Of a stretch of DNA of 39,203 bases, positions 1 through 39,203 are shown piece by piece (positions within the stretch are counted from its first letter, which is position 1; the number at the start of each line of letters is the position of its first letter). Source of the DNA: an uncultured Chloroflexota bacterium (GTDB lineage Bacteria > Chloroflexota > Anaerolineae > Promineifilales > Promineifilaceae). Under the pieces are notes generated by a model. It had not been told where the DNA came from. It did no database searches and saw only the letters and a program-made list of their open reading frames with translations. Where the stretch lies: the NCBI GenBank assembly GCA_900696625.1, contig CAADGU010000435.1, forward strand, positions 1 to 39,203. The letters are read 5' to 3'. A program made the translations under genes and the position numbers.

Positions 1-369
1 CTGCTGCAAGCGGCCGTCAAACAGGAAGAGATTGACCGGCAGGTGACGTTAGACGACGCTGGCGTACAGGCCGTGCTGCAAAAACAAGCCAAACAGCGCC
101 GCGAAAGTATCGCCGACTATGAAAAGGCAGGCCGCCCCGAACTGGCAGCCGAAGAACAACAGCAGCTAACCATCATTCAGAGCTTCCTGCCGCAAATGAT
201 GAGCCGGGATGAGGTGGAACAATTGGCGCGGCAGGTGATCGCCGATCTGGGCGTAGCCGATGTGAAAGAGATGGGGCAGGTGATGGGGAAACTGATGCCC
301 CAGGTAAAAGGAAAGGCGGACGGCCGACTGGTGAATGAAGTCGTCCGTTCTTTGATCGGTAATCCGTAA
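1..369 (+). CDS. yqeY: YqeY/GatB-like domain protein, 5' end cut by the window
   Basis: The reading frame is open from base 1, so the gene begins before the window; a GTG at 43 is internal. The visible 122 residues are a helical, charged protein with the YqeY-type pattern: an AAVKQEEID segment, then a Lys/Glu-rich helix, IIQSFLPQMMS, and the tail GQVMGKLMPQVKGKADGRLVNEVV. This matches the C-terminal tRNA-binding-like domain of GatB that also exists as the free-standing YqeY family (about 150 residues). The biochemical role of free-standing YqeY is not well established. It lies just upstream of pgpH, ybeY and dgkA, a neighbourhood that resembles the yqeY-yqfF-ybeY-dgkA order in Firmicutes. Its stop codon lies inside the first iterated-word repeat of the spacer. 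Confidence 0.85.
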   Translation: MLQAAVKQEEIDRQVTLDDAGVQAVLQKQAKQRRESIADYEKAGRPELAAEEQQQLTIIQSFLPQMMSRDEVEQLARQVIADLGVADVKEMGQVMGKLMPQVKGKADGRLVNEVVRSLIGNP

Positions 370-422
370 TCCGTAATCCGTAATCGGTGAACGGATTACG
401 GATTACGGGTCACGGGTTACGG
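358..422. repeat. Heptamer-built inverted repeat (word AATCCGT)
   Basis: Three tandem AATCCGT heptamers on the left face related ATTACGG words on the right. Bases 371-385 pair perfectly with 394-408 (15 bp, 8-base loop). The repeat overlaps the yqeY stop codon and extends to within 13 bases of the pgpH ATG. There is no T-run, so it is not a classical terminator. Confidence 0.8.
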
Positions 423-434
423 CGCAACCCCCCC

Positions 435-2642
435 ATGGAAAACCAAAGCCGTTGGCGGCAAACAGTACAAGATTCCGTTTTATGGATATTTACGGCCGTT
501 CTCACGCTGGGACTCACCCTCATATTTTCTTTCACCCTGCTCCGTCCCACTGAAGCCAGAATCATTGAAGGTATCCCGGCGCCAGAAGATATTTTTGCGC
601 CCCGTGCCATCATTTATGAGAGCGCGGTCGCCTTGCGCCAGGCGCAAGAACAGGCCAGAGCCTCCGTACCAGAACAGTACAAACGCATCGAAGGGGATGT
701 GGGCCGTTTTCAATTAAACCGGGTCGTGCAAACCTTTGCCTTTATTGATGTCGTCCGCGCCGATACGCAGGCTTCCACGGAAGCCAAACTCACCTACCTG
801 GAAGCGATGACCGACCTCAACGTGGAAGAGCAGGTGGCGCTTGACCTGCTCAACATGAATGACGCCGATTACGCCAGGATGAAATCTGAAGTACAGCGCA
901 TTGTGGGTGACTTGATGCGGCGTGAAATCCGCGACACCCAACTGCGTGAATTGCAGCAACAGGCACAGCGTGATGCCAGCCTGGATTTAACCCCCACCCA
1001 GGAACGTGTGGTGAAATTCCTGGCGCCCCGTTTTATTGTGCCTACCATGGAGCCAGACCCGGCCGAAACAGAAAAGAAGCGGGAAGAAGCGGCGACGGCC
1101 GTTCCGCCCTTCCCGGTGACGGTGGCGAAGGATGAACTGGTGGTACGCGCTGGCGATATTGTCACCGAACGGCACATTGAAAAGATGACCCAGTTAGGTC
1201 TATTGCAGCGCCAGACGGATTGGCGTTTTGTGGTAGCCATTGCCATTTTGTCGCTGTTGAGCAGCGTCTTGATCGCCTTATATTGGCGGCAGTTTTATCA
1301 CGGCCGTCGCGTAGGGAACGGCCGTTACCTCGCCGCCCTCGCCGCCCTCATCCTCGTCTTTGCCCTGGCTGCCCGTTTCATGCTCACCAGCCCTGGTTTG
1401 ATCGTCTATCTCTTTCCCATGGCCGCCTTTTCCCTGCTGCTCAGTGTCTTGTTTGATGTGCGCCTCTCCATCGTCATCACCATGATCCTGGCCGGGTTGA
1501 TCGGCTTTAACGCCGCCAACTCGTTGGAAATTGCTATCTATACGGCCGCCGGTGGTTTGCTGGCTGTGCTGACCCTGCACGACGCCCAACAGATCAACTC
1601 CTTTTTCCGCGCCGGGTTGGCCGCCGCCACTGGATACGCCGTCGTGGTTGTCGCTTTTCAATTCAACCAGACCATTACCGATCCGGTCTCGATGGTAGAA
1701 ATCCTCAGTTATACCCTGGGCAATGGGCTGCTCTCCGCGGCGTTGACGCTGGTTGGGTTTTTCATCATGGGCAGCATTTTCGGCGTCACCACCACCCTAC
1801 AATTGCAAGAATTGTCCCGTTTAGACCACCCCCTGCTGCAAGAGCTACTGCGGCGCGCCCCAGGCACTTACCATCACAGCATCATGGTAGCCAACCTGGC
1901 CGAACAGGCCGCCGAACAAATAAAAGCCAACAGCACTCTCATCCGCGTGGGTGCGTTTTATCACGATATTGGCAAAATGAATCGCCCCGCCTTCTTCACG
2001 GAAAACCAGGAAGGCGTCAATCCCCATGATGCCCTCGACCCATACACCAGCGCCCGCATCATTCTCAGCCATGTGACCGATGGTCTGGAACTGGCGCAGC
2101 AGTATAAACTGCCGGACCGTATTCGGGATTTTATTGCCGAACATCATGGGCAGCGGATTGTGAAAGGCTTTTACCATAAAGCGGTAGATGTGGCCGGGGC
2201 CAACGGCGAGGTAGATCGGGAGAAATTCCGCTATCCAGGCCCACGCCCTCGTTCACGGGAAGCGGGCATCGTCATGCTGGCCGATGCTGTTGAGTCTACT
2301 TCCCGCGCCTTGCAGCCACATACCGAAAAAGAGATTGAGAAGCTGGTCAATACGTTAATTGATGAAGATTTAACCGAGGGGCAGTTGGATGATTCCGGGC
2401 TGACATTGGGTGACATCCACATGATTCGTGCTTCGTTCATCAAGACGCTGAAAGGGCGGTTCCACGTGCGTACCCGGTATCCAGGCAATGAGGCCATGCA
2501 AATACCGGAAACACGGCCGTTACCCCCATCCCCGGAACAGCCACCACCCGTCCCGGCGCGCACCACCCCGGCTGCCAATGGCGCGGAAACGGCCGTAGCC
2601 GCCGAGCCACAAGCGGAGGTTGTCATTGACCAGACAAGATAA
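435..2642 (+). CDS. pgpH: 7TM-HD family phosphodiesterase (PgpH/YqfF), probable c-di-AMP hydrolase
   Basis: This is a membrane protein of about 735 residues. It has one N-terminal transmembrane segment (TAVLTLGLTLIFSF), a long extracytoplasmic region of the 7TMR-HDED type, a block of hydrophobic helices at roughly residues 270-450, and a C-terminal cytoplasmic HD domain. The HD domain shows HHSIMVANLAEQA followed by the HDIGK metal motif (near residue 509) and a later EHHGQ. Known PgpH proteins hydrolyse the second messenger c-di-AMP to pApA; that activity is inferred here from family membership. The C-terminal 40 residues are Pro/Ala-rich and probably disordered. I chose ATG 435 because an upstream in-frame GTG at 387 would translate the spacer repeat. 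It lies 4 bases before ybeY, so the two are probably co-transcribed. Confidence 0.92.
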   Translation: MENQSRWRQTVQDSVLWIFTAVLTLGLTLIFSFTLLRPTEARIIEGIPAPEDIFAPRAIIYESAVALRQAQEQARASVPEQYKRIEGDVGRFQLNRVVQTFAFIDVVRADTQASTEAKLTYLEAMTDLNVEEQVALDLLNMNDADYARMKSEVQRIVGDLMRREIRDTQLRELQQQAQRDASLDLTPTQERVVKFLAPRFIVPTMEPDPAETEKKREEAATAVPPFPVTVAKDELVVRAGDIVTERHIEKMTQLGLLQRQTDWRFVVAIAILSLLSSVLIALYWRQFYHGRRVGNGRYLAALAALILVFALAARFMLTSPGLIVYLFPMAAFSLLLSVLFDVRLSIVITMILAGLIGFNAANSLEIAIYTAAGGLLAVLTLHDAQQINSFFRAGLAAATGYAVVVVAFQFNQTITDPVSMVEILSYTLGNGLLSAALTLVGFFIMGSIFGVTTTLQLQELSRLDHPLLQELLRRAPGTYHHSIMVANLAEQAAEQIKANSTLIRVGAFYHDIGKMNRPAFFTENQEGVNPHDALDPYTSARIILSHVTDGLELAQQYKLPDRIRDFIAEHHGQRIVKGFYHKAVDVAGANGEVDREKFRYPGPRPRSREAGIVMLADAVESTSRALQPHTEKEIEKLVNTLIDEDLTEGQLDDSGLTLGDIHMIRASFIKTLKGRFHVRTRYPGNEAMQIPETRPLPPSPEQPPPVPARTTPAANGAETAVAAEPQAEVVIDQTR

Positions 2643-2646
2643 GACT

Positions 2647-3114
2647 ATGACCTACAACGTAGAAGTGATTCAAAAAGCCAAAGTAGTCCGGTCTATCGTC
2701 ACGGCCGTCAGCGGTGCGGTCAGTGAAACGCTGCGCCACGAACGGGTCAAACCGCCGGCAACAGTCTCCGTCTTATTAACCACCGATGACCAGTTACAGC
2801 AGCTAAACCGTGATTTTCGGGGCATAGACGCCCCTACCGATGTCCTCAGCTTTCCCGCCGAAAAATTACCCCTGTCCATCATGGGCGAAGAAGACCCCTA
2901 CCTGGGTGATATTGCCATTTCCGTGCCCATGGCGCAGCGGCAGGCCAAAGAAAGCGGACATACACTCAAGGATGAACTGCAACTGCTCACCATTCACGGC
3001 GCCCTGCATCTGCTGGGCCATGACCATGAAGAGCCGGAAGAAAAAAAAGTGATGTGGTGGGCGCAAAACTCTATCCTGGCCCAGATAGGGGCTGAAATTA
3101 CCTCGCCGGAGTAA
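2647..3114 (+). CDS. ybeY: Endoribonuclease YbeY (16S rRNA maturation)
   Basis: The 155-residue protein carries the family zinc signature HGALHLLGHDHE (H-x3-H-x5-H form) near residues 117-128, preceded by the conserved segments DxxLQQLNRDFRGIDAPTDVLSFP and YLGDIAIS. YbeY is a single-strand-specific metalloribonuclease needed for 16S rRNA 3'-end processing and ribosome quality control. ATG 2647 is preferred over an upstream TTG at 2620, which would overlap pgpH. The start follows the pgpH stop by 4 bases, and dgkA follows at 3119, so the three form a tight operon. Confidence 0.95.
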   Translation: MTYNVEVIQKAKVVRSIVTAVSGAVSETLRHERVKPPATVSVLLTTDDQLQQLNRDFRGIDAPTDVLSFPAEKLPLSIMGEEDPYLGDIAISVPMAQRQAKESGHTLKDELQLLTIHGALHLLGHDHEEPEEKKVMWWAQNSILAQIGAEITSPE

Positions 3115-3118
3115 CCCC

Positions 3119-3508
3119 TTGTCCGAACAACCCCATCGCTCCCCGCTTTACCGCCGCGTCAAGAGTTTTCACTATGCCTTTGCCGGTTGGTGGTTTGTGC
3201 TGCGCACACAGCCAAATGCCTGGATTCATGCCACCGTCACCGTTGCCGTCGTGTTGTTGGGGTTGTGGCTGCGCCTCTCTCGTACCGACTGGGCCATACT
3301 TATCCTGACGTTTACGGCCGTATGGATGGCCGAATTCATCAACACCGCCATCGAAGCGGTGGTAGACCTGGCTTCGCCAACGCCGCATCCCCTGGCCAAA
3401 ACCGCCAAAGATGTAGCCGCCGCCGCCGTTTTGGTGGGCGCCTGTGGCGCCGTTCTCATCGGCCTGCTCATCCTGGGGCCGCCGCTCTGGGCGCGGCTGT
3501 TTGGGTAA
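3119..3508 (+). CDS. dgkA: Undecaprenol/diacylglycerol kinase (DgkA family)
   Basis: The 129-residue integral membrane enzyme has three hydrophobic helices. The DgkA signature AEFINTAIEAVVDLASPTPHPLAKTAKDVAAAAVL is present in order across residues 66-103 (read as separate motifs: E-x-x-NTAIE, HPLAK, AKD-x-AAAAVL). Enzymes of this type with the yqfF-ybeY-dgkA gene order usually phosphorylate undecaprenol, feeding the lipid carrier of cell-wall synthesis, rather than diacylglycerol; that substrate choice is inference. The start is TTG 3119, 4 bases after the ybeY stop. The gene ends directly before a strong bidirectional hairpin. Confidence 0.93.
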   Translation: MSEQPHRSPLYRRVKSFHYAFAGWWFVLRTQPNAWIHATVTVAVVLLGLWLRLSRTDWAILILTFTAVWMAEFINTAIEAVVDLASPTPHPLAKTAKDVAAAAVLVGACGAVLIGLLILGPPLWARLFG

Positions 3509-3510
3509 TT

Positions 3511-3547
3511 CGGCCAAAGCCCGAAGTCGGCCTTCGGGCTTTGGCCG
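3511..3547. terminator. Bidirectional hairpin between dgkA and the proline dehydrogenase gene
   Basis: Bases 3511-3526 pair perfectly with 3532-3547 (16 bp, 5-base loop, GC-rich). It sits between two convergent stop codons, 2 bases after dgkA and directly against the stop of the minus-strand gene. No long T-run follows on either strand. Confidence 0.75.
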
Positions 3548-4564
3548 CTAACGCAGCAGGTTGCCAATGAAGAACCACAAATTCGCCGGGCGTTCTGCCA
3601 GACGGCGCATAAAATAAGGGTACCAGGCCGTGCCATAGGGGATGTAGACCCGCATCCGATAACCCTGAGCCGCTAATTGCTCCTGAAGTTCGCGCCGAAT
3701 GCCATACAACATTTGAAATTCAAAGGCATCTTTGGGGATTTGCTGCCGCTGCACAAACTCCAAAATCGCCTGCACCATCGTTTCATCATGGGTGGCAAAA
3801 CAGGGATATACCCCCTGCTGCCGCGCGGTCGGGCTGAGCATGGTTTGCGCCAGATGCACAAAGCTGGCGTCGGTGTCTGCTTTCTGAGGAAAAGCCTTTT
3901 CCGGCGGTTCGGCATACGCGCCTTTACACAGGCGCACCCAGGCCCCCTCCGTAATCAGCGCCGCAATGTCCTGCTCACTGCGGTACAGATACGCCTGAAT
4001 CACCACCCCCACATGGCGGCCAAACCCGTCTTCATCCCGCAGCCTGCGGTAAATGCCGAGTGTGGTATCTACCGTGCTGCTCTCTTCCATGTCTATGCGC
4101 ACACGGTTATTGGTCTGTTGGGCACGGGTGAGGACAATATGCAGGTTTTCATACAGCAGGCGCGGGTCTACATTCAGGCCAAGCTGGCTGGGTTTCACAG
4201 ACACATTGGCATCTACGCCGCTTTGCTGAATGCAGTCCAGCAGGCGCACAATCTCGTCACGGGCAAAAGCCGCTTCCTGGGCGGTGTGAACATGTTCACC
4301 CAGGTAGTTGAGCGTGGCAGACAACCCCCGGTTGTTGACCGCGTGGGCAGCCACGATGACGTCATCCACCGTTTCACCGGCGATGAAGCGGCTGGCTACA
4401 CGCCAGGCCAGACCGGTGTGACTGACCAGATATTGCGCCCACACGGCCGTAGACAGATACAACAACACCACCCGCAGCCAGCGTTCGCCAAACCAATATA
4501 ACAATAGCCCCGACATAACCAGGAGGATAAACAGAATCAGTGGGAGTTTTTTTAGGGTTCGCAT
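3548..4564 (-). CDS. Membrane-anchored proline dehydrogenase
   Basis: This is a FAD-dependent PRODH-type TIM-barrel protein that would oxidise proline to pyrroline-5-carboxylate. Family motifs in order are NVSVKPSQLGL, RVRIDMEESS, WVRLCKGAYAEP, YPCFATHDE, EFQMLYGI and the C-terminal substrate-binding stretch YGTAWYPYFMRRLAERPAN. Two hydrophobic segments near the N terminus (LPLILFILLVMSGLLLYW and a second one just after) suggest a membrane anchor. The family is usually about 300 residues, so the extra length is this N-terminal region. I placed the start at ATG 4564. A longer version from 4618 would translate the spacer repeat, and its first residues (MRDW...) resemble those from the repeat before 16052. 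No P5C dehydrogenase is visible nearby. Confidence 0.88.
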   Translation of the reverse strand: MRTLKKLPLILFILLVMSGLLLYWFGERWLRVVLLYLSTAVWAQYLVSHTGLAWRVASRFIAGETVDDVIVAAHAVNNRGLSATLNYLGEHVHTAQEAAFARDEIVRLLDCIQQSGVDANVSVKPSQLGLNVDPRLLYENLHIVLTRAQQTNNRVRIDMEESSTVDTTLGIYRRLRDEDGFGRHVGVVIQAYLYRSEQDIAALITEGAWVRLCKGAYAEPPEKAFPQKADTDASFVHLAQTMLSPTARQQGVYPCFATHDETMVQAILEFVQRQQIPKDAFEFQMLYGIRRELQEQLAAQGYRMRVYIPYGTAWYPYFMRRLAERPANLWFFIGNLLR

Positions 4565-4565
4565 T

Positions 4566-4620
4566 TGTCGAGAGTTGGAGAATAGAGACTGGAGATTAGT
4601 AATCAGCCAATCTCTCATCT
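4566..4620. repeat. Iterated-word spacer repeat (GAGATTGGAGA family)
   Basis: Words of the type GAGACTGGAGATTAG and CCAATCTCTCATCTC form an imperfect inverted repeat (AGAGACTGG against CCAATCTCT with one mismatch). It belongs to the same word family as the repeats at 9721, 11638, 12500, 15992 and 21377. It lies in the divergent spacer upstream of the proline dehydrogenase. Confidence 0.6.
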
Positions 4621-4666
4621 CAATAATTTTTCATCAGATACCTGATTTTAGCTCGCATTATGAATG

Positions 4667-4696
4667 TTGCCAGAAGCAGTAAAATGCAGGTATTAT
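4667..4696 (+). promoter_or_regulatory. Putative sigma-70-type promoter for the GAF/PAS kinase
   Basis: TTGCCA at 4667-4672 and TATTAT at 4691-4696 are separated by 18 bases. The expected start of transcription is about 22 bases before ATG 4725. An ACGGCCGT copy sits between the -10 box and the start codon. Confidence 0.5.
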
Positions 4697-4724
4697 CTTT
4701 GGCACGGCCGTCAGCAAAATCAGT

Positions 4725-7700
4725 ATGAACGAGCAACAAAACAGCAGCCCCCTTTATTCAACAGCCCATTATGAGGCGCTGCTGCGGGCGATCACGGCCG
4801 TGTCTGCCAACCTGAGTACCCCCACCCTGCTCACTGAACTGGCCCGGCAGCTCACCCAAACCTTCCATGTAACCAGCGTCTATATTTCCGATTGGAATGC
4901 CAATAACGGCCTGGCTACCGTGCAGGCCGAATACCGCAGCCCAGAAGCCAACACCCAAGAGAGGCAAAGTGATATTGGCGTCTCTTATGACCTCTTCAAC
5001 GAGGTCAAACGTGATGCCGCCTTCCTGCAAACCCGTTACCCCCTACTGCTTCATGTGGATGATCCCCAAACCCCGCTTTGGGATCGGGAGCATCTGGCTG
5101 CTTACCAGGTCAAAACATCCTTAGTAGTGCCGCTGCGCCTGCACAACCAGATCATTGGTTTTGCCGAATTGTGGGAAAGCCGCCACCGCCGCGAGTATAG
5201 CCAGGCCGAAATTGAACTATGCCAGGCCATTGCCCAGCAAGGGGCCATCGCCCTGGTAAATGCCCACTTATATGAAACGGAAAGCCGCCGTCGCCGTGAA
5301 GCCGAAACACTGCTAGAAATGACCGGTTATCTTTCCGGCACTTTGGAATTAGACGAGGTTCTCAGCCATACCCTGGACGCCGTGCGCCGTTACCTGACCA
5401 ACATCAGTGCCTGCTCCATTTCCATTCTGAGCGAGGACGGCCGTTTCTTGCGTACCGTGGCCGAGTGGTCTGAAAAACCCGTCTTCACCCTGGTACCGGT
5501 AGGACAGGCGTCGGCTGTGGAGGAGACGCTGTTCTCCCGTCTCACGCTCAAAAACCGGCAGCCAACGGCCGTCGCCGATTTATGGCAGATTGCCTACTTG
5601 AATGAACGAGCCTCGCATGTTACCAAAGCCGGGCTGCGTGCCCTGTTGTATGTGCCTCTCATTTTCCGTGAAACCATGATCGGCCTGCTCCACATTCACA
5701 AATGGCACAGCCCGCGCCACTTCACCCCGGACGAAATTGCCCTTTGCCAGAGCGTGGCTAACCAGGCTGCCAGTGCCATTGCCAATGCCAACCTGTTCAC
5801 CGCCCAAAAGCGCCAGTTGAAAATGGCGACTATGCTGCAAAAAGTAGGCGCGCTGCTCACCACCAGCCTCAGTCTACACCAGGTATATGAACACATTTTT
5901 GACTACCTGGCAGAAATCATTGAGTACGATTTTGTTTCCCTACATCTGGATGACCCCACCAGCGGCGCCTTTGCCCTGGCTGCCAGTCGTGGTTTTGAAG
6001 ATGCTGATAACCTGCGCCAATTCCTGGATACGCACGCCAGATCATGGCTGCGGCGCATTCCCATTCCGCCAGGATGGGCGGTTGTCGGTAATACACAGCA
6101 AGATTCCGGTTGGCTGGTATTACCCACGCTGGATGGGGTCAGTTCGTGGATTGGGGCCACGCTCATGGTGAAAGACCAGCTCATCGGCATCCTCAGCCTG
6201 GAAAGCCGGGAGGCGGGCAAATACAATGCCGAGGCTGCCGAAACAGTAGCCGCTTTTGCCAACCAGGCCGCCATTGCCATTGCCAATGCCCGGCTGCATG
6301 ACCAGGTTTTGCAGCAGGCAGATGAACTGGATATTTTGCACCAGATTGCCATTGTTACGGCTTCTACTTTTGATGTAGATGAACTGGTGCGCCAGACAAC
6401 ACGCATGATCACCGAACGTCTATACCCTGACCTGTTCGGGTTTGTGATGAAAGAGCCTGCCACCGGTATACTGCGGCCTCATCTTTCCTTTCATGGCATT
6501 CCGGCCCGCTATTTGGAACAATCGTTGTTATACGAAAGTCTGTTTGGGTTGGCCATACAAACCGGCGAACCGCAGATTGTGGCCGATGTACGCCTGGAAC
6601 CGCTGTATGAGGCCGGCATTCCGGTAGAGAACATGCGCTCGGCCATTGTGGTGCCGGTGCAGGTGAAAGGCAATGTGGTCGGTGTGATTGATGTGGAAAG
6701 CCCACGACTGAATGCTTTTTCAGAGAAGGATTTACACTTTTTGACCACATTGGCCGGGTTGGTAGCAGCGGTGATAGAACGCGCCCGGCTGTATGAATCG
6801 CTGCTGACGCAAAAGGACGTGTTGGCAGTATTGGTGAATCAGCGCACGGCCGAATTGGAGTCCGAACGAGACCGGACGGTAGCTATTTTGGAAAGCGCGG
6901 GTGAAGGCATTATTCTGACGGACACGGCCGTGAACATCCTCTACATGAATCGGGCCATGGAGCGGATGAGCGGTTACGGCCGTGCCGAACTCACCGGCCA
7001 AAATTTGCGCATGCTGGTGAATGACCGCGCTGCCCGCTTCCTTTTTGTGCAAACCTGGCCCTCTGGCTTCAGCCACGAGCGATGGTCGGGGGAACTGCTG
7101 AACCAACGCAAAGATGGGCAAACCTACAGTGTGCGCCTCACCGTGACGCCAATCAAAGATAACGCCGGTGTCGTCACCGGCTATGTGATCGTCCAGTCAG
7201 ACATCAGCCAGTTAAAGGAGGTGGAACGGCTAAAGACCGAATTCATCGCCAACGTCACCCATGATTTACGCACGCCGCTGACGGTGATCAAGACACACAT
7301 CTCCCTGCTAGAACGGGGCAAACCGGAAAACCGCCCCCGCTATTTTCAGGTAATGCAAACGGAAACAGATCGGCTGAACCGGATGATTCAAGATTTGCTG
7401 GATGTTTCCCGGCTGGATGCCGAGTTTACACCTGACCCAGATGCCGCCACCGATCTCTGGCCGTTGTTAAACGAATTGCGGGAGTATTTTGCGGGCAGCG
7501 TGGCCGAAAAGGGAATGCACCTGGTCATCACAGGGGATGAGGCAGTGGCTACGGCCGTACACATGCACCACATCCATCTACGCACCATCCTCACCAACGT
7601 CATGGACAATGCCATCAAGTATTCCCCCGCCGGCGGTCAAATTGACCTCACCGTGCGCCGGCAAACACGCGCCAACCGTTCTTTTGTCCTGGTAACGATC

Positions 7701-7919
7701 ACCGATCAAGGCCCCGGCTTGAGCAAAGCAGAGCAACCGCTGATATTTGACCGTTTTTATCGCGGTGAAGCCGCCCGCACCACCAATATCTCCGGCATTG
7801 GCCTGGGACTGCCTGTCGCCAAAAAAATCATCGAACCCTATGGCGGACTGATTGAAGTGGAAAGCGAAGCCGGCGCCGGCGCTTCTTTTTCTTTGTGGCT
7901 GCCACTGCATGAATTGTAG
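4725..7919 (+). CDS. Multi-GAF/PAS sensor histidine kinase
   Basis: The 1064-residue, apparently soluble sensor kinase has four GAF-like modules at about residues 15-180, 190-355, 365-530 and 540-695. Each ends in the typical helix such as ANQAAIAIANARL. A short coiled linker follows, then a PAS domain at about 715-830 with GEGIILTD and GYGRAELTG. The HisKA domain has its phospho-acceptor in THDLRTPL (His846). The HATPase_c domain has an N box NVMDNAIKYSP near 958, G1 DQGPGLS, F box FDRFYRG and G2 GIGLGLPVAKK. All catalytic elements are intact. There are no obvious transmembrane segments, so it probably senses a cytoplasmic ligand or redox state. No response regulator is adjacent; the nearest is the receiver at 11243, and the pairing is unknown. 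Confidence 0.92.
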   Translation: MNEQQNSSPLYSTAHYEALLRAITAVSANLSTPTLLTELARQLTQTFHVTSVYISDWNANNGLATVQAEYRSPEANTQERQSDIGVSYDLFNEVKRDAAFLQTRYPLLLHVDDPQTPLWDREHLAAYQVKTSLVVPLRLHNQIIGFAELWESRHRREYSQAEIELCQAIAQQGAIALVNAHLYETESRRRREAETLLEMTGYLSGTLELDEVLSHTLDAVRRYLTNISACSISILSEDGRFLRTVAEWSEKPVFTLVPVGQASAVEETLFSRLTLKNRQPTAVADLWQIAYLNERASHVTKAGLRALLYVPLIFRETMIGLLHIHKWHSPRHFTPDEIALCQSVANQAASAIANANLFTAQKRQLKMATMLQKVGALLTTSLSLHQVYEHIFDYLAEIIEYDFVSLHLDDPTSGAFALAASRGFEDADNLRQFLDTHARSWLRRIPIPPGWAVVGNTQQDSGWLVLPTLDGVSSWIGATLMVKDQLIGILSLESREAGKYNAEAAETVAAFANQAAIAIANARLHDQVLQQADELDILHQIAIVTASTFDVDELVRQTTRMITERLYPDLFGFVMKEPATGILRPHLSFHGIPARYLEQSLLYESLFGLAIQTGEPQIVADVRLEPLYEAGIPVENMRSAIVVPVQVKGNVVGVIDVESPRLNAFSEKDLHFLTTLAGLVAAVIERARLYESLLTQKDVLAVLVNQRTAELESERDRTVAILESAGEGIILTDTAVNILYMNRAMERMSGYGRAELTGQNLRMLVNDRAARFLFVQTWPSGFSHERWSGELLNQRKDGQTYSVRLTVTPIKDNAGVVTGYVIVQSDISQLKEVERLKTEFIANVTHDLRTPLTVIKTHISLLERGKPENRPRYFQVMQTETDRLNRMIQDLLDVSRLDAEFTPDPDAATDLWPLLNELREYFAGSVAEKGMHLVITGDEAVATAVHMHHIHLRTILTNVMDNAIKYSPAGGQIDLTVRRQTRANRSFVLVTITDQGPGLSKAEQPLIFDRFYRGEAARTTNISGIGLGLPVAKKIIEPYGGLIEVESEAGAGASFSLWLPLHEL

Positions 7920-7928
7920 GTAATTGGG

Positions 7929-8594
7929 GTGTTGCTATCGTCAATGGCTAATCCGGGCACAACGATGACTCGATGGGATTTTTCAGCTTATGCACGCCCG
8001 GCGCAGGTAGTCGCCGCCGCCCTGTTGGGGCAAAAGTTGGTGCGCGTGGTAGATGATTATTTGCTTAGCGGCCTCATCGTCGAAACCGAAGCGTACTGCG
8101 ATGGTGACGCGCCCGACCTGGCCTGCCACGGTGACCGGGCCAATCACGGACAACCAACGGCGCGCACGGCCGTCATGTTTGGTCCCGCCGGTCATGCTTA
8201 CGTTTACTTCACTTACGGTATGCACTGGATGTTTAACATCGTCACCGGTCAGACCGGGCAGGCGAATGCGGTGTTGATTCGCGCTTTACAGCCGGTGGAC
8301 GGGGTAGAATGGATGCAGCAGCGGCGCGGCGCACGGCCGTTGGCCTCACGATCCCTGATCGCACTCTCGAACGGCCCGGCCAAACTGGCGCAAGCCCTGG
8401 CTATTGACCAATCGCTCAACGGCGCAAACCTGTGTGATCCGGATGGGGTTATATGGATTGAAATGGGCACGGCCGTTAACCCCACCCACATCAGCACCGG
8501 CCCCCGCATCGGCCTGGGCCAAACGCCCGAACCCTGGCTCTCTATGCCCTGGCGGTATTGGATAAAGGGTAATGCTTATGTCTCTAAAAAATGA
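7929..8594 (+). CDS. mpg: DNA-3-methyladenine glycosylase (AAG/MPG family)
   Basis: The base-excision repair glycosylase of the AAG fold removes alkylated purines such as 3-methyladenine. Family landmarks are AAALLGQKLVR, GLIVETEAY (catalytic Glu in the ETEAY block), TARTAVMFGPAGHAYVYFTYGMHWMFNIV, AVLIRALQP, NGPAKLAQAL and TGPRIGLG. The length (about 210-221 residues) is normal. Start choice is uncertain: GTG 7929, ATG 7944 and ATG 7965 are all in frame and none has a strong ribosome binding site. It follows the kinase gene by 9 bases and precedes fabI across a short hairpin spacer. Confidence 0.93.
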   Translation: MLLSSMANPGTTMTRWDFSAYARPAQVVAAALLGQKLVRVVDDYLLSGLIVETEAYCDGDAPDLACHGDRANHGQPTARTAVMFGPAGHAYVYFTYGMHWMFNIVTGQTGQANAVLIRALQPVDGVEWMQQRRGARPLASRSLIALSNGPAKLAQALAIDQSLNGANLCDPDGVIWIEMGTAVNPTHISTGPRIGLGQTPEPWLSMPWRYWIKGNAYVSKK

Positions 8595-8596
8595 CC

Positions 8597-8623
8597 GTAG
8601 GGCGATTTGGCAAATCGCCCTAC
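8597..8623. repeat. Palindromic spacer hairpin (word GGGCGAT)
   Basis: Bases 8597-8608 pair with 8612-8623 (12 bp, 3-base loop). It lies 2 bases after the glycosylase stop and just before the fabI ribosome binding site AGGAG (about 8628-8632). The same GGGCGAT/ATCGCCC word occurs in the hairpins at 22457-22472. Confidence 0.75.
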
Positions 8624-8636
8624 ACAGAGGAGAAAA

Positions 8637-9428
8637 ATGAAACTACTCGAAGGTAAAAAAGCACTCATTTTTGGTATTGCCAACAAAAACTCCATCGCCT
8701 GGGGCATTGCCCAGGCGCTGCACGAACATGGGGCGCAGTTGGCGTTTAGTTATGGTTTTGAGCAATTGGAGAAACGGGTACGGCCGTTGGCCGAACAACT
8801 CGGCGTCGAATTTGTCGAAGAATGTAACATCGAAGATGACGCCCAAATTGAGCGCACCTTCCAAAAAGTGGGCGACCATTTTGGCAGCCTGGACATCCTG
8901 GTACACGCCATTGCCCACGCCAAACGAGAGGATTTGGACGGCCGTTTTGTAGACACCAGCCGCGATGGCTTCCGCCTGGCCCTGGACGTCAGCGTCTACA
9001 GTCTGGTCTCGCTCACCCGCGCCGCCGTCCCCCTGATGAGCAACGGTGGCAGTGTACTCTGCCTCACCTACTACGGCGCGGAAAAGGTCGTACCCCATTA
9101 CAACGTGATGGGCGTAGCCAAGGCAGCGCTGGAAGCCAGCACCCGCTACCTGGCAGCCGACCTCGGCCCGCAAAACATCCGCGTCAACGCCATCTCGGCC
9201 GGCGCCATCAAAACCCTCTCCGCCTCCGGCATTGCCGGGTTCCGCAAAATGCTGCGGTACACCGAAGAGCGCGCCCCCCTGCGCCGCAACGTAGACCAGC
9301 GAGAAGTCGGCCAGACCGCCCTCTGGTTATGCAGCGACCTCAGCAGCGGCGTCACCGGCGAAATCATCTACGTAGACGCCGGTTATCATATTCTGGGTAT
9401 GCCCGAACCGCCGGAAAAGTGGGAATAA
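8637..9428 (+). CDS. fabI: Enoyl-[acyl-carrier-protein] reductase, FabI type
   Basis: The 263-residue short-chain dehydrogenase catalyses the last, NAD(P)H-dependent reduction of each fatty-acid elongation cycle. The FabI-specific cofactor loop [13 protein letters not shown] is at residues 13-25, [11 protein letters not shown] at about 88-98 and [24 protein letters not shown] at 143-166. The catalytic Tyr155 and Lys162 have the FabI spacing of Y-x6-K, and the [11 protein letters not shown] loop follows. ATG 8637 is chosen over an upstream in-frame codon because AGGAG lies 5 bases before it. It is a complete gene of normal length. Confidence 0.96.
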
Positions 9429-9490
9429 ACCGCAAGTAAAAACGAAACCTTGATATTCCATGATAACCTCGTCAGCTAACTGACCTGCGT

Positions 9491-9518
9491 TTGACAAACC
9501 AGAGTCATCCGCTATACT
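9491..9518 (+). promoter_or_regulatory. Strong sigma-70-type promoter for metK
   Basis: TTGACA at 9491-9496 and TATACT at 9513-9518 are 16 bases apart. The expected transcript starts near 9525, about 35 bases before the SAM riboswitch. The stretch between fabI and this promoter (9429-9490) shows only a small GTCAG/CTGAC hairpin. Confidence 0.8.
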
Positions 9519-9558
9519 GGCGGCGAATTTTGTGACAACTGTTTGTCAATTTCACAAT

Positions 9559-9655
9559 CTTATCCAGAGCAGTGGAGGGACCGGCCCGATGAAACTGCAG
9601 CAACCCCCAATTCAGGGAAAGGTGCTAATTCCGGCAGCCACGGCTGAACGATAAG
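9559..9655 (+). ncRNA. SAM-I (S-box) riboswitch
   Basis: The sequence contains the S-box hallmarks in order: P1 strand CTTATC (9559-9564), CAGAG, GTGGAGGGACCGGCCCGATGA, GCAACC, GGTGCTAATTCC and the closing P1 strand GATAAG (9650-9655). This aptamer binds S-adenosylmethionine and terminates transcription when SAM is abundant. Its position before metK fits feedback control of SAM synthesis. Read by eye; a covariance-model search was not possible. Confidence 0.95.
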
Positions 9656-9674
9656 CGGAAACTGGAAAGTCAGT

Positions 9675-9707
9675 AAAAGCCTCTTGTGCAGCCAGGAGGC
9701 TTTTTTT
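9675..9707 (+). terminator. Rho-independent terminator of the SAM riboswitch
   Basis: The arm AAAAGCCTC (9675-9683) pairs with GAGGCTTTT and is followed by seven T residues at 9701-9707. It lies 20 bases downstream of the riboswitch P1 helix, where the expression platform of an S-box switch is expected. Confidence 0.88.
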
Positions 9708-9720
9708 ATTGCTTATATTT

Positions 9721-9752
9721 TGAGATTGGGAATGGGGACATTCCCAATCTCA
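9721..9752 (+). repeat. Perfect spacer hairpin with GNRA-type loop in the metK leader
   Basis: Bases 9721-9734 pair perfectly with 9739-9752 (14 bp) around the loop GGGA. It belongs to the GAGATTGG word family. It sits between the riboswitch terminator and the metK ribosome binding site GGAGG (about 9763-9767). Confidence 0.8.
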
Positions 9753-9777
9753 CACTTACTTTGGAGGTATAAACCAA

Positions 9778-11007
9778 ATGCTCAATTTTATGACAGCACC
9801 CAGCTTACTGTTCACGTCAGAATCGGTGACGGAAGGCCACCCGGACAAAATGTGTGACCAGATTAGCGATGCCGTATTGGACGCTATTCTGGCTCAGGAC
9901 CCCTATGCGCGAGTGGCTTGCGAAACGGCCGTGAAAACCGGCTTCGTCATGCTCTTAGGCGAAATCACCACCTCCGCCCATGTTAATTATGACAAACTGG
10001 TGCGCCAGGTGGTGAATGACATTGGCTTCGACAGCAGCGACAAAGGGTTCGATGGTAACACCTGTTCCGTCCAGGTCGCCATCGCCGCCCAAAGCGCCGA
10101 CATCGCCCAGGGCGTAGACAAAGCCCTGGAATACCGCCACCAAAACGGCAACCAGGACGCCGAAATTGAAGCGTTAGGCGCGGGCGACCAGGGTATGATG
10201 TTTGGTTATGCCTGCAACGAAACTGAAACCCTGATGCCCCTGCCCATCTATCTGGCCCATGCACTCGCCCGCCGTTTAAGCCAGGTGCGCCGCGATGGTA
10301 CGTTGCCCTGGGTTCGCCCTGACGGCAAAGCGCAGGTAACGGTGGAATACAGCCACGGCAAACCCCGCCGCGTCACCACCGTCCTCGTCAGCACCCAACA
10401 TGCGCCTGAAATAGATAATGAGACCGTTCGCCAGAGCATTATTGAACATGTCATTCTGCCCGTCATCCCTGCCGCACTGGTAGACGAAGAGATGCGTATT
10501 TATGTAAACCCCACCGGCCGTTTTGTGGTGGGGGGACCACTGGGTGATGCCGGCCTGACCGGGCGCAAAATCATCGTAGACACCTATGGCGGCATGGGGC
10601 GGCACGGCGGCGGCGCGTTCAGTGGCAAGGATTGCACCAAAGTAGACCGCAGCGCCGCTTACGCCGCGCGGTGGGTGGCCAAAAACCTGGTCGCCGCCGG
10701 TCTGGCCGAACGGTGTGAAGTGCAGGTGGCCTACGCCATCGGCGTGGCCCGCCCGCTGAGCATCAACGTGGAAACCTTTGGCACCAGTCAGTATACTTCG
10801 AAGCAACTGGTACAGCTTATCGAAGAGAACTTTGATTTGCGACCAGGGGCGATTATTCGAGACCTGGATTTACGCCGGCCCATTTACCGGGCTACGGCCG
10901 CTTACGGCCATTTTGGTCGCCACGATATTGACGCCCCCTGGGAAAATACGGATCGCGCCGAGGCCCTGCGCGTAGCGGCGGCCCGGTTTGAGCCGGCTTA
11001 CGCCTGA
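9778..11007 (+). CDS. metK: S-adenosylmethionine synthetase
   Basis: The 409-residue cytosolic enzyme makes SAM from methionine and ATP. The family motifs are complete: [21 protein letters not shown] near the N terminus (ATP/metal binding HPDK at 21-24), [12 protein letters not shown] (methionine-adjacent loop), [21 protein letters not shown], and the P-loop-like [19 protein letters not shown]. The C-terminal [22 protein letters not shown] is also present. ATG 9778 follows GGAGG by about 10 bases; an ATG at codon 5 is possible. Expression is controlled by the SAM riboswitch upstream. A 64-bp palindromic element follows the stop by 7 bases. Confidence 0.97.
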
Positions 11008-11014
11008 CCCATCA

Positions 11015-11078
11015 AGTGCCAGGCAAGGGACAGAACCATTTCAGCTAACCAGAGCCGCACCGCCCCTTGCCTGGCACT
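11015..11078. repeat. 64-bp palindromic element, copy 1
   Basis: The element begins with AGTGCCAGGCAAGGG and ends with the matching CCCCTTGCCTGGCACT. The central part holds the conserved TAACCAGAG. It lies just after the metK stop. The other copies are at 11157, 14016 and 26327. Confidence 0.85.
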
Positions 11079-11156
11079 ACCAGCGTGAGTTATTTCCTAC
11101 TGCCTTCACGTTTTCTTTATGCCATAATAGCCCCTATTGAATCATTACTTATAAGT

Positions 11157-11219
11157 AGTGCCAGGCACATGGCATTTCATTCTGAATAACCAAAACTGTT
11201 TTGCCCTGTGCCTGGCACT
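11157..11219. repeat. 63-bp palindromic element, diverged copy 2
   Basis: The outer arms AGTGCCAGGC and GCCTGGCACT are conserved. The inner arms changed on both sides (CACATGGCA against TGCCCTGTG), so pairing is largely kept. It ends 23 bases before the GTG start of the response regulator. Confidence 0.8.
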
Positions 11220-11242
11220 TTTCACCAAACGAGGAGCAACAA

Positions 11243-11623
11243 GTGACATTCACGATTTTGGTGGTAGATGATGAACCGGCCCTGCGTGACCTGATTGGGC
11301 AGATGTTGGAGATTGGCGGTTATGCCGTGCAAGAAGCCAGCGATGGTGAAGAAGCGCTGGACATGATTGACGAAAATCCGCCGGATGCGGTGATTCTGGA
11401 TGTGATGATGCCGGAGATGGACGGGATTACGGTATGCAAAACGCTGCGAGCCAATCCGGCAACAGCCGTGCTGCCCGTCGTCATGCTCAGCGGCAAAACA
11501 CAGCGAGAGGCGGTAGCCGAAGGGCTGGCAGCGGGGGCCAACAAGTATTTATGTAAACCAGCCTCGTTTGAAGAACTGATGAATAGTTTAGAGGAAGTGT
11601 TGGCGGTCACGGCCGTGTCCTGA
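11243..11623 (+). CDS. Receiver-only response regulator (CheY-like)
   Basis: The 126-residue protein is a lone REC domain. It has the acidic pair DDE at residues 9-11, the phospho-acceptor Asp53 in [13 protein letters not shown], the switch Ser83 in VVMLSGK and Lys105 in KYLCKPASF. There is no output domain, so it must act through a protein partner or as a phosphate shuttle. GTG 11243 is chosen because GAGGAG lies about 7 bases upstream; an earlier TTG at 11201 would translate the palindromic element. It is not adjacent to a kinase. The two kinase-like genes in the window (4725 and 17578) are possible but unproven partners. Confidence 0.9.
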
Positions 11624-11637
11624 TTCCTGCCCCCTTC

Positions 11638-11667
11638 GAGATTGGAGACGACCCCATCTCCAATCTC
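11638..11667. repeat. Spacer hairpin (GAGATTGGAGA word)
   Basis: Bases 11638-11648 pair perfectly with 11657-11667 (11 bp, 8-base loop). It lies between the response regulator stop and the TSUP permease gene. It has the same word family as the repeats at 9721, 15992 and 21377. Confidence 0.75.
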
Positions 11668-11733
11668 CAATTTCCCTCCCCACACAGCAAAGGTTACAAT
11701 TGCATATCTCTGACAAAGGAAGGCGATGCACAA

Positions 11734-12498
11734 ATGATCAGCAGCGTTGAGTTTTTCCTGGTAGCATTGGCAGCGGTGGCAGCCGGCGCTGTGAATGCCC
11801 TGGCGGGCGGCGGCACACTCATCACGTTTCCTGTCCTGGTCGCTGTGGGCATCCCCCCCATTAGCGCCAACATCACCAACACGGTCGCCCTCTCGCCTGG
11901 TTATTTGGGGGCAACGATGGGGCAGGCCAAAGACCTGCACGGACAGCGACGGCGCTTGTGGCTGACGCTGCCAGCCGGTGTAATAGGTGGTGTTTTGGGG
12001 GCTATTTTGCTATTACAGACGCAGGAGCGGGTTTTTCAAGCGTTAGTGCCATACCTGATATTGTTGGCCTCTGGGCTGCTGGCGATACAGGAACGGCTGC
12101 GCGGATGGCTGGTGCGTCGTCGTGAGCAGAAAGGAACAGGCGCAGCCAATGAAACGGCCGTCATTTTGCCCGTAGGATTGGCGGCCGTCTATGGTGGTTA
12201 TTTTGGGGCGGGGGTAAGCGTGATGGTGCTGGCCGTGCTAGGCCTATTTCTGGATGATACCCTCACCCGTTTGAACGCCCTGAAACAGGCGATTTCCTTT
12301 GCCATCAATATCACCGCCGCTCTCTTTTTTCTCTTTTCCGGGCAGGTGGTGTGGGCGGTGGCGCTGGTGATGGCCGGGGGGGCGTTATTAGGTGGTGTGG
12401 TAGGTGGCCGCTTAGCCAGCCGCATTAAGCCTTCCAGTCTACGCCGGGTAGTAGTGCTGATTGGTGTCGTGGTCGCCATCATTTATCTGCTGCGGTGA
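11734..12498 (+). CDS. TSUP family membrane permease (TauE/SafE-like)
   Basis: The 254-residue protein is almost wholly hydrophobic, with about eight predicted transmembrane helices in two halves. The family-typical glycine-rich segment [23 protein letters not shown] near residues 20-45 and the related [19 protein letters not shown] in the second half mark the two repeats of the TSUP fold. Such permeases export or import small anions, often sulfite, sulfonates or organosulfur compounds; the substrate here cannot be told from sequence. A charged loop (RRREQKGTG) separates the halves. It is preceded by AAGGAAGG and followed, 69 bases after its stop, by the dihydropyrimidinase. Confidence 0.85.
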
Positions 12499-12499
12499 G

Positions 12500-12557
12500 A
12501 TGAGGGATGAGAATGGGAGATTGAGAGACTGAGAGATTGATAATCTCCTAATCTCAG
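12500..12557. repeat. Iterated-word spacer repeat
   Basis: Tandem words of the GAGATTGAGAGACTGAGA type face AATCTCCTAATCTCAG. The inverted repeat is imperfect. It separates the TSUP permease from the dihydropyrimidinase gene. Confidence 0.6.
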
Positions 12558-12567
12558 AACAAAAACA

Positions 12568-13932
12568 ATGTCTAGTCCCGCAAAATTTGACCTGGTAATC
12601 AAAAACGGAATGGTGGTCACGGCCGTGACCACCTTCCCCGCCGACATCGCCATTAACGGCGAAACGATTGCCGCCGTAGGGCTTGGGCTGCACGGGCGGC
12701 GCGAGATTGAAGCAGCGGGCAAACTGGTGCTGCCCGGCGCAGTGGACATGCACGTACACCTGCAAATGCCCATCGGCCGTTTTGTTTCCACCGATGACTT
12801 TTACAGCGGCACGGCAGCCGCCGCTTTTGGGGGAACCACCAGCATCATTGACTTTGTGGAAACCGCGCCAGACGAGACGATGGTAGCGGCCATTGCCACC
12901 CGCCGCGCCCTGGCCGACCCGCGGGTGGTGGTGGATTACGGCCTGCATATGACCATTACCCCCAGCGATATTCCTAAGTTGGATCAGGCGCCGGCGGCGT
13001 TTGCCGCCGGGTGTACCAGTTTTAAGCTGTATATGGCCTATGGGCACCGGCTGGATGATGGGCAGCTATTGAAGGCGCTCACGGCCGTACACGCCGTTGG
13101 TGGTCTGCCGGTGGTTCATGCCGAAAATTGGGACGTGATTCAGGCGTTGGTGGCCGAAAATGTGGCGCACGGCCGTACCACCCCCCACTGGCATCCGCGC
13201 AGCCGCCCAGCCCTGTTTGAAGCGGAAGCGACGGGGCGCGTCATTGACATCGCCGCCTTTGTGGGCACACCCGTGCATATTTTCCACGTCTCTTGCGGCG
13301 CAGCAGCGGCGCGCATTGCCGCAGCGCGGGCGCGCGGGCTGCCGGTGACGGGCGAAACCTGCCCGCAGTATCTTTTCTTGACGCAAGAGGTATATGACCG
13401 GCCTGGGGTAGACGGAACGTTACCCGTTTGTGCGCCGCCCATTCGGGAAAAGTTTGAACAGGCGGCGTTGTGGGCAGCCCTGCAACGTGGCGATTTGCAA
13501 ATAATTACCACCGATCACTGCCCCTTTACGGCGGCGGAAAAGGGGACGGGGCTGGCGAATTACAGCCAGATTCCGGGCGGTGTGCCTTCCATTGAAATGC
13601 GGTTGGCGGCCGTGTATGGCGGTGGCGTGGCACGGGGCTTGCTGACGCTGCCACAGTGGGTGGACGTGTGCTGCACCACGCCGGCGCGGCTGATGGGATT
13701 GGCAAAAAAAGGACACATCGCGCCAGGGTATGATGCCGATGTGGTCATTTTTGACCCGGATTCACCCTGGACGGTGACGCCACAAACGCTGCATGAGACC
13801 GCCGGTTGGACGCCCTATGAGGGGCTGGCGCTGCCGGGCCGGGTGCAGACGGCCATCATTCGCGGGCAAGTAGTGGTGGTGGAGGGGGAATTGCAGGTGG
13901 GGGCAGGCTACGGCCGTTACCTGAGAGGGTAA
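12568..13932 (+). CDS. Dihydropyrimidinase / D-hydantoinase
   Basis: The 454-residue amidohydrolase opens dihydropyrimidine or hydantoin rings. The complete binuclear metal site of the family is visible: His62 and His64 in DMHVHLQ, the carboxylated Lys153 in SFKLYMAYG, His184 in VVHAEN, His240 in IFHVSC and Asp316 in TTDHCPF. The substrate-binding Tyr155 follows the lysine at the usual spacing, and TTSIIDF and ETCPQYLFLT are also typical. The residue spacing matches D-hydantoinases almost exactly. Allantoinase or dihydroorotase is less likely given this pattern. It could act in pyrimidine catabolism, but no beta-ureidopropionase or dihydropyrimidine dehydrogenase is adjacent. The neighbouring TSUP gene may supply a linked permease (inference). 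Confidence 0.92.
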   Translation: MSSPAKFDLVIKNGMVVTAVTTFPADIAINGETIAAVGLGLHGRREIEAAGKLVLPGAVDMHVHLQMPIGRFVSTDDFYSGTAAAAFGGTTSIIDFVETAPDETMVAAIATRRALADPRVVVDYGLHMTITPSDIPKLDQAPAAFAAGCTSFKLYMAYGHRLDDGQLLKALTAVHAVGGLPVVHAENWDVIQALVAENVAHGRTTPHWHPRSRPALFEAEATGRVIDIAAFVGTPVHIFHVSCGAAAARIAAARARGLPVTGETCPQYLFLTQEVYDRPGVDGTLPVCAPPIREKFEQAALWAALQRGDLQIITTDHCPFTAAEKGTGLANYSQIPGGVPSIEMRLAAVYGGGVARGLLTLPQWVDVCCTTPARLMGLAKKGHIAPGYDADVVIFDPDSPWTVTPQTLHETAGWTPYEGLALPGRVQTAIIRGQVVVVEGELQVGAGYGRYLRG

Positions 13933-14015
13933 GCAGTGACTCTACCGTACATCGTAGCGTACGCCTGTTCTGCGGATGAGAGTATGGTGAAGAGAGCAAA
14001 TTAAAATCCCATAGC

Positions 14016-14079
14016 AGTGCCAGGCAAGGGGCATAACCACTTTGCTTAATCAGAGTTTCATTGCCCCTTGCCTGGCACT
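14016..14079. repeat. 64-bp palindromic element, copy 3
   Basis: It starts AGTGCCAGGCAAGGGGC and ends GCCCCTTGCCTGGCACT, giving perfect arms of 17 bases. It lies 83 bases after the dihydropyrimidinase stop and directly upstream of a promoter. Bases 13933-14015 hold nothing else recognisable. Confidence 0.88.
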
Positions 14080-14090
14080 ATACCCCACAT

Positions 14091-14120
14091 TTGCTACACA
14101 CTTCCCCCCTACTATATAAT
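14091..14120 (+). promoter_or_regulatory. Putative promoter for the Calx-beta/PPC secreted protein
   Basis: TTGCTA at 14091-14096 and a perfect TATAAT at 14115-14120 are 18 bases apart. Transcription would begin about 36 bases before ATG 14163. Confidence 0.6.
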
Positions 14121-14162
14121 CCACCCGTGGAACACCTTCCCGGAGAACAGGTTTCAAGACCA

Positions 14163-15992
14163 ATGAAACATATTTCAAAACCATCCCGAACACCTTATCG
14201 CCTTGCCATTTTGGCTATTTGCTTGCTGACGCTTACCTTTGCCGGGATTTCTAGCCTATCACCACAGCCACCCGCCGCCAGCGCCTACCAACTGCCCATC
14301 ATCTCCATTCCCCAAAACCAATACTTTGTGAATGAAGGCAGCATCGTCAACATCACCGTGCAAATCAATATACCACCAGACGCGGCCACACCCGCATCGG
14401 TATCTTATGCCACCACACCAATCACGGCCGTGCCCGGCACCGATTACACTTCCGCCAGCGGCGTCATCACCTTTACCAATAACTCACCCCTCCAGGTCGT
14501 CATCCCCATCCAAACCAACGTCAACAATGCTTCTTTATCTGACCGCACTTTTACATTTTCCATCTCCAATCCCACTAACGCCACCACCAACCCCTCCCAA
14601 TCTTCCACCCTGGTCACCATTCGCAACACCAACGTCACCGCCACCCCCACTCCCACCGGCGGCCCACCTATATTTGCTGACGCCTTAGAGCCAAATAACA
14701 GCTTCAATGAAGCCAGCAACGTAGACGCGGGCGGCGCGGCCCGGTGCAACCTCACCTTTTACCCGCCGGGCGACCAGGACTTTTTTCGCTGGTGGGGGCA
14801 GGCCGGCATCTCTTATCGTGTTTTCACTCGTGATTTGGCTGCCGGGCTGGACACGCAATTACAGGTCTTCAACACCAACCAGAACCTGATTGCCGAAAAT
14901 GATGACGAGACGCCCGGTGGCCGCAGTTCCAGTGTCACTTTCACGGCCAACGTCACCGGTTTCTACTTTGCGCGGGTCATTAACACCATTCCCGGCGACC
15001 CCGTAGACAAAACTTACTGCTTTGAAGTATCGCGTTTCTTGGATCCAACCCCCTCCCCGCCGCCTGCCTTCCCGCCGGGCGCTGATTCCTGCGAATTCAA
15101 CAGTACACTTGAGTATGCCTGTTTGATTGTCGTCAATGAAACACTCTCCTTAAATTTCATTCCCACGCTGGGCAGTCACCAAGACACTGACATGTTTCGG
15201 CTGTGGGTAAAACCGGGCATCTATTACACCTGCGAAACCAATATTCCTGCCGGTTCTGCCGCCGACACCAACATAATTTTACTCGATGGCAATGGCAACC
15301 CTTTTAACCCCTGGATCGGCAATGATGATAAAGAGCCGGGCGACCTGGGCAGCATAGTCTCTTACCTGTCCACCTATACCGGTTGGCTGTTCATCGAAGT
15401 CGGGCCGGTGAATGTGCCGCCGCTGGCCGAAGCGTCACAGCACACCTACACGCTAACCTGTACGCAATTGGTAGCCACGCCCACCCCCACCGCCACCAAT
15501 ACCGCCACGCCGGCGCCGCCAGCGCCACCGGGCAGCGGCGGTGGCTTCTTTACGCCCACACCCCAACCCACCTTTGAATTTCCAACGCCCTTGCCCACAC
15601 CCACGCCCATCAACCCGGCCGACTTTATTCCCACGCCGGTGCCGCCGCCGTTGGTGGATGTGCAGCCACTGCCAACGGCCACGGCCGTGGCCGGCAGCGG
15701 CCAACTCATCACCATTGATGTCACCATTTTCTACGACAGTAATAACAACTATCTGCCCGAACTGACGGAGGGCATTGTGGGGGTAGATGTGGCCCTCTTT
15801 GACAATGCCACCAGAGATCTACTCTCTTACGGCCAGACCAATGATGCCGGCATGATACGCTTTGAAGTCCAGGCTGCCGGTACGGTGCGTATCGTCGTCC
15901 CGTTTTTGAATTACAGCCAGGTCATTACCCAATCTACCGATCAAGTACTCATACGTGTCGCGCCCGGCACGTTGCCAATTGGGATTCCTTGA
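14163..15992 (+). CDS. Secreted multi-domain surface protein (Calx-beta, two PPC-like domains, Thr/Pro linker)
   Basis: The protein has about 609 residues. A signal peptide (basic residues, then LAILAICLLTLTFAG and an ASA-type cleavage site near 40) is followed by a Calx-beta-like beta-sandwich (NEGSIVNITVQI, TAVPGTDYTSASGVITF). Two pre-peptidase C-terminal-like domains come next (EPNNSFNEASNVD...DQDFFRWW and a second with DTDMFRLWVKPG). A TPTPTAT/PTPLPTPTP linker leads to a final SdrD-B/Cna-B-like domain (IFYDSNNNYLPELTEGIVGVDVALFD). Such architectures are adhesins or enzyme accessories at the cell surface. There is no catalytic domain, sortase signal or C-terminal anchor. ATG 14163 is chosen because it opens the signal peptide; an upstream GTG frame would include part of the palindromic element. 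Confidence 0.82.
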   Translation: MKHISKPSRTPYRLAILAICLLTLTFAGISSLSPQPPAASAYQLPIISIPQNQYFVNEGSIVNITVQINIPPDAATPASVSYATTPITAVPGTDYTSASGVITFTNNSPLQVVIPIQTNVNNASLSDRTFTFSISNPTNATTNPSQSSTLVTIRNTNVTATPTPTGGPPIFADALEPNNSFNEASNVDAGGAARCNLTFYPPGDQDFFRWWGQAGISYRVFTRDLAAGLDTQLQVFNTNQNLIAENDDETPGGRSSSVTFTANVTGFYFARVINTIPGDPVDKTYCFEVSRFLDPTPSPPPAFPPGADSCEFNSTLEYACLIVVNETLSLNFIPTLGSHQDTDMFRLWVKPGIYYTCETNIPAGSAADTNIILLDGNGNPFNPWIGNDDKEPGDLGSIVSYLSTYTGWLFIEVGPVNVPPLAEASQHTYTLTCTQLVATPTPTATNTATPAPPAPPGSGGGFFTPTPQPTFEFPTPLPTPTPINPADFIPTPVPPPLVDVQPLPTATAVAGSGQLITIDVTIFYDSNNNYLPELTEGIVGVDVALFDNATRDLLSYGQTNDAGMIRFEVQAAGTVRIVVPFLNYSQVITQSTDQVLIRVAPGTLPIGIP

Positions 15993-16036
15993 GAGACTGG
16001 GGATTGGAGACTAGAAGTCTCCAATCCCCAGTCTCT
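15992..16036. repeat. Perfect 21-bp spacer hairpin (GAGATTGGAGA word family)
   Basis: Bases 15992-16012 pair without mismatch with 16016-16036 around a 3-base loop. The repeat starts at the last base of the previous stop codon and ends 15 bases before the next ATG (16052). Confidence 0.85.
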
Positions 16037-16051
16037 AAAAGACTCACATTC

Positions 16052-17488
16052 ATGTCCATCGAGCCAGCCGAAGAAATCACACCTGAAACCACATCCACTG
16101 CGACCGAGTCATCAGTTGCCGAGTCACCTGCCGCCGAATCCTGGTTTTCTGGCTTGAGCCAAAACAAGCCATTGTTGTTTGGCGTGGGCGGGGTGGCGTT
16201 AGCTGGATTGGGCGTTTTGTTCTGCGTCATTTGCATTCTGGGGGTGCTGTTGGTGCGGGAAATGCGTGAAGATGTGACGGCTACGGCCGTGCCCATTCCC
16301 ACCCCCACCGCTCTGGCCAGCCTGCCCACCGGCCAACCCCAGGTACAGGGGCTCAGCAGCTCCGGGGCCATCTCCGTTACCCTGGGCACACCCGTCCTGC
16401 TGCAATTCGGGGGGCAGGATTTTGACGTACTCACCGACGTTATCGGCGCCGATGGCGTCTGGACGCCCGGCGCCATCGGCGAACGGCAGGCATCCTGGGT
16501 CAAGGATACGGTGGTCAATTACGTCATTGGCCTACCAGACGTGGCCGCCAATGAAAACCTGCTGACACAGCTGATACCCGGCGACGAGATTAAACTGATC
16601 ACCAACGGCCGTACCAGCTTCACCTTTGCCTTTTACGAACGCACTTTCGTCTCGGCCACCGACCGCGCCGTTTATGCCCAGCAAACGCCGGGCATCACCC
16701 TCATCTTGCTCAAATCAGACGGCAGTGACCGGCTGGTGGTGCGTGGCCGCGCCGTCACCGCCGAAGCCCAAAACGCGCCACAAAACGTGGTCAACATCGG
16801 CGAAACGGCCCAACTAGACAATGTGCAAATCACCGCCAACTCCGCCATCTACATCGCCGACCGCCCCGAAATCCCATCCGGTTTTGCCTTCTTCCAGGTA
16901 GATTACACCATCCAGAACGTGGGGCTGACGGCGCTGGACACCAGTATCCTGCAAATGACGCTGGTGGATCAATTGGGCAACCGCTATGCGCTGAACCAGG
17001 CAGCCACCCAATCTGGCAACTACCCCATTCTGAATGGCTTCCTCAATGCCAACCAGACCACCAACGCCACCGCCGGCTATCAGGTACCGTTAGGGCTAAC
17101 CAGTGAAACGGTGAATTGGGTCGTTACCAATCAAGATACGGGCGCACAAGTCTTCATCACGCTACCCTTTACCGGGGGCGAAACGGCCGTGCAAGGCGCC
17201 AGCATCGCCCTCTTCCGCGCCGAAGTCTCCAGCGACCTCACCAGCCTGCAATTAGGCGGGCAGATCACCAACCTGGGCACACAACCCCTCATCGTCACCG
17301 AATCAGACATTCGCCTCACTTCACCTGATGGCGCTGTGTACCTGTTGTTATCCACCAATCCCCCCCTGCCCTGGACGGTCACATCTGGCCAGACTGTACA
17401 ATTCTTCGTCACCTACCAGCGCCCACCGGGGGGCACGGCCGTGTTCCGCGTCCTCAATCAGGAGTTTCAGATTACGGAACAGCCCTGA
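16052..17488 (+). CDS. Membrane protein with a degenerate sortase-like domain and DUF4352-like C-terminal part
   Basis: The protein has about 478 residues: an acidic Ser/Thr-rich N terminus, one transmembrane helix at about 41-68 and a short Thr/Pro linker. A domain at about 100-240 then resembles class E sortases in LLTQLIPGDEIKLITNG and in GITLILL...DRLVVRGRAV. In active sortases that last region reads TLITC followed by a catalytic Arg strand. Here the Cys position is Leu and the upstream catalytic His is not recognisable, so an active transpeptidase is unlikely. From about residue 250 the sequence resembles DUF4352/FxLYD-type beta domains (FFQVDYTIQNVGLTALD; LQLGGQITNLGTQPLIVTESDI). The function is unknown. 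ATG 16052 is preferred over 15989, which would translate the spacer hairpin. Confidence 0.68.
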   Translation: MSIEPAEEITPETTSTATESSVAESPAAESWFSGLSQNKPLLFGVGGVALAGLGVLFCVICILGVLLVREMREDVTATAVPIPTPTALASLPTGQPQVQGLSSSGAISVTLGTPVLLQFGGQDFDVLTDVIGADGVWTPGAIGERQASWVKDTVVNYVIGLPDVAANENLLTQLIPGDEIKLITNGRTSFTFAFYERTFVSATDRAVYAQQTPGITLILLKSDGSDRLVVRGRAVTAEAQNAPQNVVNIGETAQLDNVQITANSAIYIADRPEIPSGFAFFQVDYTIQNVGLTALDTSILQMTLVDQLGNRYALNQAATQSGNYPILNGFLNANQTTNATAGYQVPLGLTSETVNWVVTNQDTGAQVFITLPFTGGETAVQGASIALFRAEVSSDLTSLQLGGQITNLGTQPLIVTESDIRLTSPDGAVYLLLSTNPPLPWTVTSGQTVQFFVTYQRPPGGTAVFRVLNQEFQITEQP

Positions 17489-17493
17489 TGCGC

Positions 17494-17522
17494 GATGCGT
17501 GACCTGAGCGTTCTCACGCATC
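17494..17522. repeat. Spacer hairpin (word GATGCGTGA)
   Basis: GATGCGTGA at 17494-17502 pairs with TCACGCATC at 17514-17522. The same word forms the core of the hairpin at 29661-29697, and a related word that of 38367-38408. Confidence 0.7.
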
Positions 17523-17565
17523 ACGAATTACACTCCTCCTTTACTCCCCCCTCGGCCCCCTGTGT

Positions 17566-17571
17566 TATAAT
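17566..17571 (+). promoter_or_regulatory. Putative -10 box giving a leaderless transcript
   Basis: A perfect TATAAT lies only 6 bases before GTG 17578, so transcription would begin at or next to the start codon. The 13-base context CCTGTGTTATAAT is identical to that of the box at 22423. No clear -35 box is seen. Confidence 0.5.
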
Positions 17572-17577
17572 GCCAGC

Positions 17578-20013
17578 GTGAATTTCTGGCCGCAGCTTAT
17601 CACCTCTTTAACTGAACCACCGGGTAACATCATCTATCACCTGGTGACGCTCTTTGCCCTGCAAGCCGTTTTTGCCATTTCCCTTAGCCAATGGCTGCGC
17701 AACCGGCAAGACAACGACGCCTGGCGGCATCTGGCAGCCGCCGGTTTTTTGATTGCCGGGCGGGTGCTGCTGCTGGCGCTGGCGCTGCTGCTGGCAGAAG
17801 ACGCCAGCCGCGCCGCAATTTATCTACCACCGTTGGAGCAGGCGTTGAATGGGGTTACGGCCGTTCTCCTGGTCTGGGCGCTCACACCACCCGCCGGCAA
17901 ACAACCCCACCTGGGTAGTGTGCTGCTGCTGCTCAGCCTGCTCATCATCGCCCTGCTGACCATCACCTTTATCATCACCTGGCAATCGCTGGCGGTTGCC
18001 GGCGCCGTCTATACCGAGACGCCGCAGGCGCTGGTCTGGTTTGGGCTGCAAGTGGCAGTTTATGGCGTCGGCCTGGCGCTGGCGCTGGCGAACCGGCGCA
18101 CCCGCTCAGGGCTATCACCATTCATCATGGCCGTGCTGCTGGCAACGGCCGTGGCCGCCCTTCTCATCACCCTGGGAATCAATCCCAACGGCGAACAACT
18201 ACTTTTCTGGCTGCGCCTGGGGTATTTGGTGGCCTTTCCTCTGTGGGCGGTGCTGGTTTATCGCCAATCGCTGGCCCCCCTGGTGGCCGCGCAGCAAGCC
18301 AACCGCCCCGCCGTGCGCCAGTTGACCGATTCGTTGGCCCTGTCTACGGCCGTGCTGCAAACAATAGACACCGAAAACCGCACCTACCAGGCCGTGACCC
18401 TCATCCAGCAAATGATAGACGCCGCTTTTGTGGGCGTGGGCATTTTCTCACCGGATAACCGGCAAATTTTGCACCTGACCAGCAACCTGCCCCAGGCCGG
18501 TACCGATGCCCCCAAAAGCTGGCAGATCGATCTGGTGGAATGGCCGCCATTCCGCACCGCCATCCGCAAAAAAGCGGGCGTGGAACTGCTGCCTGACGGC
18601 CAGGGAATGCGGCCCTTGCAGATTTTGTATGAAGCCATTCAGGTGGGGCCTTATGGGGCCATGTTGGTGGAACCACTGTTTGTGGGCGAAGAGGCCGTGG
18701 GGATGCTGCTGCTGGCCAAGCCAGACGGCCGTCTGCGGTGGAGCGCACGCGAAAAAGCGATTACCCCGGCGCTGGCTGCTTTTGTGGCTCAGGCATTGAT
18801 GAACACCTATCAGCGCCCCACCACCGCCCCACCACCACCGGCCACAAACTTACCGGTTGGGGGGGATACGGCCGTCAGTGGTCGCCTCATTGCCCTGGAA
18901 ACGGAACGTGACCGGCTGGCAGCCGAACTAGACACCACCGCCAACCGGGCCGCGCAGGCCGAAGCCCGCGCTGTGGTCGCCCTGAAACGCGCCCACGATC
19001 TGGCACAACTATTGGAAGAGATGGAGCGCGTCAGCCGCGATGAACGCATCAGCACCCTGGAACAAGAGATCGCCACCCTGCGCGAATCCCTCATTGAAGC
19101 CGAAGACGCCATGGCCCTGGCTGCGGCCAGCGAAAGCGAACTCAGCACCGAGTGGATCATGCTAACGATTACCCGTTATTCCGGCCAGCTTGAAGAAGCG
19201 CAGGCGCGCATTGCCATGCTGGAAACCACGCTGGAACAACAGGAACAAGGGACAGCCACAGAACTACTGGTAGCCCTCATCCAGGAATTACGCACCCCCA
19301 TGACTTCGATTGGCGGTTTCACCGATTTGCTATTGGGGGAAACAATGGGCATTCTGGGCACACGCCAGCGCGACTTGCTGCAGCGGATTCAGGCCAATAC
19401 CCGGCGGATGGGCAGTTTGCTAGATCAGATGTTGCAACTGTCATCCAACCGGGAAACACCGGCGCCGGCCCATGAAGAAACGTTGGATGTGCGCGAGGTG
19501 ATTGAAACGGCCGTGACCGGCATCATGTCTCAAGTACGCGATAAAAACTTGCGGCTGGACATGGAAATTCCACCATCGCTGCCCCCGTTGACCATCAAAC
19601 GCACCGATTTGCAGCAAATGTTGGCCCATTTATTAAACAATGCTTGCCAGGTGACCGGGAACAACGGCCATATCTCCATCACCGCCCAGGCCGCCGCCAT
19701 CCACCCGCCCACCCACGCCAACGAGTGGCTCCGTTTTCTGCAAGTGAACGTGTCGGACAGTGGCAGCGGCATTGACGCTGACGACCTCGGCGCCGTTTTT
19801 GTGGCCCATCACCGCGCCGATGCGCCGCTGATCAAGGGATTGGGTGATACCGGCGCGGGGCTGGCCATGGCCCACAATCTGGCCCAGGCCAATGGCGGCC
19901 GTATTTGGGTAGAAAGTACGCCCGGCGAGGGCAGCACCTTTTCACTGCTCTTTCCGCTGCCCACCCCAGACGGGGAAACGGCCGTACCTGCCAATGGTGA
20001 CGGCCGTTTGTGA
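17578..20013 (+). CDS. Membrane histidine-kinase-like protein lacking the phospho-acceptor histidine
   Basis: The 811-residue protein begins with about seven hydrophobic helices (residues 15-235). A GAF-like region (about 265-415) and a Thr/Pro linker follow, then a long coiled coil (about 440-560; LETERDRLAAELDTTANRAAQAEARAVVALKRA and onward). Next is a HisKA-like segment and a HATPase_c domain with LLNNACQV (N box), DSGSGID (G1) and GDTGAGLAMAHNLAQANGG (G2). In the HisKA motif the usual HELRTP reads QELRTP; codon CAG at 19282-19284 gives Gln569. Autophosphorylation on the normal site is therefore impossible, although the ATP-binding half looks intact. It may be a pseudokinase scaffold or may signal by another route. 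The start is GTG 17578, probably leaderless. Confidence 0.85.
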   Translation: MNFWPQLITSLTEPPGNIIYHLVTLFALQAVFAISLSQWLRNRQDNDAWRHLAAAGFLIAGRVLLLALALLLAEDASRAAIYLPPLEQALNGVTAVLLVWALTPPAGKQPHLGSVLLLLSLLIIALLTITFIITWQSLAVAGAVYTETPQALVWFGLQVAVYGVGLALALANRRTRSGLSPFIMAVLLATAVAALLITLGINPNGEQLLFWLRLGYLVAFPLWAVLVYRQSLAPLVAAQQANRPAVRQLTDSLALSTAVLQTIDTENRTYQAVTLIQQMIDAAFVGVGIFSPDNRQILHLTSNLPQAGTDAPKSWQIDLVEWPPFRTAIRKKAGVELLPDGQGMRPLQILYEAIQVGPYGAMLVEPLFVGEEAVGMLLLAKPDGRLRWSAREKAITPALAAFVAQALMNTYQRPTTAPPPPATNLPVGGDTAVSGRLIALETERDRLAAELDTTANRAAQAEARAVVALKRAHDLAQLLEEMERVSRDERISTLEQEIATLRESLIEAEDAMALAAASESELSTEWIMLTITRYSGQLEEAQARIAMLETTLEQQEQGTATELLVALIQELRTPMTSIGGFTDLLLGETMGILGTRQRDLLQRIQANTRRMGSLLDQMLQLSSNRETPAPAHEETLDVREVIETAVTGIMSQVRDKNLRLDMEIPPSLPPLTIKRTDLQQMLAHLLNNACQVTGNNGHISITAQAAAIHPPTHANEWLRFLQVNVSDSGSGIDADDLGAVFVAHHRADAPLIKGLGDTGAGLAMAHNLAQANGGRIWVESTPGEGSTFSLLFPLPTPDGETAVPANGDGRL

Positions 20014-20048
20014 ATACACACATCGGGAAATATTATTGAGAGAATGGG

Positions 20049-20354
20049 ATGAACACTTTAATAGCTGAAATGCAGATGGTTAAGGCTACCGATGTTGTTG
20101 TCAATGATGATACCTTAACGGTTGAGTTAGCTGACGGCCGTACTGTTTCTGTTCCCCTGGCCTGGTATCCACGTTTGTGGCATGGGTCGCCAGCAGAACG
20201 CAACCAATGGGAATGGATTGGTGATGGCGAAGGTATTCATTGGCCCGATCTAGATGAAGACATCAGCGTAGAGGGGTTGATTCTCGGTCGCCGTTCCGGC
20301 GAAAGCCAGCGATCTTTGCAACGCTGGCTAGAAAGTCGAAACCAACCTGGGTAA
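20049..20354 (+). CDS. DUF2442 domain protein
   Basis: The 101-residue protein matches DUF2442: VVVNDDTLTVELADGRTVSVPLAWYPRLWHGSPAERNQW, then GIHWPDLDEDISVEGLI. The family is small, cytosolic and of unknown function; members often sit beside a DUF4160 gene, sometimes described as toxin-antitoxin-like, but none is visible here. The stop codon shares one base with the next start (TAATG at 20352-20356), so translation is probably coupled to the LysM protein. The ribosome binding site is weak (GAGAGAATGGG). Confidence 0.85.
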   Translation: MNTLIAEMQMVKATDVVVNDDTLTVELADGRTVSVPLAWYPRLWHGSPAERNQWEWIGDGEGIHWPDLDEDISVEGLILGRRSGESQRSLQRWLESRNQPG

Positions 20355-21370
20355 TGGAACTGGAAACGCAAGAATCAGGGCGGTGGCAGTGGAATTTGCT
20401 CATTACCTTTGGGGTGGTGGGAACAGTGCTGCTGGCGCTGCTGCTGGCGCAACTGGACCGTGCGCCGCAGCCAATACCACCATCCCCCCCTGTTCTCATT
20501 GCCGACGTGACCATCATCGCCCCCAGCCAAACGCCGCTGCCCGCTATCCCTCTGGTCAGCGCCACGCCGACCACCACGCCCTTTCCCACCCCCATCCCCA
20601 CCACCACATCACCACTGCCGGAGGAGTGCGGCGCTATTCCCGTGGGGTGGGTACCAACCACCGTGCGCCCCGGCGAAAACTTGATGACGTTGGCTGTCCG
20701 CTCCGGCACATCAGAAGCGGCCATTATCCGCGCCAACTGCCTGCGCCAGGAAATGCTGCTGCCGGGGTTGATCATTTACCTGCCGCCAGCGCCGCCCACG
20801 CGCCAGCCTTGCGGCCCACCGGCCTTTTGGGCGCAATATGTGGTGCAATCGGGTGATACTATGTTTTCACTAGCGCTGCGTCACGGCACCACCGTTTACG
20901 CCATCATCAACGCCAACTGCCTGAGCAGCAGTGATTTGCGGGCGGGGCAGGTAATCTTTTTACCACCGCTGCGCATCACGGCCACGCCGCTGCCGCCTTC
21001 CCCGGAAATACCCTCGGCTACCCCCTGGCCGCCCACCAGCACACCGTTCCCGCCCACGAACACGCCGGTTCCGCCTACCGATACGCCGGCGCCACCGACA
21101 ACCACGCCATCGGCAACGGCTACCGCTACGGCCACCAATACAGCGACGGCCGTACCCCCCACCATCACCCCCAGCCAGACACCACTGCCGCCAACACCGA
21201 CAGAGACGGCAACGGCCGTGCCCCCTACCGACACGCCCACCTCACTACCGCCGACAGACACACCACTACCACCAACGGACACGCCGGTTCCCCCCACCGA
21301 CACCCCCATACCCCCAACAGACACGCCCGTTCCGCCTACCGATACACCAGCCCCGTCCCCAACTCCTTAG
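20354..21370 (+). CDS. Membrane-anchored LysM protein with PPTDTPx tail repeats
   Basis: The 338-residue protein has a short cytoplasmic N terminus, one transmembrane helix at about 14-33 and a Thr/Pro linker. It carries two LysM-type domains at about 100-145 (TTVRPGENLMTLAVRSGTS...LPGLIIYLPP) and 161-205 (YVVQSGDTMFSLALRHGTT...LRAGQVIFLPP). Each holds an unusual shared ANCL cysteine motif, and a further Cys lies near the start of each domain, so disulfides are possible. LysM domains bind peptidoglycan or related glycans. The C-terminal third is low complexity and ends with six tandem heptapeptides PPTDTPx, encoded by a 21-base repeat. It overlaps the DUF2442 stop codon by one base. Confidence 0.87.
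   Translation: MELETQESGRWQWNLLITFGVVGTVLLALLLAQLDRAPQPIPPSPPVLIADVTIIAPSQTPLPAIPLVSATPTTTPFPTPIPTTTSPLPEECGAIPVGWVPTTVRPGENLMTLAVRSGTSEAAIIRANCLRQEMLLPGLIIYLPPAPPTRQPCGPPAFWAQYVVQSGDTMFSLALRHGTTVYAIINANCLSSSDLRAGQVIFLPPLRITATPLPPSPEIPSATPWPPTSTPFPPTNTPVPPTDTPAPPTTTPSATATATATNTATAVPPTITPSQTPLPPTPTETATAVPPTDTPTSLPPTDTPLPPTDTPVPPTDTPIPPTDTPVPPTDTPAPSPTP
21225..21360 (+). repeat. 21-base tandem repeat encoding PPTDTPx
   Basis: Six consecutive units encode Pro-Pro-Thr-Asp-Thr-Pro plus one variable residue (one unit is extended by two residues). The units differ at synonymous positions, so this is not a very recent expansion. Confidence 0.8.
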
Positions 21371-21376
21371 AAGATC

Positions 21377-21429
21377 GGAGATTAGAGATTAGAGATTGAA
21401 AATTCACCAATCTCCAATCTCTAATCTCC
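21377..21429. repeat. Spacer hairpin (GAGATTAGAGATT word) overlapping a stop codon
   Basis: Bases 21377-21390 pair with 21416-21429 and, after one mismatch, 21392-21398 pair with 21408-21414 (21 bp in total, 9-base loop). It lies between convergent genes. The stop codon of the minus-strand lipoprotein (21421-21423) is inside the right arm. Confidence 0.82.
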
Positions 21430-22317
21430 AGTGAGGGCAAAAGTCTCCGCAATCTCGGCAAACAGATCGGTGTACTCTTCGGCCATTCCCGCCTGTGCCG
21501 CAAAAGTTAAAACATACCCCTTCTTGCCATCCAGCAGCAAATACTGTTGGAGGTATACCTGGTCTGGTTGACCCAACACATTGACCAACTGGGTGGTGTA
21601 GGCAAACCGGGCGGCGCTCCGTCCGGCTATGGTCACTTCATCCATAGAAAATGAACCGGCCTCCGCCATACTCTGTACCTGCGCTTCGTTAATGCTTAAC
21701 CAACTGTCGAATGGGAGCTGCACCGGCAATTCCAGCGCCAATATGTTCAACGAAGTCGGCGTGGTCAGGGCGATTACGTCTGGGTCCAAATCCAGCGCCA
21801 TGAGCCGGATGCCGCTGGCGGCCATCGCCTGCATCGCGTCGCCGCTCAACATGCTCAAGATGCCCTCATTTTGGGCGCCTACCTCGCCCATCAGATCGGC
21901 CAAAAAAGTGGGGTCAGGCCGCAAGGCTAACCAGTTTGGCGGCAAAGCCACCGAAAAACCGGCGTCTGCCAGCGTATATTGCGTCCAACCATTCTCCCAT
22001 TCGGCCGTATCGAACCCGCTAAAGTCAAAAGGCGGCACGGCTGTAGCCGTTTCCGTTGCTGTTGGTTCCGGCGTAGGTGTATCGGTAGGTGTGGACGTTG
22101 GGGTAGGCGTATCCGTTGCTGTTGGTTCCGGTGTGGGTGTATCGGTGGGGGACGGCGTGGCGGTGGCTGTTGGCTGCGGCGTCGCCGTTGGCGGTCTGGC
22201 CGTTTCCGTAGCGGCAATGGCCGCTACCACCGTCGCCTCCATATCCGGCTCAGCCCCGCAGGCCGCCAATAGTAAAGCCATACCGCTGACAAATAAGAAA
22301 ATCCTCAACCATTTCAT
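21421..22317 (-). CDS. Lipoprotein with Thr/Pro-rich linker and a PsbP-like C-terminal domain
   Basis: The protein has about 298 residues. It begins with a lipoprotein signal, MKWLRIFLFVSGMALLLAACG, with lipobox LAAC. A linker of TPTPEPTAT units (about residues 45-90) leads to a globular domain starting WTQYTLADAGFSVALPPNWLALRPDP. That type of opening is seen in PsbP/DUF1795-like domains; the match is suggestive only. The protein should be tethered to the outer face of the membrane. ATG 22317 is supported by AGGAGG at 22329-22334 on the minus strand; an upstream start at 22353 would precede the ribosome binding site. It is convergent with the LysM gene. Confidence 0.82.
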   Translation of the reverse strand: MKWLRIFLFVSGMALLLAACGAEPDMEATVVAAIAATETARPPTATPQPTATATPSPTDTPTPEPTATDTPTPTSTPTDTPTPEPTATETATAVPPFDFSGFDTAEWENGWTQYTLADAGFSVALPPNWLALRPDPTFLADLMGEVGAQNEGILSMLSGDAMQAMAASGIRLMALDLDPDVIALTTPTSLNILALELPVQLPFDSWLSINEAQVQSMAEAGSFSMDEVTIAGRSAARFAYTTQLVNVLGQPDQVYLQQYLLLDGKKGYVLTFAAQAGMAEEYTDLFAEIAETFALTGD

Positions 22318-22351
22318 TGCAAAAAACCTCCTGAGATTTGAAATCCCCTGC

Positions 22352-22357
22352 ATTATA
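22352..22357 (-). promoter_or_regulatory. Putative -10 box for the minus-strand lipoprotein
   Basis: On the minus strand the bases read TATAAT, 35 bases before ATG 22317. The -35 region is poor. Confidence 0.4.
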
Positions 22358-22400
22358 CCCGCACAATTCTAAAGCGAAGATGGGCGCTTCGATTTTCAAC

Positions 22401-22428
22401 TTGGAGTTGAGAGTGCCTGTGTTATAAT
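22401..22428 (+). promoter_or_regulatory. Putative promoter for the glycosyltransferase cluster
   Basis: TTGGAG at 22401-22406 and TATAAT at 22423-22428 are 16 bases apart. The -10 context CCTGTGTTATAAT is identical over 13 bases to that at 17559-17571. Confidence 0.5.
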
Positions 22429-22456
22429 CGCCTGCTGATTTTTAACCGTTCATAGT

Positions 22457-22539
22457 GGGCGATGAATCGCCCTGTACGTGCAGGCGATCAATCGCCTGCA
22501 CCAAACTTTTTTGGGAGAAGGTTGGCTGACGCCAACCTT
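22457..22539 (+). repeat. Three tandem hairpins in the glycosyltransferase leader
   Basis: GGGCGAT (22457-22463) pairs with 22466-22472. An 11-bp arm at 22478-22488 pairs with 22491-22501. AAGGTTGGC (22518-22526) pairs with GCCAACCTT (22531-22539) and runs into TTT. The last resembles a weak terminator or attenuator and ends 9 bases before ATG 22549. The first two share the GGGCGAT word with the hairpin before fabI. Confidence 0.65.
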
Positions 22540-22548
22540 TTATGTGTA

Positions 22549-23298
22549 ATGAAGTTATCGGTGATTATTTGCTGCCATAACGAAGCAGCCACGATCCAAC
22601 AAGTTATCCACAAAACAAAAGCTGTGAATCTTGGCCCTGGATGGGAACGAGAAATCATTGTGGTGGACAACTTTTCCACAGATGGTACCCGTGATATTTT
22701 GCGTGAGATAGATGATCCCGCCGTGCGCATCATTTTTCACGAGCGAAACATGGGCAAAGGGATGTCTATCCGCACCGGCATTACCCACATGACCGGCGAT
22801 TACATGATTATTCAAGACGCTGATAAAGAGTATGATCCGGCTGAACACCCTAAATTCTGCCGAAAGGTGGAAGAGACAGGCGCAGCGGCTGTTTACGGCT
22901 CACGCATCTTGGGTGGGCATGTGAAATATGAATACAAACATGCCTACCTCGGTGTGCGGGTGTGGACATTTGCTACCAATTTGTTATTTGGCAGCCACTT
23001 AACTGATGTGGGCACTGGTACCAAAATGGTGCGCGGTGATATTGCCAAGTCGCTGAATCTAACGCTGACCGGTTTCAATCTGGAATTTGAACTGACTGAC
23101 AAAGTATTATTAGCCGGTTACGATATTCTTGAGGTAGATATTGATTATGATCCCCGCACTTATGCTGAAGGCAAGAAAATTACCGTCAAGGATGGGCTGA
23201 CCATTCTCTTCACCATGCTGCGCGACCGTCTGGGGCTGACGCCGGTGCTGAAGCCGGATACGGCCGTGAAAACAAAAGAGGCTATTCAAAACACATAA
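22549..23298 (+). CDS. Family 2 glycosyltransferase (polyprenyl-phosphate sugar transferase type)
   Basis: The 249-residue GT-A enzyme has SVIICCHNEAATIQQVI at the N terminus, the nucleotide-binding EIIVVDNFSTDGTRDIL at about 35-51 and the DxD-type metal motif QDADKEYDP at 89-97. The GSRILGG and DVGTGTKM blocks are like those of DPM1/polyprenyl-phosphate mannosyl- or glucosyltransferases. It has no C-terminal membrane domain, so it should be a soluble or peripheral enzyme that charges a lipid carrier; donor and acceptor are inference. ATG 22549 opens the conserved domain; an in-frame codon at 22462 would translate the leader hairpins. The ribosome binding site is poor. Confidence 0.87.
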   Translation: MKLSVIICCHNEAATIQQVIHKTKAVNLGPGWEREIIVVDNFSTDGTRDILREIDDPAVRIIFHERNMGKGMSIRTGITHMTGDYMIIQDADKEYDPAEHPKFCRKVEETGAAAVYGSRILGGHVKYEYKHAYLGVRVWTFATNLLFGSHLTDVGTGTKMVRGDIAKSLNLTLTGFNLEFELTDKVLLAGYDILEVDIDYDPRTYAEGKKITVKDGLTILFTMLRDRLGLTPVLKPDTAVKTKEAIQNT

Positions 23299-23308
23299 GG
23301 AGAGAGTG

Positions 23309-23365
23309 GTAATTGAGTAATTGCGTAATTACCCAATTACGCAATTACTCAATTACCCAATTACG
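23309..23365 (+). repeat. Octamer-built perfect 22-bp hairpin before the PfkB kinase
   Basis: Three iterated GTAATTGn octamers at 23309-23330 pair without mismatch with 23335-23356 around the loop ACCC. One further related word follows directly up to the ATG at 23366. No Shine-Dalgarno sequence separates it from the start codon. Confidence 0.85.
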
Positions 23366-24322
23366 ATGAAGATCGTCATCACCGGTTCCATTGCTTTTGA
23401 TTATCTGATGCACTTTCCGGGGCGGTTCACCGACTCGCTGCTGGCCGACCAATTGCACACCGTTAGCCTCAGCTTTCTGGTGGACACGCTCAAGCGGCAG
23501 CGCGGCGGCACCGCGCCCAACATTGCCTACACGATGGGGCTGCTGGGCGGACGGCCGTTGATCATGGCCACCGCCGGGCACGATTTTGGCGACTACCGGG
23601 GCTGGCTGGAACAGCACGGTGTAGACGCCTCCGCCATCATCGAAATCCCCGATGTGTTCACCGCCTCCTTCTTTGTGAACACCGACCAGGAGCAAAACCA
23701 GATCGCCAGCTTTTACATCGGCGCGATGGCCTACGCCGCCACCCTTTCCTTCAAACAGTATGCTCCTACCGCTGACCTGGCCATCATCTCGCCCAACGCC
23801 CCAGACGCTATGAGCCAATACGCCGACGAATGTCGGGAACTGGGCATTCCCTTCATTTACGACCCCAGCCAGCAAGCCGCCCGCTTCAACGGCGAACAGC
23901 TATTACACGGGCTGGAAAGGTGCGCCATGCTCTCCGTCAACGAATACGAATACCAGTTGATTCAGGAGAAAACGGGGCTGAATGAAACGCAAATCATGGA
24001 TCGCATTGGCGCGCTGCTGGTGACAAAGGCCAAAGAGGGGGCACGGCTGGTGGCTGGCGGCGTGGAGTATCACATCCCCAGCGTACCGCCGCAGCAAATT
24101 GTAGACCCCACCGGCGCGGGGGACGCTTTCCGCGCCGGGCTGATGCGCAGCATGGAGCTGGGTCTTCCCTGGGAAGTAGCCGGCCGCGTGGGCGCATTGG
24201 CCGCCACGTATGTTTTAGAAAATCTGGGCACGCAGGCCCATTTTTACACCCCCACCCAATTTGTGGCCCGTTACCGGCAGCATTTTGATGATGAAGGGGT
24301 GTTGGATATTTTGCTTTCCTAA
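23366..24322 (+). CDS. PfkB-family kinase, probably adenosine kinase
   Basis: The 318-residue protein has the ribokinase fold. It shows an N-terminal VITGSIAFDYLM, the substrate-side GGTAPNIAYTMGLLG motif and the C-terminal PfkB signature DPTGAGDAFRAGL, with catalytic Asp253. The gene lies directly upstream of ahcY (24 bases), so the best substrate guess is adenosine, the by-product of S-adenosylhomocysteine hydrolysis; removing it pulls the reversible AhcY reaction forward. A fructokinase or other ribokinase cannot be excluded from sequence. ATG 23366 is chosen because the upstream in-frame region is only the spacer hairpin. The C terminus is complete. Confidence 0.85.
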   Translation: MKIVITGSIAFDYLMHFPGRFTDSLLADQLHTVSLSFLVDTLKRQRGGTAPNIAYTMGLLGGRPLIMATAGHDFGDYRGWLEQHGVDASAIIEIPDVFTASFFVNTDQEQNQIASFYIGAMAYAATLSFKQYAPTADLAIISPNAPDAMSQYADECRELGIPFIYDPSQQAARFNGEQLLHGLERCAMLSVNEYEYQLIQEKTGLNETQIMDRIGALLVTKAKEGARLVAGGVEYHIPSVPPQQIVDPTGAGDAFRAGLMRSMELGLPWEVAGRVGALAATYVLENLGTQAHFYTPTQFVARYRQHFDDEGVLDILLS

Positions 24323-25606
<1,284 letters not shown>

Positions 25607-25635
25607 TGAAGATGAGCAGGTGAAGGGGTGAGAGG

Positions 25636-25683
25636 GTGAGCAGGTGAACTGACAATCATCCCTTTACCTGTTCACCTGCTCAC
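25636..25683 (+). repeat. Heptamer-type spacer hairpin (word GGTGAGCA)
   Basis: Bases 25636-25649 pair perfectly with 25670-25683 (14 bp, 20-base loop). It is preceded by related GGTGA words from 25615. The right arm ends 6 bases before ATG 25690, leaving no room for a ribosome binding site. Confidence 0.78.
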
Positions 25684-25689
25684 TTGCTC

Positions 25690-26319
25690 ATGCACACCCC
25701 CCGCGACTTCCATAAAGACGACCACACCGGGCGCGTGAAGGCGGCGCGGTTGTTTTCCAATATCGTCAGCCCGCCGGTGATGTTTGCCGTGATTGGGCTG
25801 GCCTTTGCCCTGACGGAAGAACCAAACCTGACGGGGTTGGCCTGGGCGGTGTTTTATGGGCTGCTGGTTTCATTAGCGCCCATTCTGGTGGTGCTTTATC
25901 TGCTGCGCACCGGGCGGATTAAAGAACTGCACATGAGCAACACGGGGGAGCGGCATATTCCGTATGTCACGGCCGTTGCTTCCGCTCTGCTCGCCTTCCT
26001 GGTCATCTCCTGGCTGGATGGCCCCGAACTGCTGCGCTGCCTGGCGCTGCTCAACACGATCAACCTGACGGCTTTGGGGCTGATCAACACCCGCTACCTC
26101 ATCAGTATTCACGCCACCGGCATCATGGCTACCTTTTTGTTAACCGGCGTCGTTTATAGCTGGACACTGGCCTGGGTAGTAGTCTTTCCGCTGCTGGTAG
26201 GTGTCTGTTATGTGCGTCTTTACCTCAAACGCCATACCTGGACGCAAGTCATCACCGGCTTGTTATTGGGCTTAGTCACTGTCTGGCTGATGCAGACGAT
26301 ATTTGGCTGTTTTGTGTAG
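25690..26319 (+). CDS. PAP2-superfamily-like membrane protein
   Basis: The protein has about 209 residues and five or six hydrophobic helices. The C-terminal half holds a partial PAP2 pattern: YLISIHATGIMATFLLTG (in place of the usual SGH block), and then RLYLKRHTWTQVITGLLLG, resembling the R-x5-H-x-x-x-Q/D core. The classical upstream KxxxxxxRP motif is not clear, although KAARLFSNIVSPP may be a remnant. A lipid-phosphate phosphatase role is therefore possible but not secure. The start is taken as ATG 25690; a TTG two codons earlier is an alternative. A palindromic element begins 8 bases after the stop. Confidence 0.65.
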   Translation: MHTPRDFHKDDHTGRVKAARLFSNIVSPPVMFAVIGLAFALTEEPNLTGLAWAVFYGLLVSLAPILVVLYLLRTGRIKELHMSNTGERHIPYVTAVASALLAFLVISWLDGPELLRCLALLNTINLTALGLINTRYLISIHATGIMATFLLTGVVYSWTLAWVVVFPLLVGVCYVRLYLKRHTWTQVITGLLLGLVTVWLMQTIFGCFV

Positions 26320-26326
26320 CCGATCA

Positions 26327-26389
26327 AGTGCCAGGCAAGGGGCAACACCATTTGGATAACCAGAGCCTATACGCCCCTTGCCTGGCACT
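26327..26389. repeat. 63-bp palindromic element, copy 4
   Basis: It starts AGTGCCAGGCAAGGGGC and ends GCCCCTTGCCTGGCACT, with TAACCAGAGCC in the middle as in copy 1. It fills the spacer between the PAP2-like gene and the acyl carrier protein gene. Both copies 1 and 4 follow ATCA. Confidence 0.88.
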
Positions 26390-26405
26390 GCTATGTGGAG
26401 GAATC

Positions 26406-26654
26406 ATGGACGAAAAAACAATCCGCGAAAAATTGCGAACTTTCATTACCCACGAATTGATCCGCGACCCGCATTATGATTTGCAAAACGACGAAGGGAT
26501 TATTACCAACGGCTTGATGGACAGCTTCTCCCTGGCCGAGTTTGGCGTTTATGTGGAACAGGAATTCAACGTCTACATCCCGGACGCCGACCTGACGGTA
26601 TCCAAAATGGACACCCTCAACCAGATGGTAGCCCGCGTCATGCGTGACTTGTAA
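26406..26654 (+). CDS. Stand-alone acyl carrier protein
   Basis: The 82-residue acidic helical protein has the phosphopantetheine attachment serine in GLMDSFSLAEFGVYVEQEF (Ser40). The DSF rather than DSL sequence suggests a specialised carrier rather than the main fatty-acid AcpP. GGAGG lies 7 bases before ATG 26406. No synthase, ligase or thioesterase is adjacent, so its partner is unknown. Candidates nearby would be indirect (FabI is 17 kb away). The stop codon TAA lies inside the left arm of the terminator hairpin shared with ychF. Confidence 0.83.
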   Translation: MDEKTIREKLRTFITHELIRDPHYDLQNDEGIITNGLMDSFSLAEFGVYVEQEFNVYIPDADLTVSKMDTLNQMVARVMRDL

Positions 26655-26678
26655 GAGGCAGTTTCCACTGCCTCTTAC
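26651..26678. terminator. Bidirectional hairpin whose arms hold both stop codons
   Basis: Bases 26651-26661 pair with 26668-26678 (11 bp, 6-base loop). The TAA of the acyl carrier protein (26652-26654) and the stop of ychF (26675-26677, minus strand) are both in the stem. There is no T-run. Confidence 0.7.
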
Positions 26679-27763
26679 AGATTAAATTTGACGTTGATGA
26701 TGTCCCCGTCGCGCATGACGTAGGTTTTGCCTTCCTGGCGCATTTTGCCGGCGGTGCGTACCTGGTGCATCCCACCCAGAGCGATCAGGTCATCGTAATG
26801 CACCGTTTCGGCGCGGATAAAACCTTTGGCCAGGTCGGTATGGATGGCAGCGGCAGCGTCTACGGCCGTAGCGCCCCGCTTAATTGTCCATGCCCGCACC
26901 TCATCTTCCCCCACCGTAAAGAAAGATTGCAGCCCCATCAGGTCATAACTCAGACGAATGATTTTATCCAGGCTGAGTTCCGTCACGCCATACTCTTCCA
27001 TGAACATGGCTAATGACTCTTCATCCCCGGCGGCGCTCAACTGCGCCAGTTCCATTTCCAGCTTACCCCGCAAATTGGTAACGACCGTCTGCGGGTAATC
27101 ATAGGGCACTATCACCTCGTCCTGGTCATCGCCGATGTTGAAGATCAAGACGATGGGTTTAAGCGTCAACAGGCCATACCCACGCACAGATTTGATCTGT
27201 TCATCGGTGAGGGGGAGTGCGCGCAACGGCCGTTCCGCCATCAACGCCTCATTCATCTGCTGGAACAGGGCCAGTTCCGCCTCCGCTTCCGCCTTATTTT
27301 TGAAAGCGCCCCGCTGCAAGCCCCCTTCCAGCTTTTCCAACCGCCGCTCCACCGCGCCCAAATCATTGAGGACAAATTCCGTGTCCAGCGCTGCCAGATC
27401 GCGGGCCGCGTCTACACTGCCATCGGGGTGTGGGTGCAGGTCACTCTCAAAGGCGCGCACCACATGCACAAAGCCATCCAACCCGGACAGGTGGTTGAGC
27501 AGTTCGCCGGGCAGCCCACCGCCTTCAGTAGCCCCCTTTTTCAGCCCGGCCACATCCGTATAGGTGATGCGGGCATAGGTGGTCTTTTTGGGGTTAAACA
27601 TGCGGCTGAGTACGTCCACCCGCGCATCATGTACGTCTACAACGGCCGTCAGCACATCAAACCGCCCGCCCATACTCTGCCCCACCGGGGCATCCCCTTT
27701 AGTTAGCGCATTAAAAATCGTCGTTTTGCCCGCCCCCGGCAGGCCAATCACACCAAGTTTCAT
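26675..27763 (-). CDS. ychF: Redox/ribosome-associated ATPase YchF (OBG family)
   Basis: The protein has about 362 residues. The P-loop GLPGAGKTTIFNALT is near the N terminus, then come the G3 segment DVAGLKKGATEGGGLPGELLNHL, a coiled-coil insertion (VERRLEKLEGG) and the IVLIFNIGDD strand. The C-terminal TGS-like domain contains DDLIALGGMHQVR and the terminal YVMRDGDIINVKFNL. YchF proteins bind ribosomes and hydrolyse ATP rather than GTP; the usual NxxE replacement of NKxD is not clear in this copy. ATG 27763 is preceded by GAAGGA on the minus strand. The gene is convergent with the acyl carrier protein gene. Confidence 0.92.
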   Translation of the reverse strand: MKLGVIGLPGAGKTTIFNALTKGDAPVGQSMGGRFDVLTAVVDVHDARVDVLSRMFNPKKTTYARITYTDVAGLKKGATEGGGLPGELLNHLSGLDGFVHVVRAFESDLHPHPDGSVDAARDLAALDTEFVLNDLGAVERRLEKLEGGLQRGAFKNKAEAEAELALFQQMNEALMAERPLRALPLTDEQIKSVRGYGLLTLKPIVLIFNIGDDQDEVIVPYDYPQTVVTNLRGKLEMELAQLSAAGDEESLAMFMEEYGVTELSLDKIIRLSYDLMGLQSFFTVGEDEVRAWTIKRGATAVDAAAAIHTDLAKGFIRAETVHYDDLIALGGMHQVRTAGKMRQEGKTYVMRDGDIINVKFNL

Positions 27764-27833
27764 ACGTAATCCTTCTTTTAACGCGAGACGGCACGGTCTG
27801 GAGACCGGCCACAGCCAGAGGGGTGGCAAGTGA

Positions 27834-27871
27834 CGGGTAGCAAGTGGCAAGTGCCTGCCACCTGCTACCCG
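27834..27871. repeat. Spacer hairpin with heptamer words GGTAGCAAGTGGCA
   Basis: Bases 27834-27849 pair with 27856-27871 with one mismatch (16 positions, 6-base loop). Related AGTGGCA/AAGTGAC words extend to the left. It lies directly after the stop of the minus-strand lipoprotein gene and upstream of ychF. Confidence 0.78.
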
Positions 27872-28906
27872 CTACTGCACGCGCTCCAACTTCCAATCAT
27901 CAAAAAACCAGCCATTGTTCATCAGACCATAGCGGGCGCGAATGCCAATGCCCAGGCGCACACTGGCCGGGTCATTCAGGGTAAAGGTGAAGGGGATGTC
28001 ATTCCAGACGCCAAAGGCGGGCGCCAGCCAGGCGGTACCCCCGCCAGGGCCAATAATGCGAATTTCACCGGCGTAGGGATCATTGGCGAATACTTTGGAG
28101 TTACCGTTATACGCCATTACCAGGTCAGGGTACGCCCGAATAGTTAATTTATAAGTACCGGCGGGCAGGTTCACATCCTGGTACAAGCGGAAACTGATAG
28201 GGCCGTTGCCTTTGAAAATTTTGATGGTGTAGTTGCCATCTTTGATGAACAGTCCGCGTTCATTTTCTGGCAGTTGGCTGGATGGTAATACCCGCGTTTC
28301 GGGGCGATACCATTGATCCCAAGGATTTGAGCCATATCCGGTAGGGCCTTCGTCCCATTCAAAAGCCCAATTGTTAGGCAATTGCAATTCAGACAACCCC
28401 CACATGTTGTACCAACCTTCTTCAAAGGAGGGGTTGGGCAGGAATTGACCGCCAAAAACGGGATTGGGTGGCGGGGTGGCGGTGGCGGGCGGTCTGGTTG
28501 GCTGTGGTGGAGCCGGTGTGTTGGTGGGCAGGGGGATGGGGGTATCGGTGGGCACGGCCGTCGGCGTGTCGGTTGGTGGTGGCGACGGTGTGTCGGTGGG
28601 TACGGCCGTGCTGGTGGGGGGGGGTGTGGCCGTATCCACCGGCGTGGGTGTATCCAGAATGACCGCCGGGAGGGGAGTGGGCGTGGGCAGGTCAGCCGTG
28701 GGCGCAGCGTCTACCACATCCGGCGCGGCGACTGTCTGGGCGACGGCCGTGTTGACAACACCTTGCGCAATCAACGTCCCGGCAATGCCCGCATCCACCG
28801 TTCCCTGCACATCTACTTCCGTCAGGCGGGGTTCATTCTGGCAGGCTGCCAAACCCAAAAATACGACTAAAACAAATCGTCTCCACTGTTTGTTCCTGAA
28901 AACCAT
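27872..28906 (-). CDS. Lipoprotein with Thr/Pro linker and a carbohydrate-binding-like jelly-roll domain
   Basis: The protein has about 344 residues. It has a lipoprotein signal MVFRNKQWRRFVLVVFLGLAAC with lipobox LAAC. A short helical region (VDAGIAGTLIAQGVVNTAVAQTV) is followed by a long TPTP/PTDTP linker. The C-terminal domain of about 190 residues begins LPNPSFEEGWYN and ends NNGWFFDDWKLERV, the pattern of CBM4/9-like or discoidin-like beta-sandwiches that often bind glycans. No catalytic motif is seen. ATG 28906 has GAGGTT about 8 bases upstream. A putative promoter is found at 28943-28971. Confidence 0.83.
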   Translation of the reverse strand: MVFRNKQWRRFVLVVFLGLAACQNEPRLTEVDVQGTVDAGIAGTLIAQGVVNTAVAQTVAAPDVVDAAPTADLPTPTPLPAVILDTPTPVDTATPPPTSTAVPTDTPSPPPTDTPTAVPTDTPIPLPTNTPAPPQPTRPPATATPPPNPVFGGQFLPNPSFEEGWYNMWGLSELQLPNNWAFEWDEGPTGYGSNPWDQWYRPETRVLPSSQLPENERGLFIKDGNYTIKIFKGNGPISFRLYQDVNLPAGTYKLTIRAYPDLVMAYNGNSKVFANDPYAGEIRIIGPGGGTAWLAPAFGVWNDIPFTFTLNDPASVRLGIGIRARYGLMNNGWFFDDWKLERVQ

Positions 28907-28942
28907 AAGATGTGAACCTCTTAACGACGGACAAAACGGCGC

Positions 28943-28971
28943 ATTGTATGTCCGTCTCAGACCTGGGGCAA
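28943..28971 (-). promoter_or_regulatory. Putative promoter for the CBM-like lipoprotein
   Basis: On the minus strand TTGCCC (28966-28971) and TACAAT (28943-28948) are 17 bases apart, 37 bases upstream of ATG 28906. Confidence 0.5.
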
Positions 28972-28972
28972 A

Positions 28973-29000
28973 TCCGTTTAGCCAATTCCGTTTAGCCAAT
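28973..29000. repeat. 14-base tandem duplication
   Basis: TCCGTTTAGCCAAT occurs twice in direct succession (28973-28986 and 28987-29000), immediately upstream of the promoter at 28943-28971. Confidence 0.75.
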
Positions 29001-29034
29001 CATGTGGCCAATCGCCCGGCTCATGATTTAGCTA

Positions 29035-29616
29035 TCATTGAAGTTTTACCAGTTCCACCAGGATAAACGTCAACATACTGAAAACCAGACCGGTCAGAAA
29101 AGAAATATACGCAATGCGAATGAACCGGTACTTTTTTAGCCCCAGGTAGATACCCATTTCGTAAATGTCCCGCATCATCGCCTCATACGCCCGGCTTGGG
29201 TCATGCAAGATAGGTTCCAATTCGGCCACCCATTCACTGTATTCCAGGTTGGTAAATGTGCCAAAAAACAGCAGATTAGTATGTGGGTCACGTAAATCTG
29301 GCTTCGCGTTCAAGTTTAATTTGGGCATCACCGCATACGCCGCCGAAATGATCGTCACCAGCGAACCGGCAATGAGTACCAGCACCGGCCAACGCAGGAA
29401 CGGGTCTTCCAGATAACGAATGGAAATGGTGACAATGACCGACGCCAACGTAAACATCATGCTGGCTTTCACATCGGCCATCTGGCTCAACTGGGCATGG
29501 TAGGCGCGCGTCTGGCGAAACATCTGGTCCAGATGCCCAGACGGTGTGAGCGTCCACATCTCCTTGTTTTGCTCCATATCCACCTGTGCGGCGCCGTTAT
29601 CTTTTACCTCTAGCAT
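29035..29616 (-). CDS. DUF5706/PycTM-like membrane protein
   Basis: The protein has about 193 residues. An amphipathic helix (HLDQMFRQTRAYHAQLSQMADVKASMMFTLASV) leads into two close hydrophobic helices, a cytoplasmic region (NLLFFGTFTNLEYSEWVAELEPILHD, then MMRDIYEMGIYLGLKKYRFIRIAY) and a final C-terminal hydrophobic helix. This order, with ADxKAS before the first helix and the KYRxIRxAY block before the last, is the pattern of the DUF5706 (PycTM) family. Some members are membrane effectors of Pycsar anti-phage systems, in which a cyclase makes cCMP or cUMP. No cyclase is adjacent, so a defence role is unproven. ATG 29616 is chosen because GGAGG lies 5 bases upstream; 29628 would place the start before that site. 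Confidence 0.68.
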   Translation of the reverse strand: MLEVKDNGAAQVDMEQNKEMWTLTPSGHLDQMFRQTRAYHAQLSQMADVKASMMFTLASVIVTISIRYLEDPFLRWPVLVLIAGSLVTIISAAYAVMPKLNLNAKPDLRDPHTNLLFFGTFTNLEYSEWVAELEPILHDPSRAYEAMMRDIYEMGIYLGLKKYRFIRIAYISFLTGLVFSMLTFILVELVKLQ

Positions 29617-29660
29617 GACAACCTCCAACAGTTCTTCAAGATGGCTCTATCCGACGTGAT

Positions 29661-29697
29661 ACGTGATGCGTGAGGTCTCTCTGCTCACGCATCACGT
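29661..29697. repeat. Spacer hairpin (word ACGTGATGCGTGAG)
   Basis: Bases 29661-29674 pair perfectly with 29684-29697 (14 bp, 9-base loop). It lies between the divergent PycTM-like and R2lox genes and shares its word with the hairpin at 17494. The rest of 29698-29802 shows nothing clear. Confidence 0.78.
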
Positions 29698-29802
29698 TTA
29701 ATCTACCCACGAATTCTCTAAAAGTCCTTGCCATCGTTTACCGCCCCGTGTTCTACCACAAAACAGCCAAAAAGGATAAACTTGTGCCTACTTTTTAGAT
29801 TA

Positions 29803-29823
29803 GTTCAATCTTGAAGATTGAAC
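29803..29823 (+). promoter_or_regulatory. Perfect operator-like palindrome upstream of R2lox
   Basis: Arms GTTCAATCTT and AAGATTGAAC flank one central G. The palindrome ends 22 bases before the R2lox ATG. Its AT-rich, dyad-symmetric form fits a repressor site better than a terminator, but no regulator gene is adjacent. A further half word AATCTT follows. Confidence 0.5.
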
Positions 29824-29845
29824 CAATCTTATAGGGAGACGAGCT

Positions 29846-30760
29846 ATGGTTCACCACGAATTTGCCACTACCCGGCGCGGCCTAAACCGAAATTTACCGG
29901 CGATGCGCCTCTATGAAAAAGCCAAACGGCTGGGCATTTGGAATCCAACGGACATTGACCTGAGCCAGGATGCCCGCGAATGGGCGCGCTTGCAACCAGA
30001 GGAACAGGACTTACTGCTGCGGCTCACGTCCATGTTCCAGGCCGGGGAAGAGGCGGTGACGCTCGATTTGCTGCCTTTGATCATGGCGGTGGCGCGTGAC
30101 GGCCGTATCGAGGAAGAAATATACCTGACCACCTTCCTCTTTGAAGAGGCCAAACATACTGACTTTTTCAACCGTTTTCTACAGGAAGTGTCCCGGCAAC
30201 ATACCAATGGCACACCGGCCGATCTCGGCCGTTACCACACCGAAAGTTACCGCCACATCTTTTACCACACCCTACCCCAAACATTACGGGCGCTGCACGA
30301 TGACCCATCGCCGGCGGCCCTGATTCGGGCTTCCGTCACTTACAACATGGTGGTGGAAGGGGTGCTGGCCGAAACCGGCTATCACGGCTACTTCACCGTG
30401 CTGGATCAGGAAAAACTGCTGCCCGGCATGAGACAGGGCATCACCCTGCTCAAACAAGATGAATCCCGCCACATTGCTTACGGTGTTTTCCTCATCTCCC
30501 GACTGCTGGCGGCCGATGACGGCTTATGGGCCACCGTCGAGGAGACAATGAATACCTTGCTGCCCTATGCGCTGGACACCATCGGCGAAACCTTTGCCGG
30601 TTATGACCCCATCCCCTTTGGTTTAGACCCGGCCATCTTCACCGATTTTGCCCTGAACCAATTCCAAAAGCGCATGGATCGGATCGAAAAAGCGCGCGGT
30701 GCTTCATTGGCCGAAATTGAACAAGTAACCCACCTGATCATTGAAGGGGATGATGGGTGA
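29846..30760 (+). CDS. R2-like ligand-binding oxidase (R2lox, Mn/Fe ferritin-like protein)
   Basis: The 304-residue four-helix protein resembles the ribonucleotide reductase small subunit but carries the R2lox pattern. Metal ligands are Glu69 (GEEAV), Glu101 and His104 (FEEAKH), Glu171 (NMVVEGVL), Glu206 and His209 (DESRHIAYG). The two residues that form the family's Tyr-Val ether crosslink are also present: Val71 and Tyr166 at the expected offsets from Glu69 and Glu171. R2lox proteins bind a heterodinuclear Mn/Fe site and a long-chain fatty-acid-like ligand; the physiological reaction is unknown. No ribonucleotide reductase large subunit is nearby, supporting R2lox. GGGAG lies 9 bases before ATG 29846. 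A hydrolase gene follows. Confidence 0.9.
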   Translation: MVHHEFATTRRGLNRNLPAMRLYEKAKRLGIWNPTDIDLSQDAREWARLQPEEQDLLLRLTSMFQAGEEAVTLDLLPLIMAVARDGRIEEEIYLTTFLFEEAKHTDFFNRFLQEVSRQHTNGTPADLGRYHTESYRHIFYHTLPQTLRALHDDPSPAALIRASVTYNMVVEGVLAETGYHGYFTVLDQEKLLPGMRQGITLLKQDESRHIAYGVFLISRLLAADDGLWATVEETMNTLLPYALDTIGETFAGYDPIPFGLDPAIFTDFALNQFQKRMDRIEKARGASLAEIEQVTHLIIEGDDG

Positions 30761-30768
30761 TGGATGAT

Positions 30769-30810
30769 GGGTGACGGGTGACGGGTGACGGGTGACGAGT
30801 GACGAGTGAC
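30769..30810 (+). repeat. Six tandem heptamers (GGGTGAC x4, GAGTGAC x2)
   Basis: Perfect 7-base periodicity runs from 30769 to 30810, preceded by related GATGGGTGATG words from about 30750. Unlike most other spacer repeats it has no inverted arm. It begins just after the R2lox stop and ends 15 bases before the next ATG. Confidence 0.88.
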
Positions 30811-30825
30811 GGAATACGGATCACG

Positions 30826-32106
30826 ATGAAACAATTGCTGCGTTTGTTGACGATGAGTACGGCCTGGCTGGCATTTCTGACGAATGTGCGGCTGCCAGAC
30901 GGCCGTCTGCTCCCCTTCCTGGCCTTACTCAAAGGTTTTGCCGGGCCGCTGTCTCCGTTTCTGGCGCTCATCAGTCTGAAAGGGGCGCTGATGGCCCTGT
31001 GGCGGCGCGACTGGTTAGCCCTGGCGGCCGCATTGAGTGGCATTTTCTTCGCCAGACAGCACATCAAAAAAGTGACCGCCCCCCATGATGAATTTGCCTT
31101 TGCCTTTGGCGCAAACTGGCAGCAGCGTATTCCCCACCATCTACAGTGGCGGCTGCGACCAACCCGGTATGGGCTACGGCCGTTAACCTCCCCCCCCGCC
31201 GCCCTCTCCGCCAACGTCATCATCGGCTGCCACCAGGAAACAGGTGAGCCGTTGCTGGCTGACCTGTGGCAGCCGCCAGCCGGCGTCCCCCACACCGGCA
31301 TCGGCATCATTTACCTGCACGGCAGCGGCTGGCATTATATGGACAAAGATTTTTGGGGAACGACACGGCCGTTGTTCCAACATCTGGCCGGTCAGGGTCA
31401 CGTTATCGCCGATGTCGCTTATACCCTGGCTCCCAAAGCCACCATCATTCCCATGGTCGCCGATGTCAAACGAGCCATTGCCTGGATGAAAACAAATGCG
31501 GCTGACCTGGGCATCAACCCGGAGCGCATCGTCCTGATGGGCAGCTCGGCCGGGGCGCACCTGGCACTGCTGGCGGCCTATACCCCCAACCATCCCATTT
31601 TAGACCCGGCAGATGTGGGTGGCCTGGACACGGCCGTGCATGGCGTCATCTCCTACTATGGCATCACCGACTGCGTCAGCGGCCATGAACGGCTGACCCA
31701 CATTCCGCCGACACCGGCGGTTCTGTCGCCCTGGGTCGAGCGCCTGTTGAAACGGGGGGGATTGCTGCCGGGTGACGGCCGTTACATCGAAGCCCATCAC
31801 ATGATTCCCCTCACACTGGGGGGCCTGCCCCATGAAGAACCCGACATGTACCAGCTTGCCTCGCCGCTCACCCACGTTGGCCCCCATTGCCCACCCACGT
31901 TGCTCATCAACGGCACACACGATATTGGCACGGATATAAACCAGCATCGCTGGCTGCAGGCCGCCCTGTATCGCCACCAGGTTCCCTGCGGTCATGTAGA
32001 AATAGCGTACGCCGACCACGCTTTTGACCTCATCGCGCCCCGTTGGTCCCCTGCCGGGCAGGCCGCCCTGTATGATGTGGAACGGTTTCTTGGACTGCTT
32101 GTCTAA
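30826..32106 (+). CDS. Alpha/beta hydrolase of the HSL/BD-FAE esterase type
   Basis: The protein has about 426 residues. The first 80 include hydrophobic helices (LALLKGFAGPLSPFLALISL, LALAAALSGIFFA), suggesting membrane association. The hydrolase domain has the oxyanion block IIYLHGSGWHYMDKD, the nucleophile elbow VLMGSSAGAHLALLAAY, an Asp in LLINGTHDIGTD and the catalytic His in IAYADHAFDLI. It is probably an esterase or lipase acting on a small acyl ester; the substrate is unknown. A location directly downstream of R2lox, a fatty-acid-binding oxidase, may hint at lipid metabolism (inference). ATG 30826 lies after the heptamer repeat, and no good ribosome binding site is visible. Confidence 0.85.
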   Translation: MKQLLRLLTMSTAWLAFLTNVRLPDGRLLPFLALLKGFAGPLSPFLALISLKGALMALWRRDWLALAAALSGIFFARQHIKKVTAPHDEFAFAFGANWQQRIPHHLQWRLRPTRYGLRPLTSPPAALSANVIIGCHQETGEPLLADLWQPPAGVPHTGIGIIYLHGSGWHYMDKDFWGTTRPLFQHLAGQGHVIADVAYTLAPKATIIPMVADVKRAIAWMKTNAADLGINPERIVLMGSSAGAHLALLAAYTPNHPILDPADVGGLDTAVHGVISYYGITDCVSGHERLTHIPPTPAVLSPWVERLLKRGGLLPGDGRYIEAHHMIPLTLGGLPHEEPDMYQLASPLTHVGPHCPPTLLINGTHDIGTDINQHRWLQAALYRHQVPCGHVEIAYADHAFDLIAPRWSPAGQAALYDVERFLGLLV

Positions 32107-32136
32107 AAAAACAGACCCCAAAATTTGTTCAAACTG

Positions 32137-32165
32137 TTGACAAACTTTTCAGGCTTTGTTATAGT
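32137..32165 (+). promoter_or_regulatory. Strong promoter of the LacI/sugar locus
   Basis: TTGACA at 32137-32142 and TATAGT at 32160-32165 are 17 bases apart. The expected start point, near 32172, lies inside the operator that follows. Confidence 0.75.
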
Positions 32166-32170
32166 TTTGG

Positions 32171-32198
32171 CAGTTCGTGGGAGCGCTCCCACGAACTG
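32171..32198 (+). promoter_or_regulatory. CelR/CebR-type operator, perfect 28-bp palindrome
   Basis: The core TGGGAGCGCTCCCA (32178-32191) is identical to the known operator of the cellobiose-responsive LacI-family regulators CelR (Thermobifida) and CebR (Streptomyces). Symmetry extends over 28 bases with flanking CAGTTCG/CGAACTG. It begins 5 bases after the -10 box, so binding would block transcription. Confidence 0.82.
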
Positions 32199-32248
32199 TT
32201 GAGGAGAAGAGTACACTCGCTGACAACGTCGTCCAAAACATATGCCGG

Positions 32249-32277
32249 GCTTTTCACATGAATGAAAAGCTTTTTTT
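32249..32277 (+). terminator. Intrinsic terminator or attenuator in the lacI leader
   Basis: GCTTTTCA (32249-32256) pairs with TGAAAAGC (32263-32270), followed by seven T residues. It lies between the two operators, about 80 bases after the predicted transcription start and 128 bases before the LacI start codon. Confidence 0.65.
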
Positions 32278-32287
32278 GGTGCGCATT

Positions 32288-32301
32288 TGGGAGCGCTTCC
32301 A
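32288..32301 (+). promoter_or_regulatory. Second CelR-like operator
   Basis: TGGGAGCGCTTCCA differs from the first operator core at one position. Its centre is 110 bases downstream of the first, so a looped repressor complex is possible. Bases 32302-32404 hold nothing else clear. Confidence 0.7.
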
Positions 32302-32404
32302 AGAATGGGCTACGCCACTTCTCCCCTGCCAAACCTTAGCAAAAAAGCAATTTCTCTGATGTAGGCTCTCAGGCATTCTGAAATCCTGATGGCCTGGTAA
32401 GCTA

Positions 32405-33415
32405 ATGAGTCGGTTGACCCTGGAAACCATAGCGGAATTGGCCGGCGTCTCACGCTCTACCGTATCGCGGGTGGTGAACAACCACGTCAGCGTGCGCCCC
32501 GAAGTGCGTGAGCGGGTATTATCCGTCATCGAAGAGACCGGTTACCAACCTGATCCCGCTGCCCGTCGTCTGGCCGGGCAGCGCGCCAATATCATCGGGC
32601 TGGTCATTGCCGAACCGGCGCAAGCATTGTTCGCCGATCCCTATTTCCCCCGTCTTATACAGGGCATCACCCAGGCATGTAATCCGCTGGAATTAACCCT
32701 CTCCCTTTTTCTATTCCACACCAAAGAAGAAGAGGCCAGCTTATACCCCAAAATCATTCGTAACAATCTGTTTGATGGGCTGATTACGGCGGGTAATCAT
32801 GTGGATGATCCGTTGGTGCCGCAACTGATTGAAAATGACGTTCCCTTTGTGGCCATTGGCCGCCATGAACACCCAGATGTTAATTTTCTGGACACCGATA
32901 ATGTGGCCGGCGCCCATGCCGCTGTTACCCATCTGATACGCCTGGGCAGGCAGCGCATCGCCCACATTACCGGCCATCTCAACAACCGTTCTGCCCAAGA
33001 TCGGCAGCAAGGGTACCTCAACGCGCTGCGGGATCGGGGGCGAACGGTAGACCCGGCCCTGATTGAAATTGGGGACTATACCGAAGCCAGCGCCTATGAA
33101 GCGATGCACCGTTTGTTGACCAAAGGGATTGACGCGGTTTTTGTGGCCTCAGACAGTATGGCGTTGGGGGCCATGCGCGCCTTACGCGAAGCGAACGTCA
33201 CTGTACCGGATGAGGTAGCCGTGGTTGGGTTTGATGATCTCCCGCCCGCACTGTTAGCCATTCCTCCCCTGACGACGATCCGCCAACCAATTCGGCGGAT
33301 CGGCGCGTTGGCCGTGGAGACATTGTTAGACATTATGGATAACGGATCTAAACCGGCGCGGCGGGTGATTTTGCCCACAGAGTTGGTGGTTCGGGAAACA
33401 TCGGGTGTTGGATAA
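32405..33415 (+). CDS. LacI-family transcriptional regulator (CelR/CebR-like)
   Basis: The 336-residue protein has the N-terminal helix-turn-helix LETIAELAGVSRSTVSRVVNNH (residues 4-25) and the hinge helix RRLAGQRANIIGLV, where the usual SLAS/RRLA minor-groove contact sits. A periplasmic-binding-protein-like effector domain follows (NIIGLVIAEPA, GLITAGNHV, DAVFVASDSMALGAMRAL, VAVVGFDDLPPA). The operators with the core TGGGAGCGCTCCCA upstream suggest autoregulation and a cello-oligosaccharide or related beta-glucan effector; this is inference from the operator match. The next gene, a ROK kinase, begins 6 bases after the stop. Confidence 0.92.
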   Translation: MSRLTLETIAELAGVSRSTVSRVVNNHVSVRPEVRERVLSVIEETGYQPDPAARRLAGQRANIIGLVIAEPAQALFADPYFPRLIQGITQACNPLELTLSLFLFHTKEEEASLYPKIIRNNLFDGLITAGNHVDDPLVPQLIENDVPFVAIGRHEHPDVNFLDTDNVAGAHAAVTHLIRLGRQRIAHITGHLNNRSAQDRQQGYLNALRDRGRTVDPALIEIGDYTEASAYEAMHRLLTKGIDAVFVASDSMALGAMRALREANVTVPDEVAVVGFDDLPPALLAIPPLTTIRQPIRRIGALAVETLLDIMDNGSKPARRVILPTELVVRETSGVG

Positions 33416-33421
33416 GAAGCA

Positions 33422-34453
33422 ATGATGACGTTGAATGGTGGGAAACAGACACAAACGGCCGTAGATGCAGCCGTTGTTGGCGTAGATGTGGGCGGCACCA
33501 CCATTACCGCCCTGGTGGTAGACGCCGCCTGGCAGCCACGCGCCCAGTTCACCTGCCCCACCGACAAACGGACACCCCACAGCACCCTGGAAAGCATTCA
33601 AACGGCCGTACACCAGGCACTCAACCAGGCCGGCATCTCCCTAAACCAGGTCAGCGCCATCGGCATTGGCATCCCTGGCCGGGTTGATCCCCAAACAGGC
33701 ATCGTCCATCTGGCCGTCAATCTGCATTGGGATGATATGCCCGCCGGGGCGATGTTAAGCGCCGCCTTTGGTGGTGTACCCTGCCTGTTGGAAAATGACC
33801 TGCACCTGGCTGCTCTGGGCTATTACACATTTTTTGCCGACCAGACCATCCGGCAGATGGCCTATGTGGGCATTGGCACCGGGCTGGCTGCCGGGTTAAT
33901 TCTGGACGGCCGTCTCTACCGGGGCGCGCACGGCATGGCCGGGGAGTTTGGGCACATGGTCGTCGAGCCGGACGGCCCCCGCTGCAACTGTGGCAATCAT
34001 GGCTGCCTGGAAATGTACGTGGCCGGGCCGGCTATTGCCCATGCCGGGCAGCAGGCAGCCGCCGCCGGGCAGATGCCGGTAACTAGAGAGGGGGAGTGTG
34101 TCACGGCCGTAGACGTTTTCCAGGCCGCCCGTTTGGGCAATCAGGCCGCCCAAACAATCATCAACCAGGCCGGTGTTTACCTCGGTCGCGGTTTACAAGC
34201 CCTCATCATGGCCTTCGACATAGACAAAATCATCCTCGGCGGCGGCATCGCCCGCGCCGGCGACACCCTCCGTCAGGCCATCTTACGCGAATGGCAGCGG
34301 CAGGCGCGCCTATCCCCAGTAGCCGCCGAAATGCTGATACCAGAAAAATTAGTCATAGCGCCACCAGACATCAACCCTGGTGCATGGGGTGGTGTGGCGC
34401 TTGTGCGCCAAAACCTGGTGAACACAACGCCACCACTACTCATAACCACTTAA
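33422..34453 (+). CDS. ROK-family sugar kinase (glucokinase-like)
   Basis: The 343-residue protein has the ATP-binding VVGVDVGGTTITALVVD at about 18-34 and IGIGIPGRVDPQTG. The catalytic Asp126 is in LLENDLHLAALG. The ROK signature is GMAGEFGHMVVEPDGPRCNCGNHGCLEMYVAG, with zinc ligands His178, Cys188, Cys190 and Cys195. There is no N-terminal helix-turn-helix, so it is an enzyme rather than a ROK repressor. It probably phosphorylates glucose or a related hexose released from the imported oligosaccharide. The start is ATG 33422 or the adjacent ATG 33425. Downstream lies a perfect ribosome-binding-like sequence with no gene directly after it. Confidence 0.92.
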   Translation: MMTLNGGKQTQTAVDAAVVGVDVGGTTITALVVDAAWQPRAQFTCPTDKRTPHSTLESIQTAVHQALNQAGISLNQVSAIGIGIPGRVDPQTGIVHLAVNLHWDDMPAGAMLSAAFGGVPCLLENDLHLAALGYYTFFADQTIRQMAYVGIGTGLAAGLILDGRLYRGAHGMAGEFGHMVVEPDGPRCNCGNHGCLEMYVAGPAIAHAGQQAAAAGQMPVTREGECVTAVDVFQAARLGNQAAQTIINQAGVYLGRGLQALIMAFDIDKIILGGGIARAGDTLRQAILREWQRQARLSPVAAEMLIPEKLVIAPPDINPGAWGGVALVRQNLVNTTPPLLITT

Positions 34454-34623
34454 AGGAGGTGAAGATCAGGCATAAGCACAACAACCAGGCAATACATCAC
34501 CTGTCCCCCACTAAAGCCAACATCACAACCGGACAGGCCGCTCGTTCAAATACGATAGTGAACCATAGTGATTGATTAGAGTATTTAGCTAAGAATATCA
34601 AATACGCACAAGGAGAGAAGAAC
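34453..34623 (+). other. Spacer with an orphan Shine-Dalgarno sequence
   Basis: AAAGGAGGTGA immediately follows the ROK stop codon, a near-complete match to the 16S rRNA 3' end, yet no ATG, GTG or TTG open frame of use begins within the expected distance. The remaining 150 bases are AT-rich and hold no clear promoter. AGGAG near 34610 serves the next gene. Confidence 0.55.
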
Positions 34624-36144
34624 ATGCGTACATCACGTTTCCTGTTAATTTTGTTAGCCCTGATCTTGGGTATGGCCCTGGTCGCCTGCGGCGGCACAGC
34701 CACCGAAGAACCCGCTTCTTCCCCCACAGAACAAACTGCAGAAGAAGCCGCTCCCGCAGCCACCACTGCCCCGGCCGAAGAAGCTGCCCCCGCCCCCACC
34801 ACCGCTCCCAGCACCTCCGGCAGCGGCAAAGTACAAATTCGCTGGTTTGTTGGTCTGGGCACCGGCACAAATGCGGAACAGGTTGCCACGCAAGAAGAAG
34901 TGGTGGCCGATTTCAACGCTTCTCAAGATAAGATTGAACTCGTTCTAGAAATTGTGCCCAACGACAGTGCTGTTCAAACGCTATCCACCCAGATTGCTTC
35001 TGGTAACGGTCCTGACGTCATTGGCCCGGTAGGTTGGACTGGCTCTAACTCCTTCTTCGGTCAATGGCTGGACATTGGCCCCCTGGTCGAAGCCAGCGGT
35101 TTTGATACATCTGTCTTCGATCCGGCATTGGTAGATTCATACCAGACAGAGGAAGGGCAGGTGGGTTTGCCGTTCGCTGTATTCCCGGCTGCTGTTTACT
35201 TCCAACCAGCCTTGTTTGATGAAGTGGGTCTGGCTTACCCGCCGCAAAACTATGGCGATATGTATGAGCTGGATGGTGAAGAGGTTGAATGGAACTGGGA
35301 TACCTTCGCTGAAGTGGCCCGTCGCCTGACCATTGACGTCAATGGCCTGAATTCCACTGAAGAGGGCTTCGACCGCACCCAAATCCAGCAAGTTGGTTAC
35401 CAACCGCAATGGCAGACACATACAAACTACATGGCTTCATACCGTGCGGGCGCTACCAAAATCTATGAGGGCGACACACCAGGCAGTTACGTATCCACCA
35501 TGCCCGAAAGCTGGAAAGAAGCGAATCGCTGGGTTTATGACGCCATTTGGGGCGAACAACCCTTTGCCGTACCGGCTTCGGTAACAGGCGCGGCGGAATG
35601 GGGTGGCGGTAATGTCTTCAACAGCGGGCGAGCGGCTATGATTATCACGCCGTTGTGGTATACCTGCTGTCTGGGTGAGTTTGCCGCCGCTGGTCTGGAA
35701 TTCCAGGCCGGTATCTTGCCTCTGGGTGATGATGGCGAGTATCACGGCCGTGTGGATGCCGACACCTTCCGAATCTGGAAAGGCACCAAAAATCCCCAAG
35801 AAGCCTATACTGTCCTGCAATACCTCATCACCACAGGCGCAGACAAATTGCTGCCGGTATATGGCGCCTTACCAGCCATCCCGGACAAACGAGAAGATTT
35901 CTGGGCCGGACAAACAGAGCGTTATCCCTTCTTATCGCCAGAGAGCATTGCCGTCTTCGAAGCTGGCCTCTCTTACCCGGATGCGCCCAGTGCCGAACAA
36001 TATCAACCCAACTATCCTGAAGCCTGGTCTCGTGGACAGACATTCTTTGACCTCCTCCTGAACACTGCACCGACTCAATTAGATTTCGATAAAGAATGGG
36101 ACCAACTGGTCACAGACCTCGAAGCTATTTATAATCGGCAATAA
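34624..36144 (+). CDS. ABC transporter sugar-binding lipoprotein (family 1 solute-binding protein)
   Basis: The 506-residue protein has a lipoprotein signal with lipobox VAC (Cys22) and a Glu/Ala/Pro-rich linker to about residue 68. The solute-binding fold follows with VQIRWFVGLGTGTN, ASGNGPDVIGPVG, VGLPFAVFPAAVYFQPALFDEVGL and FNSGRAAMIITPLWYT. Aromatic residues are frequent, as in oligosaccharide binders. It would deliver sugar to the two permeases that follow. AAGGAG lies 9 bases before ATG 34624. Gene context and the CelR-like boxes suggest a glucan or cello-oligosaccharide ligand. The ATPase gene is not in the window. Confidence 0.92.
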   Translation: MRTSRFLLILLALILGMALVACGGTATEEPASSPTEQTAEEAAPAATTAPAEEAAPAPTTAPSTSGSGKVQIRWFVGLGTGTNAEQVATQEEVVADFNASQDKIELVLEIVPNDSAVQTLSTQIASGNGPDVIGPVGWTGSNSFFGQWLDIGPLVEASGFDTSVFDPALVDSYQTEEGQVGLPFAVFPAAVYFQPALFDEVGLAYPPQNYGDMYELDGEEVEWNWDTFAEVARRLTIDVNGLNSTEEGFDRTQIQQVGYQPQWQTHTNYMASYRAGATKIYEGDTPGSYVSTMPESWKEANRWVYDAIWGEQPFAVPASVTGAAEWGGGNVFNSGRAAMIITPLWYTCCLGEFAAAGLEFQAGILPLGDDGEYHGRVDADTFRIWKGTKNPQEAYTVLQYLITTGADKLLPVYGALPAIPDKREDFWAGQTERYPFLSPESIAVFEAGLSYPDAPSAEQYQPNYPEAWSRGQTFFDLLLNTAPTQLDFDKEWDQLVTDLEAIYNRQ

Positions 36145-36153
36145 CCTGACATG

Positions 36154-36188
36154 ATAGGCAGGATAGCACTCGAGGCTATCCTGCCTAT
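36154..36188 (+). terminator. Intra-operon hairpin between binding protein and permease
   Basis: Bases 36154-36167 pair perfectly with 36175-36188 (14 bp, 7-base loop) and there is no T-run. Such hairpins between a binding-protein gene and its permease genes can lower downstream expression or protect the upstream mRNA. Confidence 0.65.
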
Positions 36189-36259
36189 TCTCAAGGTAGG
36201 TACGGTCCCCAGGACGCAATTTTGTTCACCATTTGGCAAAGATAGAGAGGAGAGAGATT

Positions 36260-37261
36260 ATGTTTGAACAACTAAACCGTGGCATGCCCCAATTGCCGTC
36301 GCTTAGAGCCTATCGTGCCTTGTCATCTGTCAAACGGCGTGAAATGCGAGAGGGCTTGCTTTTCATTTCGCCCTGGCTTATTGGATTCCTGGTTTTCACC
36401 ATCCTGCCCATATTGGCCAGTCTGTTTTTTAGCTTTCTTGACCTCAAAATTACCGACGGGATTTTGAGTACGCCCAAGTTTGTGGGGCTGCGAAACTATC
36501 AACAACTGTTTAATGACCCGCAAATATGGCGCTTTGGCAGCCAAACACCGGGTTCAATGTGGATCACATTCAGGTTCGGTATGATTGCCCTCCCGGTAGC
36601 AATTTTATTGCCATTGGGTCTGGCATTGCTGATGAACAATCGCTATCTGAAAGGCTCCACACCTATACGCACCCTATTCTACATGCCGTATATCATTCCC
36701 TTTGTGGCGGCTATCTTTCTTTGGGGAGGCATGCTCAACCCCGAAACAGGTTGGATCAATCGTGCGTTAATGAACATGGGCGTTCCCAGAACAATGGTCC
36801 CCAACTGGGCCAACGATGTCAACTGGGTATACCCTACCTATGTCATTTTGGGTATCTGGGGCATCGGTAACGCTATGCTCATTACGTTGGCCGGCTTGCA
36901 AGGAGTTCCTACCGCGCTCTATGATGCAGCCAAAGTAGATGGCGCTAATGCATTTCAATCTTTCCGTAATGTCACTTTCCCCATGATTTCACCTGTTATC
37001 TTTTTTAACCTGGTACTGGCCATCGTGGGTCTGTTCCAATATTTTCTGGTACCGTTGGTGGTTAACAACGGGACTGGGCGACCCGGCGGCGCCACCATGT
37101 TCTACAATCTCTATTTGTACCGAACATTCTTTGTCTTTCAAAACATGTCGTATGGCTCAGCCATGGCCTGGTTGTTGTTTGTCATCATACTTATCTTCAC
37201 TGTGCTTTTGTTTAGGACGGCGCGTTACTGGGTTTATTATGCCGGCGAAGCCCGCTCGTAA
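36260..37261 (+). CDS. ABC sugar permease, MalF type
   Basis: The protein has about 333 residues with six main transmembrane helices. It starts with a basic cytoplasmic tail and MREGLLFISPWLIGFLVFTILPILASLFFSF. The EAA loop that contacts the ATPase is GVPTALYDAAKVDGANAFQSFRNVTFPMISP. It pairs with the next gene to form the transmembrane channel of a CUT1-type importer. ATG 36260 has GAGAGGAGAGAG just upstream; an earlier codon at 36233 would precede that site. The stop is 18 bases before the next start. Confidence 0.92.
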   Translation: MFEQLNRGMPQLPSLRAYRALSSVKRREMREGLLFISPWLIGFLVFTILPILASLFFSFLDLKITDGILSTPKFVGLRNYQQLFNDPQIWRFGSQTPGSMWITFRFGMIALPVAILLPLGLALLMNNRYLKGSTPIRTLFYMPYIIPFVAAIFLWGGMLNPETGWINRALMNMGVPRTMVPNWANDVNWVYPTYVILGIWGIGNAMLITLAGLQGVPTALYDAAKVDGANAFQSFRNVTFPMISPVIFFNLVLAIVGLFQYFLVPLVVNNGTGRPGGATMFYNLYLYRTFFVFQNMSYGSAMAWLLFVIILIFTVLLFRTARYWVYYAGEARS

Positions 37262-37279
37262 TTAAGGAGACAACAAACC

Positions 37280-38350
37280 ATGAAAGCACTATCCAGACGT
37301 CGTCATCCACGCGAGACTGCCAAAACATTTACTGTCACCGGCTTTGCGCTAATACTCTTGTTCCTGTTCCTTTCCCCATTTTTTTATATGATTTCGACGG
37401 CGCTTAAAACGCCACAGCAAATGTCTGTTTTGGGGGCGCCCCTTTGGCCCGCTCGCGCCGCCATAGCGGAATACAACGGCGTCGAGATGGAAACTTACTC
37501 TGTTCCCATGAACACCTGTGTAGGTAGTGAAGATGACAATTCAACGAGGGGGTTGGTTATACTTAAGAAGGGGCTGCGGGAAAGTACGTTTGCTGATCCT
37601 GATGATCCCGGCCGTGGCGAATTTATTTGCGCGGTTTCCTGGCGAGCCTTAGAGCGACCCTGGCAATTTGCGCCTTATTGGGGCAATTTTAGCACCGTGT
37701 GGAGTACCATCAATTTCCCGCGTCTCATGTATAACACCACCATGTATGCGGTTTTATCTACTATTGGCGTGTTGATGTCTTGCACGGTTGTGGCCTATGG
37801 ATTTTCACGCTTTGACTTTCCCGGTCGTGACTTTTTGTTTCTGATCTTGATTTCGACGCTCTTTTTACCGGCATTTGTGACCGTCATTCCTACTTATACT
37901 TTTTTCCAAAAAATTGGCTGGGTGGGGACATGGTTGCCACTCATTGTGCCTACTTTCTTTGCCAACGCTTTTGATGTTTTCCTTCTGAGGCAATACTTCA
38001 TGACCATTCCCCGTGAAATGGACGAAGCAGCGATGATAGATGGGGCCAGCCGATTTCGTATTCTTTGGTCGGTAATTCTGCCGCAATCTTTTCCGGCGCT
38101 GCTGGCTATTACGGTTTTCCATATTGTGTATGCCTGGAATGATTACTTTGGTCCACTGATCTATTTGTCAACAGCACGTGATAAATGGCCTATTTCCGTC
38201 GCCCTGCCTCTCTTCAATGGCATTTATGGGTCAAACCCGGAACTTATTCAGGCGGCTTCATTGATGGCGCTGGTTGTGCCCCTGATTTTGTTCATCCTGG
38301 CGCAACGATTCTTTGTTCAGGGTCTGGTGGTTACGGGTGTTGATAAATAG
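37280..38350 (+). CDS. ABC sugar permease, MalG type, with an enlarged first extracellular loop
   Basis: The 356-residue protein is longer than typical MalG permeases (about 280). After the first helix (FALILLFLFLSPFFYMISTALKT) comes a hydrophilic stretch of roughly 80-100 residues, about 45-140, with two cysteines (NTCVGSEDD and EFICAVSW). The normal permease core of five more helices follows. The EAA loop is IPREMDEAAMIDGASRFRILWSVILPQSFPA. The extra loop faces outward and could contact the binding protein. AAGGAG lies 12 bases before ATG 37280. It is translated with the MalF-type partner. Confidence 0.91.
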   Translation: MKALSRRRHPRETAKTFTVTGFALILLFLFLSPFFYMISTALKTPQQMSVLGAPLWPARAAIAEYNGVEMETYSVPMNTCVGSEDDNSTRGLVILKKGLRESTFADPDDPGRGEFICAVSWRALERPWQFAPYWGNFSTVWSTINFPRLMYNTTMYAVLSTIGVLMSCTVVAYGFSRFDFPGRDFLFLILISTLFLPAFVTVIPTYTFFQKIGWVGTWLPLIVPTFFANAFDVFLLRQYFMTIPREMDEAAMIDGASRFRILWSVILPQSFPALLAITVFHIVYAWNDYFGPLIYLSTARDKWPISVALPLFNGIYGSNPELIQAASLMALVVPLILFILAQRFFVQGLVVTGVDK

Positions 38351-38366
38351 AAAGTGGGATGCCCAT

Positions 38367-38408
38367 ACGTAATGCGTAGCCTGGCAAAGTAGAGGCTACG
38401 CATTACGT
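38367..38408. repeat. Perfect 16-bp spacer hairpin (word ACGTAATGCGTAGCCT)
   Basis: Bases 38367-38382 pair without mismatch with 38393-38408 around a 10-base loop. It separates the MalG-type permease from the glycosidase gene. The AATGCGTAG word is close to the ATGCGTGA word at 17494 and 29661. Confidence 0.8.
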
Positions 38409-38436
38409 CATATCTAATCCAGAAGGGGTCAAGACA

Positions 38437-39203
38437 ATGCACCGATTTTTTATAGTAGCCGGGCTGCTTTTGGTTTTGGTTGCCTGCGGGCAAACGCCAG
38501 CGGTGAATGATGCCCCTACGGCCGTGCCCACCGCCCCACCCACCGTTATCCCCACTCCTTTCCCTGCTACCGCTTTGCCCAATCAACTTTACGTGAATGT
38601 AGACATCGCCCGCGGGCGAATTAACCCCCTGGTGTATGGCACAAACTATGGCCCGTGGACGGCCGTGCCCGCCAACATGCTCGGTGAATATCAATCCTCT
38701 GGGTTAACCATGCTGCGTTTTCCCGGCGGCAATTGGGGTGACGAAAACACCGTGCGGCCCAACCAGGTAGATTTCCTGATGGACATGGCGCGCCTGGTGG
38801 ATGCGGAAATCGTCTTTCATGTCAATTTGTTGGGCGGCACACCCGAACAGGCTGTGGACATGATGCGCCTGGTGAATGAAGACAGAGGGTATGGGGTCAA
38901 GTATTGGAGTATTGGCAACGAACCCAATCTCTATGCCCCATCAAGAGGCTTCACGGAATGGGATACGGTCTACTTTAACCAGCGCTGGCGCGAATTTGCC
39001 GAAGCGATGAAAGCGGCTGACCCGGAAATTTTGCTCATTGGGCCAGATTTAAGCCAATACACGGCCGTAGATGCCAACAACCCCAAAGACGCCAACGGCC
39101 GTGACTGGATGCGTGAGTTCCTGCGCGCTAATGGTGATCTGGTAGACATGGTGGCTATCCACCGGTACCCCTTCCCCGCCAGCGGTACCAATCCCAACCC
39201 CAC
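38437..39203 (+). CDS. Secreted clan GH-A glycoside hydrolase, 3' end beyond the window
   Basis: The open frame runs off the window; 255 residues are visible. It begins with a lipoprotein signal, MHRFFIVAGLLLVLVACG (lipobox VAC, Cys17), followed by a short Thr/Pro linker. The catalytic domain starts INPLVYGTNYGPW and continues TMLRFPGGNWGDENT, FHVNLLGG, and YWSIGNEPNLY. That last block contains the predicted acid/base Glu162 in the NEP motif of clan GH-A. A later VAIHRYPFP is also typical. The family cannot be fixed from this part; GH39, GH44, GH51 and GH79 relatives share these motifs. It follows the sugar permeases and should feed them with oligosaccharides. AGAAGGGG lies about 8 bases upstream of ATG 38437. 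Confidence 0.82.
   Translation, partial: MHRFFIVAGLLLVLVACGQTPAVNDAPTAVPTAPPTVIPTPFPATALPNQLYVNVDIARGRINPLVYGTNYGPWTAVPANMLGEYQSSGLTMLRFPGGNWGDENTVRPNQVDFLMDMARLVDAEIVFHVNLLGGTPEQAVDMMRLVNEDRGYGVKYWSIGNEPNLYAPSRGFTEWDTVYFNQRWREFAEAMKAADPEILLIGPDLSQYTAVDANNPKDANGRDWMREFLRANGDLVDMVAIHRYPFPASGTNPNP

Follow-up and report, generated by a model that had tools for sequence, protein, structure and literature searches.

What can a histidine kinase still do once the histidine that accepts the phosphate has been replaced and its core has otherwise been kept? The question is raised by a gene in a 39,203-nucleotide stretch of DNA from an uncultured Chloroflexota bacterium (the whole stretch is called the window here, and the features described in it all lie on its forward strand). 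The gene, at 17578..20013, starts with GTG and, according to the open reading frame list and its translation, encodes a pseudo-histidine kinase of 811 residues with the domain order 7TM-GAF-coiled coil-HisKA-HATPase. A first-pass annotation made from the sequence alone had read Gln in place of the phospho-acceptor His (QELRTP, residue 569, codon CAG at 19282..19284), and translation of the reading frame, alignment and codon comparison bear this out, with Gln569 flanked by ...VALIQELRTPMTSIGGF....

The same annotation had described seven membrane helices and a long coiled coil, and both appear in an AlphaFold2 model computed from a 66-row alignment (mean pLDDT 85, pTM 0.55). The model places seven long helices at the N-terminus (residues 16-241, 17623..18300), in agreement with the alignment of this head region, which had no Pfam match in the window protein or its relatives and hence has no known family name from Pfam. 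A GAF-like domain follows (residues 265-411, 18370..18810); it adopts a GAF fold in the model, its Pfam GAF matches are weak and below the cut-off in the window protein, those of the relatives L067 and L221 score above it, and a Foldseek search with the head model returned GAF domains, the top 50 matches listed being essentially of GAF type. A long helical coiled coil (residues 433-556, 18874..19245), with the conserved stretch LRESLIEAEEAMALAAA...YSGQLEEAQARI, then leads to the DHp hairpin (residues 559-623, 19252..19446) and to the CA domain (residues 638-793, 19489..19956). Both are seen in the model and in Pfam matches above the curated cut-offs (HisKA, residues 567-625, E 2.9e-11; HATPase_c, residues 675-795, E 4e-18). 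The window protein had no Pfam match to a PAS domain, and 7TM-GAF precedes the core instead. A fold search with the full-length model gave ordinary histidine kinases as its best matches, DivL and RetS among them. Thus, of the features of a HisKA-type kinase, the HisKA and HATPase_c domains and the N, G1 and G2 boxes are present and the H-box His is absent.

The replacement holds over long distances. When 98 relatives were searched, 58 genomes matched at E <= 1e-40, and Gln occupies the site in 6/6 genomes of the genus. In a 51-row alignment, 45 rows belong to the window's own family: 29 with Gln, 7 with another residue (Ser, Arg, Glu), 6 without the DHp and 3 without the kinase core, so that His, which in close homologues would have pointed to a recent mutation or an error, occurs in 0/45. 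As background, His was found in 46 of the 47 other kinase matches considered in the same genome (the best 47 of 89; the sole exception has Arg) and in 30/30 loci of a kinase family from the same class that served as a control (the best 30 matches). The 7TM-GAF head is present in 186/396 genomes drawn from the class, true-kinase paralogues included (head profile, E <= 1e-20), and in a phylum sample of 301 genomes 33 match the head profile at 1e-15, 29 of which belong to the class or lie nearer; outside the class, the full head was found in one genome (G426) and in three others the match is confined to the GAF part. The head also occurs in another class of the phylum at L332 (2-5410, reverse strand), in an open frame of 1803 residues that reaches the end of the stretch and reads SHQLYGP, with His at the site.

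We read 196 distinct head-bearing open reading frames, 186 of them with a kinase core, and in these 186 the site holds Gln in 131, His in 21, Asn in 12, Glu in 8, Arg in 5, and Lys, Asp and Ser in one each, and is deleted in 6; these counts are of sequences, many from metagenome assemblies, and not of independent events. Outside the 186 stand L154 (Gln, SQRLRTP, no head found), L049 (Arg, a contig fragment) and seven late loci (Gln in two, Ser in one, a DHp that did not align in two, no core match in one, and one His from another class). From the core-less count we dropped L085|1 and L095|3, large proteins judged to have been caught through their GAF domain (single-digit head scores), as well as L222|2633, L249 and L266, which stop at, or close to, the end of a contig or stretch. 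A species-genome scan contributed 40 head-carrying loci (L058-L097), 36 with Gln by a simple pattern and the remaining four with Gln by profile alignment, a sample that is biased, since the DNA patterns of the scan were drawn from Gln proteins and two of them lie at or near the surroundings of the site.

Codon use and substitution rates point the same way. The Gln codon is CAG in 88 and CAA in 43 of the 131 Gln members, and CAG in four and CAA in two of the six genus members. In six pairs from the genus, dN/dS was 0.02-0.05 for the DHp, 0.07-0.12 for the CA domain, 0.05-0.14 for the GAF domain, 0.04-0.11 for the coiled coil and 0.13-0.25 for the membrane part, the DHp value being the lowest or joint lowest of six segments in 6/6 pairs. 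Judged from these sequences, Gln at the acceptor site is under purifying selection throughout most of the class, and the protein is in kind a pseudo-histidine kinase, with conserved loss of the acceptor, a histidine kinase core otherwise kept, and purifying selection.

Is the ATP site kept as well? The N, G1 and G2 boxes had been described as preserved, and the window protein indeed has N688 (19639..19641), the G1 box D727-S-G-S-G731 (19756..19770) and the G2 region G756-DTGAGL762 (19843..19863), with G759 and G761. Among the 131 Gln members, the N-box Asn and the D, G and G of the G1 box are each found in 130, the remaining sequence being truncated where its contig or stretch ends, while G759 is found in 126 and G761 in 122. 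Scoring six residues together (N688, D727, G729, G731, G759, G761), we found all six in 119 Gln members, five in 10 and four in one, and one sequence is cut off. The site is complete in 11/12 Asn members, in 18/21 His members (two of the other three are cut off) and in 9/16 members with Glu, Arg, Lys, Asp or Ser, and G761 is absent from 6/6 DHp-deleted members. Gln and Asn therefore accompany an intact ATP site, and the other replacements often accompany decay. The earlier suggestion of a pseudokinase, made from a conserved His loss beside a preserved ATPase fold, is thus supported by the long-range fixation of Gln and by the constraint on the ATP-binding residues.

The residues around the site are also informative. 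The position of E570 holds Glu in 121 and Asp in 10 Gln members (Glu in the window protein), and that of T573 (H+4), Thr in the window protein, holds Thr in 79 and Gln in 49, with single cases of Ala, Arg and Ser. The Thr to Gln change, giving QELRQP, falls mostly in one clade (L062-L081 and kin). Across the DHp, the alignment columns of the Gln group show no other conserved His, and S577 is the sole nearly invariant hydroxyl residue near the site. Eight DHp positions, which we take from HK853 to face the response regulator, had a mean entropy of 0.51 bits in sampled Gln members, where CA residues 640-700 had 1.71, and of 0.38 against 1.15 bits (CA) in a His-bearing control family of the same class, this comparison resting on a single control family whose members are closer to one another (mean pairwise identity 0.675 versus 0.486). 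Measured against the CA domain of the same family, the face is conserved to the same degree whether or not the His is present, suggesting that it still receives a docking partner. A precedent also exists for an ATP site retained in the absence of the acceptor, because an archaeal kinase lacking the H-box binds and hydrolyses ATP and has no autokinase activity (as excerpted from PMC11784639).

When was the histidine lost? In a core-only tree that excludes the site's own column and is rooted on 21 outgroup kinases, His-bearing SHELRTP paralogues lie at the base and are followed by one clade that includes the window protein (SH-aLRT 100, nested His rows included, in a rerun minus two long branches); this and the other quick trees use a simple model and have many unsupported branches. 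Gln lies deep inside this clade, within which two nested lineages again have His, L157 with its kin and L052a with its kin. A constraint that separates the non-His rows from these nested His rows cost 71.8 log units (p-AU 0.0475, a borderline rejection). On the simplest reading, Gln would have replaced His once and His would have returned twice, and repeated losses may have occurred instead. The nested His lineages are presumably kinases, so that the non-catalytic state would not be universal in the clade. Within one family we thus find His, Gln, Asn, apparently regained His, a decayed ATP site, a deleted DHp and a deleted core. One genus (L040-L045) lacks the whole DHp and has the CA domain still joined to the 7TM-GAF head, and in L327 and L328, from another family, the DHp no longer aligns.

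The gene neighbourhood suggests a link between the head and the cell envelope. Downstream of the pseudokinase gene lie a small DUF2442 protein (20049..20354; Pfam PF10387, E 8.2e-22) and a LysM protein (20354..21370; Pfam LysM, E 5.6e-20), whose start overlaps the DUF2442 stop by one base and which has an N-terminal hydrophobic helix, two LysM and a Pro/Thr-rich tail. Among 75 loci, a few of which represent the same record twice, a single cluster of 61 proteins adjoins the pseudokinase gene, at position +1 in 55, and it consists of LysM proteins (Pfam LysM in 6/6 neighbours checked, the window's included). With a profile built from this cluster, and with the count limited to members that have a match or a flank of 1.5 kb or more, LysM lies directly downstream in 105/116 Gln members, in 8/10 Asn, 6/6 Glu, 4/4 Arg, 1/1 Ser, 0/1 Lys and 0/1 Asp members, in 6/6 DHp-deleted members and in 8/16 His members, the eight His members without it all being SHELRTP paralogues; the genomes are drafts, and a few matches may be loose since the profile contains Pro/Thr-rich tails. 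LysM also adjoins 4/5 core-less members that are not cut short by the end of a contig. Its retention beside DHp-deleted and core-less members indicates that the pairing of head and LysM outlives the kinase core. A second cluster of 26 proteins lies at +2 in 22 cases, with an LCP (LytR-CpsA-Psr) domain in 2/2 checked. In L052, L221 and L283 the order is a true kinase A, then the pseudokinase-family copy B, then LysM, and in L222 A is followed by B, after which the contig ends; A is a 7TM-GAF-PAS-HisKA protein with His (domains checked in L221). Among the 75 loci we found no conserved response regulator next to the pseudokinase gene. A stand-alone receiver-domain response regulator lies about 6 kb upstream in the window (11201-11623; Pfam Response_reg, E 1.2e-32), and as a conserved partner it was rejected, its cluster mates occurring at the same place only in close kin. 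The window also encodes, at 387-2642, a 7TM-HD phosphodiesterase-type receptor (7TMR-HDED, 7TM-7TMR_HD and HD domains).

Taken together, a Gln mostly kept class-wide, an intact ATP pocket and a cell-wall-binding neighbour make it probable that the protein signals by a change of shape or by steering a partner. We hypothesise, giving this reading somewhat better than even credence, that it is an ancient, conserved, envelope-linked transmembrane pseudo-histidine kinase that acts as a non-catalytic modulator in the manner of DivL or RocA. The 7TM and LysM side would read the state of the envelope, the GAF domain would read a cytosolic ligand, and the coiled coil would relay both inputs to the DHp-CA core; the conformation of the core, for which bound ATP may be responsible, would decide the docking of a response regulator or of an active partner kinase. 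In this way the pseudokinase would steer the phosphorylation of its partner without carrying phosphate itself. ATP binding by the core is predicted from sequence, contact between LysM and the pseudokinase is suggested by genomic neighbourhood, and a positive function as an allosteric scaffold is what we infer. It counts against a modulator that no response regulator is conserved beside the gene, that His has returned in the two nested lineages, and that the DHp or the core has been deleted in some lineages; these deletions, together with the often incomplete ATP site beside Glu, Arg, Lys, Asp or Ser, imply that the core is dispensable there.

Other explanations could be considered. That the gene is decaying, or that the Gln is a recent mutation or a sequencing error, we regard as refuted for this gene and ruled out: some far relatives do decay, yet Gln is common to the genus and to most of the class, the codon itself has changed synonymously, and the DHp has the low dN/dS given above. 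An active kinase that uses another acceptor residue would fit the preserved ATP site and E570, but it is very improbable given that the DHp columns of the Gln group offer no other conserved His and only S577 as a nearly invariant hydroxyl nearby. We also think it unlikely that the protein is one half of a split kinase, whose CA domain would bind ATP and phosphorylate the His of a partner kinase in trans within a heterodimer. The intact ATP site of 119/131 Gln members and the His-bearing paralogue that shares the head and immediately precedes the gene in L052, L221, L283 and L222 would suit such a pair; most loci, however, have no such paralogue nearby, and the B copy itself has His in L052 and L283 and is degenerate in L221 (ARKLHPP).

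About as improbable is a kinase locked in phosphatase mode, which would dephosphorylate a response regulator through Thr573 and phosphorylate it no longer. The window protein keeps both E570 and T573, Thr stands at H+4 in 79/131 Gln members, and a HisKA kinase without its His can retain phosphatase activity, as CrdS H371A does, with a regulator half-life of 2.6 min (excerpts of PMC3510030). Nevertheless, the excerpts from the same source report that the N375Q change at H+4 abolished the phosphatase activity of CrdS, and that the equivalent of E570 serves kinase and not phosphatase activity; the retention of this residue in the Gln members (Glu or Asp throughout) likewise counts against a phosphatase. 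A general phosphatase role is therefore unlikely, because 52/131 Gln members have neither Thr nor Asn at H+4, which CrdS needs (PMC3510030, excerpts). Furthermore, DivL has, as excerpted from PMC4211667, neither kinase nor phosphatase activity, although DivL-like proteins keep E-x-x-T (YELRTP). For the window protein itself such a role is possible; for the family at large it would hardly be general.

Returning to the non-catalytic modulator, a more specific version of it is tentative and, in our judgement, rather doubtful: that the core turned once, deep in the class, into an ATP-gated, phosphate-free conformational switch coupling the LysM-tethered wall to two-component signalling, with Gln, and in a side branch Asn, kept as a locked substitute for His, and that two lineages regained His. 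If this were true, the natural reversions would be a test of how a pseudokinase becomes a kinase again.

Few bacterial pseudo-histidine kinases are well studied, and DivL and RocA are the main natural cases that we found; the literature, as extracts, returned nothing relevant on this family in Chloroflexota, and for pseudo-histidine kinases in general it returned DivL, RocA and ChrS and no Gln family. In Caulobacter DivL, as in the window family, the acceptor His is replaced across orthologues (there by Tyr), the kinase boxes are otherwise kept and a conserved patch lies at the regulator-docking face; DivL modulates with Tyr at the site, and alphaproteobacteria without its partner DivK are often without the DHp-CA (PMC4211667, excerpts). 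The motif search also retrieved Sphingomonas YELRTP (DivL-like) proteins, and the DivL structure 4q20 was among the sequence and fold matches. On the other hand, DivL belongs to another phylum, carries several PAS domains instead of 7TM-GAF and has Tyr instead of Gln; it works with CckA and DivK, and to our knowledge it has no LysM link. DivL binds an ATP analogue weakly, and the window family has a conserved ATP signature from which binding is predicted. The kinase region of RetS is a close sequence and fold match as well; RetS is a kinase that controls another kinase, GacS, and has a different sensor part and added receivers.

RocA of group A Streptococcus is, like the window protein, a pseudokinase with several transmembrane helices, six predicted against seven; it modulates the partner kinase CovS, is proposed to act through its membrane regions, and in a CA-less form complements when overexpressed (excerpts of PMC7028121). 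It differs in keeping a His (H246) that is not needed, where the window protein has Gln569, in having lost several CA residues, where the boxes of the window protein are intact, and in that the excerpted text reports neither a GAF domain nor a LysM link, where the window protein has a GAF domain and a LysM neighbour (PMC7028121). Nearer at hand, paralogue A (L221:275-2683 and kin) shares the 7TM-GAF head and is the adjacent gene in some genomes, but has an added PAS, keeps His (SHELRTP) and branches off before the pseudo-clade in the core tree. For ChrS, a pseudokinase form obtained by laboratory evolution works through the paralogue HrrS (PMC9491836, excerpts).

The pseudokinase family is old and widespread in the class, and points to an unstudied envelope-linked system in Chloroflexota. 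Since every stage from His to a deleted core occurs in one family, the role of the kinase fold without phosphotransfer becomes directly testable. The genome of the window carries a second His-less kinase, L318 (G000:C55:570-1235), which reads SRELRTP, with Arg at the site.
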